Assembly: GCA_002840765.1 (NCBI GenBank)
Contig: PHCE01000003.1
Span: forward strand, 149,743 to 213,742
DNA length: 64,000 bases
Source: Betaproteobacteria bacterium HGW-Betaproteobacteria-7
GTDB taxonomy: Bacteria > Pseudomonadota > Gammaproteobacteria > Burkholderiales > Rhodocyclaceae
Direction of reading: 5' to 3'
Both the position numbers and the translations under genes were made by a program. This document shows positions 1-64,000 of the stretch, one piece after another. How positions within the stretch are numbered: the first letter of the stretch is position 1; every line of letters starts with the position of its first letter. The notes under the pieces were generated by a model. That model was not told the DNA's origin, ran no database searches, and worked only from the letters and a program-made list of their open reading frames with translations.

Positions 1-531
1 CAGCCCAACGCCACAAAGGATGGCCGGATAGATCATCGCCTGCGTAACATGGCGGCGAACCTGATCGATGCGGCTACGGTACTCAATGTAACGGGCCAGC
101 GAATTATCAAGGCTGGCCGTACGTTCGGCGGCCCGCATCAAGCCGCAATATAGCGGCGGAAATATCTCGGGCTGGGTCGCTAGCGCGGCGGCAAAACGTT
201 GCCCTTCACCGAGGCGACCACGCAAGTTGGCCAGAATTTCGCTCACTGCTGGTCGGCGTTCTTTCTCGTACAACGCGTCCAACGATTCAGTCAGGGTCAG
301 CCCGGCTTCAAGCAGGGCGAGCAATTCCTGACTGAACAACGGCAAGTCGAATGAGGCCTGGCTGCTGCGCCGTGCCATCCATTGTTGCCAGACTGGTTTG
401 TCTGCAGCCTTGACAGAAAGTGGACGAAAATCCCGAGCCGCCAAGTGCCGAAAGGCCTCCTCAGTATTGGCAGCCTCGATGTGGAGGGTTTCCACACCGT
501 TCGGACCTATGGCTCGGATGGAGAAATTCAT
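1..531 (-). CDS. gspF: Type II secretion inner-membrane protein GspF, 5' part only
   Basis: This reading frame is absent from the ORF track because it runs off the left edge. Translating the minus strand from the ATG at 531 gives MNFSIRAIGPNGVETLHIEAA and then an open frame to base 1. About 177 residues are visible. They contain the T2SSF signature region (SFDLPLFSQELLALLEAGLTL, then EGQRFAAALA and PPLYCGLMRAAE). This matches the first cytoplasmic helical domain of GspF/PilC, followed by the start of the first membrane segment (MIYPAILCGVGL). GspF is the polytopic platform protein of type II secretion machines. It begins 5 bases after the gspG stop, so the two are one transcription unit. The remaining two thirds of the gene lies outside the window. 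PilC is the alternative name, but the gspG neighbour favours GspF. Confidence 0.85.
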   Translation of the reverse strand, partial: MNFSIRAIGPNGVETLHIEAANTEEAFRHLAARDFRPLSVKAADKPVWQQWMARRSSQASFDLPLFSQELLALLEAGLTLTESLDALYEKERRPAVSEILANLRGRLGEGQRFAAALATQPEIFPPLYCGLMRAAERTASLDNSLARYIEYRSRIDQVRRHVTQAMIYPAILCGVGL

Positions 532-536
532 TTTTC

Positions 537-968
537 TCAGAACCGGATATCGGCGTTTTCACCGCTGCCACCGGCGCGACCGTCACGACCAAAGGAAAGC
601 AACTCGAAATCACGTCCGCTGCTGACATTGCTCTGGCGATAAAAGTAAGCGTTACCCCACGGGTCGACCGGGATATCTTTCTGCAGGTAAGGACCATTCC
701 AGCGCGGCTGGTTGTTTGGGCGGTTACGTAAAGCTCTCAGGCCGATCTCAGCGGAAGGATAGCTCCCGGTGTCGAGCCGGTATGATTCCAGCGCCCGAGC
801 CAGTGCCTCGATCTGCGTGCGGGCAGCAGTCACTTCCGACTTGTCGATTTGCGCCAGGTAGCGCGGCCCGACATAGGCTGCCAGCAAACCAATGATGGCA
901 ACGACGACAAGCAGTTCGAGCAGAGTAAAACCGGCAGATAGCCGAGAAATATCCGGTTTGTAGAACAT
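537..968 (-). CDS. gspG: Type II secretion major pseudopilin GspG
   Basis: The 143-residue protein has a class III prepilin leader. A short basic N-terminus is followed by G|FTLLELLVVVAIIGLLAAYV, with the prepilin peptidase site before Phe and the conserved Glu at mature position 5. The C-terminal half has the GspG pattern: IEALARALESYRLDTGSYPS, then NGPYLQKDIPVDPWGNAY and a calcium-loop-like FGRDGRAGG stretch. It is the major subunit of the periplasmic pseudopilus. The start at 968 has a good ribosome site (GGAGAAACG). It lies downstream of the fccAB-like genes on the same strand and immediately upstream of gspF. Only these two secretion genes are visible, so whether a complete system follows cannot be judged here. 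Confidence 0.92.
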   Translation of the reverse strand: MFYKPDISRLSAGFTLLELLVVVAIIGLLAAYVGPRYLAQIDKSEVTAARTQIEALARALESYRLDTGSYPSAEIGLRALRNRPNNQPRWNGPYLQKDIPVDPWGNAYFYRQSNVSSGRDFELLSFGRDGRAGGSGENADIRF

Positions 969-994
969 CGTTTCTCCTCTGGATAAAATCCGGA

Positions 995-1014
995 ATCGTG
1001 GCGAGATCCACGAT
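995..1014 (-). terminator. Small stem-loop between the flavoprotein gene and gspG
   Basis: ATCGTGG and CCACGAT form a 7-bp stem around a 6-base loop in the 63-base gap between the flavoprotein stop and the gspG start. On the minus strand it is followed only by a short ATTTTA run, so it would be a weak terminator or an attenuating stem rather than a strong stop. Confidence 0.4.
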
Positions 1015-1031
1015 CCCGGTCAGCCAAGTTC

Positions 1032-2333
1032 TTAAGCGAAGCTGTCTTCCATCAAAGCGTTAAACCACTTGAACATTTCCTTGTAGTTGTCCTGTGAACG
1101 AGCCGTCGCCTCACCGGAAGCCGCAGGCACCGCCTGCATGCTGCCGCTCACCGGGTCGTAGGCAAACACTGCGGTCAGCCACGATGCCGTATCCGACGTG
1201 ATCGGCGAATAACAGGCCGAGTTGGTGATCGGCGACGGATCCGGGCTACGTCCGGCCAGCAAACGCACGATGGCATCGGCACAAATCTTGGCTTCCTGAT
1301 TGGCGATATGGCCGGCCTTCGGCTGGGTGGTTGCCGAGGCATCACCGATGACGTGGATGCCGGGCGCCGCAGTGGACTGATAGGTCAGCACATCAACCCC
1401 GGCCCAACGGCCACTGACATTGGCCAGCCCGTTGTCAATAACCACCTTGCCGGCGCGATGCGCCGGAATAGCATTGATCACGCTGGCCTGGAGATTGCCC
1501 GCACTGGTGTTGAGGGTCATTGTGCTGGCATCAATACTGTTGATGCTGATGCCGGGGCGATAGTCGATAACGCCCCTGTGCACGACGTTGAAAGCATCGG
1601 CAAAAGCCAGCGGCTCGGCGGTAATGCCCGGATTGGCATCGAGCACGATAACCTTTGAGCCAGGGCGGTTCTTCTTTAGCCAGTCCGCCACAACGCAAGC
1701 ACGTTCATAAGGGCCAGGTGGGCAGCGATAGGGCTTGGCCGGAATGGTCATCGCAAAGACGCCGCCAGGTTTCATGGCAAGCAACTGGTTGCGCAGCACT
1801 GTGGTCTGCGTGCCCGCCTTCCAGGCATGTGGCACCTTGGCTTGGGCGGCTGCTGTTTCAAGGCCGGGAATGGTATCGAAATCAATACCCGGGGCGACCA
1901 CAAGGCGGTCGTACGGCAATTTTCTGCCATCAGCCAGAGTGACGCTATGGCCCACGGGGTCAATCGCGGCAACATCACCCTTGACCAGACCGACGCCATA
2001 GCGGGTGGCCAGGTTGGTATAGCCGAATTGCAGCGAAGTCATCGTGCGCTGGCCGTTGAGTACCAGATTGCTCAGGATGTTCGAGGCATAGGAAGTTTCA
2101 CGCTCGACCAAGGTAACCAGAACGCCCGCGCCGCCCCAAAGGCGAAGGTACTTGGCAACAGTTGCACCCGCCATGCCACCGCCGATAACGACGACGCGGC
2201 CTTTAATGCCGGTATTGGTGGGAACGGTCCCTAGCTGGGCAGGCGTCGCCGCACGCACCAGGCCGGATAAACCGGCAGCAGAAATACCTGCGCCAGCCAT
2301 GCTGGCCAGACGGAAGAAGTCACGACGATTCAT
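1032..2333 (-). CDS. Flavocytochrome c sulfide dehydrogenase-like flavoprotein (FccB/SoxF family)
   Basis: A 433-residue periplasmic flavoprotein. The N-terminus MNRRDFFRLASMAGAGISAAG is a twin-arginine signal. It is followed by a dinucleotide-binding fold (VVVIGGGMAGATVAKYL), the family-typical FRCPPGPYERA-like segment (here PYRCPPGPYERAC), a second FAD region (GIHVIGDASATTQPKAGH) and the C-terminal FCSD domain ending KWFNALMEDSFA. Compared from memory with Allochromatium FccB, the cysteine that binds FAD covalently (YTCYLSN) is Asn here (YASNILSN). One cysteine of the redox disulfide is Ser (GDAC to GDAS), while the other (RCPPGP) is present. The fold and the cytochrome partner are clear, but canonical sulfide oxidation is doubtful. 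Its start overlaps the cytochrome stop by 4 bases (ATGA), so the two are translationally coupled. Confidence 0.8.
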   Translation of the reverse strand: MNRRDFFRLASMAGAGISAAGLSGLVRAATPAQLGTVPTNTGIKGRVVVIGGGMAGATVAKYLRLWGGAGVLVTLVERETSYASNILSNLVLNGQRTMTSLQFGYTNLATRYGVGLVKGDVAAIDPVGHSVTLADGRKLPYDRLVVAPGIDFDTIPGLETAAAQAKVPHAWKAGTQTTVLRNQLLAMKPGGVFAMTIPAKPYRCPPGPYERACVVADWLKKNRPGSKVIVLDANPGITAEPLAFADAFNVVHRGVIDYRPGISINSIDASTMTLNTSAGNLQASVINAIPAHRAGKVVIDNGLANVSGRWAGVDVLTYQSTAAPGIHVIGDASATTQPKAGHIANQEAKICADAIVRLLAGRSPDPSPITNSACYSPITSDTASWLTAVFAYDPVSGSMQAVPAASGEATARSQDNYKEMFKWFNALMEDSFA

Positions 2334-2716
2334 GATTTCGACTCCTTTTTCTCTGATTTTTTGGACGTCTTAACGTCCGCGGCAGTCGTGCTGGAAGTTG
2401 ATTTTTGCGTCGCCAGATAATCCGCAATCAGTCGCATCTGCGCATCGGTGTAACCCCGTGCATGCATGTCCATGATGTCCGGCTTCGATTTGGCGCGCAT
2501 TTCACGCAGCTCTTTGTAAATCTCATTGGACGACTCGCCAGAGAGGCGCTCAAAGCCGATGCGCGATTTGCCATCGTAGCCATGGCACTGGAAGCAGTTC
2601 GATGCAAGAAGGCGACCCGCTGGCGGGGCTGTAGTGGTTTGAGCAGCAACACAGGTGCTGGCCAGGGCGACCGGGAGCCAGAGCAGGGCTCGCCAGCGCG
2701 TTATTTCTCGATTCAT
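2330..2716 (-). CDS. Monoheme c-type cytochrome, FccA-like partner of the flavoprotein
   Basis: The 128-residue protein has a Sec signal (ALLWLPVALASTCVAAQ) and one heme-binding motif, NCFQCHGYDG, near residue 41. A plausible axial Met lies in PDIMDMHARGYTD, and the domain closes with a helix (MRLIADYLATQ) typical of class I cytochromes c of the FccA/cytochrome c553 type. The C-terminus is a Lys/Ser-rich tail (TSKKSEKKESKS). It should accept electrons from the flavoprotein encoded immediately downstream, with which it overlaps by 4 bases. Canonical FccA proteins of phototrophs are diheme; this one has a single heme. Confidence 0.82.
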   Translation of the reverse strand: MNREITRWRALLWLPVALASTCVAAQTTTAPPAGRLLASNCFQCHGYDGKSRIGFERLSGESSNEIYKELREMRAKSKPDIMDMHARGYTDAQMRLIADYLATQKSTSSTTAADVKTSKKSEKKESKS

Positions 2717-2873
2717 GATGAACCTCCGAAGTGGTATCTAGGGATTGGGACTGACTTTTTGCGGCTCCTGGCCGAATCCGCAGAACGGATATTCATCGTT
2801 TGCCAGCAAAAGTTCGCATGTCGTCCACCCCCGACACTTTTGCTGCTGAGTGCTCTGGCTTACGATGCTGGCC

Positions 2874-4310
2874 ATGAAGCGTTATCCCCGATCACTTTTG
2901 CAGCTGATCACCTTGGGACATTTCCTGTTCGCGATGCCATTACTCATTGCGGCTGGCTATGTTTTCCTCAAACTGCAAACCCTCAATGGCCACTACCGTG
3001 CCGCGATTGAACACGCCTCAATTTCCTCAAGGTTGAGTGGTGAATTGGCAGAAGATCTTCTGCACATGGAACGTAACCTGCGTCGTCATGTGCTTCTGAA
3101 AAACGCCGACACTCTCCACGATTACAATGATGTTCGCATCGAGTGGGAGGGGCATGTTGCCGCGTTCGCCCGCCTGCCGCAGCTACCTCTGGGTATCGTC
3201 AACGAACTGCAAGATCTGGTGGATAGTGAAAAGCGGGCCTATGTCGCCATGCTGGATAGCGGGAATACATCAACTCTGCAAGCGGCAATCGATGAACTTA
3301 AGCAGCGTTCAAATACCACGCTGGAGTCGGCGCGACAGGTCCTTGATGACGACCAGGCGAGATTCCTTCGGGAGTCGGAAGCGCTGAGCCAGCGACTTAT
3401 CCTGGCCGCCGTCATGGCGGTTGGGGTCGCCCTCTGTTGTCTGTGGGCAGTCAGATCGCTACTGGCTCGCCTGATCGGTCGCTTTGAGCGAGCGCTGTTG
3501 AGGTTGGGTAAAGGGGATCTGCAGCAGCCCATCGAACTCGACGGCCCCGGCGACCTGCGCTGGCTGGGCCGCTGGCTGGAATGGTTGCGCCGCCGCCTGC
3601 TTTCACTGGAAGAAGGGCGAACCCAGGTCTTACGCCACGTTTCCCATGAACTAAAAACGCCGTTGGCCGCCATGCAGGAAGGTAGCTCATTGCTGGCAGA
3701 GGAAGTGCCAGGGCCGCTGACGCCTGAGCAACGCCGGATCGTCAATATCCTGAAAAGCAACTCCCGGCGCCTCCAGGATCTGATTGAAGGCCTGTTACGC
3801 CTGCAACAGGCGGGGCACTTAGCTGAGCGTATCGGCTTTGAAACGCTGCGCTTTGATCAGTTGATTGAACAAGTGCTGGAAACCTGTCGCTTGATTGCCG
3901 GAGAGCGCAGCATCAACTTCCACTGCGAACTCCGCGAAACCGAGATTTTCGCCGGACGCGAGGCACTGATCACCATTGTCCATAACCTGCTATCCAACGC
4001 CATCAAGTTTTCGCCGGAGTACGGATGCATTCGGGTCACGCTGCAGCACGACGCGGATCAAGCGGTACTCGATGTCATGGACGAAGGCCCCGGCATATCC
4101 CGGCGGGATGCCAAACAGATATTCGAACCATTTTATCGCAGCGAGGCATCACGCCAGATCGCTGGCATCGGGCTTGGTCTGGCTATAGCCCGGACATTTG
4201 TTCTGGCACACCGGGGCGAGATTTCGCTTTTGCCAGCGAGTGCCGGCGGACATTTTCGCGTCACGCTGCCATTGAAAGCCCCCTATCTTGGAGCACAAGT
4301 AGATGGTTAA
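2874..4310 (+). CDS. glrK: Sensor histidine kinase, GlrK/QseE type
   Basis: A membrane histidine kinase of 478 residues from the ATG at 2874. ATG 2865 or GTG 2850 in the same frame would add 3 or 8 residues, and none has a strong ribosome site. TM1 lies around residues 10-32 and a helical periplasmic region at about 33-170. TM2 is LILAAVMAVGVALCCLWAV, followed by HAMP. The phosphoacceptor box is RHVSHELKTPLAAMQEG, and the ATP lid has N, G1 and G2 boxes (NLLSNAIKFSPE, DVMDEGPGI, GIGLGLAIA). All catalytic motifs are intact. It heads a three-gene unit with a QseG-like lipoprotein and a GlrR-like regulator, the order known from enterobacterial glrK-qseG-glrR. It is divergent from the cytochrome gene. 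Confidence 0.85.
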   Translation: MKRYPRSLLQLITLGHFLFAMPLLIAAGYVFLKLQTLNGHYRAAIEHASISSRLSGELAEDLLHMERNLRRHVLLKNADTLHDYNDVRIEWEGHVAAFARLPQLPLGIVNELQDLVDSEKRAYVAMLDSGNTSTLQAAIDELKQRSNTTLESARQVLDDDQARFLRESEALSQRLILAAVMAVGVALCCLWAVRSLLARLIGRFERALLRLGKGDLQQPIELDGPGDLRWLGRWLEWLRRRLLSLEEGRTQVLRHVSHELKTPLAAMQEGSSLLAEEVPGPLTPEQRRIVNILKSNSRRLQDLIEGLLRLQQAGHLAERIGFETLRFDQLIEQVLETCRLIAGERSINFHCELRETEIFAGREALITIVHNLLSNAIKFSPEYGCIRVTLQHDADQAVLDVMDEGPGISRRDAKQIFEPFYRSEASRQIAGIGLGLAIARTFVLAHRGEISLLPASAGGHFRVTLPLKAPYLGAQVDG

Positions 4311-4319
4311 GGATTCGCC

Positions 4320-4583
4320 ATGTTGAAGTTAGTGCTAACGGTTGTTGCCGTGGCCGGTCTGAACGGCTGCACCACCCGCGGTGGGCACCAGTCACCCGAG
4401 GTACAGACCGAACCGACGCCTGTCAGTAGAGCACTGGCCGATAAACAACGTCAGTGCCTGAGCGAAAAGCGGCGCATGGAGATCGCTCTTAGAGATAGCG
4501 AGAAACAGGTTGACGATTTGCAGAAAAAACTTGACGTACTGCTCGCCATCGACCGCGAACTGCGCAGCAAAAAAGCCCGCTGA
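4320..4583 (+). CDS. qseG: Small QseG-like lipoprotein
   Basis: An 87-residue protein with a lipoprotein signal (LTVVAVAGLNGCTT, lipobox Cys near residue 17) and a C-terminal coiled coil (RALADKQRQCLSEKRRMEIALRDSEKQVDDLQKKLDVLLAIDREL). Its position between a GlrK-type kinase and a GlrR-type regulator, together with this architecture, supports a QseG/GlrG-type accessory lipoprotein that modulates the kinase from the outer membrane. It starts 9 bases after the kinase stop, and its TGA overlaps the next ATG (TGATG), so translation is coupled. Sequence identity to QseG is likely low, and the call rests mostly on context. Confidence 0.7.
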   Translation: MLKLVLTVVAVAGLNGCTTRGGHQSPEVQTEPTPVSRALADKQRQCLSEKRRMEIALRDSEKQVDDLQKKLDVLLAIDRELRSKKAR

Positions 4584-5920
4584 TGGCCCTGGGTGCGCAG
4601 ATTCTGGTTGTCGATGACGACCTTGACATGTTGCATCTGATCGGCCTGCGCTTGACGGCAGCCGGCTATCAGGTCAGCGAAGCCAGTTCGGGTGAGGCAG
4701 CGCTGCTTAGTTTTTACCGCAATCGCCCGCAAATGGTGCTCACTGACCTGCGTATGGAAAAGATGGATGGCCTGGCGTTGTTTGACCGCTTGCAGGCTGA
4801 GGCACCGACCATGCCAGTGATTGTCCTGACGGCGCACGGCACCATACCCGATGCTGTTATGGCCACTCAAAAAGGGGTTTTCAGTTTTCTGACCAAGCCT
4901 TTTGATGGTCAGGAACTCCTGCGACGCGTGGCTGATGCGATCCGCCTGTCGCCATCGGTCGACGCCAAAAATGGCTCGGCGCATTGGCGCAATGAATTGA
5001 TCACCACCAACGTCCGTATGGAAGAGTTGTTGCGGCAGGTGTTGCGTGTCAGCGCAGAGTCCCAGACTTCGCTGATCGTAGGGCCGAGCGGTTCCGGTAA
5101 AGAGAACCTGGCGCAGGCGATTCGAAAAGCCGGGCCGCGTGCTGAGCAGCCCTACGTTTGTATTTCCTGCACCGACTATCCGGCCAATGCACTCGAAGAC
5201 ATGTTATCGGCGGGGAATCCCGACAACGTTTATGCACAAGCTGCCGGTGGCATCCTTTTTTTGCAGGGTGTTTCAGCCTTGTCGCTGATTGCGCAGGCGC
5301 GACTGTTTTCTGTGCTCTTCGCGCAAGCTCAAGCCAGGGACCCTTTACAGCGACTCAACTCGGCGCCTCAGAAGAGTGCCCCGCTTGACGTACAGGTTAT
5401 CGCCGCGAGCCCGCGGCCACTTGATGCTGAACTGGCGGAAGGGTGCTTTCGCAGTGACTTGTTCTACTTGTTGAGCCGGACGACCTTGATCATTCCGCCC
5501 TTGAGCGAGCGCAGCGAAGATATCCCGCTTCTCGCCAATTATTTTCTCACCCGCATTCGCCCGGAAAAATCGCTGACACTGTCTCCTGAGTCGCTCTCAG
5601 CGCTGCATGAAGGACGCTGGCCGGGGAACATCCGTCAATTGAAAAACGTGCTTGAACGAGTCGCCGAATTAAGCTTGACGCCGGTAATTCCCGAGAGCGC
5701 CCTTCGTCGCATCATGCGGGAGTCAGAAGAAGACAGCCTGGCCGCTTTTGACGATGCGCGCCGTGAATTCGAGCGCGACTATCTGGTTCGCCTGCTGCAG
5801 GCCACCGCTGGCAATGTCTCGCAGGCGGCGCGCGTGGCGCAGAGAAACCGGACTGAGTTCTACAAACTTCTTGCCCGGCATGGCTTGGATCCAATCAACT
5901 TCAAACAGAAATTTCGCTGA
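4583..5920 (+). CDS. glrR: GlrR/QseF-type response regulator with a degenerate sigma-54 AAA+ domain
   Basis: A 445-residue NtrC-family layout: REC domain (residues 5-120, DDD near 11, phosphoacceptor in LTDLRMEKMDG, Lys in LTKPFDG), AAA+ domain (145-370) and a Fis-type HTH (GNVSQAARVAQRNRTEFYKLL). The AAA+ part is abnormal. Walker A is present (GPSGSGKEN). The stretch that should read ELFGHxxGAFTGA is replaced by EDMLSAGNPDNVYAQAAGG, so the sigma-54-contacting GAFTGA loop is missing. Walker B LFLDE is LFLQG. The later WPGNIRQLKNVLERV motif is intact. It probably cannot hydrolyse ATP or remodel sigma-54 holoenzyme, and may act as a plain DNA-binding regulator. No frameshift is visible and the frame is open throughout. 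Confidence 0.85.
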   Translation: MALGAQILVVDDDLDMLHLIGLRLTAAGYQVSEASSGEAALLSFYRNRPQMVLTDLRMEKMDGLALFDRLQAEAPTMPVIVLTAHGTIPDAVMATQKGVFSFLTKPFDGQELLRRVADAIRLSPSVDAKNGSAHWRNELITTNVRMEELLRQVLRVSAESQTSLIVGPSGSGKENLAQAIRKAGPRAEQPYVCISCTDYPANALEDMLSAGNPDNVYAQAAGGILFLQGVSALSLIAQARLFSVLFAQAQARDPLQRLNSAPQKSAPLDVQVIAASPRPLDAELAEGCFRSDLFYLLSRTTLIIPPLSERSEDIPLLANYFLTRIRPEKSLTLSPESLSALHEGRWPGNIRQLKNVLERVAELSLTPVIPESALRRIMRESEEDSLAAFDDARREFERDYLVRLLQATAGNVSQAARVAQRNRTEFYKLLARHGLDPINFKQKFR

Positions 5921-5974
5921 ATGCGATGAGAGGCGGTTGCTGAAAATGGGGATTTACCGAACCACGTGATTGGC

Positions 5975-5995
5975 AAAGCGCGAACCGGGCGCTTT
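5975..5995. terminator. Terminator between convergent glrR and urtE
   Basis: AAAGCGC-gaaccgg-GCGCTTT is a perfect 7-bp stem with a 7-base loop, followed by one more T on the plus strand. It lies in the 80-base gap between the convergent glrR and urtE genes and can serve both strands because the stem ends are A/T tracts. Confidence 0.6.
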
Positions 5996-6000
5996 TCCTA

Positions 6001-6693
6001 TCAAACCGCCAGCGCCTCGCGCACCCCGTCCTGCGGCATCGTCTCGCCCCGCCCGCGCATGATGAATTCGCCGCGCTCCATCAGCAGGTACTGGTCGGCC
6101 AGCGATTCGGCGAAGTCGTAGTACTGCTCGACCAGCAGGATGGCCATTTCGCCGGTTTCGGCGAGCATGCGGATGGCGCGCTCGATGTCCTTGATGATCG
6201 ACGGCTGGATGCCCTCGGTCGGTTCATCCAGGATCAGCAGCGACGGCCCCATGGCCAGTGCGCGACCGATCGCCAGTTGCTGCTGTTGGCCACCGGAGAG
6301 GTCGCCGCCACGTCGGTGCATCATCTGCTTGAGCACCGGGAACATGTCGAAGATGCGCTGCGGAATCTTGGCGCTGCCGGGCTTGGTCGCCAGGCCCATC
6401 AGCAGGTTTTCCTCGACGGTCAGGCGCGGAAAGATTTCGCGGCCCTGCGGCACGTAGCCGATGCCGGCTTTGACCCGTTCATGCGGGGGGATGTGGGTGA
6501 TGTCCCGGCCGGCGAAAGTGATGCTGCCTTGCTTGGTTTTGACCAGGCCCATCAGTGATTTGAGCAGGGTGGTCTTGCCGACGCCGTTGCGGCCGAGCAG
6601 GGTGGTGACTTCGCCTTTTTGCAGTTCGAAGGACAAGCCACGGAGGATGTGGGAGCCGCCGTAGGCTTGGTGGAGGTTGTCGATTTTCAGCAT
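6001..6693 (-). CDS. urtE: Urea ABC transporter ATP-binding subunit UrtE
   Basis: A 230-residue ABC ATPase of the branched-chain amino acid (LivF-like) class. Walker A is LGRNGVGKTTLL, the signature LSGGQQQQLAIGRAL, Walker B LLILDEPTEGIQPS, and the switch His is replaced by VEQYYDFA as is usual in this class. The GIGYVPQGREIFPRLTVEENLLMG segment is typical of UrtE. With UrtD it powers the UrtBC permease for high-affinity urea import. It is the last gene of the urtBCDE run, but is separated from urtD by about 580 bases holding a large palindromic repeat, which is unusual because urtD and urtE normally abut. Confidence 0.93.
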   Translation of the reverse strand: MLKIDNLHQAYGGSHILRGLSFELQKGEVTTLLGRNGVGKTTLLKSLMGLVKTKQGSITFAGRDITHIPPHERVKAGIGYVPQGREIFPRLTVEENLLMGLATKPGSAKIPQRIFDMFPVLKQMMHRRGGDLSGGQQQQLAIGRALAMGPSLLILDEPTEGIQPSIIKDIERAIRMLAETGEMAILLVEQYYDFAESLADQYLLMERGEFIMRGRGETMPQDGVREALAV

Positions 6694-6740
6694 TTTGGCT
6701 GCTCCTTGCTTAGGAATTGGGTTCCGCGCTTGAGGCGCGG

Positions 6741-7228
6741 CTTACTTTCTTTTGCTTCGCCAAAAGAAAGTAAGCAAAGAAAAGGCGACCCTGGGTCGGT
6801 GCCGGCTGCGCCGGTTCCCTGCGCTACTCGAAACGCCGGGCGGCTGCGGAACTCGGGGCTGCGCCCCTCAAACAGTCCTCGCCGAAAGCCCCCGGCGTTC
6901 CTGCGTTGCTCGGCACCTCTCAAGGGGCCCGGAAAGGCGTCCGGGTTCAACGGACAGAACTGATTTTTTGGTTTTTTTGCGGGTCGACCGCAATATTCAA
7001 TAAAAAAGCTTACCGGTTGGTCTGCGACGCTTTTGGGGTCCCCATGTGCAGCGTCGAGCAACGGAGCTGGCGGCGGAAAAAGGGCGAGGACTGTCTGAGG
7101 GGCGCAGCCCCGAGTTCCGCAGCCCCCGCCGACAGCGAGTAGCGCAGGGGAGTCGGCGCAGCCGACCGCGTAACCTGGGGTCGCCTTTTCTTTGCTTACT
7201 TTCTTTTGGCGAAGCAAAAGAAAGTGAG
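6741..7228. repeat. Large imperfect palindrome (about 145-bp arms) between urtD and urtE
   Basis: The left arm (about 6741-6883) and right arm (about 7083-7228) are inverted copies: CTTACTTTCTTTTGCTTCGCC, GAAAAGGCGACCC, CTGCGGAACTCGGGGCTGCG and CAGTCCTCGCC recur in reverse complement. Each arm starts with its own hairpin. The left one, CTTACTTTCTTTTG-cttcgc-CAAAAGAAAGTAAG (6741-6774), is a perfect 14-bp stem; the right one (7195-7228) has one mismatch. The roughly 200-base centre has an AT-rich stretch (GATTTTTTGGTTTTTTTGCG). ORFs called across it (for example 6687-7295) are compositional artefacts of the repeat. The element looks like a mobile intergenic repeat of the kind scattered in proteobacterial genomes. 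It holds no recognisable gene. Confidence 0.85.
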
Positions 7229-7272
7229 ACGCCCTCAAGGCGGAACCCCCAGCCAATAACCCCGAAAAAAAG

Positions 7273-8103
7273 TCACCGCCCAAGATAAACCTCAATCACC
7301 CGCTGATCATTCTGCACAGTCGCCAGATCGCCCTCCGCCAGAACAGAGCCTTCGTGCAGCACCGTCACCAGCCCACCCAGCTTCTCGACAAAGGCCATAT
7401 CGTGTTCAACGACCACCAGCGAATGCTTCCCCGCCAGCGAAACGAACAGTTCGGCAGTGCGCATGGTTTCGTCGTCGGTCATGCCGGCGACCGGTTCGTC
7501 GAGCAGCAGCAGCTTCGGTTCCTGCATCAGCAGCATGCCGATTTCCAGCCACTGTTTCTGGCCGTGCGAGAGCAGGCCGGCCGGGCGGTCGGCTTCGTGG
7601 TCGAGACGGATGGTGCGCAGGGTGTCGGCAATCAGGTCGCGGTCGTCGCCAGTCAGCCAGGCCATCAGGCTTTTCCACACGCGCTTGTCGGTCTTCATCG
7701 CCAGTTCGAGGTTTTCGAACACTGTGTGCTGTTCGAAGATGGTCGGTTTCTGGAACTTGCGGCCGATGCCGACGTGGGCGATTTCCGGCTCGGTCAGCCG
7801 GGTCAGGTCGATGGTCTGGCCGAAGTAGGCCTTGCCGGAATCGGGGCGGGTCTTGCCGGTGATGACGTCCATCATCGTTGTCTTGCCAGCGCCGTTGGGG
7901 CCGATGATGCAGCGCAGTTCGCCGGCGTTGATGGCCAGCGTCAGGTTGTTCAGGGCCTTGAAGCCGTCGAAGCTGACGGTGATGTCTTCGAGGTAGAGGG
8001 CGACGCCGTGCGACAGGTCGAGTTCGCCGGTGACGACGTGGCCGAGCTGGGTGGCGCTGTCGCCGCCGTCAGGTTGATCGGTGCGGATTGCTTGAGCGTT
8101 CAT
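7273..8103 (-). CDS. urtD: Urea ABC transporter ATP-binding subunit UrtD
   Basis: A 276-residue LivG-like ABC ATPase: Walker A IGPNGAGKTTMMDVI, signature LLSHGQKQWLEIGMLL, Walker B KLLLLDEPVAGMTDDE, then VVVEHDMAFVEKLG. The start chosen is the ATG at 8103 (MNAQAIRTDQ), which overlaps the urtC stop as ATGA; the track's upstream ATG at 8142 lies inside urtC and is unlikely. The first 35 or so residues before the ABC domain (GGDSATQLGHVVTGELDLSHG) are a non-conserved extension. It pairs with UrtE to energise urea uptake. Confidence 0.93.
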   Translation of the reverse strand: MNAQAIRTDQPDGGDSATQLGHVVTGELDLSHGVALYLEDITVSFDGFKALNNLTLAINAGELRCIIGPNGAGKTTMMDVITGKTRPDSGKAYFGQTIDLTRLTEPEIAHVGIGRKFQKPTIFEQHTVFENLELAMKTDKRVWKSLMAWLTGDDRDLIADTLRTIRLDHEADRPAGLLSHGQKQWLEIGMLLMQEPKLLLLDEPVAGMTDDETMRTAELFVSLAGKHSLVVVEHDMAFVEKLGGLVTVLHEGSVLAEGDLATVQNDQRVIEVYLGR

Positions 8104-9254
8104 GCGGCGGCTCCTTGTTTCTTGTTCATGATTCTCTTCCACAGGCCGACCAGGCCCTGCGGCAGCAGCAGCGTGACGACGATGAACAGCAGACCGAGGA
8201 AGAACAGCCAGTATTCGGGGAAGGACACGGTGAACCAGCTCTTCGCCAGGTTGACCGCGAAGGCGCCGATGACCGGACCGATCAGCGTGCCGCGTCCGCC
8301 GACGGCGACCCAGATGGCGATTTCGATCGAGTTGGCGGTGGACATCTCGCTCGGGTTGATGATGCCGACCTGCGGCACGTACAACGCGCCGGCAATGCCA
8401 CAGAGCACGGCGGAAATCACCCAGATGGTCAGCTTGTACCAGAGCGGGTTGTAGCCGATGAACATGACGCGGCTCTCAGCGTCGCGGATGGCGGTCAGCA
8501 CCCGGCCGAACTTGGATTTGACCAGCCAGGCGGCGAAGACCAGCGTCGCGGCGAGGGCGATGGCGGTCAGGCCGAACAGCACCAGCCGCGTTTCCGGCGC
8601 TGTGATCGGCACGTCGAGCACGCGCTTGAAGTCGGTGAAGCCGTTGTTTCCACCGAAGCCGGTCTCATTGCGGAAGAACAGCAGCATCGCGGCGTAGGTC
8701 AGCGCCTGGGTGATGATCGAGAAATAGACGCCCTTGATCCGCGAGCGGAAAGCGAAGTAGCCGAAGACGAAGGCGACCACCGCCGGCAGCGCGACGACCA
8801 GGAAGGCGGCCCAGGCGAAGCTGTCGCTGCCCAGCCAGAACCACGGCAGTTCCTTCCAGTCGAGGAAGACCATGAAGTCCGGCAGGTCACTCTGGTAGCT
8901 GCCGTCGCGGCCGATCTGGCGCATCAGGTACATGCCGAAGGCGTAGCCGCCGAGGGCGAAGAACAGCCCATGGCCAAGCGACAGGATGCCGCCGTAGCCC
9001 CAGATCAGGTCCATGGCAACTGCCACCAGCGCGTAGCACATGATCTTGCCGATCAGCGTGATGGCATAGGTCGAGACGTGGAAGGCGCTCTCCGGCGGCA
9101 CCGCCAGGTGCAACAGGGGCACGGCGACCAGGGCGAGGGCGAGGAAGATGCCCAGCGCGATCCAGGCCTTGCGGTCAAGCGCGGCGAAGACGCGCAGCGT
9201 CAGCGGCACGCGGCCGGCGGCGGGCAGGGGAAGGGTGGAAGCGGTGACCGACAT
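8100..9254 (-). CDS. urtC: Urea ABC transporter permease UrtC
   Basis: A LivM-like permease, 384 residues from the ATG at 9254, which has a strong ribosome site (TAAGGAGCGCCGC). The upstream ATG at 9296 would overlap urtB by 32 bases. About ten membrane segments are visible, including VAVAMDLIWGYGGILSLGHGLFFALGGYAFG, a core motif of the family, and GRVLTAIRDAESRVMFIGYNP, the EAA-like loop that contacts the ATPases. UrtC forms the channel with UrtB in the inner membrane. It starts 11 bases after the urtB stop and overlaps urtD by 4 bases. Confidence 0.93.
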   Translation of the reverse strand: MSVTASTLPLPAAGRVPLTLRVFAALDRKAWIALGIFLALALVAVPLLHLAVPPESAFHVSTYAITLIGKIMCYALVAVAMDLIWGYGGILSLGHGLFFALGGYAFGMYLMRQIGRDGSYQSDLPDFMVFLDWKELPWFWLGSDSFAWAAFLVVALPAVVAFVFGYFAFRSRIKGVYFSIITQALTYAAMLLFFRNETGFGGNNGFTDFKRVLDVPITAPETRLVLFGLTAIALAATLVFAAWLVKSKFGRVLTAIRDAESRVMFIGYNPLWYKLTIWVISAVLCGIAGALYVPQVGIINPSEMSTANSIEIAIWVAVGGRGTLIGPVIGAFAVNLAKSWFTVSFPEYWLFFLGLLFIVVTLLLPQGLVGLWKRIMNKKQGAAA

Positions 9255-9264
9255 GCGGCGCTCC

Positions 9265-10845
9265 TTACTGATCGGCGAAGCGGCCCTTGAGGGCAAAGAT
9301 GCCCTGCGGACGCTTCTGGATGAAGATGATGATGGCGACGAGGATGGCGATCTTGGCGATCACCGCACCAGCCCAGCCTTCGAGGAGCTTCGAGAAGATG
9401 CCCAGGCCGAGTGCCGCCCAGACCGCGCCGGCCAGTTGCCCGACGCCGCCGACGACGACCACCATGAAGGAATCGACGATGTAGCCCTGGCCCATGTCCG
9501 GGCCGACGTTGGAAATCTGCGACAGCGCCACGCCGCCGAGTCCGGCGATGCCGGCGCCCAGCGCGAAGGCCATGGTGTCGATGCGCGAGGTCGGTACGCC
9601 GACGCAGCCGGCCATCGGGCGGTTCTGGGTGACGGCGCGGACGAACATGCCGAGCCGGGTCTTGTTCATCAGCAGCCAGACGAGCAGCAGCACGAACAGC
9701 GCGAAGCCGATGATGATCACCCGATTCCACGGCAGGATCAGGTTGGGCAGCAGTTCGACGCCGCCGGACATCCAGCCCGGGTTGGAGACTTCGACGTTCT
9801 GCGCGCCGAAGATCACTCGCGCCGCCTGGATCAGCACCAGCGACAGGCCCCAGGTGGCGAGCAGGGTTTCCAGCGTGCGCCCGTACAGCCAGCGGATCAC
9901 CGTGCGCTCCATCAGCACGCCGACCGCAGCGGCGGTGAAGAAGGCGACGGGAATGGCTGCCGGCAGGTACCAGTCGATCAGATCGGGGAAGTGCGTGCGG
10001 AACAGGCTCTGCATCACGTAGGCGGTGTAGGCGCCGACCATCAGCAATTCGCCGTGGGCCATGTTGATGATGCCCATGACGCCGTAGGTGATGGCCAGGC
10101 CGAGTGCGGCGAGTAGCAGGATGGAGCCGAGCGAGAGGCCGGAGAAGATGCCGGCCAAGGTCTCGCCCCAGGCCAGGCGGCGCTCGATTTCCTTGAGCGC
10201 GGTGACGGCGGCGTTGCGTACGCCATCATCGGCTTCCGTTTCCTTGTCGGTCAGCGGCAGCAGCAGGCTTTTGACCGCTGGCGAGGCGGTTTCCGCCAGT
10301 GCCTTGACGGCGGCCAGACGCACCGCCGGGTCGGCATCCTGCAGTGTCGCCTGGGCATGAGCCAATATCAGCAACGCCTTGATCTGCGCATCGCTTTCCT
10401 GTGCCTTGGCGCGGCCGAGAATCTCCGCCATCTCGGCGCCGACATTGCTCTGTAGTTCCTGAGCGGCGGCCAGGCGTACGGCGCTGTCCGGGTTGAACAG
10501 CTTGAGCGCCGCCAGGGCGTTGGCCAGTTCGCCGCGCAGGCGGTTGTTGACGGTGATCGATTCGGCGTCGTCCGGCATTGCTGCAGTCTCGCCGCTCAGC
10601 GCGTCGCGTGCCGTTTCGCCGTCGTAGATGAAGACCTTGTCGCCAGCCAGGAACAGGCTGCCCTCGGCCATCGCCTGGAGGATACGGATGGCTTCCGGAT
10701 CGGCCGTCTGCGCCAGCTGCTGAATGGCAGTGATCTTGTCGGTGTTGTCCTCGGCGGCGAGCTGCCGGACCAGCGCCGCGTCGGGGGCCGCCAGGGCGCC
10801 AAGGCTGCTGGCGCAGAGCAGGAGAGAGAGCAGGAATTTTTTCAT
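9265..10845 (-). CDS. urtB: Urea ABC transporter permease UrtB
   Basis: A LivH-like permease of 526 residues from ATG 10845 (MKKFLLSLLLCASSLGALA, a signal peptide). The track's start at 10944 is too far upstream. UrtB proteins carry a long periplasmic N-terminal domain absent from LivH. Here residues 20-230 contain two HEAT-like stretches (SAVRLAAAQELQS, PAVRLAAVKALAE). The permease core follows from about residue 240 (GSILLLAALGLAITYGVMGIINMAHGELLMVGAYTAYV) and includes NKTRLGMFVRAVTQNRPMAGCVGV. It is the first gene of urtBCDE. The substrate-binding gene urtA, normally adjacent upstream, is 26 kb away at 37.1-38.3 kb. Confidence 0.92.
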   Translation of the reverse strand: MKKFLLSLLLCASSLGALAAPDAALVRQLAAEDNTDKITAIQQLAQTADPEAIRILQAMAEGSLFLAGDKVFIYDGETARDALSGETAAMPDDAESITVNNRLRGELANALAALKLFNPDSAVRLAAAQELQSNVGAEMAEILGRAKAQESDAQIKALLILAHAQATLQDADPAVRLAAVKALAETASPAVKSLLLPLTDKETEADDGVRNAAVTALKEIERRLAWGETLAGIFSGLSLGSILLLAALGLAITYGVMGIINMAHGELLMVGAYTAYVMQSLFRTHFPDLIDWYLPAAIPVAFFTAAAVGVLMERTVIRWLYGRTLETLLATWGLSLVLIQAARVIFGAQNVEVSNPGWMSGGVELLPNLILPWNRVIIIGFALFVLLLVWLLMNKTRLGMFVRAVTQNRPMAGCVGVPTSRIDTMAFALGAGIAGLGGVALSQISNVGPDMGQGYIVDSFMVVVVGGVGQLAGAVWAALGLGIFSKLLEGWAGAVIAKIAILVAIIIFIQKRPQGIFALKGRFADQ

Positions 10846-10901
10846 GAGGTTCGATCCGCAATTTGTGCAGTGCAGCGACAGATTACGGTGCCCCCTTCGG
10901 G

Positions 10902-10929
10902 GCGGAAATACGATGAATTGCGTAGGGCT
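10902..10929 (-). promoter_or_regulatory. 28-bp motif upstream of urtB, shared with urtA
   Basis: The plus-strand sequence GCGGAAATACG-atga-ATTGCGTAGGGCT lies 57 bases upstream of the urtB start. The same motif with a different 4-base centre (tcag) occurs 82 bases upstream of urtA at 38420-38447; 24 of 28 bases match. In both cases the gene reads leftward. The TACG/CGTA half-sites (TACG-N8-CGTA on the minus strand) suggest a regulator site or shared promoter core. Confidence 0.6.
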
Positions 10930-10957
10930 CGCCGCCCGCAACAAAGATTCGAGGAGG

Positions 10958-10988
10958 CTGTAAGAAATCTGCGGGGCCGGCGACTAAT
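10958..10988 (+). promoter_or_regulatory. Possible ECF-type promoter of the bufferin operon
   Basis: CTGTAAG at 10958-10964 and CGACTAAT at 10981-10988 are separated by 16 bases. They resemble the GTAA/CGA elements of ECF sigma factor promoters, which is fitting because bufferin-type operons are often under ECF control. It lies about 57 bases upstream of the precursor start. The match is by eye and unproven. Confidence 0.35.
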
Positions 10989-11045
10989 CCCCTGAGCAAA
11001 CGTTGAATGTGCTCACTGCATCCCAACTACCCACGGAGAATCATC

Positions 11046-11372
11046 ATGAAAAAGCAAAATCTAGTTTCCCTCGCCATCGGCTCCGCCTTCGCCGCCGTCG
11101 CCCTGAGCCCGATCGCCCATGCGGCCGATAATCCCTTCGCCGCCAAGCAGCTGTCGGCCGGCTACCAGCTGGCTCAGGCCGACAAGAAGATGGACGGCAA
11201 GTGCGGCGAGGCCAAGTGCGGTGCCGACAAGGCGAAGGGCGCCGCGATGGACAAGAAGGCTGACGGCAAGTGTGGCGAAGCCAAGTGCGGTGCCGACAAG
11301 GCGAAGGCCGCTCCGATGGACAAGAAGGCCGACGGCAAGTGCGGCGAAGCCAAGTGCGGGGCGAAGAAGTAA
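11046..11372 (+). CDS. Bufferin/HvfA-type RiPP precursor with three DGKCGEAKCG repeats
   Basis: A 108-residue secreted precursor from ATG 11046 (ribosome site GGAGA); the track's ATG at 11007 is too far upstream. Residues 1-26 are a Sec signal (LVSLAIGSAFAAVALSPIAHA). After a short linker, three near-identical 23-residue units follow (DGKCGEAKCGADKAK-x4-MDKKA; cores at about 50-59, 73-82 and 96-105), giving six Cys in regularly spaced CGEAKC pairs and a very Lys/Ala-rich chain. Such xGKCG motifs mark substrates of MNIO (DUF692) enzymes, which convert Cys to thiooxazole- or oxazolone-type groups that bind copper. The modifying enzyme and partner follow directly. The peptide is probably a periplasmic metal-buffering RiPP. 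The metal and the chemistry are inferred from the family. Confidence 0.85.
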   Translation: MKKQNLVSLAIGSAFAAVALSPIAHAADNPFAAKQLSAGYQLAQADKKMDGKCGEAKCGADKAKGAAMDKKADGKCGEAKCGADKAKAAPMDKKADGKCGEAKCGAKK

Positions 11373-11386
11373 GCTGAAAACCCCTG

Positions 11387-11414
11387 GGGGCGGCAACCAT
11401 TGCGCTGCCGCCCC
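11387..11414 (+). terminator. Intercistronic stem-loop between precursor and MNIO genes
   Basis: GGGGCGGCA and TGCCGCCCC form a perfect 9-bp GC-rich stem with a 10-base loop, followed by GTTGTT. It lies 15 bases after the precursor stop and ends 25 bases before the MNIO start. It probably attenuates transcription or stabilises the precursor mRNA, so that precursor outnumbers enzyme. Confidence 0.55.
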
Positions 11415-11438
11415 GTTGTTCCTGACCGGAGAACCCCG

Positions 11439-12302
11439 ATGACTGCATCCCTGATGCCCGCTCGCCTGCCCGGTGGTGCCGGCCTCGGCTTTCGCCGCGA
11501 ACTGATCGCCGAGCTGCAGGCCGGCGTGCCGGCCGGCATCGACTTTTTTGAACTGGCACCGGAAAACTGGGCCGGCATGGGCGGCCGCTCGGGACGCCAG
11601 CTGCGCGCCCTCACCGAACGCCATCCCTTTGTCTGCCACGGCCTGTCGCTATCGCTGGGCGGCCCGGCGCCGCTTGACGTGACGCTGCTGCGGCGCATCC
11701 GCCAGTTCATGGATGAGCACGGCATCGGCCTGTACACCGAGCATCTGTCCTGGTGCGCCGACGATAGTCATCTCTACGAACTGCTGCCGATTCCGTTCAG
11801 TGAGGCAGCGGTGCAGTGGACGGCCGGGCGTATCCGCCAGGCGCAGGACATGCTCGGTCGGCGTATCGGCATCGAGAACGCCTCCTACTACATCGCGCCG
11901 CCCGGCGCCGAGATGAGCGAGACGGAATTCATCTCGGCCATCGTCGCCGAGGCCGACTGCCTGCTGCATCTCGATGTGAACAACATTTATGTGAACAGCT
12001 GCAATTTCGCCTTCGATCCGCTGAGCTTCCTGCACGCGCTGCCGCTGGAGCGCACCTGCTATGTCCACGTTGCCGGCCATTACGTCGAGCCGGACGGCCT
12101 GCTGGTCGACACACACGGCGCCGAGGTCATCGATCCGGTATGGACGCTGCTCGCCGCCGCCTACGAGCGTATCGGTGGCGACGTGCCGACCTGCCTGGAG
12201 CGCGACTTCAATATTCCCGACCTGGCGCAACTCACTGCCGAAGTCGGCCAGATTGCCCGCCTGCAGGCAGCCGCGCCGCAGCGGCAAAGGCAGGTGGCGT
12301 GA
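11439..12302 (+). CDS. MNIO (DUF692) multinuclear iron oxidase, HvfB/BufB type
   Basis: 287 residues from ATG 11439 (ribosome site CCGGAGAA), the usual length for DUF692 enzymes. The TIM-barrel family shows its metal-ligand motifs: FELAPENW, FVCHGLSLSLGG, YTEHLSWC, IGIENASYY, LLHLDVNNIYVN, CYVHVAGHYVEPDGLLVDTHG and CLERDFNIPD, supplying His, Glu, Asp and Asn ligands for two or three irons. These enzymes oxidise cysteines in precursor peptides. The substrate here is the repeat peptide encoded just upstream. Its TGA overlaps the start of the DUF2063 partner (TGATG), indicating tight co-translation of a BufB-BufC complex. Confidence 0.92.
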   Translation: MTASLMPARLPGGAGLGFRRELIAELQAGVPAGIDFFELAPENWAGMGGRSGRQLRALTERHPFVCHGLSLSLGGPAPLDVTLLRRIRQFMDEHGIGLYTEHLSWCADDSHLYELLPIPFSEAAVQWTAGRIRQAQDMLGRRIGIENASYYIAPPGAEMSETEFISAIVAEADCLLHLDVNNIYVNSCNFAFDPLSFLHALPLERTCYVHVAGHYVEPDGLLVDTHGAEVIDPVWTLLAAAYERIGGDVPTCLERDFNIPDLAQLTAEVGQIARLQAAAPQRQRQVA

Positions 12303-13042
12303 TGCAGCCGGCTTTCCAGGATTTCCAGCGCGCCTTCGCCCGCCACCTGCGCGACCCGCATCATGTCGCCCGCCCGGCCGGGTTGCCGGAACGGCGCACG
12401 GCGGTCTATCGCGAGCTGGTCTTCAACAACCTTTGTGGCTTTGTCGACCGCTGCTTCCCGGTATGTCGCAGCCTGCTCGGCGAAACGCGCTGGCGCCGCC
12501 TGTGCCGGACTTTCTTTCGCGACTGGCCGCTGCATACGCCATGGTTCCGCGAGATCCCGCGCGAATTCGTCCGCTACCTGGCTGAAGCGCGGATCGCGCA
12601 GCCGCTGCCGGCGTGGTTCGCCGAGCTGGCGCATTACGAATGGGTCGAACTGGCAGTTGATATCAGTGATGCTCCAGTGCCCGCGGTCGATCCGGCCGGC
12701 GACCTGATGGCCCGACCGGTGGTCCTCAATCCGGCGCTGATGCATCTCGCCTGTGCCTGGCCGGTGCAGCGCATCGGACCCGATTACCGGCCACGCAAGC
12801 AGCAGCCGACGCAACTGCTGGTCTACCGGACGGCTGAGGGCGACGTGCGCTTCAGCGAGATCAATCCGGTCACCGCCCGCCTGCTGGCCATGCTGGCCGA
12901 AGGATCAACCAGCGGCCGTGAAGCCGTCGCCCGCCTGGCCGATGAACTGCAGCATACAGACCCCGAACGCCTGCAGGATCTCGGCCGCCAGCTACTGGCC
13001 GAGCTGCGGGAGCAGGGCGTCATTCTCGGAGTCACCCCATGA
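12302..13042 (+). CDS. DUF2063 precursor-recruiting partner, HvfC/BufC type
   Basis: 246 residues from ATG 12302, inside the longer track ORF 11816-13042. The DUF2063 N-terminal domain is evident (FQRAFARHLRDP, ERRTAVYRELVFNNLCGFVDRCFPVCRSLLG, WRRLCRTFFRDW, HTPWFREIPREFVRYL), then ELAHYEWVELAVDIS and a winged-helix-like C-terminal domain (INPVTARLLAMLAEGSTSGREAV). In MNIO systems this protein binds the precursor and presents it to the oxidase. It overlaps the MNIO gene by one base and the DoxX gene by four (ATGA). Confidence 0.9.
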   Translation: MQPAFQDFQRAFARHLRDPHHVARPAGLPERRTAVYRELVFNNLCGFVDRCFPVCRSLLGETRWRRLCRTFFRDWPLHTPWFREIPREFVRYLAEARIAQPLPAWFAELAHYEWVELAVDISDAPVPAVDPAGDLMARPVVLNPALMHLACAWPVQRIGPDYRPRKQQPTQLLVYRTAEGDVRFSEINPVTARLLAMLAEGSTSGREAVARLADELQHTDPERLQDLGRQLLAELREQGVILGVTP

Positions 13043-13593
13043 AACACAGCATCGAGCGACTGTTCTCCAGCCTAGACCTGCTCGGCCTGTGGCTGGGCCT
13101 GCTCAGCCTGCGCATCCTGCTCGGCTGGGATTATTTCGAAGCCGGCCTGGAAAAATTCCGCGGCGAGAACTGGTTCGCCGACATCGTCGAGCGCTTTCCC
13201 TTCCCGTTCAACCTTGTGCCGCCGGAGATCAGCTGGCAGATGGCCACCTGGTTCGAACTGATCGGTGGTGTGGCGCTGGTCCTCGGTCTGGCGACGCGCT
13301 TCTTCTCGGTGTCACTGATCATTCTGACGGTGGTCGCCATCGCCAGTGTGCACTGGCCGGAATCGTGGTCCGGCTTCGGCCAGCTGATGCAGGGTTACGT
13401 GTTCACCGACCAGGGCCAAGGCAACTTCAAGCTGCCGGTACTGTTCATCGGCATGCTGCTACCGCTGCTGCTGCTCGGTCCCGGGCGCCTGTCGCTCGAT
13501 GCGTGGCTACGCCGGACGTTCCTCGGCGCGGCCGACGCACCCGGGCTCGATCAGCCCGGCTTCTTCAGCAGATCAACGCGCTGCGGCGGATAG
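13039..13593 (+). CDS. DoxX-family membrane protein of the bufferin operon
   Basis: 184 residues with four membrane segments (LGLWLGLLSLRILLGWDYFEAGLEKF, WFELIGGVALVLGLATRFF, SLIILTVVAIASVHW, LFIGMLLPLLLLGPGRLSLD). The first has the DoxX pattern of a Gly/Arg-rich helix followed by GLEK. DoxX proteins commonly end MNIO operons, probably working with quinones or thiol redox at the membrane, though their role is unproven. It is coupled to the DUF2063 gene by an ATGA overlap. Its last 43 bases overlap the convergent methyltransferase gene. A stem (CCGGGCT-cgatc-AGCCCGG, 13541-13559) within that overlap may terminate both transcripts. Confidence 0.85.
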   Translation: MKHSIERLFSSLDLLGLWLGLLSLRILLGWDYFEAGLEKFRGENWFADIVERFPFPFNLVPPEISWQMATWFELIGGVALVLGLATRFFSVSLIILTVVAIASVHWPESWSGFGQLMQGYVFTDQGQGNFKLPVLFIGMLLPLLLLGPGRLSLDAWLRRTFLGAADAPGLDQPGFFSRSTRCGG

Positions 13594-14261
13594 AAGGTCG
13601 CGCCGGCCAGCGTCAGATGGGTCTCGAAACGGCGGCGGACTTCGTCATACAGTTCCGGCGACAGGCGGTGGTCGGTGTGGGTGACCTGAATCATCCGCTG
13701 GTCGAACTGCTCGAAGTTGTCGAAATGGCTGCGCGTCGAAAAGAACAGCTGGCGCTCCAGTTGTAGCAGGCCGCTGGCGACCACCGCGCCGACGGCGGCG
13801 AAAGCGGCTTCGCGCACGGTCTTTTCGTCGTGGAACAGGCGCATCACCTCGTTCAGGTCGCCGCTGAAGACCGGTTCGGAAATCCAGGCCAGACCACCCG
13901 GGCGCAGCACGCGGGCGATTTCACTCAAGGCCTGGTCCATCAGCTCGACCGGCACGTGATGCAGCGACTTGAACATGATCACGATATCGATGCTGGCATC
14001 GTCAAGCGGAATCGCCTCGGCACCGGCCTGGTGGAAATGTACGTTGGGCAGGTCGGTGATCTGCAGATTCTTCGCGTGCTGGATGCGGTCAACTTCCAGC
14101 GCCACCACCTCGCGCACTCGACCGCTCTGCGCCAGTGTGCGCGTCTTCTCGGCCTTGCCGCAGCCCAGCTCGAGCACCCGGGCGCCATCCAGCGGCAGTT
14201 CGCCGAGCATCAGCTGGACTTCATTGACGACGGTGGTCTGGGTCGGGTGGGATATTTGCAT
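13551..14261 (-). CDS. Class I SAM-dependent methyltransferase
   Basis: 236 residues with a Rossmann-type methyltransferase core: motif I VLELGCGKAEKTRTLA, motif II VVALEVDRIQ, motif IV IDIVIMFKSLHHVP and post-motif LRPGGLAWISEPVFSGDLNEVMRLFHDE. The substrate is not evident; the C-terminal part (FFSTRSHFDNFEQFDQRMIQVTHTDH) is not diagnostic. It is convergent with the DoxX gene, with which it overlaps by 43 bases. There is no reason to assign it to the RiPP pathway because it is on the opposite strand. Confidence 0.8.
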   Translation of the reverse strand: MQISHPTQTTVVNEVQLMLGELPLDGARVLELGCGKAEKTRTLAQSGRVREVVALEVDRIQHAKNLQITDLPNVHFHQAGAEAIPLDDASIDIVIMFKSLHHVPVELMDQALSEIARVLRPGGLAWISEPVFSGDLNEVMRLFHDEKTVREAAFAAVGAVVASGLLQLERQLFFSTRSHFDNFEQFDQRMIQVTHTDHRLSPELYDEVRRRFETHLTLAGATFYPPQRVDLLKKPG

Positions 14262-14322
14262 GGCGGCAGGGCAAGTTGAGAAAAACGCGAATATTAACCG
14301 ATTCTGATATGCCGTCTGACCT

Positions 14323-15666
<1,344 letters not shown>

Positions 15667-15724
15667 GGTTGCCGTCCATGTTAAGGGAAATCGCCGGGAC
15701 GGAGGCGGCAGGCCGGTATGCGAA

Positions 15725-15740
15725 CATCGGAAATCCGATG
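15725..15740. promoter_or_regulatory. Upstream activator palindrome 1 of gltI
   Basis: CATCGG-aaat-CCGATG is a perfect 6-bp inverted repeat around 4 bases. It fits the TTCGG-N4-CCGAA-type site reported for AauR-like activators, one outer base differing. It lies 59 bases upstream of the divergent regulator start and about 123 bases upstream of the gltI -24 element. Confidence 0.65.
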
Positions 15741-15756
15741 GCAGAATCGGGGTCTG

Positions 15757-15772
15757 TATCGGAATTCCGGCG
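15757..15772. promoter_or_regulatory. Upstream activator palindrome 2 of gltI
   Basis: TATCGGAATTCCGGCG contains the palindrome CGGAATTCCG. Its centre is 32 bases from that of the first palindrome, about three helical turns, placing both on one DNA face as expected for cooperative binding of an NtrC-family activator. Confidence 0.6.
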
Positions 15773-15846
15773 CCTGGCCGCATGGGGCCGGGCTGGCTCA
15801 CAATTGAAATCAATGACTTGCGATTTTCGGCCGCTGGTCCCGAGCC

Positions 15847-15861
15847 TGGCACATCGCTTGC
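15847..15861 (+). promoter_or_regulatory. Sigma-54 promoter of gltI
   Basis: TGGCACATCGCTTGC has GG and GC separated by exactly 10 bases, matching the -24/-12 consensus TGGCAC-N5-TTGC. It sits 54 bases before the gltI ATG, with two palindromic activator sites about 85 and 115 bases further upstream. Confidence 0.8.
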
Positions 15862-15914
15862 GATAAGAACACTGCCGAAGCCCACTTGCGGCTTCCTCAC
15901 ATTCAGGAGAAGAC

Positions 15915-16814
15915 ATGAAACGTATTGCCCTCGCCGCCGCCTTCGCTGCCGTGTTTTCCACCGCCGTCGTTCAGCCGGTGTTCGCCCAGGAAGCCTCGAC
16001 ACTGAAAAAGATCAAGGACACCGGCAGCATCACGCTCGGTCACCGCGAATCCTCGATTCCCTTCTCGTACTACGATGACAAGCAGCAGGTCATCGGTTAT
16101 TCGCAGGAACTGATGCTCAAGGTGGTCGACGCGATCAAGGCCGAACTGAAGCTGGCCAAGCTCGACACCCGGTTCATGCCGGTCACCTCGGCCAATCGCA
16201 TCACGCTGATCCAGAACGGCACCGTCGATATCGAATGCGGCTCGACGACCAACAACCTGGAGCGCCAGAAACAGGTCGGCTTCTCGACCACAATCTTCGT
16301 CATCGGCACCCGCCTGATGACCAAGAAGACCACGGGCATCAACGACTTCGCCGACCTCGCCGGCAAGAACGTCGTCACCACCGCCGGCACCACGTCCGAG
16401 CGCCTGATCCGCAAGATGAACGAAGAGAAGAAGCTGGGCATGAACGTCATCTCGGCCAAGGATCACGGCGAGAGCTTCCTGACGCTGGAAACCGGCCGTG
16501 CCGTCGCCTTCATGATGGACGACGCGCTGCTCTACGGCGAAATGGCCAAGGCCAAGAAGGCGGGCGACTGGACGGTGGTCGGCACGGCGCAATCCAAGGA
16601 AGCCTACGGCTGCATGCTGCGCAAGGACGATGCCGAATTCAAGAAGGTCGTCGATGCCGCGCTGACCAAGGCGATGACTTCCGGCGATGCCGAGAAGATC
16701 TACGCCAAGTGGTTCATGAACCCGATCCCGCCCAAGGGGTTGAACCTGAACATGCCGCTGTCGGCGGAAATGAAGGCCCTGTACAAGGCGCCGAACGACA
16801 AGGCTTTCGAATAA
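15915..16814 (+). CDS. gltI: Glutamate/aspartate ABC transporter periplasmic binding protein GltI
   Basis: 299 residues with a Sec signal (MKRIALAAAFAAVFSTAVVQPVFAQ) and a type II periplasmic binding fold: SITLGHRESSIPFSYYDDKQQVIGYSQELMLKVVDAI, DIECGSTTNNLERQKQVGFSTTIF, DFADLAGKNVVTTAGTTSERL and FMMDDALLYGEMAKA. These are hallmarks of GltI/AatJ proteins that bind Glu and Asp. The ribosome site is AGGAGAAG. A sigma-54 promoter with two activator palindromes lies just upstream. An asparaginase gene intervenes between it and the permease genes gltJK, a layout that couples deamidation with uptake. Confidence 0.93.
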   Translation: MKRIALAAAFAAVFSTAVVQPVFAQEASTLKKIKDTGSITLGHRESSIPFSYYDDKQQVIGYSQELMLKVVDAIKAELKLAKLDTRFMPVTSANRITLIQNGTVDIECGSTTNNLERQKQVGFSTTIFVIGTRLMTKKTTGINDFADLAGKNVVTTAGTTSERLIRKMNEEKKLGMNVISAKDHGESFLTLETGRAVAFMMDDALLYGEMAKAKKAGDWTVVGTAQSKEAYGCMLRKDDAEFKKVVDAALTKAMTSGDAEKIYAKWFMNPIPPKGLNLNMPLSAEMKALYKAPNDKAFE

Positions 16815-16837
16815 GCCTCAGCTAGTTCCCCCTGTAG

Positions 16838-17971
<1,134 letters not shown>

Positions 17972-18040
17972 GCGCGCGGCAAGACCGGGGTGGCCGTTCG
18001 CGGCTGCCCCGGACAGATCAAACCATAGGAGGGATTCAAC

Positions 18041-18778
18041 ATGGGTTACCAATGGAACTGGGGCGTCTTCTTTCAGCCGTCCGCTACCGGTGACGACACC
18101 TATCTCGGCTGGATGTTCGCCGGCTTCAAGATGACCATTGGCCTGTCGCTGAGCGCCTGGGTCATCGCCCTGCTGCTCGGCGCCCTGGTCGGCGTGCTGC
18201 GCACCGTGCCGAACAAGCTCCTGGCCGGCATCGCCACGGCCTACGTCGAACTGTTCCGCAACATTCCGCTGCTGGTGCAGTTGTTCATCTGGTATTTCGT
18301 GTTGCCGGAACTGTTGCCGGAAAGCCTCGGCAATGCTTTCAAGCAGTCGCATCCGGTGCTGCAGCAATTCTTCGCTTCAATGGTCTGTCTCGGCCTGTTC
18401 ACCAGTGCTCGGGTCGCCGAGCAGGTGCGTTCCGGCATCAATTCGCTGCCCAAGGGCCAGAAGAACGCCGGCCTGGCGCTCGGCTTCACGCTACCGCAGA
18501 CCTACCGCTTCGTCATGCTGCCGATGGCTTTCCGACTGGTTGTGCCGCCACTGACCTCGGAGTTCCTCAACATTTTCAAGAACTCCGCTGTCTGCTCGAC
18601 CATCGGCTTGCTTGAGCTGGCTGCTCAGGGCCGCCAGCTGGTCGATTACACGGCGCAGCCCTACGAGTCCTTCATCGCCGTGACGCTGGCTTATATCGCG
18701 ATCAACGTCGTGGTGATGACCCTGATGCACAAGTTCGAGCGGCGCATCGCTGTGCCCGGCTATATCGGAGGCAAATAA
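18041..18778 (+). CDS. gltJ: Glutamate/aspartate ABC transporter permease GltJ
   Basis: 245 residues of the HisM/GltJ amino-acid permease class. [37 protein letters not shown] precedes the membrane domain; the ATPase-contacting EAA loop is [40 protein letters not shown]. Five membrane segments are predicted by eye. The ribosome site is AGGAGG. It precedes gltK by one base, consistent with a stoichiometric GltJK channel in the inner membrane. Confidence 0.93.
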
Positions 18779-18779
18779 C

Positions 18780-19460
18780 ATGCATGATTTCGACTGGTCT
18801 TCCATTCCCGGCGCCCTGCCGTTCCTCTGGGACGGCATGAAGATTTCGCTGGTCATCACCCTGCAGGCGGTCGTCGTCGGCATCGTCTGGGGCACTCTGC
18901 TGGCCATGATGCGGCTGTCGTCGATCAAGGCCTTGTCCTGGTTTGCTGCCGGCTACGTCAACCTGTTCCGCGCCGTGCCGCTGGTCATGGTCCTGCTCTG
19001 GTTCTTCCTGATCGTGCCGGAATTTGTTGGACAGCTGTTCAACATTCCAAAGGGAACGGACATGCGTTTGTCTTCGGCCATGGCCGGTTTCGCCCTGTTC
19101 GAGGCGGCCTATTACTCGGAAATCATCCGGGCGGGTATCCAGAGCGTGTCGAAAGGGCAGATGGCTGCCGCCTCGGCGCTCGGCATGACCTACGGGCAAT
19201 CCATGCGCCTGGTCGTGCTGCCGCAGGCCTTCCGCAACATGGTGCCGCTGCTGCTGACCCAGGCCATCATCCTGTTCCAGGACACCTCGCTGGTCTACGT
19301 TTCGGCCCTCGCCGATTTCTTCGGTGCCGCCTACAAGGTCGGTGACCGCGACGGCCGGCTGGTCGAACTGTTGCTGTTCGCGGGCGCCGTCTACTTCGTC
19401 ATCTGCTTCTCCGCTTCGCAGATCGTGAAGCGTCTCCAGAAAAAATATCACCCGGCCTGA
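18780..19460 (+). CDS. gltK: Glutamate/aspartate ABC transporter permease GltK
   Basis: 226 residues, second half of the GltJK channel. It begins [28 protein letters not shown]. The EAA loop is [41 protein letters not shown], and the C-terminus has [21 protein letters not shown], characteristic of GltK. The start follows the gltJ stop almost directly. Confidence 0.93.
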
Positions 19461-19484
19461 TCGCCGACTGTCAGGAGAAATCCC

Positions 19485-20213
19485 ATGATCAAGATTGCAA
19501 ACGTCAGCAAAAATTACGGCGACTTCAAGGTGCTTACCGATTGCACGACCTCCGTCAGCAAAGGTGAAGTGATCGTCGTCTGTGGTCCCTCCGGTTCCGG
19601 CAAATCGACGCTGATCAAGTGCGTCAATGGTCTGGAGCCTTTCCAGGCCGGCGAAATCATCGTCGACGGCACCTCGGTTGGTGATCCGAAGACCAACTTG
19701 TCCAAGCTGCGCGCCCGCGTCGGCATGGTTTTCCAGAACTTCGAGCTGTTCCCGCACATGAGCATCACCCAGAACCTGGCCATCGCCCAGGTCAAGGTGC
19801 TTGGCCGCAAGCAGGACGAAGCCATGGACAAGGGCTTGAAGCTGCTCGACCGGGTCGGCCTCAAGGCCCAGGCCAACAAGTTCCCCGGCCAGTTGTCCGG
19901 CGGTCAGCAACAGCGCGTGGCGATCGCCCGGGCGCTGGCGATGGACCCGATCTGCATGCTGTTCGACGAACCGACCTCGGCGCTTGATCCGGAAATGGTC
20001 AATGAAGTGCTCGACGTGATGACCGAACTGGCCCAGGAAGGCATGACCATGATGTGCGTCACGCACGAAATGGGCTTTGCCCGGCGCGTCGCCAACCGGG
20101 TCATCTTCATGGACCACGGGCGCATCGTCGAAGACGACGAAAAGGAGGCCTTCTTCGCCAATCCGCGTTCGGAACGGGCGCAGCAGTTCCTGGCGAAGAT
20201 CCTGCACCACTAG
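19485..20213 (+). CDS. gltL: Glutamate/aspartate ABC transporter ATP-binding protein GltL
   Basis: A 242-residue polar amino-acid ATPase: Walker [21 protein letters not shown]-loop [20 protein letters not shown], signature [23 protein letters not shown], Walker [21 protein letters not shown] and switch [15 protein letters not shown]. It drives GltIJK import of Glu/Asp. Ribosome site AGGAG. It ends the gltI-ansB-gltJKL run; the MarC gene begins 6 bases later. Confidence 0.94.
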
Positions 20214-20219
20214 GCGCCC

Positions 20220-20864
20220 ATGGAAGACGGTCTGAGCCGGCTGCTGGTCAGCTTTTTCCTCGGCGGATTGGTCAGTCTGGCGACGATCACCAATCCGCTG
20301 TCGAAAATCCCGGTGTTCCTCACCCTGTCCACCGGCTTCGAAGCCGGCCGGGCCGCGCAGGAGGCACGGCGGGCCTGTTTCTACGGCTTTTTGCTGCTCG
20401 CCGGCGGTCTCTTTGTCGGTGTCTTCATCCTCGAAGCCTTCGGCATCTCGTTCGGCGCCCTGCGCATCGCCGGCGGCCTGACCGTCGGCTTGATCGGCCA
20501 TCGCATGCTGTTCGGCAACGGCGACGCGACGCAGATTCCCAGCACCGGCAGCTTCGCCTTTTTCCCGCTGGCCATGCCGGGCATCGCCGGGCCGGGGGCG
20601 CTGGCGACGGTGATCGGCATTTCCTCGGAAATTGCCGAACTGTCCGGCGGCGTGCAGCGGCTGCTCGCCTATGTGGCGACGGTGGCCGCCATCGCCGCCA
20701 CGTGCCTGCTGATCTGGCTGGTGCTGCGTTCGGCGCGCTGGGTGTCGCGCCGGCTCGGGGCCGAAGGCATCAATGTCACCACCCGCCTGACCGGATTTTT
20801 GCTCGTCTGCATCGGCGTGCAATTCGTCGGTTCAGGCATCCGCAGTTTCATGGCCGGCACCTGA
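20220..20864 (+). CDS. MarC-family integral membrane protein
   Basis: 214 residues with six hydrophobic segments. The first is LLVSFFLGGLVSLATITNPLSKIPVFLTLS, containing the MarC/SNARE-associated NP motif, followed by GISFGALRIAGGLTVGLIGHRML and FAFFPLAMPGIAGPGALATVIG. The family's function is unsettled: it was named for multiple antibiotic resistance, but is not known to be a drug exporter. It starts 6 bases after gltL, so it is probably co-transcribed with the glutamate transporter. A role in amino-acid export is only a guess. Confidence 0.85.
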   Translation: MEDGLSRLLVSFFLGGLVSLATITNPLSKIPVFLTLSTGFEAGRAAQEARRACFYGFLLLAGGLFVGVFILEAFGISFGALRIAGGLTVGLIGHRMLFGNGDATQIPSTGSFAFFPLAMPGIAGPGALATVIGISSEIAELSGGVQRLLAYVATVAAIAATCLLIWLVLRSARWVSRRLGAEGINVTTRLTGFLLVCIGVQFVGSGIRSFMAGT

Positions 20865-20905
20865 GCGGCCGCTTTACTTCCCCTAAAAACATAAACGGAG
20901 ACAAC

Positions 20906-22306
<1,401 letters not shown>

Positions 22307-22407
22307 GCGGCGATGGGGGAGGTCATGTTCGCGCCATCCGGCGCCGCCGGTAACCCCGGCGTGCGGCTGTTCGGCCGTACAATGACCTTCCCCTGAGCTC
22401 GCCTGCC

Positions 22408-24324
22408 ATGCCGGATTTCGCCGCCCACCTGCCCACTCCCTTGCCCCGGCCGCATCGCGTACTCGGTCTGGCCGGGCTGGTGGTCGCCTTCCTGCTGCTC
22501 GGCCTGCTTTCCTATCGCGTCTCCGAGCATTACGGCATCAAGGACATGCGCGAGAAGGCGTCGCACCAACTGGACATTCTCGGGGCGGCGATCGACAGCG
22601 AAGTGACCCGGCACGCCTCGATTCCCAGTGCCGTCGAGCTCAACCCGGATGTCGTTGCCCTGTTGCAGACACCGAACGACGCGCAGGACATCCACCAGGC
22701 CGAAGCCAACCGCTTCCTGCAGAAGCTCAACGATCACCTCGGCGGGCCGGTCATCTTTGTTCTCGATATGACCGGCCGGGTGGTCGCTTCCAGCGACTGG
22801 ATCTTTTCCGAGAACCTGCTCGGCTCGGATCTTTCCTATATGCCGTTCTTTCGCGACGCCGTGCGCGGCATGCCGGCCCGCCATTACGCGGTCGATCATG
22901 TGCGCCACGAGCCGGGTTACTACTTCGCCTTGCCGATTCGCGACGAAGCGCGTGAATGGGCGATCATCGGCGTCGCCGTCGTCAAGTCGGGCATCCGCGA
23001 GGTCGAGCGGCGCTGGTTGGCGCAGGAGGCACCGGCGCTGATCGTTGACCGCAATGACGTGGTGCTGCTCGCCTCGCCGCCGGAATGGCGTTACGCGACG
23101 CTGCGTCCGCAGCCGGTGGAAGAGCTCAAGCGCCTGGGCAGTCAGCAGTTCGCCGGCCAGGCCCTGGGGGCGATCAGCCTCAACATCGATCTCGACGGGG
23201 CCGCCGAGGGGCGTGTGGTGCGCTTGCCCAAGCATCTGCGCGACGATGTCACCCCGTCACAGGGGGCACGCCCCTATCTGGCGATGGCGCGTCACCTGCC
23301 GGGGACGGCCTGGCGCATTGTCGTTTTCTCCGATCTGCGACCGGTCGGCGTCCAGGCCGCCACCCATGCGGCGCTCAGTTGCGCCGCCCTCGGCTGTCTG
23401 CTGCTCGGCGTTCTGTATACCCGCCAGCGGCGGCGCCTGGCGCGGGGGCGCGAGGAGGCGCGGGCGATGCTCGAACGGGCCAACCAGGAACTCGAACGCA
23501 AGGTCGAGGAGCGCACCGCCGATCTGTCGGAAGCAGTGACCGGCCTGCAGCGCGAAGTGCAGGAGCGCCAGCGCGCCGAACAGACCCTGCGCGCCGCCCA
23601 GGCCGAACTGGTACAGGCGGCCAAGCTTGCCGTGCTCGGCCAGATGGCCACCGGCATCACCCACGAGCTGAGCCAGCCGCTCGGCGCCATCCGCACCCTG
23701 GCGGCCAATGCCGCGGAATTCATGCGCCGGGCCGATGTGGAAACGGCCGGGAAGAACCTCGCCATCGTCGAACAATTGACGCAGCAGATGGGCAACATCA
23801 TCGGGCCGCTGAAAACCTTCGCCCGCAAGTCGCCGGCGGTGTCGACCGCGGTTGATATCGCCCAGGCCCTGGATAGTGCGCTGTTCCTTTTCGAGTCGCG
23901 CCTGCGGAAAGAGTCGGTCACCGTCGAACGGCAGATTGCGCCTGGTGCCGCGACCGCCTGGTGCGACCGTAACCGGCTGCAGCAGGTGTTGGTCAACCTG
24001 ATCGGCAATGCCCTGGACGCCATGCATGACGAGCCGGTGCGCCGGCTGAGTTTTTCCTGCGAGCGGGCGAGCTCAGGCATGGTCGCGCTGGCCGTCGTTG
24101 ACGCCGGCTGCGGCTTCTCCGAAGAGGCGCTGGCCCATCTGTTCGAACCCTTCTTCACGACCAAGCAGCCGGGCGAAGGCCTCGGTCTGGGCCTGACCAT
24201 CTCGCGCGATATACTGCGCGACTTCGGCGGCGACCTGATGGCCGGGCCGGCGCCCGGCGGCGGCGCCCGCTTCGTTGTCCTGCTGCCGCCCCTGCCGCCA
24301 GATTTCCGGGAAACGTCACCATGA
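22408..24324 (+). CDS. DctB/AauS-type sensor histidine kinase
   Basis: 638 residues. TM1 is VLGLAGLVVAFLLLGLLSYRV. The periplasmic double-Cache sensor (about residues 40-300) has FLQKLNDHLGGPVIFVLDMTGRVVASSDW and PGYYFALPIRDEAREWAIIGVAVVK, typical of DctB. TM2 (AALSCAALGCLLLGVLY) is followed by a coiled coil, the phosphoacceptor (GQMATGITHELSQPLGAIRTLA) and an ATPase domain (NLIGNALDAMHD, DAGCGFSEEAL, GLGLGLTISRDIL). It should sense C4-dicarboxylates or acidic amino acids. Its stop overlaps the response regulator start by 4 bases. Confidence 0.88.
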   Translation: MPDFAAHLPTPLPRPHRVLGLAGLVVAFLLLGLLSYRVSEHYGIKDMREKASHQLDILGAAIDSEVTRHASIPSAVELNPDVVALLQTPNDAQDIHQAEANRFLQKLNDHLGGPVIFVLDMTGRVVASSDWIFSENLLGSDLSYMPFFRDAVRGMPARHYAVDHVRHEPGYYFALPIRDEAREWAIIGVAVVKSGIREVERRWLAQEAPALIVDRNDVVLLASPPEWRYATLRPQPVEELKRLGSQQFAGQALGAISLNIDLDGAAEGRVVRLPKHLRDDVTPSQGARPYLAMARHLPGTAWRIVVFSDLRPVGVQAATHAALSCAALGCLLLGVLYTRQRRRLARGREEARAMLERANQELERKVEERTADLSEAVTGLQREVQERQRAEQTLRAAQAELVQAAKLAVLGQMATGITHELSQPLGAIRTLAANAAEFMRRADVETAGKNLAIVEQLTQQMGNIIGPLKTFARKSPAVSTAVDIAQALDSALFLFESRLRKESVTVERQIAPGAATAWCDRNRLQQVLVNLIGNALDAMHDEPVRRLSFSCERASSGMVALAVVDAGCGFSEEALAHLFEPFFTTKQPGEGLGLGLTISRDILRDFGGDLMAGPAPGGGARFVVLLPPLPPDFRETSP

Positions 24325-25640
24325 AGACGCCACTGCAAGTCCTGCTCGTCGAGGATGATCCAAATGTCCGCCTGGGCTGCGAGCAAGCCATGCAGCTGGC
24401 CGGCATTCCGGTCATCGCAACGGCCTCGGCGGAGGAGGCGGAGAAGCACCTGACGGCGGATTTTCCCGGCATTGTCGTCACCGACATGCGCTTGCCCGGC
24501 CGCAGCGGCATGGAGTTGTTGCGCCGCGTCCGCGAGCGTGATGCCGATTTGCCGGTGATCATCATCACCGGTCACGGCGACGTGACGCTGGCGGTGGAAG
24601 CGATGCGCAATGGCGCCTACGATTTCATGCAGAAGCCGTTCTCCACCGACGATCTGGTCGAGGTGGTGCGCCGGGCGCTGGAAAAACGCGAACTGGTGCT
24701 GGAAGTCGAATCGCTGCGCCGCCGGCTGGATCAGCGGGACGACCTGGAAGCCCGCCTGATCGGCCGCTCGCCCCTGATGCAACGGGTGCGCCGGTTGATT
24801 CTCGATGTTGCCGATGCCTCGGTCGACGTGCTGATCTTTGGCGAAACCGGCACCGGCAAGGAGATGGTCGCGCGCTGCCTGCACGACCTGTCGCAGGCCG
24901 GCCGGGAAAATTACGTGGCGCTCAACTGCGGCGGCATGGCCGACAACCTGCTCGACAGCGAGCTCTTCGGCCACGAGTCGGGGGCCTTCACCGGCGCCCA
25001 GAAACGGCGTATCGGCAAGATCGAATACGCCAGCGGCGGCACGCTGTTCCTCGACGAAGTCGAAAGCATGCCGATGAACATGCAGATCAAGCTGCTGCGC
25101 GTGTTGCAGGAGCGGGTCATCGAACGTCTCGGTTCAAACCAGCAGATTCCGGTCAATTGCCGGGTGATCGCCGCCAGCAAGGAAGACCTCAAGGCCTGGT
25201 CGGAGCAGGGCAAATTCCGCGCCGATCTCTACTACCGGCTCAACGTCGTGCGCATCGAACTGCCGCCGCTGCGCGAGCGCCGCGAAGACATACCGGCCCT
25301 CTACGATGCCTTCCTGCTACAGGCGGCCAAGCGTTTCAACCGGCCGCCGCCGCTGGTGCCGCCAGAAACCATGCACCGCCTGATGGCGCAGGAATGGCCG
25401 GGCAACATCCGCGAACTGAAGAATGCCGCCGATTGCCATGCGCTCGGCATCGGTGGCGCCACGCCGAGCGTCGGGCAGGGCGTCATGCCATCGCTGACGG
25501 AAGCGGTGGAGGGCTACGAACGGCAACTGATCGCCGACGAATTCACCCGCCAGGGCGGGAACATTCAGCGCACGGCGGATGTCCTGAAGGTGGCGCGGAC
25601 GACGTTGCACGACAAGCTGAAGAAGTACGGGCTGCTTTGA
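24321..25640 (+). CDS. DctD-type sigma-54 response regulator, cognate of the upstream kinase
   Basis: 439 residues: REC ([17 protein letters not shown], phosphoacceptor [22 protein letters not shown]), AAA+ (Walker [11 protein letters not shown], intact [10 protein letters not shown] loop, Walker [26 protein letters not shown]) and a Fis HTH ([25 protein letters not shown]). It is fully competent as a sigma-54 activator. It closely resembles the regulator at 14.3-15.7 kb (same [19 protein letters not shown] layout), so the two are probably paralogues. Its likely targets are in this window: the gltI and TAXI promoters both have the needed palindromes. Confidence 0.9.
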
Positions 25641-25759
25641 CGGGTTGCGCCGAGTGGATCCGACAAATTCCACCGCGTGAATTTTTTGCTTAAGTAAAAT
25701 AAACCACTGCAAATTTTATTAGTGCTCGCTGTTAATTAAGCGGCCTTAACCAAGCGTCC

Positions 25760-26965
25760 ATGCCCGCCACCCCGACCGACCCATCCCAAGACCAGAGCGC
25801 CTCGCGGATCGGGCGCTACGTCACGACAGTCGCCTTCAACGAAACCGTGAATGCCTACGTGCCGCCGCCGCTTCCCCCTTCGCCGCCTCTGCTCCTCTCA
25901 GACGAGCTGCTACGCCGCCTGAGTGAGGCCGACCGCGCCGTCGGTCGTTTGGACGGCGTGGCCATGCTGCTCCCGGACAAAGCCCTCTTTCTTTACATGT
26001 ACGTCCGCAAGGAGGCCGTCCTGTCCTCACAGATCGAAGGGACGCAGTCCACGCTCGACGAGCTGCTCCGCTACGAGAACGAGGCGCTGGCCGGGAAGCC
26101 GCTCGACGACATCACGGAAGTATCGAACTACGTGGACGCGATGATGTACGGCCTCGAGCGCCTGCGCGACCCCCAAGGCCTGCCACTCTGCCTGCGGCTC
26201 CTGCGCGAGATGCACGCGCGCCTGCTCCAGAAGGGTCGCGGCGAAAACAAGGATCCCGGCGAATTCCGCCGATCGCAGAACTGGCTCGGCGGAACCAGGC
26301 CGGGCAATGCTCAGTTCGTCCCGCCGCCAGTGAACGAAATGAATGTCTGCCTGAACGACCTGGAGCGTTTCCTCCAGGACGACTCGCGCCCCATGCCGCC
26401 GCTCATCAAGGCCGCCTTGCTCCACGTCCAGTTTGAAACGATCCACCCCTTCCTCGATGGCAACGGTCGGCTCGGGCGGCTGCTCATCGCGCTATTCCTT
26501 GTGGACAAGGGCGTCCTGCGCGAGCCGCTGCTCTACCTCAGCCTCTACCTGAAGAGCCGGCGGGAGGACTACTACCGCCTCCTGCAGGAGGTCCGTCTGA
26601 AAGGCGATTGGGAGACCTGGATGGAGTTCTTCCTCGACGGCGTCGCCGCAACCGCGAACAACGCCTTCGAGAGCGCCATGGACATCGTCGCGCTCTTCCG
26701 GAGCGACCGCGAACGGATCGCCGCCACCGGCGACCAGACGAATTCCATGCTCCGCATCCACGAACTGATGCAGACCCACCCGTTCCTGAATGCGGCCCAA
26801 GCGCAACGGAAAACGGGACTGAGCGCGCCAACGGTCAACAAGGCGTTCGAGGCCCTTGAAGGGCTCGGCGTCGTTCGCGAAGTGACCGGCAAGCAGCGCG
26901 GTCGGGTTTTCGCCTACGGGGCCTTCCTCGACATCCTCGACGCGGGTACCGGCGTCGTGGCGTAA
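25760..26965 (+). CDS. Fic-domain protein with N-terminal inhibitory motif (AMP-transferase-like)
   Basis: 401 residues. A DUF4172-like N-terminal region holds the inhibitory helix motif SxxxEG (SSQIEGT, about residues 89-94), typical of class II Fic proteins. The Fic core has HPFLDGNGRLGR with catalytic His about residue 229. A C-terminal winged helix (LNAAQAQRKTGLSAPTVNKAFEALEGLGVVREVTG) suggests DNA binding or autoregulation. Fic enzymes transfer AMP from ATP to protein hydroxyls. It opens an accessory block after an AT-rich 119-base gap and is followed by VapBC on the other strand. Whether it is a toxin or housekeeping modifier is not evident; the self-inhibiting motif is internal, so no antitoxin gene is needed. 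Confidence 0.9.
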   Translation: MPATPTDPSQDQSASRIGRYVTTVAFNETVNAYVPPPLPPSPPLLLSDELLRRLSEADRAVGRLDGVAMLLPDKALFLYMYVRKEAVLSSQIEGTQSTLDELLRYENEALAGKPLDDITEVSNYVDAMMYGLERLRDPQGLPLCLRLLREMHARLLQKGRGENKDPGEFRRSQNWLGGTRPGNAQFVPPPVNEMNVCLNDLERFLQDDSRPMPPLIKAALLHVQFETIHPFLDGNGRLGRLLIALFLVDKGVLREPLLYLSLYLKSRREDYYRLLQEVRLKGDWETWMEFFLDGVAATANNAFESAMDIVALFRSDRERIAATGDQTNSMLRIHELMQTHPFLNAAQAQRKTGLSAPTVNKAFEALEGLGVVREVTGKQRGRVFAYGAFLDILDAGTGVVA

Positions 26966-27035
26966 ATGCTGGCATTAAAGCCATGCCACCTTTGGCGGGG
27001 CTCAGTGCTGATTGCTCACAAAGTTAGCACTGTGG

Positions 27036-27067
27036 AAAAGGGATCGAAAAGGGGGGAAGAGATATTT
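27036..27067. terminator. Imperfect stem between Fic gene and vapC
   Basis: The sequence AAAAGGGGGGAAGAGATATTTCCCTTTT can fold with GGGAA/TTCCC at the core and A/T ends, giving a weak bidirectional terminator between convergent genes. The AGAGATATTTCCCTTTT half recurs almost exactly at 29061-29076. Confidence 0.4.
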
Positions 27068-27095
27068 CCCTTTTAAAAACAGACCCTATCGGCGG

Positions 27096-27506
27096 TCAAT
27101 GCCCGGCGACCCAGTTTTCAATTCGTAGCTTGTCATAGACCGCAAAATCGGCCGGGTTGTTGGTAACTAGAGTGACATCCAGGGCCATGGCATGACTGGC
27201 GATCAACTTGTCCAGGGCGTCCCGTTTGCGCTCCCGCGCCAGCAGCCGGGCAGGGCCGTAGGCCTTGGCGGCCCCGGCATCGAAAGGCCCGGCCGGAACC
27301 TCGTTCAGGAAAGCTTCCAGCGCCGCCCGGTTGCGCTGGCGGTTTGCCTCATCCGAAGCCGCTACGCCATATTCCAGCTCGGCCAGCGTGATGGCGGAAA
27401 TCACCACGTCGCCGACAAAACACTGCGCGAACCGTTCCGCCACCTCCGGCGGCTGATGCTTCATCAGGTAGATGCAGATATTGGTGTCCAGCATGTAGCG
27501 AGCCAT
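27096..27506 (-). CDS. vapC: VapC-type PIN-domain RNase toxin
   Basis: 136 residues: MARYMLDTNICIYLMKHQP (first catalytic Asp7), VVISAITLAELEYGVA (acidic Glu), RERKRDALDKLIASHAMALDVTLVTNNPADFAVYDKLRIENW (catalytic Asp residues and the terminal NxxDF signature). This is the complete PIN core of VapC toxins, which cut tRNA or rRNA. It lies 23 bases downstream of its VapB antitoxin on the same strand. Confidence 0.92.
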   Translation of the reverse strand: MARYMLDTNICIYLMKHQPPEVAERFAQCFVGDVVISAITLAELEYGVAASDEANRQRNRAALEAFLNEVPAGPFDAGAAKAYGPARLLARERKRDALDKLIASHAMALDVTLVTNNPADFAVYDKLRIENWVAGH

Positions 27507-27529
27507 CAGAGCGCCTCGCGCTCAGCCTG

Positions 27530-27775
27530 CTAGTTCTGTTCGCGGCCATCATCCATGAAGTCGGGGCTGAACTGGGCAAGTACCGCCAACACATCGCCCA
27601 TGCGGCGCTGCGCGGGACGAATGCGCAATTCGTCACCAATGCGCTCGATCATCAGTTCCATGTCCGAAACCTCGTAAGCCAGTTCGGCCGGGATGCGCAC
27701 GGCCTGTGAGTTGCCATTCTTGAACAGGCGAGTCGTGGTCATGTCAATTTCGCTGCAGGGTGGTTGTATGTACAT
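27530..27775 (-). CDS. vapB: VapB-type antitoxin (AbrB-like)
   Basis: The family-typical start is MTTTRLFKNGNSQAVRIPAELAYEV at ATG 27742 (70 residues). An in-frame ATG at 27775 (MYIQPPCSEID) has the only strong ribosome site (AGGAGG, 3 bases before), so the longer 81-residue form is annotated; either may be used. The SpoVT/AbrB swapped-hairpin DNA-binding domain is followed by an acidic tail (SPDFMDDGREQN) that should bind VapC. It precedes vapC, the usual order, and probably autoregulates the pair. Confidence 0.88.
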   Translation of the reverse strand: MYIQPPCSEIDMTTTRLFKNGNSQAVRIPAELAYEVSDMELMIERIGDELRIRPAQRRMGDVLAVLAQFSPDFMDDGREQN

Positions 27776-28111
27776 GTGCCTCCTGGTGCCGAGAGCCATC
27801 ATTAGTAAGTGGTGGTATCAGTATCATCTCGGCGCCTAACGCGCTTCCCCACTTATGCAGATGACAAAAAAGGCGCGGCGGCGGTACATGGTGAGCGGCT
27901 CAGAAAAGTAAATGTCTCTGACCCCTTAGGCCCTTCAGACCCCTTAGGCCCTTCATGCTGGAAAGAAGAAGGCACGGCGATGGGCTACTGTAAGTGGTTT
28001 GGAAGGCTAGTTGTCTCTGACCCCAATCACTTTCAAAGTGTTGCGCTCGTCCGAAGTCGTAGATGTCAAATCATTCCACATATAATGGTCAGCAAGATGT
28101 TAGGAGGGGGC
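27776..28111. repeat. Gene-free accessory stretch with short direct repeats
   Basis: No convincing gene lies in these 336 bases; the track ORF 27809 simply extends the next gene upstream. Two perfect tandem copies of GACCCCTTAGGCCCTTCA occur at 27920-27937 and 27938-27955. TGTCTCTGACCCC occurs at 27913-27925 and again at 28012-28024, and its reverse-complement core (CAGAGACATTT) reappears at 29060-29069. This looks like debris of a repetitive mobile element. Confidence 0.6.
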
Positions 28112-28582
28112 ATGAATTTCGAATTAATCGTTAACGTGTCGCGATGGTTGTGGGAGCTTCTTGCGAACCCAAAGTTCTCGGCTGTTGCATCATCGTTGGG
28201 GGCGCTTATATCTGTCCGCGTGTGGTTTTCATTGAGAGAAATTCGGCAGAAAGTACTTTTTCGGCAACGAGCTCCAGAAATTGCTGAAGCGATTAAAGGC
28301 CACGCAAGCAACTTGAGTGCTTTCCTGCAAGACTTTGATTCCTCCAGCGAGGCCATTTCAACTGAGATTGCTCTCGCTCTTGAACAGTTAAAGGCGGCAG
28401 CGAAGAAGCTTAACGGAACTGCAAAGGGCTCGGTGAATGACGCGATTGGAGCAATTAAGTCCTTCCAGAAGCTTCCTGAGGCAAAGCCCCCGCGGGAGAA
28501 AGTGCGCCACATTTATACTCAACTTTTGTCATCCGCAACCGCTATTGAGTTGATGGTTGCGGATTCAAGGCTGGAGGTCTGA
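28112..28582 (+). CDS. Unknown membrane-anchored helical protein
   Basis: 156 residues from ATG 28112, chosen for its ribosome site (AGGAGGGGGC); the track ORF adds 101 unlikely residues. The N-terminus has one hydrophobic stretch (SAVASSLGALISVRVWFSL), then a charged helical region rich in Ala, Lys and Glu (REIRQKVLFRQRAPEIAEAIKGHASNLSAFLQDF; IALALEQLKAAAKKLNGTAKG). I do not recognise a family. Base composition is visibly lower in GC than the core genes, suggesting acquisition. It is followed closely by another unknown gene whose ribosome site overlaps its 3' end, so they are probably co-expressed, perhaps as a small defence or plasmid-like module. Confidence 0.65.
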   Translation: MNFELIVNVSRWLWELLANPKFSAVASSLGALISVRVWFSLREIRQKVLFRQRAPEIAEAIKGHASNLSAFLQDFDSSSEAISTEIALALEQLKAAAKKLNGTAKGSVNDAIGAIKSFQKLPEAKPPREKVRHIYTQLLSSATAIELMVADSRLEV

Positions 28583-28586
28583 TTGT

Positions 28587-29018
28587 ATGACGTCGTTATC
28601 TTCTTCTAACCAATGGATTGAAGCAATTTCAATCCTCAACGACCTTACTCAAGTTGGGAAGGTGACTTGGCGTGTGTCTAGCACAACATACGTATCTCCT
28701 CCGCGGCTTGGAGGCTTATCTCTGCTTGGGACTCCAGTGAAGTACGTTTGCCACGGAGCATTTGAAGCTGCTTACAATGGCAAGACCTTCCGTCTTACTA
28801 AGTTTAATAATCCGGCTGCGACCTTGCTCACTGGTGACGGTGATAACGCATATCTCTACGTACTCGATTTGCTAAGCGATGGCGTTGAGATGTATCGAGT
28901 ACCCGTAGCTGCGGGGTTAAACGACCTGTACCGTTCAATACAGCATCAAGTAGCGGGCGTTGACGATGTTTTACAGTCACTTCTAGGCGAACGGGATGTG
29001 CTGAATAGTAGCCAATGA
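28587..29018 (+). CDS. Unknown protein coupled to the upstream membrane protein
   Basis: 143 residues from ATG 28587 (GGAGG at 28573-28577). It has a mixed alpha/beta look with no signal or membrane segment: GKVTWRVSSTTYVSPPRLGGLSLLG, YNGKTFRLTKFNNPAATLLTGDGDNAYLYVLDLLSDGVEMYRVP. No family is recognised. Its start is 4 bases after the upstream stop, so the two genes form a unit. Composition matches the low-GC accessory block. Confidence 0.65.
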   Translation: MTSLSSSNQWIEAISILNDLTQVGKVTWRVSSTTYVSPPRLGGLSLLGTPVKYVCHGAFEAAYNGKTFRLTKFNNPAATLLTGDGDNAYLYVLDLLSDGVEMYRVPVAAGLNDLYRSIQHQVAGVDDVLQSLLGERDVLNSSQ

Positions 29019-29050
29019 TCGCTATTGTCTCCAAAGCATGATGCTCAACC

Positions 29051-29075
29051 AAAGGGAGCAGAGACATTTCCCTTT
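29051..29075. terminator. Stem-loop ending the accessory block
   Basis: AAAGGGA-gcagagacatt-TCCCTTT is a perfect 7-bp stem with an 11-base loop and a following T, placed 32 bases after the last accessory gene. Its right half repeats the sequence seen downstream of the Fic gene. Confidence 0.55.
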
Positions 29076-29290
29076 TCCGACCAATCAACTTCTTCATTTC
29101 TCCTGCCTCCCCTCCAAAGCGTGAATTGCCCGAAATTGATTGTATGAAGATTGGGCATTCTATTGAATGGCGTATGAATATGTAACGCCGCTTTGGACGT
29201 GAGCCATGCTTTCTGTTCAGCCTGTGGGCATATTTTCCAGAGGCGACGGGTAGCGCGGGGAGGCGGGAAGGCGCCAGGCGCCGATGGTCT

Positions 29291-31078
29291 TCAGTCTGCC
29301 GGCAGGCTCAAGATGAAGATGGCGCCGCCGTCCGGCGCGTTGCGGGCGGCCAGCGTGCCGCCGTAGCTTTCGACGATGGTCAGCGAAATGGCCAGACCGA
29401 GGCCGAGGCCGGCGCCAGCGGGTTTGGTGGTGTAGAAGGGTTCGAACAGGTGGCCGCGCACGTCGTCGGGGATGCCGGGGCCGTGGTCGCGGACTTCGAT
29501 GACGACCTGTCCGGTCTCGTCGCGCACGCCGACTTCGATGCGCGGCTCCGGCCGGTCGTGCATGGCGTCGAGGGCGTTGAGCAGCAGGTTGACCAATACC
29601 TGCTCCAGCCGCCCGGCTTCTGCGATCACGGTGAGGGCCGGGGCGAAGGGGGCGACGGCGATCTGGGCGGCGATTTCGCGGCGGCGTGGTTCGACGATCA
29701 GCAGCGCGTGTTCGATGGTGCTGGCGATGTTGACCGCTTGTGGCGTATCCGCCTCGCGCCGGGCGAAGCTTTTCAGCTGGCGGACGATGCGCCCGGTGCG
29801 CCCGACCAGTTCGCTGATCATCTGCAGGTTGTCGGCAACTTCGGCGTGGCGGCCGCGGGCGAGCAGGGCGGTGGCGTTGTCGGCGAAAGTCTGCAGCGCC
29901 GCCAGCGGCTGGTTCAGTTCGTGGCTGATGCCGGCGGACAGTTGCCCGAGCACCGCCAGCTTGCCGGCCTGCACGGCGTTGTCACGGGTTTCGTGGAGGA
30001 TGGCTTCAGTGCGCTGCAGGGCGCCGATTTTTTCGGTCAGGTCGGCGGTGCGTTCGGCGATGCGGCTTTCCAGTTCGGCGTGAATGCGCCGTAGTTCTTC
30101 GCGGCGGCGGGCGCGATGCTGGAAGTGGGCGGCCAGACCGAGGGCGAAGGCGGCGGCGAAGACCAGGGCGCTGGCGCCGGTGAAGGCGCTGCCGCGGGCT
30201 TCGTCGGGCCGCCCGAGCTGCACCACCTGCCAGCCGAGGTTGCCGACCGGACGGGCGACGATCAGGTGTTCACGTGGCGCTTCGTCGGGCAGGGCCAGGC
30301 GTACCGGCTCCTGGGCGGTCAGCGGCAGCGGCTTGTCGGCTAGTGGCTGGATGGCCTGATTGCCGTACTGCCGGGTGTTCTCCAGGCGCTGGCGTGCACT
30401 TTCGGCAAGCGGCGCCAGGTTGCGGTAGCGCAGGCGGCGGTCGGAGGCGAGGAAAACGATGCCGTCGCCGTCGGTCAGCAGCAGGGTGTCGCCGGTGCCG
30501 GCCATGGCCTGTTCGAGGGTTTCGAGGCCGACCTTGATGGCGACGACGCCGACGACCTTGCCTTGTTCGCGCAGCGGCGCGGCGATGAAATAGCCGGGCT
30601 CGCCGGTGGTGACGCCGACGCCGTAGAAGCGACCGAGGCCGTGGTCCACGGCGTCGCTGAAATAGGGGCGGAAGGCGTAGTTGTGGCCGATGAAGCTGCG
30701 CGGCTGGCGCCAGTTGCTGGCGGCCAGGGTGAGGCCGTTGGCGTCGATCAGGTACGTGGCGGCGACTGCGGCGCCCTGCTGGGCGGCTTCCAGATAGGCA
30801 TTGGCGGCGGCGATGCGGGCCGGATTGCCCGGTTCGCGCAGCAGGGCGGCCAGCGAGGGTTCGAGGGCGAGCAGGCCGGGCAGGGCTTCGTGGCGATAGA
30901 GCGTGGCTTCCAGCGACAGGGCGAAGGCATCGAGACGCTGCGCTGCCAGTCGGCGTTCGTGATCGAGGTTGTGGCGGAACAGCCACTGGTAGGCAAACAA
31001 ACCGATCAGCAGGCACAGGCCGGTGGCGGCGATGGGCAGCAGCCACGGGCGGTTTGACTGGGGACGGGAAGCGCTCAT
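29291..31078 (-). CDS. DctB-like sensor histidine kinase in the TAXI operon
   Basis: 595 residues. TM1 WLLPIAATGLCLLIGLFAYQWLF, a periplasmic Cache-type sensor (residues about 40-285, GAAVAATYLIDANGLTLAASNWRQPRSFIGHNYAFRPYFSDAV, EPGYFIAAPLREQGKVVGVVAIK), TM2 ASALVFAAAFALGLAAHF, phosphoacceptor GQLSAGISHELNQPLAALQTFADN, and ATPase boxes NLLLNALDAMHD, DHGPGIPDDV and GAGLGLGLAISLTIVESYGG. It is the last gene of the TAXI TRAP operon, coupled by ATGA overlap to the DUF1850 gene, and has no response regulator beside it. It probably senses the transported organic acid and phosphorylates one of the DctD-type regulators at 14.3 or 24.3 kb. Confidence 0.88.
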   Translation of the reverse strand: MSASRPQSNRPWLLPIAATGLCLLIGLFAYQWLFRHNLDHERRLAAQRLDAFALSLEATLYRHEALPGLLALEPSLAALLREPGNPARIAAANAYLEAAQQGAAVAATYLIDANGLTLAASNWRQPRSFIGHNYAFRPYFSDAVDHGLGRFYGVGVTTGEPGYFIAAPLREQGKVVGVVAIKVGLETLEQAMAGTGDTLLLTDGDGIVFLASDRRLRYRNLAPLAESARQRLENTRQYGNQAIQPLADKPLPLTAQEPVRLALPDEAPREHLIVARPVGNLGWQVVQLGRPDEARGSAFTGASALVFAAAFALGLAAHFQHRARRREELRRIHAELESRIAERTADLTEKIGALQRTEAILHETRDNAVQAGKLAVLGQLSAGISHELNQPLAALQTFADNATALLARGRHAEVADNLQMISELVGRTGRIVRQLKSFARREADTPQAVNIASTIEHALLIVEPRRREIAAQIAVAPFAPALTVIAEAGRLEQVLVNLLLNALDAMHDRPEPRIEVGVRDETGQVVIEVRDHGPGIPDDVRGHLFEPFYTTKPAGAGLGLGLAISLTIVESYGGTLAARNAPDGGAIFILSLPAD

Positions 31079-31490
31079 GGCGGCATCGTAGCGGGTTTTG
31101 CCGGGCCTCGTTCAGCCTCGTCGCCCTGGCAGGGGCGCAGGGTCAGCACGGCTTCAGCGGGCAGGCCGGGCAGCCAGGCGGTGACCGGCCGGCATTTTCC
31201 GGCGACGCAGATGATGTAGGGCTGAACGTGCGGTGAGTGGCGCAGTTGCACTTCCGGTAGCAGCGGCAGCGGCGGCGTGTAATGCCAGGCGCCGTCGCGC
31301 AGTACGGAATCGGCCGGTGGTTCCATGCCGGCGCCGGTGCCCTGAACGCGGGCCGAAGTCAAACGCAGGGCGCCAGCTTCCAGCCGGTAGTCCTCTTCCC
31401 AGACGCTGCGCTGGACGGAGTGCGTCCAGCGCAGCGTCACCGCCTCGCCGAGCGGCGCCAAGAGCAGGCCGGCGGCGAGGCAGAGGGCGC

Positions 31491-31494
<4 letters not shown>
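31075..31494 (-). CDS. DUF1850 protein associated with the TAXI transporter
   Basis: 139 residues from GTG 31494, which overlaps the permease stop (GTGA); the track ORF 31075-32514 is an out-of-frame extension. The N-terminus has a signal-like hydrophobic stretch (VSALCLAAGLLLAPLGEA), followed by the DUF1850 pattern (TLRWTHSVQRSVWEEDYRLEAGALRLTSARVQGTGAGMEPP, LRDGAWHYTP, VTAWLP). DUF1850 genes are typically found next to TAXI-type TRAP permeases. Their role is unknown, perhaps a periplasmic partner. Confidence 0.8.
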
Positions 31495-33554
<2,060 letters not shown>

Positions 33555-33560
33555 GATGTC

Positions 33561-34505
33561 TTACTTGAGCAGGCCGGCTTCGCGGTAGTACTTCTCGGCA
33601 CCCGGATGCAGCGGCACCGGCGAACCGATGGCCATCTTCTCCTTCTTGATCGCCTTGGCGGCGGCGTGGGCAGTGGCCATGGCATCGAGGTTCTCGGTCA
33701 TCGACTTGGTCATCTTGTAGACCGTGTCGGTCGGCACGCCTTCATGGGTGATCAGGTAGTTGGGCACGAGCACGGTCTGCACGTCGGCCGTCTGGCCGTT
33801 GTAGGTGTTGGCCGGGATGGTGCCGGACTGGTAGGCGGCATCGCCGATCTTGGCGACGACATTGGCCGGGATTTCGATGACGACGATCTTCAGTGCCGTC
33901 GCCAGGTCGCGCACGGCGGCGACGCCCAGTCCGGAGGAAAGCAGCGTCGCGTCGAGCTGGCGGTTCTTCATCAGTTCGACCGATTCCGAGTAGCCGAGGT
34001 ATTCGACCTTGGCCAGATCCTGATAACCGAGGCCGGCGGCCTTGAGGATGTCGCGGCTGTTCAGTTCAGTGCCGCTCTTCGGCGCGCCGACCGAGACGCG
34101 CTTACCTTTCAGGTCGGCCAGCGACTTGATGCCGGAATCGGCGGCGGCGAGGAAGTGGATGTAATTGGGGTAGATGGCGGCGACGGTGCGCAGCTTGGTC
34201 AGCGGCGCCTTGAAGCCGACGTCGGCGTTGCCCTTCCAGGCTTCCGACAGCGTATCGCCAAGGGTAAAGGCAATTTCACCCTTGCCAGCCTGCAGCAGAT
34301 TGAGGTTTTCGGCCGAAGCCTTGGTCGCCTGCACCGACATCTTGGTGTCCGGCATCACCTTGCCGTAGATCTGGGTCAGCGAGACGCCGAGCGGGTAATA
34401 GACGCCGCTGGTACCGCCAGTCAGGACGTTGATGAAGTCGGCGGCATGGCCGGCGGTGGTGCCGACGGCCAGAGCGGCGACGGCGATCAGGGAACGTAGT
34501 TTCAT
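33561..34505 (-). CDS. TAXI-family TRAP transporter solute-binding protein
   Basis: 314 residues from ATG 34505 (ribosome site AGGAGGAGATTCC); the track start 34553 lies upstream in the promoter region. Sec signal MKLRSLIAVAALAVGTTAGHA, then the TAXI signature FINVLTGGTSGVYYPLGVSLTQIYG. Also visible are AENLNLLQAGKGEIAFTLGDTLSEAW and KGKRVSVGAPKSGTELNSRDILKAAGL. TAXI proteins bind glutamate, 2-oxoglutarate or other dicarboxylates; the ligand here is unknown. It heads the operon binding protein, permease, DUF1850, kinase behind a sigma-54 promoter. Confidence 0.93.
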   Translation of the reverse strand: MKLRSLIAVAALAVGTTAGHAADFINVLTGGTSGVYYPLGVSLTQIYGKVMPDTKMSVQATKASAENLNLLQAGKGEIAFTLGDTLSEAWKGNADVGFKAPLTKLRTVAAIYPNYIHFLAAADSGIKSLADLKGKRVSVGAPKSGTELNSRDILKAAGLGYQDLAKVEYLGYSESVELMKNRQLDATLLSSGLGVAAVRDLATALKIVVIEIPANVVAKIGDAAYQSGTIPANTYNGQTADVQTVLVPNYLITHEGVPTDTVYKMTKSMTENLDAMATAHAAAKAIKKEKMAIGSPVPLHPGAEKYYREAGLLK

Positions 34506-34558
34506 GGAATCTCCTCCTGTGGTTTTGACTAACCGCGGTGCGGTTGGGTCCATACGTT

Positions 34559-34574
34559 TGCAGGAGGCGTGCCA
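34559..34574 (-). promoter_or_regulatory. Sigma-54 promoter of the TAXI operon
   Basis: Read on the minus strand, TGGCACGCCTCCTGCA has GG and GC 10 bases apart and matches the -24/-12 consensus closely. It lies 54 bases before the binding-protein start, the same distance as the gltI promoter from gltI. Confidence 0.8.
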
Positions 34575-34648
34575 GCGTCAGCCTGTCGCGGCAGTAGGCT
34601 GATTTTCAAGGGTTTTGCCGGTGATGGTGATGCCGGTACGAGTATGGC

Positions 34649-34666
34649 TGTGCGGAAATTCGCACA
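34649..34666. promoter_or_regulatory. Activator palindrome 1 of the TAXI operon
   Basis: TGTGCG-gaaatt-CGCACA is a perfect 6-bp inverted repeat with core CGGAAATTCG, about 83 bases upstream of the -24 element. It resembles the gltI sites. Confidence 0.65.
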
Positions 34667-34680
34667 CCCGGGCCTGACTG

Positions 34681-34696
34681 GTGCGGATTTCCGCAC
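34681..34696. promoter_or_regulatory. Activator palindrome 2 of the TAXI operon
   Basis: GTGCGG-attt-CCGCAC is perfect. Read on the other strand its core is CGGAAATCCG, identical to the core of gltI palindrome 1. Its centre is 31 bases from palindrome 1, again about three helical turns. It sits just after the stop codon of the HEMRH-protein gene. Confidence 0.65.
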
Positions 34697-34701
34697 GCCG
34701 T

Positions 34702-35376
34702 TCAGCGAAAGACTTTCTTGATCTCGCCGTCGCAGGCATTGGCTACCCGCGCGTATTCCTCGTCGGTATCGATCAGCGCCTGGGCTTCCTCGACGGCGCG
34801 GATCTGCCGCTGGACGTAGGGCATCCAGCGCTCATCCAGCTCGCGTTGCAGACGTGTTGCCAGCTCGCCGGCCGCGCCGCGCCAGGGGGCGCCGGTGGCA
34901 AAGCGGGCATTGAGGGTGTCGCCCAGTTCTTTTTCGATGGCGAGCAGATGGTCCTCATAGGTCTTCACGTGCCGCATCTCGTGTTCGTAGATTTCCCGGT
35001 GGGCGCAGCTACCCGGCGGAAACTCGCGGGCCACATAGATGGTGATCGGGCTGAAACCGTAACGCAGGATGATCTGCGGGCTGGCGCATTCCCAGCGCCG
35101 ACGGCTATCGAGCAGGGCTGGTGATTGCGAACCGAGGCTGGCGCTGGCCGTGCCGCGGGTCAGGCCGAGCACCTGATGGCCGGGGCGGGTGACGGCGGCG
35201 CCCAGGTTGTTGAGCGCCGCGACGCTATAACTGTTGTTGAGGGCGAGCCGTGTTGGCAGGCGTTCAACCTTGACCGAGGGCTTCGGCAACGCGTCGCAGG
35301 GATCGGCCAGACAGTTGCCGAACGCCAGGGCGGCCAGCACGAAGACGAGCGGTCGTGCCAGTCGGGTGTTATTCAA
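34702..35376 (-). CDS. Secreted protein with HEMRH zincin-like motif, unknown function
   Basis: 224 residues if started at TTG 35376 (LNNTRLARPLVFVLAALAFGNCLADPCDAL, a good signal peptide). No ATG exists near, and the track start 35718 overlaps the upstream gene. The body contains YEHEMRHVKTYEDHLLAIEKELGD, in which HEMRH fits the HExxH zinc-protease motif, with further conserved-looking FSPITIYVAREFPPGSCAHREIYEHE just before it. A DUF922-type predicted Zn-dependent protease is the closest idea. It is downstream of the CcoQ-like gene by 35 bases on the same strand. The start and function are uncertain. Confidence 0.65.
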   Translation of the reverse strand: MNNTRLARPLVFVLAALAFGNCLADPCDALPKPSVKVERLPTRLALNNSYSVAALNNLGAAVTRPGHQVLGLTRGTASASLGSQSPALLDSRRRWECASPQIILRYGFSPITIYVAREFPPGSCAHREIYEHEMRHVKTYEDHLLAIEKELGDTLNARFATGAPWRGAAGELATRLQRELDERWMPYVQRQIRAVEEAQALIDTDEEYARVANACDGEIKKVFR

Positions 35377-35411
35377 TGGAGCGGGGGCTGCTGGATGGCC
35401 AGGATGCAGCT

Positions 35412-35591
35412 TCAGGGCTGGCGGGTCTTGTCCGTCGGGTTGTCGTCGTCTTCGTTCGGGCCGCTGAAGGGCAGGTTGGCAGCCTCGTCGAAATCCTTGC
35501 GGCGCTTGCCGCTGTATGCCCAGAAGCCGATCGCCAGAAAGCAGACGAGGCCGGCGACGGTGATCAGAGAGCGCATTTCGTTGATGTCCAT
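35412..35591 (-). CDS. ccoQ: Orphan CcoQ/FixQ-like small cbb3 oxidase subunit
   Basis: 59 residues from ATG 35591 (ribosome site AAGGAA). MDINEMRSLITVAGLVCFLAIGFWAYSGKRRKDFDEAANLPF matches the CcoQ pattern: one membrane helix followed by W-AYSGKRRKDFDEAANLPF. CcoQ stabilises cbb3-type cytochrome c oxidase. No ccoN, ccoO or ccoP gene is near, and its neighbours are a HEMRH protein and a diguanylate cyclase, so it is either an orphan paralogue or a relic of a displaced operon. Confidence 0.8.
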   Translation of the reverse strand: MDINEMRSLITVAGLVCFLAIGFWAYSGKRRKDFDEAANLPFSGPNEDDDNPTDKTRQP

Positions 35592-35753
35592 GGGGTTCCT
35601 TTCTTGGCCAACTGGCAGCATAGGCGCTGCCGACATGCATGTTACACGTCATTGGCAAGCGGCCGTCCAAGATCCAGGGCGAAACATGCCGATAGCACTT
35701 TGACATGGCGACCGGCACGGCGCCGGCGCTGGAGCGTTTGGTCTGGTCGTGTG

Positions 35754-36917
35754 CTACGCCGGGGCTGATGGTAGTGGCACGCAGGTGGGCGCCAGCGGGG
35801 CAGATGGCAGGTCATCGCCGACGACCCGGTTGCGCCCCTGCATCTTGGCTGAATACATCGCCAGATCGGCCCGGTGCATCAGGGCGGACAGGCTGCCATC
35901 GGTTGCCGCCAGCAAGGCCACGCCGATGCTGACGGTCGGAAGCACGACATTGTCGCCGACCGTTACGGCCAGCATTTCGGTCGCCCGACGCAGGCGCTCC
36001 GCCGTTTCCATCGCCTCGCTCCACGTGGCGTCGGGCAAGAGCAGGGCGAATTCCTCACCGCCCAGACGGCCGAGGCAATCGCCGCCGCGCAGGTGGTGCA
36101 CGCAGGCATCGACGACGGCGACCAGGACTTCGTCGCCGGCCATGTGCCCGTATTGATCGTTGATTTGCTTGAAGTGGTCGAGGTCGATGATCAGCAGGGC
36201 CAGCGGATTGGCGTGCTGGCGCGCCGCCAGCAGATGCCGTTCGGCGGTGGTCAGGAAGTAGCGACGGTTGACGATGCCGGTCAGCGAATCGCGGAAGGCC
36301 TGCGATTCCAGTTCCTTGATCAGTACCTCGTTGCGCTGGCGCAATTGCAAGGCTTCGGTCGTCGATGCGTTGATCTGCCGGCCGACCTGGATCATCAGCG
36401 CGGTAAAGCAGCCGCCGAGCAGGCTCAGGCCGATATTGAACCAGGTGGGATCGAACAGCGGCAGTCCGAGAAGGGCGAGCACGGGAAAAATCATGTCGAG
36501 CGCGAGCAGGCGCAGATGGGCATTGCTCATCGCTGCGGTCAGGGCGATCAAGCCCATGTGGATCATCATGATGAAGATCAGGCTGGAGAAATTGCCCTGC
36601 TGCCAGGCCCAGAAGACGAGCGACGACCACGCCAGCATGTGTGCTCCGTGGGCGACGGCGATGCGGTTGGCCCAGCGCCGCTCGTCGCGCGGCTGGACGT
36701 CGGCCCGCTTGAAGGCTTGATAGACGCGAATGTAGTTGGCGACGATCGCCAGCTCGATCACCGCCCACAGCACGGCCCACGCTGTTGGCACCCAGTTGGT
36801 CAGCAGCGCGGCGGCGATCAGCGCCAGCGGCGGTGACAGGTAGCGGTCGTGCAGATGGTTGTCGACGTAGAGATGCAACTGGGCCAGCCGGATGCCCATT
36901 CGTGAGTCCGTCGTCAT
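35754..36917 (-). CDS. Membrane-bound diguanylate cyclase
   Basis: 387 residues. The N-terminal half has about six hydrophobic segments (LALIAAALLTNWVPTAWAVLWAVIELAIVANYI, FSSLIFIMMIHMGLIALTAAM, LLALDMIFPVLALLGLPLF, IGLSLLGGCFTALMIQV). The GGDEF domain starts FRDSLTGIVNRRYFL and has the active motif RLGGEEFALLLP. The inhibitory site RxxD (RGGD) lies five residues before it, so product feedback is expected. It should make c-di-GMP in response to a membrane signal. It lies upstream of the ccoQ-like gene on the same strand, 162 bases apart. Confidence 0.9.
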   Translation of the reverse strand: MTTDSRMGIRLAQLHLYVDNHLHDRYLSPPLALIAAALLTNWVPTAWAVLWAVIELAIVANYIRVYQAFKRADVQPRDERRWANRIAVAHGAHMLAWSSLVFWAWQQGNFSSLIFIMMIHMGLIALTAAMSNAHLRLLALDMIFPVLALLGLPLFDPTWFNIGLSLLGGCFTALMIQVGRQINASTTEALQLRQRNEVLIKELESQAFRDSLTGIVNRRYFLTTAERHLLAARQHANPLALLIIDLDHFKQINDQYGHMAGDEVLVAVVDACVHHLRGGDCLGRLGGEEFALLLPDATWSEAMETAERLRRATEMLAVTVGDNVVLPTVSIGVALLAATDGSLSALMHRADLAMYSAKMQGRNRVVGDDLPSAPLAPTCVPLPSAPA

Positions 36918-37023
36918 GCAGTGAATCCAGGATCGGGGTTGAGTGGGCGCCGACTATGCCTTATTGCGTAGATGATGTCATCGCCTGCGCCGGCTTGTCG
37001 CTGGCATGAATTGCCGAGGAACG

Positions 37024-37053
37024 AAAAAACGGGAGCGCGGCGGCTCCCGTTTT
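37024..37053 (-). terminator. Rho-independent terminator of urtA
   Basis: AAAACGGGAGC-gcggcg-GCTCCCGTTTT is a perfect 11-bp stem with a 6-base loop. On the minus strand it is followed by further T residues (AAAAAA on the plus strand at 37024-37029). It lies 23 bases after the urtA stop. A strong terminator here means urtA is transcribed alone. Confidence 0.85.
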
Positions 37054-37075
37054 GCGGCGACTGACAGAGGCCGGC

Positions 37076-38338
37076 TTACTTGCCTTCAGGCACGTCCTTC
37101 TTCTTGTCGTTGCCTTCGATGAACGGGCTCCACGGCTGGGCGCGGACCGGACCCGGGGTCTTCCAGACGACGTTGAACTGGCCGTCCGCCTTCACTTCGC
37201 CGATGAACACCGACTTGTGCAGGTGGTGGTTCTTCTCGTCCATCTTGGAGACGATGCCCGACGGTGCCTTGAAGGTCTGACCGGCCATGGCGGCGATGAC
37301 CTTGTCGGTGTCGGTGGACTTGGCCTTCTCGACCGCCTGCTTCCACATGTGGATGCCGATGTAGGTGGCTTCCATCGGGTCGTTGGTGACGACCTTGTCG
37401 GCGTTCGGCAGCTTCTGCTTCTTCGCCCAGTCGCGGTACATCTTGACGAACTTGGTGTTCTCCGGGTTCTTGATCGACATGAAGTAGTTCCACGACGCCA
37501 GGTGGCCGACCAGCGGCTTGGTATCGACGCCGCGCAGTTCTTCTTCACCGACGGAGAAGGCGACGACCGGCACATCGGTGGCCTTCAGGCCGGCATTGCC
37601 CAGTTCCTTGTAGAACGGCACGTTGGAGTCACCGTTGATGGTGGACACAACGGCGGTCTTCTTGCCTTCGGCGGCGAACTTCTTGATCTTGGCGATGATG
37701 GTCTGGTAATCGCTGTGACCGAACGGGGTGTACTCTTCCATGATGTCGGCGTCAGCCACGCCCTTGGATTTCAGGAAGGCGCGCAGGATCTTGTTGGTGG
37801 TGCGCGGATAGACGTAGTCGGTGCCGAGCAGCACGAAGCGCTTGGCCGAACCGCCGTCCTTGGACATCAGGTACTCGACGGCCGGGATCGCCTGCTGGTT
37901 GGGGGCGGCGCCGGTGTAGAAGACGTTCTTCTCGAGTTCTTCACCTTCATACTGGACGGGATAGAAGAGCAGGCCGTTGAGTTCCTTGTAAACCGGCAGC
38001 ACCGACTTGCGCGACACCGAGGTCCAGCAGCCGAAGGTGACGGCAACCTTGTCCTGGCTCAGCAACTGGCGAGCCTTTTCGGCGAACAGCGGCCAGTTGG
38101 AGGCGGGATCGACAACGACCGGCTCGAGCTTCTTGCCGAGCACGCCGCCCTTGGCGTTGATTTCCTCGATGGCCATCAGCGCCGTTTCCTTGAGTGCCGT
38201 TTCGGAAATGGCCATGGTGCCGGACAGCGAGTGCAGGATGCCGACCTTGATGGTGTCGGCGGCATGGGCGGCCATGCCGATGGTGGACAGGGCGGCGGCG
38301 AGGACAGTGGCCTTGATGAAAGTGCGACGATTGCTCAT
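37076..38338 (-). CDS. urtA: Urea ABC transporter substrate-binding protein UrtA
   Basis: 420 residues. The N-terminus MSNRRTFIKATVLAAALSTIGMAAHA fits a twin-arginine signal. The mature protein starts ADTIKVGILHSLSGTMAISETALKETALMAIEEINAKGGVLGKKLEPVVVDPASNWPLFAEKARQLL and has KVAVTFGCWTSVSRKSVLPVYKELNGLLFYPVQYEGEE, characteristic of UrtA. It captures urea in the periplasm for UrtBCDE. The gene stands alone, ended by a strong terminator and 26 kb from urtBCDE, which is unusual because urtABCDE is normally one operon. Confidence 0.95.
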   Translation of the reverse strand: MSNRRTFIKATVLAAALSTIGMAAHAADTIKVGILHSLSGTMAISETALKETALMAIEEINAKGGVLGKKLEPVVVDPASNWPLFAEKARQLLSQDKVAVTFGCWTSVSRKSVLPVYKELNGLLFYPVQYEGEELEKNVFYTGAAPNQQAIPAVEYLMSKDGGSAKRFVLLGTDYVYPRTTNKILRAFLKSKGVADADIMEEYTPFGHSDYQTIIAKIKKFAAEGKKTAVVSTINGDSNVPFYKELGNAGLKATDVPVVAFSVGEEELRGVDTKPLVGHLASWNYFMSIKNPENTKFVKMYRDWAKKQKLPNADKVVTNDPMEATYIGIHMWKQAVEKAKSTDTDKVIAAMAGQTFKAPSGIVSKMDEKNHHLHKSVFIGEVKADGQFNVVWKTPGPVRAQPWSPFIEGNDKKKDVPEGK

Positions 38339-38419
38339 GAGGACTCCTTGATCTGAGGTTGGACGTTGCGGAATAGCGTTTGCTGCGGTGCAACGTCAGA
38401 TTAAGGAGGGCGAGCGGGT

Positions 38420-38447
38420 GCGGAAATACGTCAGATTGCGTAGGGCT
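38420..38447 (-). promoter_or_regulatory. 28-bp motif upstream of urtA, shared with urtB
   Basis: GCGGAAATACG-tcag-ATTGCGTAGGGCT, identical outside the 4-base centre to the motif upstream of urtB (10902-10929). It lies 82 bases upstream of the urtA start. It probably co-regulates the two split urea transporter loci. Confidence 0.6.
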
Positions 38448-38482
38448 ACGCAGGGGGCCGGGCAGTTGCTGCCCGGCCTGGC

Positions 38483-40930
38483 TCAGGGCGCGGCCGCCGG
38501 TAGCCCGTCGGCCAGCAAACGGACCAGCTCGCCGTGGGGGATCGGTCGGGCGAACAGATAGCCCTGGCCTTCCTGGCAACCGAGCGCTTCCAGTACTCGC
38601 GCCTGGGCAGCGTGTTCGATACCTTCGACGGTGATCGACATGTACATCGCCCGGCTCAGCGCGACGATGGCTTCGACCACGGCCCGCTGGTTGTCGTTCT
38701 CCGGCAGGTCGACGATGAAGGAGCGGTCGATCTTGATGCGCTTGATCGGCAGATCGCGCAGCACGCTGAGCGAGGAGTAGCCGGTGCCGAAGTCATCAAT
38801 GCTGACGGCGACGCCGAGTTCTTCCAGGGCGCGCAGCACGGGCAGGCTGCGTTCGGTCGCCTGCAGGGTGCTTTCGGTAATTTCCAGTTCCAGGGCGCTG
38901 GCCGGGAAACCGGTTTCCTCGAGCACTGCTTGCAGGGCGGCGACGAAGTCGCTGCCGAGGAACTGGCGGGCCGAAACATTGACGGCCAGATGAAATTCAC
39001 CGTCGGTGGATAGAGTTTCGACAGTTGCCAACATTTCGCGGCAAGCGTGCTGCAGCACCCAGCGGCCGAGGGGTTCGATCAGGCCGCACTCCTCGGCGAT
39101 GCCAATGAAACTGCCCGGCAAAACGATGCCGCGTTCCGGATGCTGCCAGCGGACCAGCGCCTCGACCCCGACGATCTTGCGGCTGGCCAGATCGACGCGC
39201 GGCTGGTAGTGCACGACCAGGGCTTCGGTTGCCAGGGCACGGCGCAGACCCTGTTCGATTTCCATGCGCTGCTGCGCCCGCTCGGCCATGTCGCTGGCGA
39301 AGAAGTGGTAACGGTTGCGGCCCTCCGATTTGGCTGTGTACATGGCCATGTCGGCGGCGCGCATCAGCTCCTGGCAGTTGGCGCCGTTGTCCGGGTAGAC
39401 GGCAATGCCGATGCTGCCGGTCACCGACAGTTGGTCATCGCCGAGCGGTACCGGCAGGCGTAGCTGTTCGAGGATCTTCTGTGCCAGTTGGGCGGCGTAT
39501 TCCGGGTTGATGCTGCCGACCAGGATGACGAATTCGTCGCCGCCCAGGCGGGCGATGGTGTCGCTGCTGCGCAGCACGTTGTGCAGCCGCTGGCCGACGA
39601 TGCGCAGCAATTCGTCGCCGACGGCATGGCCGAGCGTGTCGTTGATCACCTTGAAGCCGTCGAGATCCAGGAACAGCAGCAGACAACGCTGTTCGTTGCG
39701 CATCGCCTGCTCGATGGCCTGACGCAGCCGGTCGTCGAACAGCAGGCGGTTGGGCAGGCCGGTCAACGGGTCGTGGTGGGCCAGGTGATGCAGGCTCTGC
39801 TGCGCTTCGTAAATGGCGGTGACGTCGGAAAAGGCAGTCACGTAATGGGTCAGCCGGCCGGCGCCGTCGTGCACGACGCTGACGCTCTGCCAGGCCGGGA
39901 AGGCATTGCCGTCCTGGCGGTGGCAGCGCACTTCGCCTTGCCAGAAGCCGGGGCCGTCGGCCTGCAGGCTGCTGGCGTAGCGGTTTTGCGCCGGGGTGGT
40001 GCGCAACAGGACATCGGGGTCATGGCCGACGGCGGCCTCCTCGCTGTAGCCAGTGATGCGCGAAAAGGCGCTGTTGACGGCAACGGTGCGCCGTTCGGCA
40101 TCGCTGATGACGATGGCTTCGGCCGTCGTCTGGAAGACGACGCTGGATTGGCGCAGCAGGGTCTCGTTGCGGTGGCGTTGGGTGACGTCCTGGAGGATGC
40201 CGACCACCCGCCGGGCGTTGCCGTCGGCAGCGTAGGCCTTGGCGTGTGCTTCCATCAGTCGAGGTGGCGAGCTGTTGCCGGCAATCTGAAAAGTGAAGCA
40301 GACCGCTTCGCTGTTGCGCAAAGTGGCGAACAGCGCGTTACTGATGCGTTCGCGGTCATCCGTGGCGACGCGGGCGAGGAAGCTGTCCCACAGTTCATCC
40401 AGCGGCTGTGGCTGATGGCCGAACAGCATGCCGAGATAGCTGTCGCCTTTCAGGCGGTTGGACCCGGCGTTCCATTCGAGCACGCCGAGGGAGGCGGCAT
40501 CGAGGGCGAGTTTCAGACGCTCCTCGCTTTGTTCGACGGCGACTTCATCCTCGCGGCGGGCCAGTGCCATCTGGATGGTGGCGTGCAGTTCGCGCCCCTC
40601 GCAGGGCTTGATCAGGTAACCGAAGGGACGGCTGTCGAGGGCCCGGCGCAGGGTGTCGTCCTCGGCATAGGCCGTCAGGAAAACGACCGGTATCTGGTGC
40701 CGGGAACGAATGGTGGTGGCGGCTTCGATGCCATCCATACGGCCTTCCAGGTGAATGTCCATCAGCACCAGGTCGGGCTTCTCGTCCGCCACCCGGGCGA
40801 TGGCCTGCTCACCACTGGCGACCACGCTACCGACCTGGTAGCCGAAGCCTTGCAATTGGCGTTTCAGGTCGAAGGCGACGATGCGTTCATCCTCAACCAG
40901 CATCAGGTTGACCGGTAGTCGGGCAGTCAT
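38483..40930 (-). CDS. REC-PAS-PAS-GGDEF-EAL c-di-GMP regulator
   Basis: 815 residues from ATG 40930 (overlapping the kinase stop as ATGA). Domains in order: REC (LMLVEDERIVAFDLKRQL, phosphoacceptor LVLMDIHLEGRMDG, Lys in YLIKPCEG), a PAS (EERLKLALDAASLGVLEW), a second PAS (SSVVFQTTAEAIVISDAERRTVAVNSAFSRITGYSEEE-like), GGDEF (DPLTGLPNRLLFDDRL, ARLGGDEFVIL with RxxD site RSSD) and EAL (VVHYQPRVDLASRKIVGVEALVRW, SIDDFGTGYSSL). Both catalytic motifs are intact, so it could make and degrade c-di-GMP. It is coupled to the histidine kinase upstream, its likely phosphodonor. Confidence 0.93.
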   Translation of the reverse strand: MTARLPVNLMLVEDERIVAFDLKRQLQGFGYQVGSVVASGEQAIARVADEKPDLVLMDIHLEGRMDGIEAATTIRSRHQIPVVFLTAYAEDDTLRRALDSRPFGYLIKPCEGRELHATIQMALARREDEVAVEQSEERLKLALDAASLGVLEWNAGSNRLKGDSYLGMLFGHQPQPLDELWDSFLARVATDDRERISNALFATLRNSEAVCFTFQIAGNSSPPRLMEAHAKAYAADGNARRVVGILQDVTQRHRNETLLRQSSVVFQTTAEAIVISDAERRTVAVNSAFSRITGYSEEAAVGHDPDVLLRTTPAQNRYASSLQADGPGFWQGEVRCHRQDGNAFPAWQSVSVVHDGAGRLTHYVTAFSDVTAIYEAQQSLHHLAHHDPLTGLPNRLLFDDRLRQAIEQAMRNEQRCLLLFLDLDGFKVINDTLGHAVGDELLRIVGQRLHNVLRSSDTIARLGGDEFVILVGSINPEYAAQLAQKILEQLRLPVPLGDDQLSVTGSIGIAVYPDNGANCQELMRAADMAMYTAKSEGRNRYHFFASDMAERAQQRMEIEQGLRRALATEALVVHYQPRVDLASRKIVGVEALVRWQHPERGIVLPGSFIGIAEECGLIEPLGRWVLQHACREMLATVETLSTDGEFHLAVNVSARQFLGSDFVAALQAVLEETGFPASALELEITESTLQATERSLPVLRALEELGVAVSIDDFGTGYSSLSVLRDLPIKRIKIDRSFIVDLPENDNQRAVVEAIVALSRAMYMSITVEGIEHAAQARVLEALGCQEGQGYLFARPIPHGELVRLLADGLPAAAP

Positions 40931-42024
40931 GGTGTTTCCTTTGGATGGGCATGCGGAAAGCAGATGGATATGGAGGTTCCCGACTGGCGCGTTATTTCGG
41001 CGGTGCCGTGCAATTGTTCGACGAATAGCTGAACCAGTTGCAGGCCCAGCGACGAGCCTTGCGCCAACTCGGTATCGAGTGGCAAGCCGATGCCGTTGTC
41101 GGTGATGCTGAAGCAGATGCAATCCGTCGTCTTCTTGCTGAGTTCGATGACGATTTCGCCGCAACGTTCCCCGGGAAAGGCATGCTTGTAGGCGTTGGTG
41201 ATCAGTTCATTCAGCAGCAGGCCGCAGGGAACCGCGCGTTCGAGATCAAGCTGAACTTCTTCGTCCGGCAGCGCCAGCCGCAAGGCGATGCGCTTGCCGC
41301 TGCCCCGGTAGCTGGCGCGGATCGACTGGACCAGACGTTCCAGATAGTCGCCCAGTTGCAGGCGGGAAAAATCCTTGCGCTCGTAGAGTAGCTGGTGGGT
41401 CAGCGCCATCGCCTTGACCCGGCTGCAGCTCACGGCCAGGATCGTCCGCAGGCGCGGGTCGGCGGCATAGTCGGCCTGCAGGTTGAGCAAGCTGGTGATC
41501 ACCTGCAGGTTGTTCTTGACCCGGTGATGGACCTCATTGAGCAACACGGTCTTTTCCCGCAGTGCTTGCTCCAGTCGCAGCTGGGCGCGCTGCCGCTCGG
41601 TGATGTCGATGATCGAGGCGAGCACCATGGTGCCGGCCTCGGTGGCGATCGGGTTGAGGCCGATCTCGATGGGAAACTCGCTGCCGTCGGCGCGGCAGCC
41701 GGCGAGGTCGCGGCCGATGCCCATCGGCCGCGGCTGCGGGTCGTTGAAGTAACCGGCACGGAATCCCCGGTGGTGCTGGCGGACGCGTTCCGGTACCAGG
41801 ATCTCGACCGACTGACCGATCAGCGCTGCGCGGCCGTAGTCGAACATGCGCTCGGTCTGCGCATTGACCAGCACCATGATGCCTTCCGGGTTGATCATGA
41901 CCATGGCGCTCGGGGACCACTCGACCACCCGGCGAAAACTGTCCTCGCCAAGCTGCGGGACGCCGGCGAGCATCTGGGCAACGGGGCATGTCGGCGGCGG
42001 CGTTACGGTGGGGTCGTCGGGCAT
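40927..42024 (-). CDS. PAS-containing histidine kinase (HisKA_2 type)
   Basis: 365 residues from ATG 42024 (MPDDPTVTPPPTCPVAQMLAGVPQ; GGAG ribosome site); the track start 42210 overlaps the divergent GST gene region. PAS domain (FRRVVEWSPSAMVMINPEGIMVLVNAQTERMFDYGRAALIGQSVEILVPERVRQHH). HisKA_2 phosphoacceptor LLNEVHHRVKNNLQVITSLLNLQADY. ATPase domain with NELITNAYKHAFPG and DNGIGLP. No membrane segment, so it is a soluble sensor kinase. It overlaps the REC-GGDEF-EAL gene by 4 bases and should control c-di-GMP through it. Confidence 0.9.
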   Translation of the reverse strand: MPDDPTVTPPPTCPVAQMLAGVPQLGEDSFRRVVEWSPSAMVMINPEGIMVLVNAQTERMFDYGRAALIGQSVEILVPERVRQHHRGFRAGYFNDPQPRPMGIGRDLAGCRADGSEFPIEIGLNPIATEAGTMVLASIIDITERQRAQLRLEQALREKTVLLNEVHHRVKNNLQVITSLLNLQADYAADPRLRTILAVSCSRVKAMALTHQLLYERKDFSRLQLGDYLERLVQSIRASYRGSGKRIALRLALPDEEVQLDLERAVPCGLLLNELITNAYKHAFPGERCGEIVIELSKKTTDCICFSITDNGIGLPLDTELAQGSSLGLQLVQLFVEQLHGTAEITRQSGTSISICFPHAHPKETP

Positions 42025-42212
42025 GGCGGGCTCCAGAAAAGGAAGATCAGCGGCAGGCAGGTACATCCGGAAACCAATTGCGGGATGAACGGTCTGCCTT
42101 TCGACAGCGCCGACAGGGATTGATTCGCCACAACTGCGAGCTTGTCGCCGTCGATAGCTGCCGGCATCATCTGGCAGCGCCAGCGGGCGCGATTTTCTTT
42201 GGAGGGTCATCC

Positions 42213-42884
42213 ATGTTCGATCTGTACATCGGCAACAAGAACTACTCGTCCTGGTCGCTGCGTCCGTGGCTGCTGATGAAGCATTTCGGCATTCCGTTTC
42301 GCGAACACCTGGTTTCGGTCGCTGGCCGCGACTACAACGCGGCGCTCAAGCCGATCGCCGGCAACGCCCGGGTGCCCTCTCTGCATGAAGACGGATTCCA
42401 GATTTGGGACAGCCTGGCCATTGCCGAGACACTGGCCGAGCGCCATCCGGCGATGTGGCCGACCGACGCCAGGGCACGGGCGAGGGCACGCAGCATCTGC
42501 GCCGAGATGCACTCGGGGTTCACCCATTTACGCAGCGCCATGCCGATGAACCTCAAGCTGAAGCTGAAAGGGCGGCCGGCCTCGCCGGAGGTACAGCGCG
42601 ACATCGACCGCATCGTCGAGATCTGGAGCGAGGCGCGCAGGCAGTTTGCCAGCGGCGAAGGCCCGTGGTTGTTCGGCGACTTCTCGGTGGCTGATGCGAT
42701 GTTCGCGCCGGTGGTCTGCCGTTTCGACGTCTATAACGTGCCCTTGCCGGATGTTGCAGCGACTTACCGCGACACCGTGCTCGACCACCCGGCGCTACAG
42801 GAATGGCGGACGGCCGGCCTGGCCGAAAGCGAGGCGCATGCGCATTACGACCGCCTCGCCGACGAGTACGGCGGGCCGCGTTAG
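42213..42884 (+). CDS. Glutathione S-transferase family protein
   Basis: 223 residues from ATG 42213 (GGAGGG ribosome site). Thioredoxin-like N-terminal domain: LYIGNKNYSSWSLRPWLLMKHFGIPF with the catalytic Ser-Ser-Trp-Ser region, GNARVPSLHEDGFQIWDSLAIAETLAE (cis-Pro and glutathione-binding DSxAI). The all-helical C-terminal domain has FGDFSVADAMFAPVVCRFDVYN. It resembles YfcF/maleylacetoacetate isomerase-like GSTs. The substrate is unknown. It is divergent from the histidine kinase gene. Confidence 0.9.
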   Translation: MFDLYIGNKNYSSWSLRPWLLMKHFGIPFREHLVSVAGRDYNAALKPIAGNARVPSLHEDGFQIWDSLAIAETLAERHPAMWPTDARARARARSICAEMHSGFTHLRSAMPMNLKLKLKGRPASPEVQRDIDRIVEIWSEARRQFASGEGPWLFGDFSVADAMFAPVVCRFDVYNVPLPDVAATYRDTVLDHPALQEWRTAGLAESEAHAHYDRLADEYGGPR

Positions 42885-42913
42885 CCGGCCGGCTGGGAAG
42901 GCATCAACACCAA

Positions 42914-44356
42914 TCAGCCACCGGGGCCATAGTCAATGCCTTGATCAACTACCGCCGCACCGGCGTGTAGTTCATGTTTCACGTCGCGCAAGGCGGTACG
43001 TACTCCTTCTTCGATGACCGGATGGTAGAAGGGCATTTCCAGCATTTCGTTCACCGTCATGCGTTTTTGCACCGCCCAGGCCAGCAGATGGCCGATATGT
43101 TCGGCCCCGGGGCCGAACATTTCCGCACCGATGAACACGCCGCTACCTAGCTCGGCATAGACTTTAAGCATCCCCTTGTTGCGCAGCATGACCCGGCTGC
43201 GTCCCTGGTTTTCAAAAGAGGCGCAGCCGGTCGCGAAGCGCCCCTGGAAGTGCTGGTTCAGTGTCGTCAACGGGATGCCGGCCGCAGCGACTTGTGGCTC
43301 GCTGAAGACGATGGCCAGCGGCGTGCGGCGCAGGCCGGGCTGGATGTTGGGATAGCGGCCGGCATTGCCGCCGGCAATGCGCCCCTGGTCGGCGGCTTCA
43401 TGGAGCAGGGGAATCTCGTTGTTGGCGTCGCCGGCAACAAAGATCGTGCTGTCGCCGCATTGCAGCGTGTAGCGGTCAAAGCGCGGTGCCCCACGTTCAT
43501 CCAGTTGCAGCCCGGTATTGACCAGGCACAATCCGGCAAGGTCCGGCGCCCGACCCGTCGCCGCCAGCGCATAGTCGAATTCCTCGGTGATCCGGCTACC
43601 GTCCTTGTGCAGGTAGCGAAGAGCGACGCCGTTTTCGGTTTCACCGACCGACTCGACCTCGGCGTTGGCATCGAGATAGAACTCATCATTGAAAGCCTTG
43701 TTCGCGTAGTCGCGAATTTCCGGGTCGCGAATACCTCCAATGCCGCCACCGAGGCCGAACATCTTGACCGCGACGCCCAGGCGGCTCAGTGCCTGCCCCA
43801 GTTCAATGCCGAGCGGTCCGGTGCCGAAAACGGCCACGCTTTTCGGCAGGGTCGGCAATTCGAAAATGTTGTCGCTGGTCAGCAAGCGTTTGGTCAGGCC
43901 TTGCAGCATTGGTGGCACGACCGGCCGGCTACCGGTGGCGATGACGATGCGACGGGCGTGAATCACCTGTCCCGCCGGCGTTACCAGGGTATTGGCGTCT
44001 TGAAAACTGACGCTTGCCGTCCACCGGTCGCCGCTCGGCATGGCTTCGACTGAAGCCAGGACGAAGCCGACAAAACGATCTCGCTCGCGGCGCACTCGCG
44101 CCATGACGGCCGGGCCGTCCACTATCAGGTCGCTGGCGATTATTCCGAAGCGCTCGGCATGGCGCGCCTGGTGTGCAACTTCTGCTGCCGCAATCAACAG
44201 TTTGCTCGGCATGCAGCCGACGCGGGCGCAAGTCGTGCCGTAGTCGCCGCCTTCGATAAGCAGGAGCGAATCGGTATGGGCCCGGGCGCTGCTGTAAGCG
44301 CTCATCCCAGCAGTGCCGGAGCCGATGATCGCAACATCGACATCGATCGGGGTCAT
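42914..44356 (-). CDS. Pyridine nucleotide-disulfide oxidoreductase (dihydrolipoamide dehydrogenase-like)
   Basis: 480 residues: FAD site VAIIGSGTAGMSAYSSAR, redox-active CARVGCMPSKLLIAAAE (CxxxxC), NAD(P) site SVAVFGTGPLGIELGQALSRLG, second FAD site STIFVAGDANNEIPLLHEAADQG, and C-terminal PFYHPVIEEGVRTAL with the catalytic His-Glu. It fits the mercuric reductase/lipoamide dehydrogenase group but not a specific member. It overlaps the peroxiredoxin-glutaredoxin gene by 4 bases, so it is probably the reductase that recycles that peroxidase. Confidence 0.88.
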   Translation of the reverse strand: MTPIDVDVAIIGSGTAGMSAYSSARAHTDSLLLIEGGDYGTTCARVGCMPSKLLIAAAEVAHQARHAERFGIIASDLIVDGPAVMARVRRERDRFVGFVLASVEAMPSGDRWTASVSFQDANTLVTPAGQVIHARRIVIATGSRPVVPPMLQGLTKRLLTSDNIFELPTLPKSVAVFGTGPLGIELGQALSRLGVAVKMFGLGGGIGGIRDPEIRDYANKAFNDEFYLDANAEVESVGETENGVALRYLHKDGSRITEEFDYALAATGRAPDLAGLCLVNTGLQLDERGAPRFDRYTLQCGDSTIFVAGDANNEIPLLHEAADQGRIAGGNAGRYPNIQPGLRRTPLAIVFSEPQVAAAGIPLTTLNQHFQGRFATGCASFENQGRSRVMLRNKGMLKVYAELGSGVFIGAEMFGPGAEHIGHLLAWAVQKRMTVNEMLEMPFYHPVIEEGVRTALRDVKHELHAGAAVVDQGIDYGPGG

Positions 44357-45093
44357 TTGGCCTTCGCCAGCCAGAGCGCCAGTTCGTCGGCGCCGCCAAT
44401 ATGCTGGCCGTCGATGAAGACTTGCGGGGTCGTTTCTTGCCCGCTCACTGCCTGCAGCGAGCTATAGCTGATGCCGTTGCGCAACAATTCGATTTCCTCG
44501 AAGCGATCACCTTCTTTGCTCAGCATCTCGCGGGCGCGGGCGCAATGCGGGCATCCCGGTTTGCTGAACAGGGTGATCCGGTGGGGCGGCAGCGCTTGGG
44601 GATTGATGTAACCGAGCATGGTGTCAGCGTCGGAAACCTTGAAAGGGTCACCCGGCTCTTCTGCCTCGATGAACATTTTTTCGATCAGCCCATTCTTGAC
44701 CAGCATTGAATAACGCCAGCTCCGCTTGCCCAGGCCGATATCCGATTTGTCGACCAGCATCCCCATGCCGGCGCTGAACTCACCGTTGCCGTCAGGCAGA
44801 AAATAGATACCCTCGGCTTGTTGGGCTTCCTGCCAGGCTCCCATTACGAAGGGGTCGTTGACCGCCAGACAGATCACGCTATCGACCCCGTTTGCCTTCA
44901 GCGTTCCGGCCAGCTCGTTGTAGCGCGGCAGGTGCATGCTGGAACAGGTGGGCGTAAACGCACCCGGTAGCGCAAACAGCACGACAGTCTTGTCTTTGAA
45001 GAGGGCATCACTGCCGACTTTCTCCGATGCGCCATTGACCATGATTGGAAAAATGACCTGAGGGACGTGTTGACCTTCCTGTGATTTGAGCAT
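44353..45093 (-). CDS. Peroxiredoxin-glutaredoxin fusion (hybrid Prx5)
   Basis: 246 residues from ATG 45093 (ribosome site GGAGAATC). The Prx5-type domain (1-165) has the peroxidatic Cys in LPGAFTPTCSSMHLPRY and VNDPFVMGAWQ. The glutaredoxin domain (170-246) has the CPHC active site (SKPGCPHCARAREML) and TTPQVFIDGQHIGGADEL. Such fusions reduce peroxides using glutathione through their own Grx domain. Coupling to a disulfide oxidoreductase gene by ATGA suggests a dedicated electron supply. Confidence 0.93.
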   Translation of the reverse strand: MLKSQEGQHVPQVIFPIMVNGASEKVGSDALFKDKTVVLFALPGAFTPTCSSMHLPRYNELAGTLKANGVDSVICLAVNDPFVMGAWQEAQQAEGIYFLPDGNGEFSAGMGMLVDKSDIGLGKRSWRYSMLVKNGLIEKMFIEAEEPGDPFKVSDADTMLGYINPQALPPHRITLFSKPGCPHCARAREMLSKEGDRFEEIELLRNGISYSSLQAVSGQETTPQVFIDGQHIGGADELALWLAKAK

Positions 45094-45234
45094 GGCGATG
45101 ATTCTCCAGTTGGCTTGCGCTGCGAATTCTGGAAAATACGCCACCCGCCACGCCGCCTCTGTGTGCCAGCGAACTCAGCGCATGATCGGAGGTGGCCTCT
45201 TCATGAGCAAAGCCTGCATCACCACGACTGGTCG

Positions 45235-46860
45235 TCAGGGGCGTGTAAAGGACGTGCTCATCGCCTTGGCCACGGCCTCGGCTAGCTTGATGCCATCGAC
45301 GCCGGCCGACAGGATGCCGCCAGCGTAGCCGGCACCTTCGCCGCCCGGGTAGAGGCCACGGGTGTTGATGCTCTGGAAATCGTCGCCGCGCTTGATCCGG
45401 ATCGGCGACGAGGTGCGCGATTCGACGCCGGTGAGCACCGCATCAGCCATGGCGAAACCGCGGATCTGCTTGTCGAAGGCCGGGATGGCTTCGCGTAGCG
45501 CGTCGATGACGTAGGCCGGGGCGCAGGTCGACAGATCGGTCATGTGCACGCCGGGCTGGTACGAGGGATCGACTTGGCCGAGCGCCGTCGATGGCCGGCC
45601 GGCGAGAAAGTCGCCGACGCGCTGAGCCGGCGCGTCGTAGCTGCTGCCGCCGGCAATGAAAGCCTGGCTTTCCCAGTGGCGCTGGAAGTCGATCCCGGCG
45701 AGCGGATTCTGGCGGTAATCGCCGGGGAAATCCTCCGGCTCGACATTGACCACCAGTGCCGAATTGGCATTACGCTCGGCGCGCGAATACTGGCTCATGC
45801 CGTTGGTGACGACGCGGCCGGGCTCGGAGGTGGCGGCGACCACCTGGCCCCCCGGGCACATGCAGAAGCTGTAGGCGGCACGGCCGTTGGCGCAGTGATG
45901 GACCAGCTTGTAGTCGGCGGCACCGAGCAGTTCGTTGCCGGCATTGGGGCCGAAGCGGGCGCGGTCGATCAGCGTTTGCGGGTGTTCGATGCGGAAGCCG
46001 ATGGCAAAGGGCTTGGCTTCGACATAGACGCCAGCGTCGTACAGCATCTGGAAAGTGTCTCGGGCGCTGTGGCCGATCGCCAGCACGACGTGGCGGCTGG
46101 CGATGCGTTCGCCGTCGGCCAATTCAACACCGCACACCTGGTGATTGTCGATGACGATGCGGTCGACCCGGGCACCGAAGCGGACTTCACCGCCCAGTTC
46201 GCAAATCGTCGCGCGCATGTTCTCGACCATCTTGACCAGGCGGAAAGTGCCGATGTGCGGCTTGCTGACGTACATGATCTCTTCCGGCGCGCCAGCCTTG
46301 ACGAACTCGGCCATGACCTTGCGCCCGAGGAAGTTCGGGTCCTTGATCTGGCTGTAAAGCTTGCCGTCGGAGAATGTACCGGCGCCGCCTTCGCCAAACT
46401 GGACATTCGACTCCGGATCGAGCACGTGCTTGCGCCACAGGCCCCAGGTGTCCTTGGTCCGTTCGCGCACGGCCTTGCCACGTTCGAGGATGATCGGCCG
46501 GAAACCCATCTGCGCCAGCAGCAATCCGGCCATCAGGCCGCACGGGCCCATGCCGATGAGCACCGGGCGCTCTTTCAAGCCTTCGGGAGCGCGGGCAACG
46601 AACTTGTAGTCCATGTCCGGCGTCGGCACAACGTGGCGGTCGTCCTTCAACCGGGCGGCGACAATCGCCTCATCGCGCAGCTCGACGTCGATCTGGTAGA
46701 GCAGCACGATGGCCGATTTCTTGCGCGCGTCGTGGCTGCGCTTGAATACCGTGTAGCCGATCAGTTCGTCGTCGGCGATCCCGAGCCGTGAGCAGAGTGT
46801 CGGGCGCAACGCTTCCGGTGGATGGTCGAGGGGGAGCTTGAGTTCGGTGAGTCTGAGCAT
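45235..46860 (-). CDS. COG2509-type FAD-dependent dehydrogenase
   Basis: 541 residues from ATG 46860 (MLRLTELKLPLDHPPEAL). N-terminal RNA-binding-like region (TVFKRSHDARKKSAIVLLYQIDVEL), then FAD domain (PVLIGMGPCGLMAGLLLAQMGFRPIILERGK), with NVQFGEGGAGTFSDGKLYSQIKDP, HVVLAIGHSARDTFQMLYDAGV and GLYPGGEGAGYAGGILSAGVDGIKLAEAV. This is the conserved uncharacterised flavoprotein family often labelled dehydrogenase. Substrate unknown. It is transcribed divergently from the TonB receptor. Confidence 0.88.
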   Translation of the reverse strand: MLRLTELKLPLDHPPEALRPTLCSRLGIADDELIGYTVFKRSHDARKKSAIVLLYQIDVELRDEAIVAARLKDDRHVVPTPDMDYKFVARAPEGLKERPVLIGMGPCGLMAGLLLAQMGFRPIILERGKAVRERTKDTWGLWRKHVLDPESNVQFGEGGAGTFSDGKLYSQIKDPNFLGRKVMAEFVKAGAPEEIMYVSKPHIGTFRLVKMVENMRATICELGGEVRFGARVDRIVIDNHQVCGVELADGERIASRHVVLAIGHSARDTFQMLYDAGVYVEAKPFAIGFRIEHPQTLIDRARFGPNAGNELLGAADYKLVHHCANGRAAYSFCMCPGGQVVAATSEPGRVVTNGMSQYSRAERNANSALVVNVEPEDFPGDYRQNPLAGIDFQRHWESQAFIAGGSSYDAPAQRVGDFLAGRPSTALGQVDPSYQPGVHMTDLSTCAPAYVIDALREAIPAFDKQIRGFAMADAVLTGVESRTSSPIRIKRGDDFQSINTRGLYPGGEGAGYAGGILSAGVDGIKLAEAVAKAMSTSFTRP

Positions 46861-47113
46861 GCGTGTGTCCGGCACGGCCGGCGCCAAAGCCTTGGGGCCG
46901 CCATTCTACCGCGCGCGCTGGCAGCTTGGCGGCGGGAGGCTTGTTGGTAAAACCCCCGCTATGGCTGGGGTGCCTGGCGAGCCGGTTTATGCCATCCGTA
47001 CTACGTCTTGTCTGGCAAGCTGGGTCAACACCCGATTGACTTGCAACCAGCCCAGCCTGGATACTTGAAGGCTGTTCGCGCCAAATTGCCGGTAATTGCT
47101 GTCCGGTCCCCCA

Positions 47114-49180
47114 ATGAAGCCCCTCGTTACCCGCTTTTTCCTGTTGCCAGTCGTTTTTTTCAGCTTCTCAGCTACGGCCGACGAGGAACTTTTTTTTAGC
47201 GACCTGCCTGTGGTCGCTTCGGTCAGTCGCTTGCCCCAGCGTCTCGCCGATGCGCCAAGCTCGGTGACGGTGATCGATCGGGCCACCATCAAGGCTTCGG
47301 GCGCCCGAGCGCTCAGTGACGTGTTTCGTCTGGTGCCAGGATTTCAGACCTTCGCCAAAAGCGATGCGGCACCGCGGGTCAATTATCACGGGGTCTCGGA
47401 CGACAACGAGTTTGCGCCTCGGGTCCAGGTTCTGGTGGATGGCCGCTCGCTGTACTCGCCGCTGTTCCGTGGCGGTGTTAACTGGACGCTGGTGCCGGTT
47501 GCGCTGGAGGATATCGAGCGCATCGAGGTGGTACGTGGTTCCAACACCACCTCCTACGGTGCCAACGCCTTTCTCGGCGTGATCAACATCATTACCGTCG
47601 ATCCCGCCCTGGTGCGGGGCTTCTCTGTCGGCGGCAATTACGGCAACCAGGGTGTCCGCGACTACACCCTGCGTACCGGCGGGGGCCTCGGCGAGAGTGG
47701 TCATTTCCGCCTGACCGTCCAGAACATGAGGGACGACGGTCTGGATGACAACTTCGACTGGGAGGACCGCAACGCCAATCGCTTGTTCGACCTGCGCGTG
47801 AATCTGCAGTTGAGTGCCCGCGACGCCCTGGATATTCAGGTAGGCAGGGCGGAGGGCGTGCAGTTGCGCGGCTCTTATGATTCGGTTCGCATTCCCGTGG
47901 TCATCGATGGTGAAACCCAGCGACGCTTACTCGGTGTTGAGGACCCGGAGGATCCCTTCCGCGATTTCGACCAGTCATCAACCTGGATACAGGCACACTG
48001 GCTGCGGACGCTGTCGGATACCGCTGACTTGTCAGTGCGCTATACCCACAGTGTCGACCGCGCCAGCGATGCCTTCATCTTCGCGCCGCTTCCGGCGGCC
48101 TACAACGACATCAACGAGGTCGGCGACGTTGGCCGGCGCCATGAAATCGAAGCCATCCACAGTTTCCTGCCAGCGTCGGGAACACGGCTGATCTGGGGGG
48201 GCAGTGTACGTCGTGACAGTATCCGTTCGGCTACGTTGCTGCGGGACCTGGGTACGGTCAATCGTGACGTCAGGCGCGTTTTCGCCAACGGCGAGTGGAA
48301 GCCCAATGCCCTTTTTACGGGCAATCTTGGCTGGTCTTACGAGTACGACTCGCTGGCTGGCTCGCATCCGGCCGGGCGAGTCAGCTTCAGCCTCCACGTG
48401 ACACCGCAGAACACGATCCGCATGGGGTACGCACGGGCCTGGCGCACGGGCAGTACCATCGATTATCGGGCCAATTACCGGGTGACACCGACGGTCGTCG
48501 TTGCCCAGGGCAACCCGAATCTGCCGGCGGAGCGCCTCGACAGCTGGGAACTGGCCTATCTGGGTGACTGGCGCGACTGGCGGATGAGCCTGGATACGCG
48601 CTTGTTCCGGGAAAAACTCACCGACCGCTACCTCGACAAGGTGAATGCAACGGATGACGCCCCGGATTCCATCTATGCCTTGCAGAATCTGCTCATCCAG
48701 GGATTCGAGTATCAGTGGAAGTGGCAGCCCTTCGAGTCATCCCGGATCGCATTCGGTCAGGCCTTCGTCAATACGGACAGCAGCTTGACCAGTCTCGGAC
48801 AGGTGCTGGCAACACCATTGCCGGTCCTGGGCGATAGCAGCAATTTCTACCGGAATCAGGCGGACTACGTGCTGCTTGCCGAGAAAGCTGCGCCGCGTCG
48901 TTCCAGCTCACTGCTCTTCATGCAGCGCCTGCCTTATGGCCTGGAGTTCTCGCTGGCACATTACCGGGTGTCGGCCATCAAGTGGACGCGCAATACCGAC
49001 GTCAATAAATATCACCGCACTGATGTGCGCCTCGGCTATCCCTTCGTACTGGGCGGCCAGCGTGGGGAGCTTGGCTATACGGTTCAGTCGCTGGACGGTG
49101 CCCACTTCGAGCAGCGCGAGGGACAGCGTGGCCGCGAGGTCGACCGCCGACAGTGGATTTCACTGCGTCTGGATTTCTGA
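47114..49180 (+). CDS. TonB-dependent outer-membrane receptor
   Basis: 688 residues from ATG 47114. Signal MKPLVTRFFLLPVVFFSFSATA, plug domain (VVASVSRLPQRLADAPSSVTVIDRATIKASGARALSDVFRLVPGFQTF, then VDGRSLYSPLFRGGVNWTLVPVALEDIERIEVVRGSNTTSYGANAFLGVINIIT), beta-barrel strands and an aromatic C-terminus (RRQWISLRLDF). It imports an unidentified ligand with energy from TonB. No riboswitch or iron-box sequence was recognised upstream, and no adjacent transporter genes indicate the substrate. Confidence 0.92.
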   Translation: MKPLVTRFFLLPVVFFSFSATADEELFFSDLPVVASVSRLPQRLADAPSSVTVIDRATIKASGARALSDVFRLVPGFQTFAKSDAAPRVNYHGVSDDNEFAPRVQVLVDGRSLYSPLFRGGVNWTLVPVALEDIERIEVVRGSNTTSYGANAFLGVINIITVDPALVRGFSVGGNYGNQGVRDYTLRTGGGLGESGHFRLTVQNMRDDGLDDNFDWEDRNANRLFDLRVNLQLSARDALDIQVGRAEGVQLRGSYDSVRIPVVIDGETQRRLLGVEDPEDPFRDFDQSSTWIQAHWLRTLSDTADLSVRYTHSVDRASDAFIFAPLPAAYNDINEVGDVGRRHEIEAIHSFLPASGTRLIWGGSVRRDSIRSATLLRDLGTVNRDVRRVFANGEWKPNALFTGNLGWSYEYDSLAGSHPAGRVSFSLHVTPQNTIRMGYARAWRTGSTIDYRANYRVTPTVVVAQGNPNLPAERLDSWELAYLGDWRDWRMSLDTRLFREKLTDRYLDKVNATDDAPDSIYALQNLLIQGFEYQWKWQPFESSRIAFGQAFVNTDSSLTSLGQVLATPLPVLGDSSNFYRNQADYVLLAEKAAPRRSSSLLFMQRLPYGLEFSLAHYRVSAIKWTRNTDVNKYHRTDVRLGYPFVLGGQRGELGYTVQSLDGAHFEQREGQRGREVDRRQWISLRLDF

Positions 49181-49269
49181 TTGCCCCTAGGGTATTACCT
49201 CGTTCCCGCCGGGCGACAGGGGTCTTAAGCTGATGCTGAATTTCAAAAATAACAATCAGCTCAGGTCTA

Positions 49270-49671
49270 ATGGATCAATCAGAACACCTTCCGCCGGACA
49301 GTCCGTGTTGCAATCTCGATTTTCTTGAAGTCAGTCTAGGGCGTAATCGGAAAACTGCCATCCGGCTGGTCGGGATGTTTGTCGAAGGCTATCCAGGGCT
49401 GCTGCAGCGGCTGGAAGACAGTCTGGCAGACCGGGAGTTGGTGAGTTTGGGACGTGTTCTGCACGATATCCGCGGCAACTGCGTGTTGTTTTCAGCCCAG
49501 GAATGCCTGGCGCAGACGATACGGCTGGAAGGTCTCCTGCGGACTGTGTCGGCTTCTTCAGGCAGCGCGGCAAACAGCATCAACTGGCAGGCCGAGGGGG
49601 GAATTCTACAGGCTGCGCTGGAACGGCTGCACGGCGAATTGTGTGCCTATCTTTCGGCTGCTTCGCCCTGA
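49270..49671 (+). CDS. Hpt-like phosphotransfer protein
   Basis: 133 residues, helical and soluble. LDFLEVSLGRNRKTAIRLVGMFVEGYPGLLQRLEDSLADRELVSLGRVLHDIRGNCVLFSA follows the Hpt pattern, with the likely phosphorylated His65 in LHDIRGNC (consensus AHxLKGS). It could pass phosphate to a response regulator. The convergent NarL-type regulator next door is a candidate partner, but the opposite strands argue against a simple operon. Confidence 0.75.
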   Translation: MDQSEHLPPDSPCCNLDFLEVSLGRNRKTAIRLVGMFVEGYPGLLQRLEDSLADRELVSLGRVLHDIRGNCVLFSAQECLAQTIRLEGLLRTVSASSGSAANSINWQAEGGILQAALERLHGELCAYLSAASP

Positions 49672-49672
49672 T

Positions 49673-50302
49673 TCAGGAAATGAGGCCGCGCTGAACGGCA
49701 AAGCGGGTCAGGGCGGTGACGTCATGCATGCCTAGCCGCTCCATCAGCCGGGCACGGTGAAATTCCACAGTTTTTGGACTGATGCCCAGATTGCGGGCGA
49801 TTTCCTTGGTTGTCCTGCCGGAGGCGACTAGCCGCAAAATTTCTGCCTGACGTGGGGTGAGTCCGCCGCAATCGGCGGTGCCGTGGTTGTGGTTTTCCAT
49901 GATCGTCTGCAGTTTTGCCGTCAGGAAACGCTCTCCCTCCAACACGGCGGCGATGGCCAGCTTCAATTCGTCGAGCAGGAAGTCTTTGTGCAGATAGCCG
50001 TTGGCACCGGCCGCAAATGCCCGGTCAATGGTTTCCGGGGTGTCGATGGCGGAAAGGATGAGAATGGCCATGGGCAAGTCGCGGCGGCGAATCTCTGCAC
50101 TTAGCTCGATACCGTTCAGACCGGGCATGGCGATGTCAAGAATGGCAATGTCCGGTTGCCGTTGCCTTATCTCGTCGAGGGCACTGTTTCCGTCCGGGCA
50201 TTCAGCGATAACCTCGTATCCTGGGAGGCTCTCGATCAGTGCTCTGATGCCGGCGCGAACGAGCAACTGGTCGTCGGCGAGGACAATGCTTGTTGTTTTC
50301 AT
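49673..50302 (-). CDS. NarL/FixJ-family response regulator
   Basis: 209 residues. REC: IVLADDQLLVRAGIRALIESLPGYEV, phosphoacceptor DIAILDIAMPGLNGIEL, LHKDFLLDEL. C-terminal LuxR-type HTH: LTPRQAEILRLVASGRTTKEIARNLGISPKTVEFHRARLMERLGMHD. No kinase gene adjoins it. It converges with the Hpt-like gene with one base between. Confidence 0.92.
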   Translation of the reverse strand: MKTTSIVLADDQLLVRAGIRALIESLPGYEVIAECPDGNSALDEIRQRQPDIAILDIAMPGLNGIELSAEIRRRDLPMAILILSAIDTPETIDRAFAAGANGYLHKDFLLDELKLAIAAVLEGERFLTAKLQTIMENHNHGTADCGGLTPRQAEILRLVASGRTTKEIARNLGISPKTVEFHRARLMERLGMHDVTALTRFAVQRGLIS

Positions 50303-50352
50303 ATTGCCAGCTTACGCTCAAAGGTTGGCTTTATTGTTGTATTTATTAATTT

Positions 50353-51435
50353 TTAACGGAAATCAAGCTTGCGCGTTTCTCCGTGGCGCAGCATCCAGAT
50401 GCGATCGATGTCGAGCTGGTGGCGGGCCAGTGCTGCAGCCACATCGGCTGGCGGCTGGTCGAAGGGCTCCTGCGTCAGCGCGAAGGTTCCCCAGTGCACG
50501 CCGAGCGCTTGCTTGGCCTCGACATCCAGCACGATGCGCACCGCATCGTCCGGGTTGGCGTGTTGCGGTGCCATGAAATCGCGCGGCAGGTAGGCGCCGA
50601 CCGGTACAGCGAGCAGGTCGATGGCGCCCAGGCGCCGGCGGATCTCCCGGAAATCCGCCGAATAACCAGTGTCGCCGGTGTACAGGAAGCGCCATGGTTC
50701 CGGGTTGTCGTGAATAACGGCGAAGCCGCCCCACAGGCTGAGATTGGTATCGAATGGCGTGCGCTTGCTCCAGTGCTGGGCTGGCGTGAAATGGATATGT
50801 AGCGAACCATCGGTGACCTCGTCCCACCAGTCCAGCTCCTCGACCGTGTCAATACCCTGCTCGGTGAACCATTCCTTGATCCCCAGCGGTACCAGGAAGC
50901 GCGGCCGCTGGCCGGCCGCCATCAGGCGCTGGATGGTGGCCTTGTCCAGGTGGTCATAGTGATTGTGTGAAATCAGTACGTAGTCGATGGGCGGCAGATC
51001 TTCCGCGCGCAAAGGCGCCGGTACCCGGCGCGGGGCCGAGAGCTGCCGAAAGGGGCCGGCGAAGTCCGACAGTTGCGGGTCGATCAGGATGTTGCGGCCG
51101 GCAAGCTGCAGCAGCAGGCCGGCATGACCGAGCCAGGTGATCCTTGGGGTCTCGCTGCGCGTTTGCAGCAGGGCGAGATCGACGGGCGTGCTCCAGGTGG
51201 CGGCAAATTGCTCATAGCCTCCAGCTGGCGGGGCGACCGGGCGAAAGTCGCCGCGCAGCCGGCGCCAGGTGATTTCGTACCAGGGCAGCTGGCCGATGGT
51301 CAGCGCTTGGTCGGAATTGACGAAGCCATCAGGGCGATGGTGGGCGCGCGCCGCATCGTAATATGGATTGACCGCGGCGCAGGCTGTCAGCAGCAGGCCG
51401 CTGGCCAGCACGAAGGCGCGCTGAACTCCGCTCAC
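50353..51435 (-). CDS. Metallo-beta-lactamase-fold lipoprotein (RomA/YycJ-like hydrolase)
   Basis: 360 residues from GTG 51435, which overlaps the stop of the DsbA-like gene (GTGA). Lipoprotein signal VLASGLLLTACAAVN (lipobox LTAC). Metallo-hydrolase motifs: ITWLGHAGLLLQLAGRNILIDPQLSD, YVLISHNHYDHLDKATI (HxHxDH), HWSKRTPFDTNLSLWGGF, FLYTGDTGYSADF and ALGVHWGTFAL. It belongs to the UlaG/N-acylphosphatidylethanolamine phospholipase D-like group. An outer-membrane or periplasmic lipid hydrolase is plausible, but the substrate is unproven. Confidence 0.88.
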   Translation of the reverse strand: MSGVQRAFVLASGLLLTACAAVNPYYDAARAHHRPDGFVNSDQALTIGQLPWYEITWRRLRGDFRPVAPPAGGYEQFAATWSTPVDLALLQTRSETPRITWLGHAGLLLQLAGRNILIDPQLSDFAGPFRQLSAPRRVPAPLRAEDLPPIDYVLISHNHYDHLDKATIQRLMAAGQRPRFLVPLGIKEWFTEQGIDTVEELDWWDEVTDGSLHIHFTPAQHWSKRTPFDTNLSLWGGFAVIHDNPEPWRFLYTGDTGYSADFREIRRRLGAIDLLAVPVGAYLPRDFMAPQHANPDDAVRIVLDVEAKQALGVHWGTFALTQEPFDQPPADVAAALARHQLDIDRIWMLRHGETRKLDFR

Positions 51436-52073
51436 TTGCCCAGTGCCTTGCGCATGGCAGCGACGAGAATGGCCGGATCCTCGGCGCCGACCACGATGTG
51501 CTGGCCGCCGACGATGAATGTTGGCACTTGATTGATGCCGAGTTGGCGCAGCCCCCGGGCATCGGCAAGGAGCTGCACAATGTCGCCGCTGTCGGCGCTC
51601 CACGCCAGCCATTGATCAGCGGGGTAGCCACATTCACCGGCAATTCGGGCGAGCACGGCCGGATCGCCAACGGCTTCGCCCAGCTGAAACTGGGCGACGA
51701 AAAGGCGTTCGACCAGGGCATCGGCCGGGCCGCGTTGTTGGGCCCAGCTAACCAGGCGGTGGGCCAGCAGCGTATTGGCGCGCAGGGCGATTTTCTCGAA
51801 GGCGAAATCGACGCCAAAAGCGCGGCCACCGCTGCGCACCCGCTCGAACAGCGCTTCGACGGCCGCGCGGCTGCCGAACTTGTGTTCCAGGAAGGGCAGG
51901 TAGGGCTCGCCCTCGGGGGGAGTGTCCGGATTCAGAAAAAAGGGGCGCCAGCGCGTTTGCACAAGCACTTCTGGCAAGTCTTGGCGCAGGCTGGCAGCGG
52001 CCACTTCCAGGCGACGTTTGCCGATGAAGCACCAAGGGCAGACGAAGTCGGCGACGATATCGATGGTGAGCAT
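51432..52073 (-). CDS. FrnE-like DsbA-family oxidoreductase
   Basis: 213 residues without a signal, so cytoplasmic. Thioredoxin-fold motif IDIVADFVCPWCFIGKRRLE with CPWC active site, followed by RWRPFFLNPDTPPEGEPYLPFLEHKFG and the family-typical GINQVPTFIVGGQHIVVGAEDP (cis-Pro). FrnE-type proteins have disulfide isomerase or oxidoreductase activity. It is coupled to the downstream metallo-hydrolase gene by a 4-base overlap. Confidence 0.9.
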   Translation of the reverse strand: MLTIDIVADFVCPWCFIGKRRLEVAAASLRQDLPEVLVQTRWRPFFLNPDTPPEGEPYLPFLEHKFGSRAAVEALFERVRSGGRAFGVDFAFEKIALRANTLLAHRLVSWAQQRGPADALVERLFVAQFQLGEAVGDPAVLARIAGECGYPADQWLAWSADSGDIVQLLADARGLRQLGINQVPTFIVGGQHIVVGAEDPAILVAAMRKALGK

Positions 52074-52136
52074 GTTGAAGAACAGTAACGGACGATTTAT
52101 GCAGACCGATCGGGTAGCCGAAGGTTCCGGCTGACG

Positions 52137-52763
52137 CTAGGACTTGTGTTTCTGGACGAAGGCCGGCAGCGTGAGGTGGTAATGCATGGCCAGCAGTCGC
52201 AGCAGCAGGACAATACCCATGGCCACCCAGGCGGCAGTTACCGACGGAACGCCGATCTCCTGCAGACCGATCAGGGTCAGGGCGCCAAGCCAGGCGGCGG
52301 TGGCGTACCACTCACCCTTGAGGAACACTAACGGTACATCGTTGCACAGGATGTCGCGGAGAACGCCGCCGACGACGCCGGTGGTCACGCCCATCAGGCT
52401 GGCCACCAGCCAGGGGGCATGCCATTGCAGTGCGACCTGCGTACCGACGATGGTGAACAGGGCCAGGCCAATGGCATCCGGGATCAGGAAAAGTTTTGGT
52501 GGCAGGGGCAGGGCGCGGGCGATGAAGAAGGTCAGCAAGCCGGCACCGAGGGCGGCGACCAGATAGGTCTGATCAACAACCCAGAAAACGTTGCGATCCA
52601 ACAGCAGATCGCGCACCGTGCCGCCCCCGAGGGCAGTGGCAACGCCGACCAGCATGGCGCCGATCAGATCCATCTGCTTGCGCCCCGAGTCGAGTACTCC
52701 GGTCAGGGCATTGACTGCTACCGCCGCCAGGCCGACCCAGTAAAGCAGGGCGTCGATGCCCAT
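52137..52763 (-). CDS. TRIC/UPF0126 (YicG-like) membrane protein
   Basis: 208 residues from ATG 52763 (MGIDALLYWVGLAAVAVNALTGVLDSGRKQMDLIGAML); an ATG at 52775 would overlap smpB. Two repeated glycine-rich halves (ALGGGTVRDLLLDR and TGVVGGVLRDILCND), each of three or four helices, are the hallmark of the prokaryotic TRIC channel family (UPF0126, YicG). These are trimeric cation channels in other organisms. The physiological role here is unknown. Confidence 0.9.
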   Translation of the reverse strand: MGIDALLYWVGLAAVAVNALTGVLDSGRKQMDLIGAMLVGVATALGGGTVRDLLLDRNVFWVVDQTYLVAALGAGLLTFFIARALPLPPKLFLIPDAIGLALFTIVGTQVALQWHAPWLVASLMGVTTGVVGGVLRDILCNDVPLVFLKGEWYATAAWLGALTLIGLQEIGVPSVTAAWVAMGIVLLLRLLAMHYHLTLPAFVQKHKS

Positions 52764-52764
52764 C

Positions 52765-53214
52765 TCAGCGCACACGCTCCTTCATGGCACGCTGCGCTTC
52801 GCGTCTGGAGTCCTTATCCAGTTCATCGGCACGTTTATCGTGCTGCTTCTTGCCCTTGGCCAGGCCGATCTCCAGCTTGATGCGGCCGCGCACAAAGTGC
52901 AGGTCGAGTGGTACCAGGGCGTAGCCGGCGCGCTCCACCTTGCCGATCAGTTTCATGATCTCGCGGCCGTGCAGCAACAGCTTGCGCGTGCGTACCGGAT
53001 CGTGATGATCATGCGTCGAGGCGGTGGCCAGTGGCGAGATGTGCATGCCGATCAGGAAAATCTCGCCACTCTTGATGATGACGTAGGATTCCTTGATGTT
53101 CATCCGCCCGGCACGAATGGCCTTGACCTCCCAACCTTCGAGGGCAATGCCGGCCTCGAACTTCTCCTCGACGAAGTAGTCATGGAAGGCTTTTTTGTTG
53201 ACCGTGATGCTCAT
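52765..53214 (-). CDS. smpB: SmpB, tmRNA-binding trans-translation protein
   Basis: 149 residues with SmpB motifs: [45 protein letters not shown], then SEIFLIG-like [75 protein letters not shown]. It binds tmRNA and delivers it to stalled ribosomes. Divergent from ratA-rnfH, the arrangement seen in many proteobacteria. Confidence 0.96.
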
Positions 53215-53271
53215 GCCGCGAGTGATCCATTAAAATCGCCATTTTACAGGATACCCGAACGCTGCCGACGC

Positions 53272-53715
53272 ATGGCCCAGGTTGAAAAGACAGTACTGAT
53301 CGAGCAGTCCGCCGAGCGCATGTTCGAGCTCGTGGATCGCTGCGAGGACTACCCGCTGTTCCTGCCCTGGTGCAGCAGCACCGAATTGAAGTTCCGCGAT
53401 GCCACGAAAACGGTGGGGACGCTGCATATCAATTACCACTCGGTGAAATCAAGCTTCACGACGGAAAACGACAAGGAGTTCCCATCGTTGATGAAGATTC
53501 GCCTGATTGATGGGCCGTTCCGCCGTCTCGAGGGTTCATGGCGTTTCCGCGCACTGGCTGAAAATGCCTGCAAGATCGAGTTCAGCCTGCACTACGAGTT
53601 TTCCAGCAAGCTGTTCGAGAAGGTCATCGGGCCGGTTTTCGGACATATCGCCAATACCTTCGTCGATGCCTTCGTCAAGCGGGCTACACAGGTCTATGGA
53701 GCCGCCAATGGCTGA
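53272..53715 (+). CDS. ratA: RatA/COQ10-type START-domain protein
   Basis: 147 residues from ATG 53272 (MAQVEKTVLIEQSAERMFELVDRCEDYPLFLPWCSSTE). START-like fold with the typical FLPWC motif, FRRLEGSWRFRALAENACKIEFSLHYEFSSKLFEKVIGPVF and terminal FVDAFVKRA. It is variously described as a ribosome-association toxin and a quinone-binding COQ10-like protein. Its 3' end overlaps the rnfH start by 8 bases. The upstream extension in the track (52756) reads through smpB. Confidence 0.93.
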   Translation: MAQVEKTVLIEQSAERMFELVDRCEDYPLFLPWCSSTELKFRDATKTVGTLHINYHSVKSSFTTENDKEFPSLMKIRLIDGPFRRLEGSWRFRALAENACKIEFSLHYEFSSKLFEKVIGPVFGHIANTFVDAFVKRATQVYGAANG

Positions 53716-54031
53716 AGTGCTCAGTATCGAAGTCTGCTACGCGCTGGCCGACAAGCAGGAAATCGTCCGTCTCCGCCTGGCGGAAGGCGCAACCCTGGGG
53801 CAGGCGCTGGAGGCTTCCGGCTTGCTGGCCAAATATCCGGAAATCGACCTGAAGAAGAACAAGTTCGGCATCTATGCCAAGTTGTCGAAAGCCGATGCCA
53901 TGTTGCGTGACCATGATCGCGTCGAGATCTATCGACCGCTGATCGCCGACCCGAAAGAGGTCCGCAAGCAACGGGCGGCCGAGGGCAAGGTCATGAAAAA
54001 AGGCGCCGGGGATACCGACGCCGAGGTCTGA
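53708..54031 (+). CDS. rnfH: RnfH/RatB ubiquitin-fold protein
   Basis: 107 residues: IEVCYALADKQEIVRLRLAEGATLGQALEASGLLAKYPEIDLKKNKFGIYAKLSKADAMLRDHDRVEIYRPLIADPKEVRKQRA. This is the RnfH family (UPF0125), a beta-grasp protein regularly downstream of ratA. Function is unsettled, and the earlier RatB antitoxin proposal is not proven. Confidence 0.93.
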   Translation: MAEVLSIEVCYALADKQEIVRLRLAEGATLGQALEASGLLAKYPEIDLKKNKFGIYAKLSKADAMLRDHDRVEIYRPLIADPKEVRKQRAAEGKVMKKGAGDTDAEV

Positions 54032-54049
54032 AAGTAGTTCGCGTTCAGG

Positions 54050-54535
54050 CTACTTGCAGGCTTCCGCGATGAACTGGCGGGCGCGATCAATTTCCGCCTG
54101 GCGTTGGGTGTCTTCAAAGGCCTTGCGTTCGCCCTTTTCGTCAATCGTGCCCACCAAGCGTCCGGACTCAAGTGCGGCGAGGTTGCCGCGGGCGCGTCGG
54201 CAGTTCTCTTCGCGGTCGGCCTGGGCTTTTTGCTCCTTGGCGTTCTTCTCCGCTTTTTCGCGGGCTTCCTGTTGCCGCTTCTTGAATTCCAGATCTTTCT
54301 CGGCCGTCGTCTTCGGCCCTTCCGCCGTCGGCTCGGCGGGTTTGTCGCTGCGCGATACGGGTTGCCGGTCACCAATTACGCGGGCATCCCTGGTGGCTGT
54401 ACCTGGTGGCGGCGTGTCGGCAATAACGGTGCGTCCGGAACTGTCCTTCCATTGATAGACCTGAGCGTGCGCCGGGGTCATGGCAATCGTCGAGATAATT
54501 CCAAAAACGAGCAGGAGAGCGGGCTTCATGGTCAT
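54050..54535 (-). CDS. DUF4124-domain secreted protein
   Basis: 161 residues from ATG 54535 (or ATG 54529 two codons later). Sec signal MKPALLLVFGIISTIAMTPAHA, then the DUF4124 start AQVYQWKDSSGRTVIADTPPPGTATRDARVI, and a charged coiled-coil body (EKDLEFKKRQQEAREKAEKNAKEQKAQADREENCRRARGNLAALESGRLV). Common in betaproteobacteria, with unknown function. It is divergent from guaB. Confidence 0.85.
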   Translation of the reverse strand: MTMKPALLLVFGIISTIAMTPAHAQVYQWKDSSGRTVIADTPPPGTATRDARVIGDRQPVSRSDKPAEPTAEGPKTTAEKDLEFKKRQQEAREKAEKNAKEQKAQADREENCRRARGNLAALESGRLVGTIDEKGERKAFEDTQRQAEIDRARQFIAEACK

Positions 54536-54557
54536 CCGGGTTTCTTTAGGATTTCTG

Positions 54558-54563
54558 TATAAT
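54558..54563 (+). promoter_or_regulatory. -10 element of the guaB promoter
   Basis: TATAAT, preceded by TG, lies 29 bases before the guaB ATG and is a perfect sigma-70 -10 hexamer. No clear -35 is seen 17 bases upstream. Confidence 0.6.
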
Positions 54564-54591
54564 ACGATTTTGTGACCTTGGAACAAAGGCC

Positions 54592-56055
54592 ATGCGACTT
54601 TTGCAAAAAGCCCTGACATTTGACGACGTCCTGCTCGTCCCCGCCCATTCCCAGATTCTGCCCCGTGACGTCAGCCTCGCCACGCGCCTGACGCGCAACA
54701 TCACCCTCAACCTGCCGCTACTTTCAGCCGCCATGGATACCGTGACGGAAGGCCGCCTGGCCATCGCCCTGGCCCAGGAAGGTGGTATCGGCATCGTGCA
54801 CAAGAACCTCTCGGCCAAGGCCCAGGCGGCCGAAGTGGCCAAGGTCAAGCGTTTCGAATCCGGCATCCTGCGTGATCCGATTACCGTTTCGCCGATGATG
54901 ACTGTCCGTGACGTCATTGAAATCACCCGCCAGCACAAGATTTCCGGTCTGCCGGTGATCGACAAGAACGGCAAGGTGGTCGGCATCGTGACCAACCGCG
55001 ATCTGCGTTTCGAAACCAATCTCGACCAGCCGGTCAAATTGATCATGACGCCGCGCAAGCGCCTGGTTACGGTCAATGAAGAAGCCAGCGTCGAGGATGC
55101 CAAGGAACTGATTCGCGAGCACCGCCTGGAGCGCGTGCTGGTCATCGACGACGAATATCACTTGCGCGGCCTGATCACCGTCAAGGACATCCTCAAGTCC
55201 ACCGAACATCCGCTGGCCAACAAGGACGCCACCGGCCGCCTGCGTGCCGGCGCTGCCGTCGGCGTTGGTGCCGGTACGGAAGAGCGGGTCGAACTGCTGG
55301 CCGAAGCCGGCGTTGACGTGATCGTCGTCGATACGGCGCACGGCCACTCGCAAGGTGTGCTGGACCGCGTCAACTGGGTCAAGAAGAATTTCCCGCAAAT
55401 TGAGGTCATCGGCGGCAACATTGCCACCGCCGATGCGGCCCGGGCGCTGGTTGCCATGGGTGCCGACGGTGTCAAGGTCGGTATCGGCCCCGGCTCCATC
55501 TGCACGACGCGCATCGTCGCCGGTGTTGGCGTGCCGCAGATCACCGCCATCCAGAATGTTTCCGAATGCCTGAAGGGCACCGGCGTGCCGATGATCGCCG
55601 ACGGCGGCATCCGCTACTCCGGTGACATCGCCAAGGCGATCGCTGCCGGTGCCGACACGGTCATGCTCGGCGGCCTGTTCGCTGGTACCGAGGAAGCGCC
55701 GGGCGATGTCGAGCTGTTCCAGGGGCGCTCGTACAAATCCTACCGCGGCATGGGTTCGCTGGGCGCGATGCAGGCCGGCTCGTCCGACCGCTACTTCCAG
55801 GAAAATACCGGCAACGTCGACAAGTTCGTCCCCGAGGGGATTGAAGGCCGTGTGCCGTACAAGGGTTCGGTGCTCGCCGTGATCCACCAGTTGATGGGCG
55901 GTCTGCGTTCGTCGATGGGCTACCTCGGCAGCCCGACGATTGCCCACATGCACGACAACGCCTGTTTCGTCGAGATCACTTCGGCCGGCATCCGCGAGTC
56001 GCACGTCCACGACGTGCAGATCACCAAGGAAGCGCCGAACTACCACCTCGACTGA
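54592..56055 (+). CDS. guaB: IMP dehydrogenase
   Basis: 487 residues, full length. [29 protein letters not shown], two CBS domains (about 95-200: [41 protein letters not shown] and [37 protein letters not shown]), NAD and IMP sites ([38 protein letters not shown] with the catalytic Cys) and flap GMGSLGAMQ. It makes XMP from IMP, the committed step to GMP. It precedes guaA by 61 bases with a terminator-like hairpin in between. Confidence 0.97.
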
Positions 56056-56073
56056 TCGTTCCCGTGTCCCAGA

Positions 56074-56099
56074 GGGCGGCTCCGGTAGCCGCCCTTATT
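56074..56099 (+). terminator. Hairpin between guaB and guaA
   Basis: GGGCGGCT-ccggt-AGCCGCCC is a perfect 8-bp stem followed by TTATT, 18 bases after the guaB stop and 18 bases before the guaA start. It may partly terminate guaB transcripts, setting the ratio of the two enzymes. Confidence 0.7.
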
Positions 56100-56116
56100 C
56101 ATTCAAGGCTTTGAAA

Positions 56117-57751
<1,635 letters not shown>

Positions 57752-57968
57752 TCTAACATGACCTCCTTGGACGTCGCTGAACAACCAAAGTTGGCCTAAC
57801 CACCTGATATTCAGCCGGTTGATTGTCTTGGAATGTTTATCCATGTTCAGGCACATCTACCGTCAAATGTCGGTTAGTCTGGCGGTATGAAAAGCGGCGT
57901 TCCGGATCGACGATTTTTTGACCGTCAGGGTGTATGACGGTAAATTGTCGGATCACTTTGGAGGCCGC

Positions 57969-59312
57969 ATGCTTACTGACACCACGCTTAAATCGCTGAA
58001 ACCCAAAGACAAGGCGTACAAGAAAACGGATCGAGACGGCATGTACGTTACCGTCTCGCCAGCTGGCACCATTTCCTTTCGCTACGACTACCGATTGAAC
58101 GGGCGCCGCGAGACGCTGACGATTGGGCGGTACGAGGCTGGGCGGGAAAGCAGGGGGGCAAAAGAACTCGCCGAAGTTGATTACGGCGCAGTCCTGTCGC
58201 TGCAGGATGCAAGGGCGCTACTGGATCGCGCTAGGCGGTCTGTGGAGCAGGGTGATTCGCCGTCTCGCGCCAAGGTCGAAAAACGAACCGCCGCAAATGA
58301 AGCTCTGACCTTTGATGGCTGGGCGCAAAAATATTTCGCCTTCAAGGCCGACCCGAAAAGTGGGGCAGAGCAGTTAGCCGATAGCACCCTGGCGGTGCGT
58401 AAATCTACATATAAGCGCGTCCTGGCAGACAAACTGGGCAAGCTGAAGCTGGAGGAGGTAACGCCGCAGCGGCTAAAGGCGCTGTGCGACGAGGTAAAAG
58501 ATAAGCGCGGCCCTGCTGTGGCGGTGCATGCGCGTGAAATTGTCCTGGCTGTATTTCGCCACGTTCAGAATTCTGGCGTGGCGATTTCAAATCCTGCAGA
58601 GGCAGTCAGGGCCAGCGCCATCGCAACTTTCCAGCCGCGTGACAGGGCGCTAAGCCCAACGGAAGTGCGAAAGTTCTTTGCTGCCGTTGAGGGTGTTCCG
58701 ACAACGCCAACACTTCGACTGGCGTTGAAATTCGTTCTGCTGACTGGCGTTCGCAAAGGGGAATTCATCAACGCCACATGGGACGAAATCGATTTTGAAT
58801 CGGAACGGTGGATCATTCCTGCCGAACGCATGAAGGCCAGAGACGCCCATATCGTTTATTTGTCGGACCAAGCCCTAGATATTCTCACGGCGTTGCGCAC
58901 CTGCTTTGGGGCAAGCCGGTATCTGCACCCTGGTCGATACGACAGCGATATTCCGATCAGTAACGCAACCCTAAACCGCATAATTGATTCCGCTGTGGAG
59001 CGCATCAGGAAAGACGAACCCGATTTCCAAACGTTCGGCGTCCATGATCTGCGCCGCACCTTCAGCACGAGCCTGAACAAAGCCAAATTTGACGAACGCT
59101 GGATTGAGCTGTCACTGGCGCATCGCCCCCGCAATACGATAGCGGCGACCTATAACGTTGCGAATTACGCAACAGAGCGTCGCATCATGCTGCAGTGCTG
59201 GGCTGATATGGTTGATTGCTGGATCAATGGCAATTCAGCGCGTGACGTGATTGCCGAAGCCAAGCGCAAGGCCGCTGAGGTTTTGGACCTGGAAGTGGAC
59301 GAGGATTTGTAG
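57969..59312 (+). CDS. P4-type tyrosine recombinase (integrase)
   Basis: 447 residues from ATG 57969 (ribosome site GGAGG); the track start 57918 has none. N-terminal DUF4102 arm-binding domain (MLTDTTLKSLKPKDKAYKKTDRDGMYVTVSPAGTISFRYDYRLNGRRETLTIGRYEAG), core-binding domain, and catalytic domain with Arg in LTGVRKGEF, HDLRRTFSTSLN (HxxR), His in LAHRPRNTIAATYNVANY and the nucleophile Tyr. It should integrate the element at guaA. GC content drops from here to the window end. Confidence 0.93.
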   Translation: MLTDTTLKSLKPKDKAYKKTDRDGMYVTVSPAGTISFRYDYRLNGRRETLTIGRYEAGRESRGAKELAEVDYGAVLSLQDARALLDRARRSVEQGDSPSRAKVEKRTAANEALTFDGWAQKYFAFKADPKSGAEQLADSTLAVRKSTYKRVLADKLGKLKLEEVTPQRLKALCDEVKDKRGPAVAVHAREIVLAVFRHVQNSGVAISNPAEAVRASAIATFQPRDRALSPTEVRKFFAAVEGVPTTPTLRLALKFVLLTGVRKGEFINATWDEIDFESERWIIPAERMKARDAHIVYLSDQALDILTALRTCFGASRYLHPGRYDSDIPISNATLNRIIDSAVERIRKDEPDFQTFGVHDLRRTFSTSLNKAKFDERWIELSLAHRPRNTIAATYNVANYATERRIMLQCWADMVDCWINGNSARDVIAEAKRKAAEVLDLEVDEDL

Positions 59313-59476
59313 CTCGCTGCACAAATTCGCCAACGCAAATCCGGCCACGATAGCTGGGTTGATGGGCTCAAACTAAGTGACGGGACATAACACTGACAGA
59401 GACTGTGCTGATTATGTTGTTGCCTGTACTCTTGATGACGTACTAGCGAAAAGCGAATAAGCCTAATTGGGGGAAT

Positions 59477-60202
59477 ATGGACGACTTGGACTGGCAGTAC
59501 ACCCAGACGGATGATTCAGGCACCGAAAAGTGGTGCGATATCGCTAGGCAGATCGAGTCCGGATTTCTGACGCTGCTCGAGTATTTTGATTCCGACAGTG
59601 ACGGCCTTCAAACGTACCTGGATCAGGTTGCCCTGATTGATTGGTTTCCTATTCCCTATTTGCCGCAATCGGCGGAGGAATACCTTGATGCGGAAGAGAG
59701 GGAATTTGCGGAACTGATCGATAAATTCCCTTTAAAGCCTGAAGTTCTCACGGACAAGAACCGCGTCTTTCGACAAATTATGGTGGTTTATTGCAGTGAA
59801 TTATTGAAGGCAAAGGCCGCACTCAAGGCAGGACTGACGGAAAAAGCATGGTGGCATTGGTCGTGTGCTTGTTATCATCACGGGATGTCACAAGGCTATT
59901 ACTTGAGGACAAAACCAGCGGATGATAAAAGGCGGAATGGGAAACAGGGTGGGCTCGCCAAGGCAGCAAAAAAGCGGCTGGAAGTTCGAAAAGCTTGTAT
60001 TACGCATCTAATAAACAATCGCCCGATGGGTGGTTGGACATCTCCGCAAGCCGCCGTCGATATTGTGGCTCCAATAGTGAAGGATTCGCTTAAAAAGATA
60101 AGCGAAGAGCTCGATGTCGACGCGCTGCTTTACGAATGGTTGAACGATGACCCGGTAGTTCAGCAAGCAGGCGGTTTCAGAATGCGGTGTACAAAGGAAT
60201 GA
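59477..60202 (+). CDS. Unknown cytoplasmic protein of the integrated element
   Basis: 241 residues; ribosome site GGGGGAAT. Acidic N-terminus (MDDLDWQYTQTDDSGTEKWCDIARQIESGFLTLLEYFDSDSDG), a middle helical region containing KAWWHWSCACYHHGMSQGYYL, a basic patch (DDKRRNGKQGGLAKAAKKRLEVRKACITHLIN) and an acidic C-terminal half. Proteins with the GKQGGLAKAAKK pattern occur as cargo in integrative elements, but I do not recognise a function. Confidence 0.65.
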   Translation: MDDLDWQYTQTDDSGTEKWCDIARQIESGFLTLLEYFDSDSDGLQTYLDQVALIDWFPIPYLPQSAEEYLDAEEREFAELIDKFPLKPEVLTDKNRVFRQIMVVYCSELLKAKAALKAGLTEKAWWHWSCACYHHGMSQGYYLRTKPADDKRRNGKQGGLAKAAKKRLEVRKACITHLINNRPMGGWTSPQAAVDIVAPIVKDSLKKISEELDVDALLYEWLNDDPVVQQAGGFRMRCTKE

Positions 60203-60681
60203 TTGCAGCGAGGTCGATCATTACATCACAGGAGCGACCCGGCAGCCCCACACGATCGCGTGCACCAGCACGCGATGGCTCAAAGCCGAACCGCAATTGA
60301 GCAAAGACACGCAGGGCTCCGCCCGCGAGTTCGCACAACTCAGCTGGTTCCGCACGGGCGATCCGTGTGCACCTGACCTTCCTCCGTTTTTACCATCCGT
60401 GTCGCTCTGGCCAAGCTTGAGTCCGAACGGAATACGACCATAACGCCGCATGTCTCTGTTTTCGGGTGGCTCTGGCCTAGAGCGCGCGCTATTCCTGCGC
60501 CTAGCATTTCCCCTCCGTCGCTTTACCTCATTTAAATACATAAAAACTTGCGAAGACGCCGACCAGCAGGGCGATTCAGGCTGATCCGGTAAGATTTTAC
60601 TGGCGCTAGGCGGTGCTTGTAGTTTCGTACTCCTAAATCATTCGGAAACTGCAATTCCGCAGTGTCCAAATAGGAGTAACC
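60203..60681. other. 480-bp stretch without a convincing gene
   Basis: The only candidate is a minus-strand ORF at 60221-60541, rich in Arg and Ser (KRRRGNARRRNSARSRP) and ending SALSHRVLVHAIVWGCRVAPVM. That ending resembles short Ash/Icd-like ORFs found near AlpA genes in P4-type elements. The rest is AT-richer sequence with the AlpA ribosome site (AGGAG) at its end. Confidence 0.35.
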
Positions 60682-60978
60682 ATGCATAACAAAACCCCCA
60701 TGGATGCCGCTTCGCAGCTGGCGAAGATGAGGCAACCTAACCTCGAATGCAGCAGCGCCTTGACCGAGGTGAACTCGATTGCTCAGCCAATCTACAAGGC
60801 ACTGCGCATCCTTCGCATGAAGCAACTGATAGAGCGTACGCAACTGTCGCGTGCAACGCTGTACGGCCTCATGGTGAGTGATCCCACTTTCCCGCGCAAG
60901 ATTAAGTTAACGGCTCGCACAGTTGGTTGGCTTGAAACCGAGGTGGATGCCTGGATCGTATCGCGTGCCTTAGCGTGA
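60682..60978 (+). CDS. AlpA-family transcriptional regulator
   Basis: 98 residues. The AlpA winged-helix signature is clear: KALRILRMKQLIERTQLSRATLYGLMVSDPTFPRKIKLTARTVGWLETEVDAWIVSRA. AlpA proteins activate integrase or excision genes of P4-like elements. The first 45 or so residues before this domain are a non-conserved extension; a start at Met further inside is possible, but the ATG at 60682 has a good ribosome site (AGGAG). Confidence 0.9.
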   Translation: MHNKTPMDAASQLAKMRQPNLECSSALTEVNSIAQPIYKALRILRMKQLIERTQLSRATLYGLMVSDPTFPRKIKLTARTVGWLETEVDAWIVSRALA

Positions 60979-60991
60979 ATCGGAGGAGAAG

Positions 60992-61078
60992 ATGAATTTT
61001 TTTACTCAGATACCTAACCGTCGCCTTCAGTGGCCGGCCGATTTCATCGAACATCTCATGGGAGATGTGGCGCAATGA
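60992..61078 (+). CDS. 28-residue ORF translationally coupled to the next gene
   Basis: Too short for the ORF track. A strong ribosome site (GGAGGAGAAG) precedes ATG 60992. The product is MNFFTQIPNRRLQWPADFIE plus eight residues. Its TGA overlaps the next ATG (ATGA at 61075). The ribosome site and overlap support real translation, at least as a leader for the next gene. Confidence 0.6.
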   Translation: MNFFTQIPNRRLQWPADFIEHLMGDVAQ

Positions 61079-61368
61079 ATCAAGAAGACATCAAACCCAT
61101 CGCGTTTGACCGCTCTGCGCAACTGGATATTCAAACGCTAATCAGCGCTACCAAGGCCATTCAGCCGGTGAAAGCGCCGGCTGAAGAAATTTTTTCCAAG
61201 CTTTACTTGAATGCCAAAGAAGCTCTGGAGCGCGGTGTTACACGTAAAGAGCTGTTGGCAATGTGGGCAAAAAATAAATTCAAGCTGCATCCAGCGAAAT
61301 TCAAGGCTCTGTACAACGCCGAAGCTAGGAAGCGCGGTGACGTTATCGAGAGGGGCGAGAATGATTAA
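61075..61368 (+). CDS. Unknown 97-residue protein of the integrated element
   Basis: 97 residues from ATG 61075, coupled to the upstream 28-residue ORF (ATGA) and to the DUF3987 gene by an 8-base overlap. Acidic N-terminus, then AEEIFSKLYLNAKEALERGVTRKELLAMWAKNKFKLHPAKFKALYNAEARKRG, a helical DNA-binding-like region with a helix-turn-helix feel. Genes of this size regularly precede DUF3987 in mobilizable elements. Role unknown. Confidence 0.7.
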   Translation: MNQEDIKPIAFDRSAQLDIQTLISATKAIQPVKAPAEEIFSKLYLNAKEALERGVTRKELLAMWAKNKFKLHPAKFKALYNAEARKRGDVIERGEND

Positions 61369-62755
61369 GCAAGTTTCTCAGTACCCCATCGATGCTTTGG
61401 TCAAGGTAGTGCGCGAGGCTGTCCTGGAAGTGCAACAAAATGTCCAAGCACCGATGCCATTGTGTGCTGTTTCAGCATTATCAACGCTTGCCGCGGCTAC
61501 GCAAGAAAAAATCAAAGTCATTTTGCCTTGGGGGGGTTATCCAAAACAGGTCGGAACGTATTGGGCCGTAATTGCCGAGTCAGGTGAGCGAAAAACTGCT
61601 GTCGATAATATCTTCGGCAGGGAGATTGGGCTGCGCGACCTCGAGCGCAAAAAAACTTACACAGCAGATCTCACCCAGTACGAGACAGAAAACCGTATCT
61701 GGAACATAGGTGAGGGTTCGCTTGTGCGTCAGATTGCGGCTCTGGATAAAAACGGTGAACCAGCAGATGAATTGCGCCAGCAATTGGACGCACATCTCAA
61801 GCGCAAGCCAATGAAACCGAGATTGCGTCGTCTTGTTCGTCAGGACATCAACGAGCGCGCCATAATGGACGCACTTGAAGGAATGGGAGAATCTATTGCC
61901 GTTATCTGTAATGAGGGTGAAATCCTGTTGCGCAGCGCTTTACTGAGCAAACCAAGTCTTCTCAATAAAGCCTGGGATGGTGGTCCGTTCCACTTTGATC
62001 GCAAGGATCACAGCATCGCTGCGGACGATATACGTTCTACGGTTTCACTCATGGTGCAGAGCGCTGTCCTTGAGGCGTATTTGGACAAACGCGGCAAGGT
62101 CGTGCGTGGGTCAGGCTTGTGGGCACGCTTCCTAATATGTTGGCCACCTTCGATGCAAGGTTGGCGCTATACCTCAGCTGTCGAATCGACATGGGAAAGC
62201 CTCGATGCCTACCATGGTCGTATTAAGGAAATCCTGGCCGATGACATGCAGTATGTGTACGAATTCGATGCCGATGCTAAGGCGGAATTCATCACACTAC
62301 TGAATCGGATCGAGGAGGAAATCCGACCGTGGGGAGGGGGGTTGTCTGATATCAGCGATTTTGCCTCGAAGGCGGGTGAGAATACTGCGCGCATCTCGGC
62401 ACTGCTCCATCACGTCAGCCAGCAGCAGGGAAAAATCACGGCTGATACCCTGTACCGTGCTTGGGCTATCGTCCAGTGGCACTTGGAGGAAGCGCAGCGT
62501 ATCTTTTCTCCACAGTTCGGTGTGTCACAGGTTCAGAGCGATGCGCAGTTGCTGGAGTCATACCTACGCAAGCGTTTCTTCGAACTTATTGTTAAAGTAC
62601 TTCCACGCACTGACGTTTTACACTGCGGTCCAATACGTGATTTGGGCCGCTTCAACGCTGCGTTAGATTACCTTGAAGCTCAGGAGAAAATCTGGATTGG
62701 GACTCTGAAGCGTACGAAATTCATCAATCGGGGGCAATACTGGCAGCAGTATTGA
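61361..62755 (+). CDS. DUF3987-domain protein (replication-type ATPase-like)
   Basis: 464 residues from ATG 61361 (the track start 61211 is a shadow extension). DUF3987 pattern: MPLCAVSALSTLAAATQEKIKVILPWGGYPKQVGTYWAVIAESGERKTAVDNIFGREI, with a P-loop-like GERKT segment, then AVICNEGEILLRSALLSKPSLLNKAWDGGPFHFDRKDHSI and WARFLICWPPSMQGWRYTS. DUF3987 proteins are common in mobile elements and resemble helicase or primase ATPases, probably serving element replication. A strong terminator follows. Confidence 0.85.
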   Translation: MIKQVSQYPIDALVKVVREAVLEVQQNVQAPMPLCAVSALSTLAAATQEKIKVILPWGGYPKQVGTYWAVIAESGERKTAVDNIFGREIGLRDLERKKTYTADLTQYETENRIWNIGEGSLVRQIAALDKNGEPADELRQQLDAHLKRKPMKPRLRRLVRQDINERAIMDALEGMGESIAVICNEGEILLRSALLSKPSLLNKAWDGGPFHFDRKDHSIAADDIRSTVSLMVQSAVLEAYLDKRGKVVRGSGLWARFLICWPPSMQGWRYTSAVESTWESLDAYHGRIKEILADDMQYVYEFDADAKAEFITLLNRIEEEIRPWGGGLSDISDFASKAGENTARISALLHHVSQQQGKITADTLYRAWAIVQWHLEEAQRIFSPQFGVSQVQSDAQLLESYLRKRFFELIVKVLPRTDVLHCGPIRDLGRFNAALDYLEAQEKIWIGTLKRTKFINRGQYWQQY

Positions 62756-62770
62756 TCCAGCCAGACGGGT

Positions 62771-62802
62771 AAAACAGGGGAGGTGGAGTGAGCCCCTGTT
62801 TT
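62771..62802 (+). terminator. Terminator after the DUF3987 gene
   Basis: AAAACAGGGG-aggtggagtgag-CCCCTGTTTT is a perfect 10-bp stem with a 12-base loop, 15 bases after the stop codon; the stem itself ends in TTTT. Confidence 0.8.
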
Positions 62803-63153
62803 GGGGTCATGGGTATAGCCATGCGAACTAGGTGCGACCTGCGACGTCGAATTTGACTCATTATGACGTATGAAATCTGGATCGCCACATGAAACGTAAT
62901 CCGAATCAATTTTCCGAAAGTCATCAGATTTGAATGCGATTCGTGCGACTAATCGCACGAATCGCATAGTTTTTCGGGATGCGGCAGATGGCGGGTTGCT
63001 CAGTTTTACATCCGCGAAGGCACCCTGGCCTCGGTGCCCCCTAGGGGGGCATGACAGGGTCGCTGTCGATTGGATTGATTCTAATGCCATTGGCTATGCG
63101 ACCATTCATGCCATGAGTTGTGGTATCGGTTTGACTGTCTCCCACATCTATCC
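62803..63153. other. Gene-free region with a long perfect palindrome
   Basis: No gene is seen. It holds ATGCGATTCGTGCGA-ctaa-TCGCACGAATCGCAT (62934-62967), a perfect 15-bp stem with a 4-base loop followed on the plus strand by AGTTTTTC. This could be a bidirectional-region terminator for the convergent DUF3987 and relaxase genes, or part of a transfer origin or regulator site for the mobilization genes. Confidence 0.6.
62934..62967. repeat. Perfect 15-bp inverted repeat, 4-base loop
   Basis: Both arms match exactly. TTTTTC follows closely on the plus strand, which is terminator-like. The stem is longer and more perfect than the other terminators in this window, and the CGATTCG/TCGCACGA core is unlike them, so an oriT-like or protein-binding role is also possible. 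Confidence 0.8.
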
Positions 63154-63900
63154 TTAAACAGACGCTATTTCAGATTGCTTGTGGCTCGTTTGCACTTGGC
63201 TTCGCAGTTGACGCTGTCGGTTTGCCACGTACATCCTCTTGTCTTCCTCTGACAGTTGATTGATACGCGCCGGCCCGAGGTGTTGCTCCGGTGTTCGATC
63301 GATGCCTTGTTCCTTGAGCGTTCGGTGATCAACCCTCGCTGTGTGGCCTGCCATTTTCAAAGCAGCGTTTTGCAGCTCGGCACACGTTTTGCGCGTTTGA
63401 ATGAGTTCGTCTCGTAGCGCGAGGCGATTCTTACCACCGCTTTCCTTTTTGCATCCGCCGCGATCCGGCTGCTTGGGGTTGTGGCGGCTAAATGTTTGCT
63501 CGGGTGATCGCTCGATGCCGTCTTGCTTGCGGTCGGAGTACATCAAGTGGAGATGCGTGTTGGTCTTGCCTTCGAGTGCTGATCGAGGCGCATGCATCGC
63601 GAACTGATAAGGCTTGCCCGGGGTCATCGTCTTGATCATGTCCTGGACCAAGGCTTGCTGCTGCTCGCGTGTCAGCTCAGCAGGTAGTGCGATTTCGTGC
63701 TCTCGATAGACAGCACCGTTGGCTCGTTCGTGCTTATCGCCAGCTTTCCAGAACAGGGCCGGATTATCCATTGCCCATGCCGGCATGTTGCCGTGTCCTG
63801 TAGCGAGCAGATCCTCACGGTGGCTGTGTTTGCCTTGTCTTGCAATGTAGGCAGCGTGATTGGCAGCAGTGCCTTTCTTTCCGCTTTTGATCGAGTGATG
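63154..63900 (-). pseudogene. MobA/MobL-family relaxase, 5' end cut by an IS
   Basis: About 248 codons are open. Reading upstream of the track ATG (63786) in frame adds HHSIKSGKKGTAANHAAYIARQGKHSHREDLLATGHGN, the conserved N-terminus of plasmid MobA/MobL relaxases with the Tyr of AAYIARQG. Further in come NPALFWKAGDKHERANGAVYREHEIALP, the metal-binding TNTHLHLMYSDRKQDGIERSPEQTF (HxH) and a charged C-terminal part. Upstream of HHSIKSG the frame turns into IS sequence with no ATG, GTG or TTG before the TAA at 63921, so the start codon appears lost. The relaxase would nick DNA at an oriT for mobilization. It is probably inactive unless expressed from an unseen start. Confidence 0.75.
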
Positions 63901-64000
63901 GGGTAATCCCCCCGGAAATTAGCGGCAGTTAAAAGTAGAATTTTCTCCACAGCAGCCCGAGGAAGTTTTACATGAAGACGTCACGCTTTTCAGACAGCCA
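63899..64000 (+). mobile_element. Left end of an IS3-family insertion sequence
   Basis: From about 63899 the sequence (TGGGGTAATCCCCCCGG, then GGAAATTAGCGGCAGTTAAAAG) has the look of an IS3-family end. It is followed by a start codon at 63972 for the transposase OrfA. The exact end cannot be fixed without the right end, which lies outside the window. Confidence 0.6.
63972..64000 (+). CDS. IS3-family transposase OrfA, first codons only
   Basis: ATGAAGACGTCACGCTTTTCAGACAGC translates to MKTSRFSDS, the N-terminus typical of IS3-family OrfA proteins (MKxSRFxDSQI). Only nine codons are visible before the window ends. Confidence 0.6.

Follow-up and report, generated by a model that had tools for sequence, protein, structure and literature searches.

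A clade of GlrR-family response regulators without the GAFTGA loop, and a GlrR box at predicted sigma-70-type divergent promoters

The stretch of DNA analysed here (the window; 64,000 nucleotides of contig PHCE01000003.1, Betaproteobacteria bacterium HGW-Betaproteobacteria-7) encodes a GlrR-family response regulator in which the GAFTGA segment is missing. ATP hydrolysis is coupled to sigma-54 by four elements of the AAA+ domain: the GAFTGA loop, the Walker B glutamate, the second arginine finger and the N-switch. The locus raises the question whether a protein altered in these elements is still a working regulator and, if so, at what kind of promoter it acts.

The reading frame (4583..5920, + strand, ATG start, 445 aa) is open and full length. 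Its domain order is REC, degenerate AAA+, HTH_8, with matches to Response_reg, Sigma54_activat, an AAA lid and HTH_8. GlrR (NF011695) is the top NCBIfam match with 387.7 bits, a score that does not reach the equivalog cut-off of 763 bits. D12, D55, T83 and K105 of the receiver domain (4601..4936, + strand) are intact. Walker A is present as GPSGSGKE (5081..5104, + strand; GPSGSGK is residues 167-173, including Lys173), WPGNIRQL is found at residues 346-353, and the Fis-type HTH (GNVSQAARVAQRNRTEFYKLLARHGLDP; 5744..5878, + strand) is near that of normal GlrR. In the alignment the place of the absent L1/GAFTGA loop falls at residues ~208-211 (5204..5215, + strand): the region reads ALEDMLS-AGNPDN (residues 203-215), and GAFTGA is deleted. 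At the Walker B position (5255..5269, + strand) LFLQG stands in place of LFLDE (ILFLQG, QG being residues 228-229). The arginine of the second arginine finger (FRxDLYYR) is replaced by L296, the first arginine finger, R290, is retained, the N-switch VNC reads ISC, and sensor I is altered too. The GAFTGA loop, the Walker B Asp-Glu pair and the full arginine fingers expected of a sigma-54-dependent bEBP are not found in the window regulator. Together with the conserved REC and HTH, the L1 deletion places the protein, by its sequence, among regulators of the GAFTGA-less NtrC type. In an AlphaFold2 model (mean pLDDT 84) the nearest fold matches were Brucella NtrX, NtrC1 and NtrC4, with VpsR (7v2b) lower in the list.

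The regulator shares an operon with a kinase and a lipoprotein, in the order kinase-lipoprotein-regulator. The GlrK/QseE-like histidine kinase (2874..4310, + strand) has HisKA and HATPase_c domains; its ORF opens with GTG at 2850, and the conserved start, MKRYPRS, is at ATG 2874. The GlrG/QseG-like lipoprotein (4320..4583, + strand) was recognized by its lipobox, LNGC. Thus the original prediction read the translation correctly: Walker A and WPGNIRQL are retained, GAFTGA is missing, LFLDE has become LFLQG, and a full-length regulator stands beside an intact kinase and a lipoprotein, the latter short. The lipoprotein has 87 aa in the window, 104-106 in the two nearest relatives and ~170 in other members, so that the lipoprotein of the window subclade is roughly half as long as usual (87-106 vs ~170 aa).

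Alignment with GlrR homologues of the group, which the original prediction had proposed as a check, showed that the loss is clade-wide and that within the family a single clade has it. The top matches in 200 genomes of the family split into two kinds, with and without GAFTGA. In a tree of 43 rows all 22 GAFTGA-less sequences formed a single clade (support 100/100), nested among GAFTGA-bearing GlrR; its grouping with the sister group had support of 87/74. Placement in the tree, family match and operon assign the regulator to the GlrR/QseF lineage. By the clade profile and inspection, the GAFTGA-less form occurs in ~30 of the 399 genomes and 12 of the 68 genera of the family: 27 genomes scored >600 bits, and G787, G099 and G150 scored below this value with the loop absent on inspection. 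Members of genus g11 with scores of 566-584 bits belong to the GAFTGA type (L026, L034 and L035 read GAFSGA), and GAFTGA is retained in the other GlrR proteins read from the family. In a sample of 300 genomes of the order, matches above 547 bits came only from four carriers, all of the window's family, and all 26 next-best loci read GAFTGA, GSFTGA or GSFSGA. In a class sample of 274 genomes none beyond the window's own passed 1e-166. An equal loss was found in independent genomes (L009, 86% identity; L017, 72%; G845, G925 and G934, 67-70%), the last three, of the window's genus, reading LYLQN or LYLQD at Walker B. Because the loss recurs at 67-86% identity, sequencing error, which had been named as a finding that would undo the prediction, is ruled out. 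A different kind of change was seen in genus g58 (L082, L083, L084, L085), whose GlrR-like proteins keep GAFTGA and the Walker motifs intact but seem to have lost the receiver phosphorylation residues; a GlrK-like kinase was looked for just upstream of these loci and not found.

The published QseF/GlrR site is TGTCN10GACA (PMC8745638). A pattern scan found an exact match, TGTCGTCCACCCCCGACA (2819..2836), in the gap that separates the kinase operon from the divergently oriented fccA-fccB-gsp cluster, and this predicted box is common to both promoters. Box-anchored comparison places a predicted -10 for the kinase operon, TACGAT (2861..2866, + strand), at a distance of 24 nt from the box, and on the other side, also at 24 nt, a -10-like GAATAT (2789..2794, - strand), which lacks the first T. 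The transcription start predicted for the kinase operon lies about at the ATG. The mRNA is predicted to be leaderless, the -10 ending 7 nt before the conserved ATG, and relatives with a kinase-type promoter have similar -10 to ATG spacing.

By itself the pattern, searched as such in whole genomes, is not enriched: exact TGTCN10GACA occurs 34 times in the 4.4 Mb window genome vs 31 in the control, and the window holds 23 sites with at most one mismatch vs 20 expected. From 34 exact sites the chance of finding one in the roughly 160-bp intergenic gap is ~0.001. The weight of the box comes only from its position and the -10 element. In 11 systems, of which two have one mismatch, it is found between -54 and -60 relative to the kinase start, and four further systems have it upstream of a cytochrome-kinase operon. 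TAnnAT starts exactly 24 nt past the box in 13 of 15 systems and at 26 nt in the other two; nAnnAT was found at 24 nt on the opposite strand in all 15. Any other offset was seen in at most two (TAnnAT side) or three (nAnnAT side) of the 15. The composite pattern occurred, one copy each, in 12 of 200 family genomes, all of them carriers (12/20), and in none of the 180 non-carriers. The chance of this placement is 2e-14, a figure to be read with the pattern having been derived from those carriers; independence from that derivation holds only for a hold-out set and for the 180 non-carriers. Of ten newly added carriers forming the hold-out, eight had the box, with TAnnAT at 24 nt in seven and nAnnAT at 24 nt in seven; a ninth had a variant box, TGTCTCAATGCCACGACA, with both elements. 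By hand tally the box is present in ~26 of 32 GAFTGA-less systems with readable upstream DNA, a few with one mismatch or a shifted element, and absent in six, five of genus g66 and L052 of genus g30. In the boxless g66 systems the kinase mostly lies behind a tRNA-like sequence and the loop is partial. Additional CCGACA-type boxes at other places in the genomes of carriers G038, G160 and G069 were set aside, having no -10 element at 24 nt. These positions put the box at promoters that are, as predicted from sequence, of the sigma-70 type.

The divergent cluster consists of fccAB and compact type II secretion-like genes (gspG, F, E, M-like, secretin). Its first gene encodes an FccA-like c-type cytochrome (2330..2716, - strand; domain search), followed by an FccB-like flavocytochrome c sulfide dehydrogenase flavoprotein (1032..2333, - strand; FCSD_central, 2.8e-34) and a GspG-like pseudopilin (537..968, - strand; domain search); past the window edge it extends through gspF, gspE, a T2SSM-like protein and a secretin. 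In loci of a second type the kinase operon shares one side with genes for a multihaem cytochrome c7 and an FAD/Fe-S oxidoreductase, and on the other side lie a multihaem cytochrome and an NHL-repeat protein. There is one composite site in the window genome, so the regulator looks local.

What would such a regulator do? It had been proposed that the protein binds DNA under the control of phosphorylation and has become independent of sigma-54, the adjacent gsp genes being among its candidate targets. Clade-wide loss of the loop, intact REC and HTH, purifying selection, the box 24 nt from sigma-70-type -10s both ways and the lack of a sigma-54 promoter nearby all argue for the first proposal, and the -10 facing the fcc-gsp cluster is consistent with the second. 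We consider it likely that the regulator is phosphorylation-controlled and sigma-54-independent and switches on both divergent operons from the shared box, most likely acting as an activator at about -45. The locus would then represent a GlrK-GlrG-GlrR three-component system whose response regulator gave up sigma-54. The kinase would phosphorylate the regulator, a dimer or oligomer of which, possibly ATP-bound, would occupy the single box and contact sigma-70 RNA polymerase on both sides in a class II-like manner, centred ~-45.5. The kinase-lipoprotein-regulator operon and an electron-transfer cluster (fccAB-gsp in the window, multihaem cytochrome genes in other members) would be turned on together, making the regulator a local, autoregulated switch. 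The GlrR box is reused, but in place of an enhancer site ahead of sigma-54 promoters it has a fixed place at two predicted divergent sigma-70-type promoters.

The same box and promoter anatomy could also serve a sigma-54-independent repressor, in which phosphorylated or unphosphorylated regulator on the box would block RNA polymerase at both promoters until a signal changes its state. Repressing GAFTGA-less regulators have been published, for example Caulobacter NtrC at CtrA-activated genes (PMC10274813). However, on each side the box stops just short of the predicted -35, covering neither -35 nor -10, and an activator that works by contact needs such an exact spacing of 24 nt. The -35 hexamers are weak, with ~3/6 matches, slightly above shuffles. 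Because of this position, the near-invariant spacing and the weak hexamers activation is preferred, and repression appears unlikely.

Intact GlrR loci differ in their promoter context. They have a sigma-54 -24/-12 element 146-378 bp downstream of glrR, and in those with exact nearby boxes the box lies roughly 65-190 bp upstream of the sigma-54 element (coordinates compared by hand). The 24-nt -10 arrangement was not seen at these boxes in the same comparison. In intact loci of the window's genus the boxes upstream of the kinase are paired, at a spacing of ~65 bp, and face a divergent sigma-54 element. The window genome also encodes an intact GlrR, 45% identical to the GAFTGA-less regulator, and another exact TGTCN10GACA site stands upstream of its GlrK. 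At this locus (L065, G000:C9) two boxes lie 64 bp apart upstream of the kinase, with sigma-54-like elements on both flanks, one of them before a BON-domain protein gene. With two such proteins in one genome and a similar HTH and box family, the GAFTGA-less regulator could be a decoy that occupies the boxes of normal GlrR and blocks sigma-54 activation by its intact paralogue. Yet intact GlrR is absent from 15 of the 20 carrier genomes examined, and the boxes at the two kinds of loci differ in inner sequence and placement. As a general function antagonism was rejected on the first of these grounds, and we regard it as very improbable.

Loss of rpoN as proof of sigma-54 independence was ruled out: all 20 carrier genomes have rpoN, so sigma-54 is available to them. 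The regulator might still work with sigma-54, either by forming mixed oligomers together with intact bEBPs or by some unusual route, and point mutants of Caulobacter NtrC, which is also without GAFTGA, affect sigma-54 genes (PMC12421884). Against this, scanning of the GAFTGA-less loci found no sigma-54 element near the box, whereas the intact loci have one, and the second arginine finger has been lost as well. Such a route is barely plausible.

The motif table (22 clade members vs 17 normal GlrR) shows which parts of the protein were kept. The receiver residues and the Walker A lysine are kept in 22/22 clade members. The Walker B aspartate is kept in 17/22 and the glutamate in 4/22, vs 17/17 in normal GlrR. 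The N-switch and the second arginine finger are each kept in 1/22, vs 17/17. The window subclade changed most: it has also lost the Walker B aspartate, which is replaced by Q in the window's genus and by K in L009 and L017. Mean pairwise identity of the AAA core is 46% in the clade vs 71% in normal GlrR, that of REC 76% vs 64% and that of HTH 78% vs 71%. Between the window regulator and L009 dN/dS was 0.10 for REC, 0.09 for the AAA core and 0.015 for HTH, values which indicate that every domain is under purifying selection. The claim that the regulator is maintained agrees with this and with the conserved operator and operon. Decay or an artefact, which the progressive loss of AAA+ motifs might suggest, is hardly credible with open frames in ~30 genomes, this selection, the conserved operator and operon, and a loss common to relatives at 67-86% identity.

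From the motif losses, the retained Walker A and the low dN/dS, the AAA+ domain is probably maintained as a folded, ATP-binding module minus the hydrolysis and sigma-54 parts; the regulator probably binds ATP without hydrolysing it. More tentatively, a single event may have turned a sigma-54 enhancer-binding protein into a symmetric sigma-70 class II activator on one inherited box, with the non-hydrolysing, ATP-binding AAA+ domain serving assembly only and the partial-loop members representing intermediate stages; we would put this at somewhat below even. Regulators of genus g66, in which part of the L1 loop remains and Walker B reads DE, may represent an intermediate or a separate route. A tRNA-like sequence directly precedes the kinase operon at four loci of this genus (L050, L058, L064, L212).

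The system resembles GlrR/QseF, GlrK/QseE and GlrG/QseG in gene order, REC-AAA+-Fis HTH architecture, the TGTCN10GACA box and the best NCBIfam match. Unlike GlrR/QseF, the clade regulator has no GAFTGA loop and a degenerate Walker B and arginine finger, and the clade box is predicted at ~-45 of sigma-70-type promoters, not upstream of a sigma-54 promoter. NtrC of Rhodobacter capsulatus and Caulobacter has an L1 deletion and a conserved phospho-Asp and is reported at sigma-70 promoters (PMC10274813). The clade regulator is likewise NtrC-type with these two features; in contrast to those NtrC proteins, the clade arose independently, from GlrR, has lost Walker B and the second arginine finger as well, and has a single box common to divergent promoters. 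VpsR, HupR, TyrR and other bEBP homologues without GAFTGA are reported or inferred at sigma-70 promoters (PMC3162934, PMC10274813), and GAFTGA-less bEBPs are reported to act there without ATP hydrolysis (PMC10274813). The clade regulator shares the atypical bEBP fold with VpsR, HupR and TyrR, but differs in family and signals. The closest solved full-length structure, by profile and fold, is Brucella NtrX (5m7n/5m7o/5m7p), which is ~28% identical and belongs to the NtrYX system.

Regulators at sigma-70 promoters that lack GAFTGA are already known as a kind; earlier cases were known singly (alphaproteobacterial NtrC, VpsR, HupR, TyrR). Our literature search found no paper pairing GlrR with Rhodocyclaceae, and the best matches to a search for GAFTGA with the genera of the window's group did not mention GAFTGA. 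As far as the literature searched shows, three things are new: a clade that arose from GlrR, the promoter layout of this clade, and the pairing of parent and derivative within one family. Parent form (GlrR, sigma-54 promoters) and derived form coexist in one family, sometimes in one genome, and the same kind of DNA box stands in two promoter contexts, so that the switch from enhancer-type action to polymerase contact is directly testable by swapping boxes and proteins. There is also a warning for annotation: domain matches label such proteins as sigma-54-dependent, and their targets are then sought with the wrong promoter model. The regulator is tied to poorly understood cytochrome and sulfide-dehydrogenase clusters. 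Upstream of the window, at L158 7847-17711, the compact type II secretion-like cluster joined to fccAB ends with a spermidine-synthase-like methyltransferase-fold gene.

Follow-up and report, generated by a model that had tools for sequence, protein, structure and literature searches.

An hvfABCX-type operon for a probable copper-binding thiooxazole peptide, with probable ECF control, in an Azonexus/Dechloromonas-group betaproteobacterium

In the 64,000-nucleotide stretch of betaproteobacterial DNA analysed here (the window), a small gene encoding three DGKCGEAKCG repeats stands ahead of genes for a multinuclear iron oxidase (MNIO) and two partner proteins, which raises the question of whether the locus represents a distinct subtype of RiPP operon, as an initial annotation had proposed, or belongs to a kind already characterised. 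Observed family membership, gene coupling, repeat layout and a conserved promoter-like element lead us to assign it, with a probability of about 0.93, to the hvfABCX (captophorin/oxazolin-type) operons of the Azonexus/Dechloromonas group, predicted to make a copper-binding thiooxazole peptide under probable ECF control. The operon is an ordinary member of a recently characterised kind that serves a secreted copper-binding peptide.

Gene layout and family assignment

The four coupled genes described initially are present as open reading frames on the plus strand: hvfA (11046..11372) encodes a RiPP precursor of 108 aa, hvfB (11439..12302) an MNIO (DUF692) RiPP maturase of 287 aa, hvfC (12302..13042) a DUF2063 and RRE partner protein of 246 aa, and hvfX (13039..13593) a DoxX-family membrane protein of 184 aa. 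A gap of 66 bases separates hvfA from hvfB, hvfB and hvfC overlap by 1 base, and hvfC and hvfX by 4 bases (ATGA). All four products exceeded curated NCBIfam cut-offs, as HvfA-family precursor, HvfB, HvfC and HvfX. Specifically, the hvfB product scored 399.4 bits against NF003818 (HvfB, cut-off 360) and 326.5 bits against PF05114, the hvfC product 297.3 bits against NF050145 (HvfC, cut-off 142) with Pfam matches to PF09836 and PF22106, and the hvfX product 141.7 bits against NF050144 (HvfX, cut-off 80) with a Pfam match to PF07681; Pfam thus agrees with the NCBIfam calls for these three proteins, whose annotated identities were borne out. The precursor matched NF050137 (KCGExKCG_twice) in three stretches at 66.4 bits against a cut-off of 19.5 and, because HvfB, HvfC and HvfX also exceed their cut-offs, is not a chance reading frame. 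Among solved structures, HvfB is nearest to 3BWW (E = 1e-70) and HvfC to 3DEE (E = 6e-18); a PDB search using the precursor sequence returned nothing significant. One MNIO gene and one precursor of HvfA type occur in the genome.

Translation of the precursor from 11046 is favoured by a better ribosome-binding site than that of an alternative in-frame start upstream at 11007 (121 aa) and by agreement with the start in relatives. Judged by eye, the protein begins with a Sec-type signal peptide that is conserved in relatives (MKKQ, a hydrophobic stretch and AHA, with cleavage between AHA and ADNPF), and it carries a conserved NPF-x4-L-x2-GYQ[LV]AQAD segment. The repeat scan confirmed three 23-residue repeats with six cysteines: DGKCGEAKCG units with two cysteines each, at approximately 11190..11219, 11259..11288 and 11328..11357 (plus strand), recur with an exact 69-nt (23-codon) period, copies two and three being 82% and 80% identical in DNA sequence to copy one. 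DGKCG and EAKCG therefore alternate, and all six precursor cysteines sit inside these units. Against the OxThioModRiPPHvfA equivalog NF050188 the precursor scored 49.3 bits, under the cut-off of 95, which places it outside the narrower H. influenzae-type HvfA group.

Relatives, repeat drift and alternative assignments

Scanning of named genomes yielded 80 loci, mainly from Azonexus, Dechloromonas and other Rhodocyclales/Burkholderiales. In every one of them (80/80) hvfC follows hvfB, so that the coupling in relatives, which the initial annotation had named as its own test, was upheld; hvfX was detected in 58/80, a minimum, given that the search used a single query and that some of the contigs are short. 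Of the 80 loci, 79 yielded a precursor that combines a signal peptide with the NPF-x4-L-x2-GYQ[LV]AQAD segment, in which P, F, L, G, Y and one A never vary and Q occurs in 78 precursors; the near-invariant GYQxAQAD part may be a site of enzyme recognition. The cysteine-bearing part varies: 71/79 precursors have 4 or 6 cysteines, double KCG units number from 0 to 4 per precursor (three in 20/79), and unit spacing grades continuously from 15 to 24 residues, mostly 20–21, with 23–24 in two loci (L084 and L102). This variation indicates that repeat number and spacing drift, and the window precursor lies within the range of its relatives on both counts. Lysine precedes the cysteine at 316/429 positions and serine at 86/429, so not every cysteine of the clade need be modified; DGKCG is the commonest pentamer. 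In L040, L043, L070, L089 and others, most Lys-Cys-Gly sites are swapped for Ser-Cys-Gly (DGSCG, DASCG). A genus survey recovered HvfB over its cut-off in 45/77 genomes and HvfC in 48/77, largely the same ones, and the operon is therefore common, not universal, in the genus.

The proposed subtype would be an HvfA-like precursor whose distinguishing marks are a 23-residue repeat, linkers rich in Lys and Ala, and a link to nitrogen genes. Its period does exceed the 17 residues of the first (long-repeat) type in a survey of the MNIO landscape (PMC12452194), and the operon adjoins urtB, its divergent neighbours matching the UrtB and UrtC models as the annotation of adjacent urea genes had it. The homology search that had been suggested for the repeat spacing nevertheless placed it on the continuous gradation described above, three units are shared by a quarter of the relatives, and HvfA of H. 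influenzae has the identical three-unit, six-cysteine plan (PMC13419390). Neither does the DGKCG motif mark a subtype, since FonBC, a characterised enzyme, processes a DGKCG version of its substrate to completion (PMC13097082). An urt neighbourhood recurs in only 2/80 loci (L034 and, partly, L048) and is without bearing on the function of the operon. On these locus and repeat counts the subtype and its urea linkage were rejected, and we consider them very unlikely. Assignment to the bufferins proper (DUF2282 or 6/12-Cys type, with BufB/BufC enzymes) draws on the same overall gene set and on a match of the MNIO to the BufB model, but that match, at 247.8 bits, is under the cut-off of 310, and the precursor matched the KCGExKCG model whereas a Pfam search with it matched no model, DUF2282 included. 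We consider this assignment very unlikely as well; of the annotated MNIO/bufferin-type RiPP, the HvfA-type identity stands, on family models and structural relatives, and the strict bufferin label falls.

The preferred hvfABCX reading agrees with several described systems. The gene set and the HvfB, HvfC and HvfX families are like those of hvfABCX/oxazolin in nontypeable Haemophilus influenzae (PMC13419390; PMC7907618), and in both precursors six cysteines are spread over three double KCG units, the window peptide being, like HvfA, a probable Sec substrate; the window has DGKCGEAKCG and Lys/Ala-rich linkers where H. influenzae HvfA has AEGKCGEGKCG, and, unlike H. influenzae-type HvfA, it stays under the equivalog cut-off. 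In the Buf_EGKCG/oxazolin family of the landscape survey, repeats vary in number and, as in the window, each holds two KCG motifs; the core genes (RiPP, MNIO, DUF2063, DoxX) are also the same (PMC12452194). Fontiphorin (FonABC, Fontimonas thermophila) and gonophorin (Neisseria gonorrhoeae) likewise pair an EGKCG-type Lys-Cys precursor with an MNIO and a PME1 partner; their 5-thiooxazole products bind copper, as is predicted for the window peptide, and the seven modified sites of FonA are arranged differently from the six cysteines here (PMC13097082).

Two features of the flanking genes were also observed. UrtB (9265-10857, minus strand) has an N-terminal extension of ~230 residues before its permease domain, outside the UrtB model match. 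The 3′ end of hvfX overlaps a convergent SAM-methyltransferase gene (13551-14261, minus strand) by 43 bases (13551-13593), and a convergent methyltransferase neighbour of hvfX is also found in L034.

A promoter-like element and a probable deletion scar

Comparison of the regions upstream of the precursors revealed a promoter-like element of ECF-sigma type at 10959..10985 (plus strand). It reads TGTAAG-N16-CGACT, then AAT, and its first base lies 87 bases before the start codon of hvfA. The general pattern TGTAA[GC]-N14-18-CG[AT]C[CT], which we take to be the form of an ECF-sigma promoter, lies 65–111 bases upstream of hvfA in 22/79 relatives, compared to a mean of 0.03 and a maximum of 1 in Markov-1 shuffles and none in a coding control; the strict pattern has a single exact match in the genome, the window element itself. 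A sigma-70 promoter scan found no sites. From these comparisons we infer that a sigma factor would bind at the element and, if the promoter is real, the 5′ end of the hvfA transcript would lie a few bases past CGACTAAT.

ECF sigma homologues occur in the fetched flanks of 53/80 loci (a few of the sigma matches being weak) and zf-HC2 anti-sigma homologues (Pfam) in those of 48/80. In the genome of the window the nearest such pair, at 50% identity, lies on another contig (G000:C30:87195-87740; L148, L151), where an ECF sigma gene precedes a small zf-HC2-like anti-sigma gene; upstream of the pair is an FAD-dependent disulphide-oxidoreductase-like gene. No copy of the promoter element was found in the region in front of this pair, and its sigma factor thus stays a putative regulator. 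In H. influenzae, RpoE2 regulates the hvf cluster under hypochlorite and is controlled by a 67-aa anti-sigma protein (PMC7907618). The window operon is likely controlled by such an ECF factor, making ECF-sigma control a probable common feature of the two systems, with the ECF gene not adjacent in the window.

In the nearest relative, L034 (HvfB 92%), and seven other loci (8/80), an AhpC/TSA-type redoxin gene, which the window lacks, lies between hvfA and hvfB. The encoded protein is roughly 177 aa long and weakly related to SelL, under the SelL model cut-off. Window hvfB starts in TGACCGGAGAACCCCGATGACTGCATCCCTGATGCC, which aligns to the start of the L034 redoxin gene (L034 3387-3991), and the stretch 11423..11466 (plus strand) is a probable deletion scar, in which hvfB would now start with the lost gene's ribosome-binding site and opening codons (MTASLMP). 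Local alignment of the scar to the L034 redoxin start scored 24 against a shuffle maximum of 14, with a shorter query redoxin-free relatives reached at most 11, against 23, and none of the other HvfB N-termini listed resembles that of the window. These scores are most simply explained by a deletion through which hvfB acquired the beginning of the redoxin gene.

The window and L034 group as sisters (100/98) in the HvfB tree, on which redoxin carriage takes four changes; the redoxin is thus a recurrent accessory. It is conceivable, if rather doubtful, that these loci constitute an operon variant recurring in several lineages, with an AhpC/TSA redoxin related to SelL working alongside HvfBC, and that the window derives from such an operon by loss of this gene; the redoxin of such a variant might, for example, keep precursor cysteines or thiooxazole thiols reduced. 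A literature search for MNIO enzymes with peroxiredoxins returned nothing relevant, and the landscape survey text makes no mention of peroxiredoxin, AhpC or redoxin (PMC12452194). The scar at hvfB could alternatively be taken to indicate a decaying operon in which loss of the redoxin may impair maturation, yet the four core reading frames are all intact, a 60% redoxin paralogue is encoded elsewhere in the genome, and the redoxin, being present in 8/80 loci only, is dispensable; decay accordingly has a very small probability.

Proposed chemistry and implications

The chemistry, metal and function of the window operon we infer from characterised homologues. The product of the H. influenzae operon is oxazolin, whose HvfA carries three AEGKCGEGKCG motifs; HvfBC converts the six HvfA cysteines to copper-binding 5-thiooxazoles, and the preferred substrate is full-length HvfA including the signal peptide (PMC13419390). 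The earlier oxazolone/thioamide structure has been reassigned to 5-thiooxazole, which characterised HvfBC, FonBC and a Neisseria enzyme install on such motifs (PMC13097082, PMC13419390). FonBC tolerates several substitutions at the residue before the cysteine, and when a shortened FonA was scanned with alanine, no residue ahead of the core proved essential by itself (PMC13097082). Site-3 residues N175, D242 and H244 are essential in H. influenzae HvfB (PMC13419390); by alignment through 3BWW their apparent counterparts are the conserved LDVNN (178-182) and VDTHG (223-227) of window HvfB. Given the chemistry of these homologues, the product of the window operon should carry as many as six 5-thiooxazoles. 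Of the annotated options for the six cysteines, thiooxazole should thus hold by homology, and oxazolone/thioamide gives way to the revised structure.

In the mechanism that we propose, an ECF sigma factor probably activates the operon in response to envelope, oxidative or metal stress, and HvfB–HvfC would bind the precursor ahead of export and convert the six cysteines of the three DGKCGEAKCG units to 5-thiooxazoles, with a predicted loss of about 4 H each (24 Da in total). The modified peptide would then be exported by Sec and bind copper in the periplasm, and HvfX (DoxX) probably has an assisting role in the membrane.

The details added here are the ECF-type promoter element and the redoxin gene of relatives together with the probable scar in the window. 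With this operon the copper-binding thiooxazole peptides gain an example from Azonexus/Dechloromonas, and its relatives document a quick drift of repeat number and Lys-Cys sites beside a nearly fixed NPF...GYQxAQAD segment. That segment offers a concrete target for studies of enzyme recognition, and the ECF-type promoter one for the stress regulation of such operons outside pathogens.
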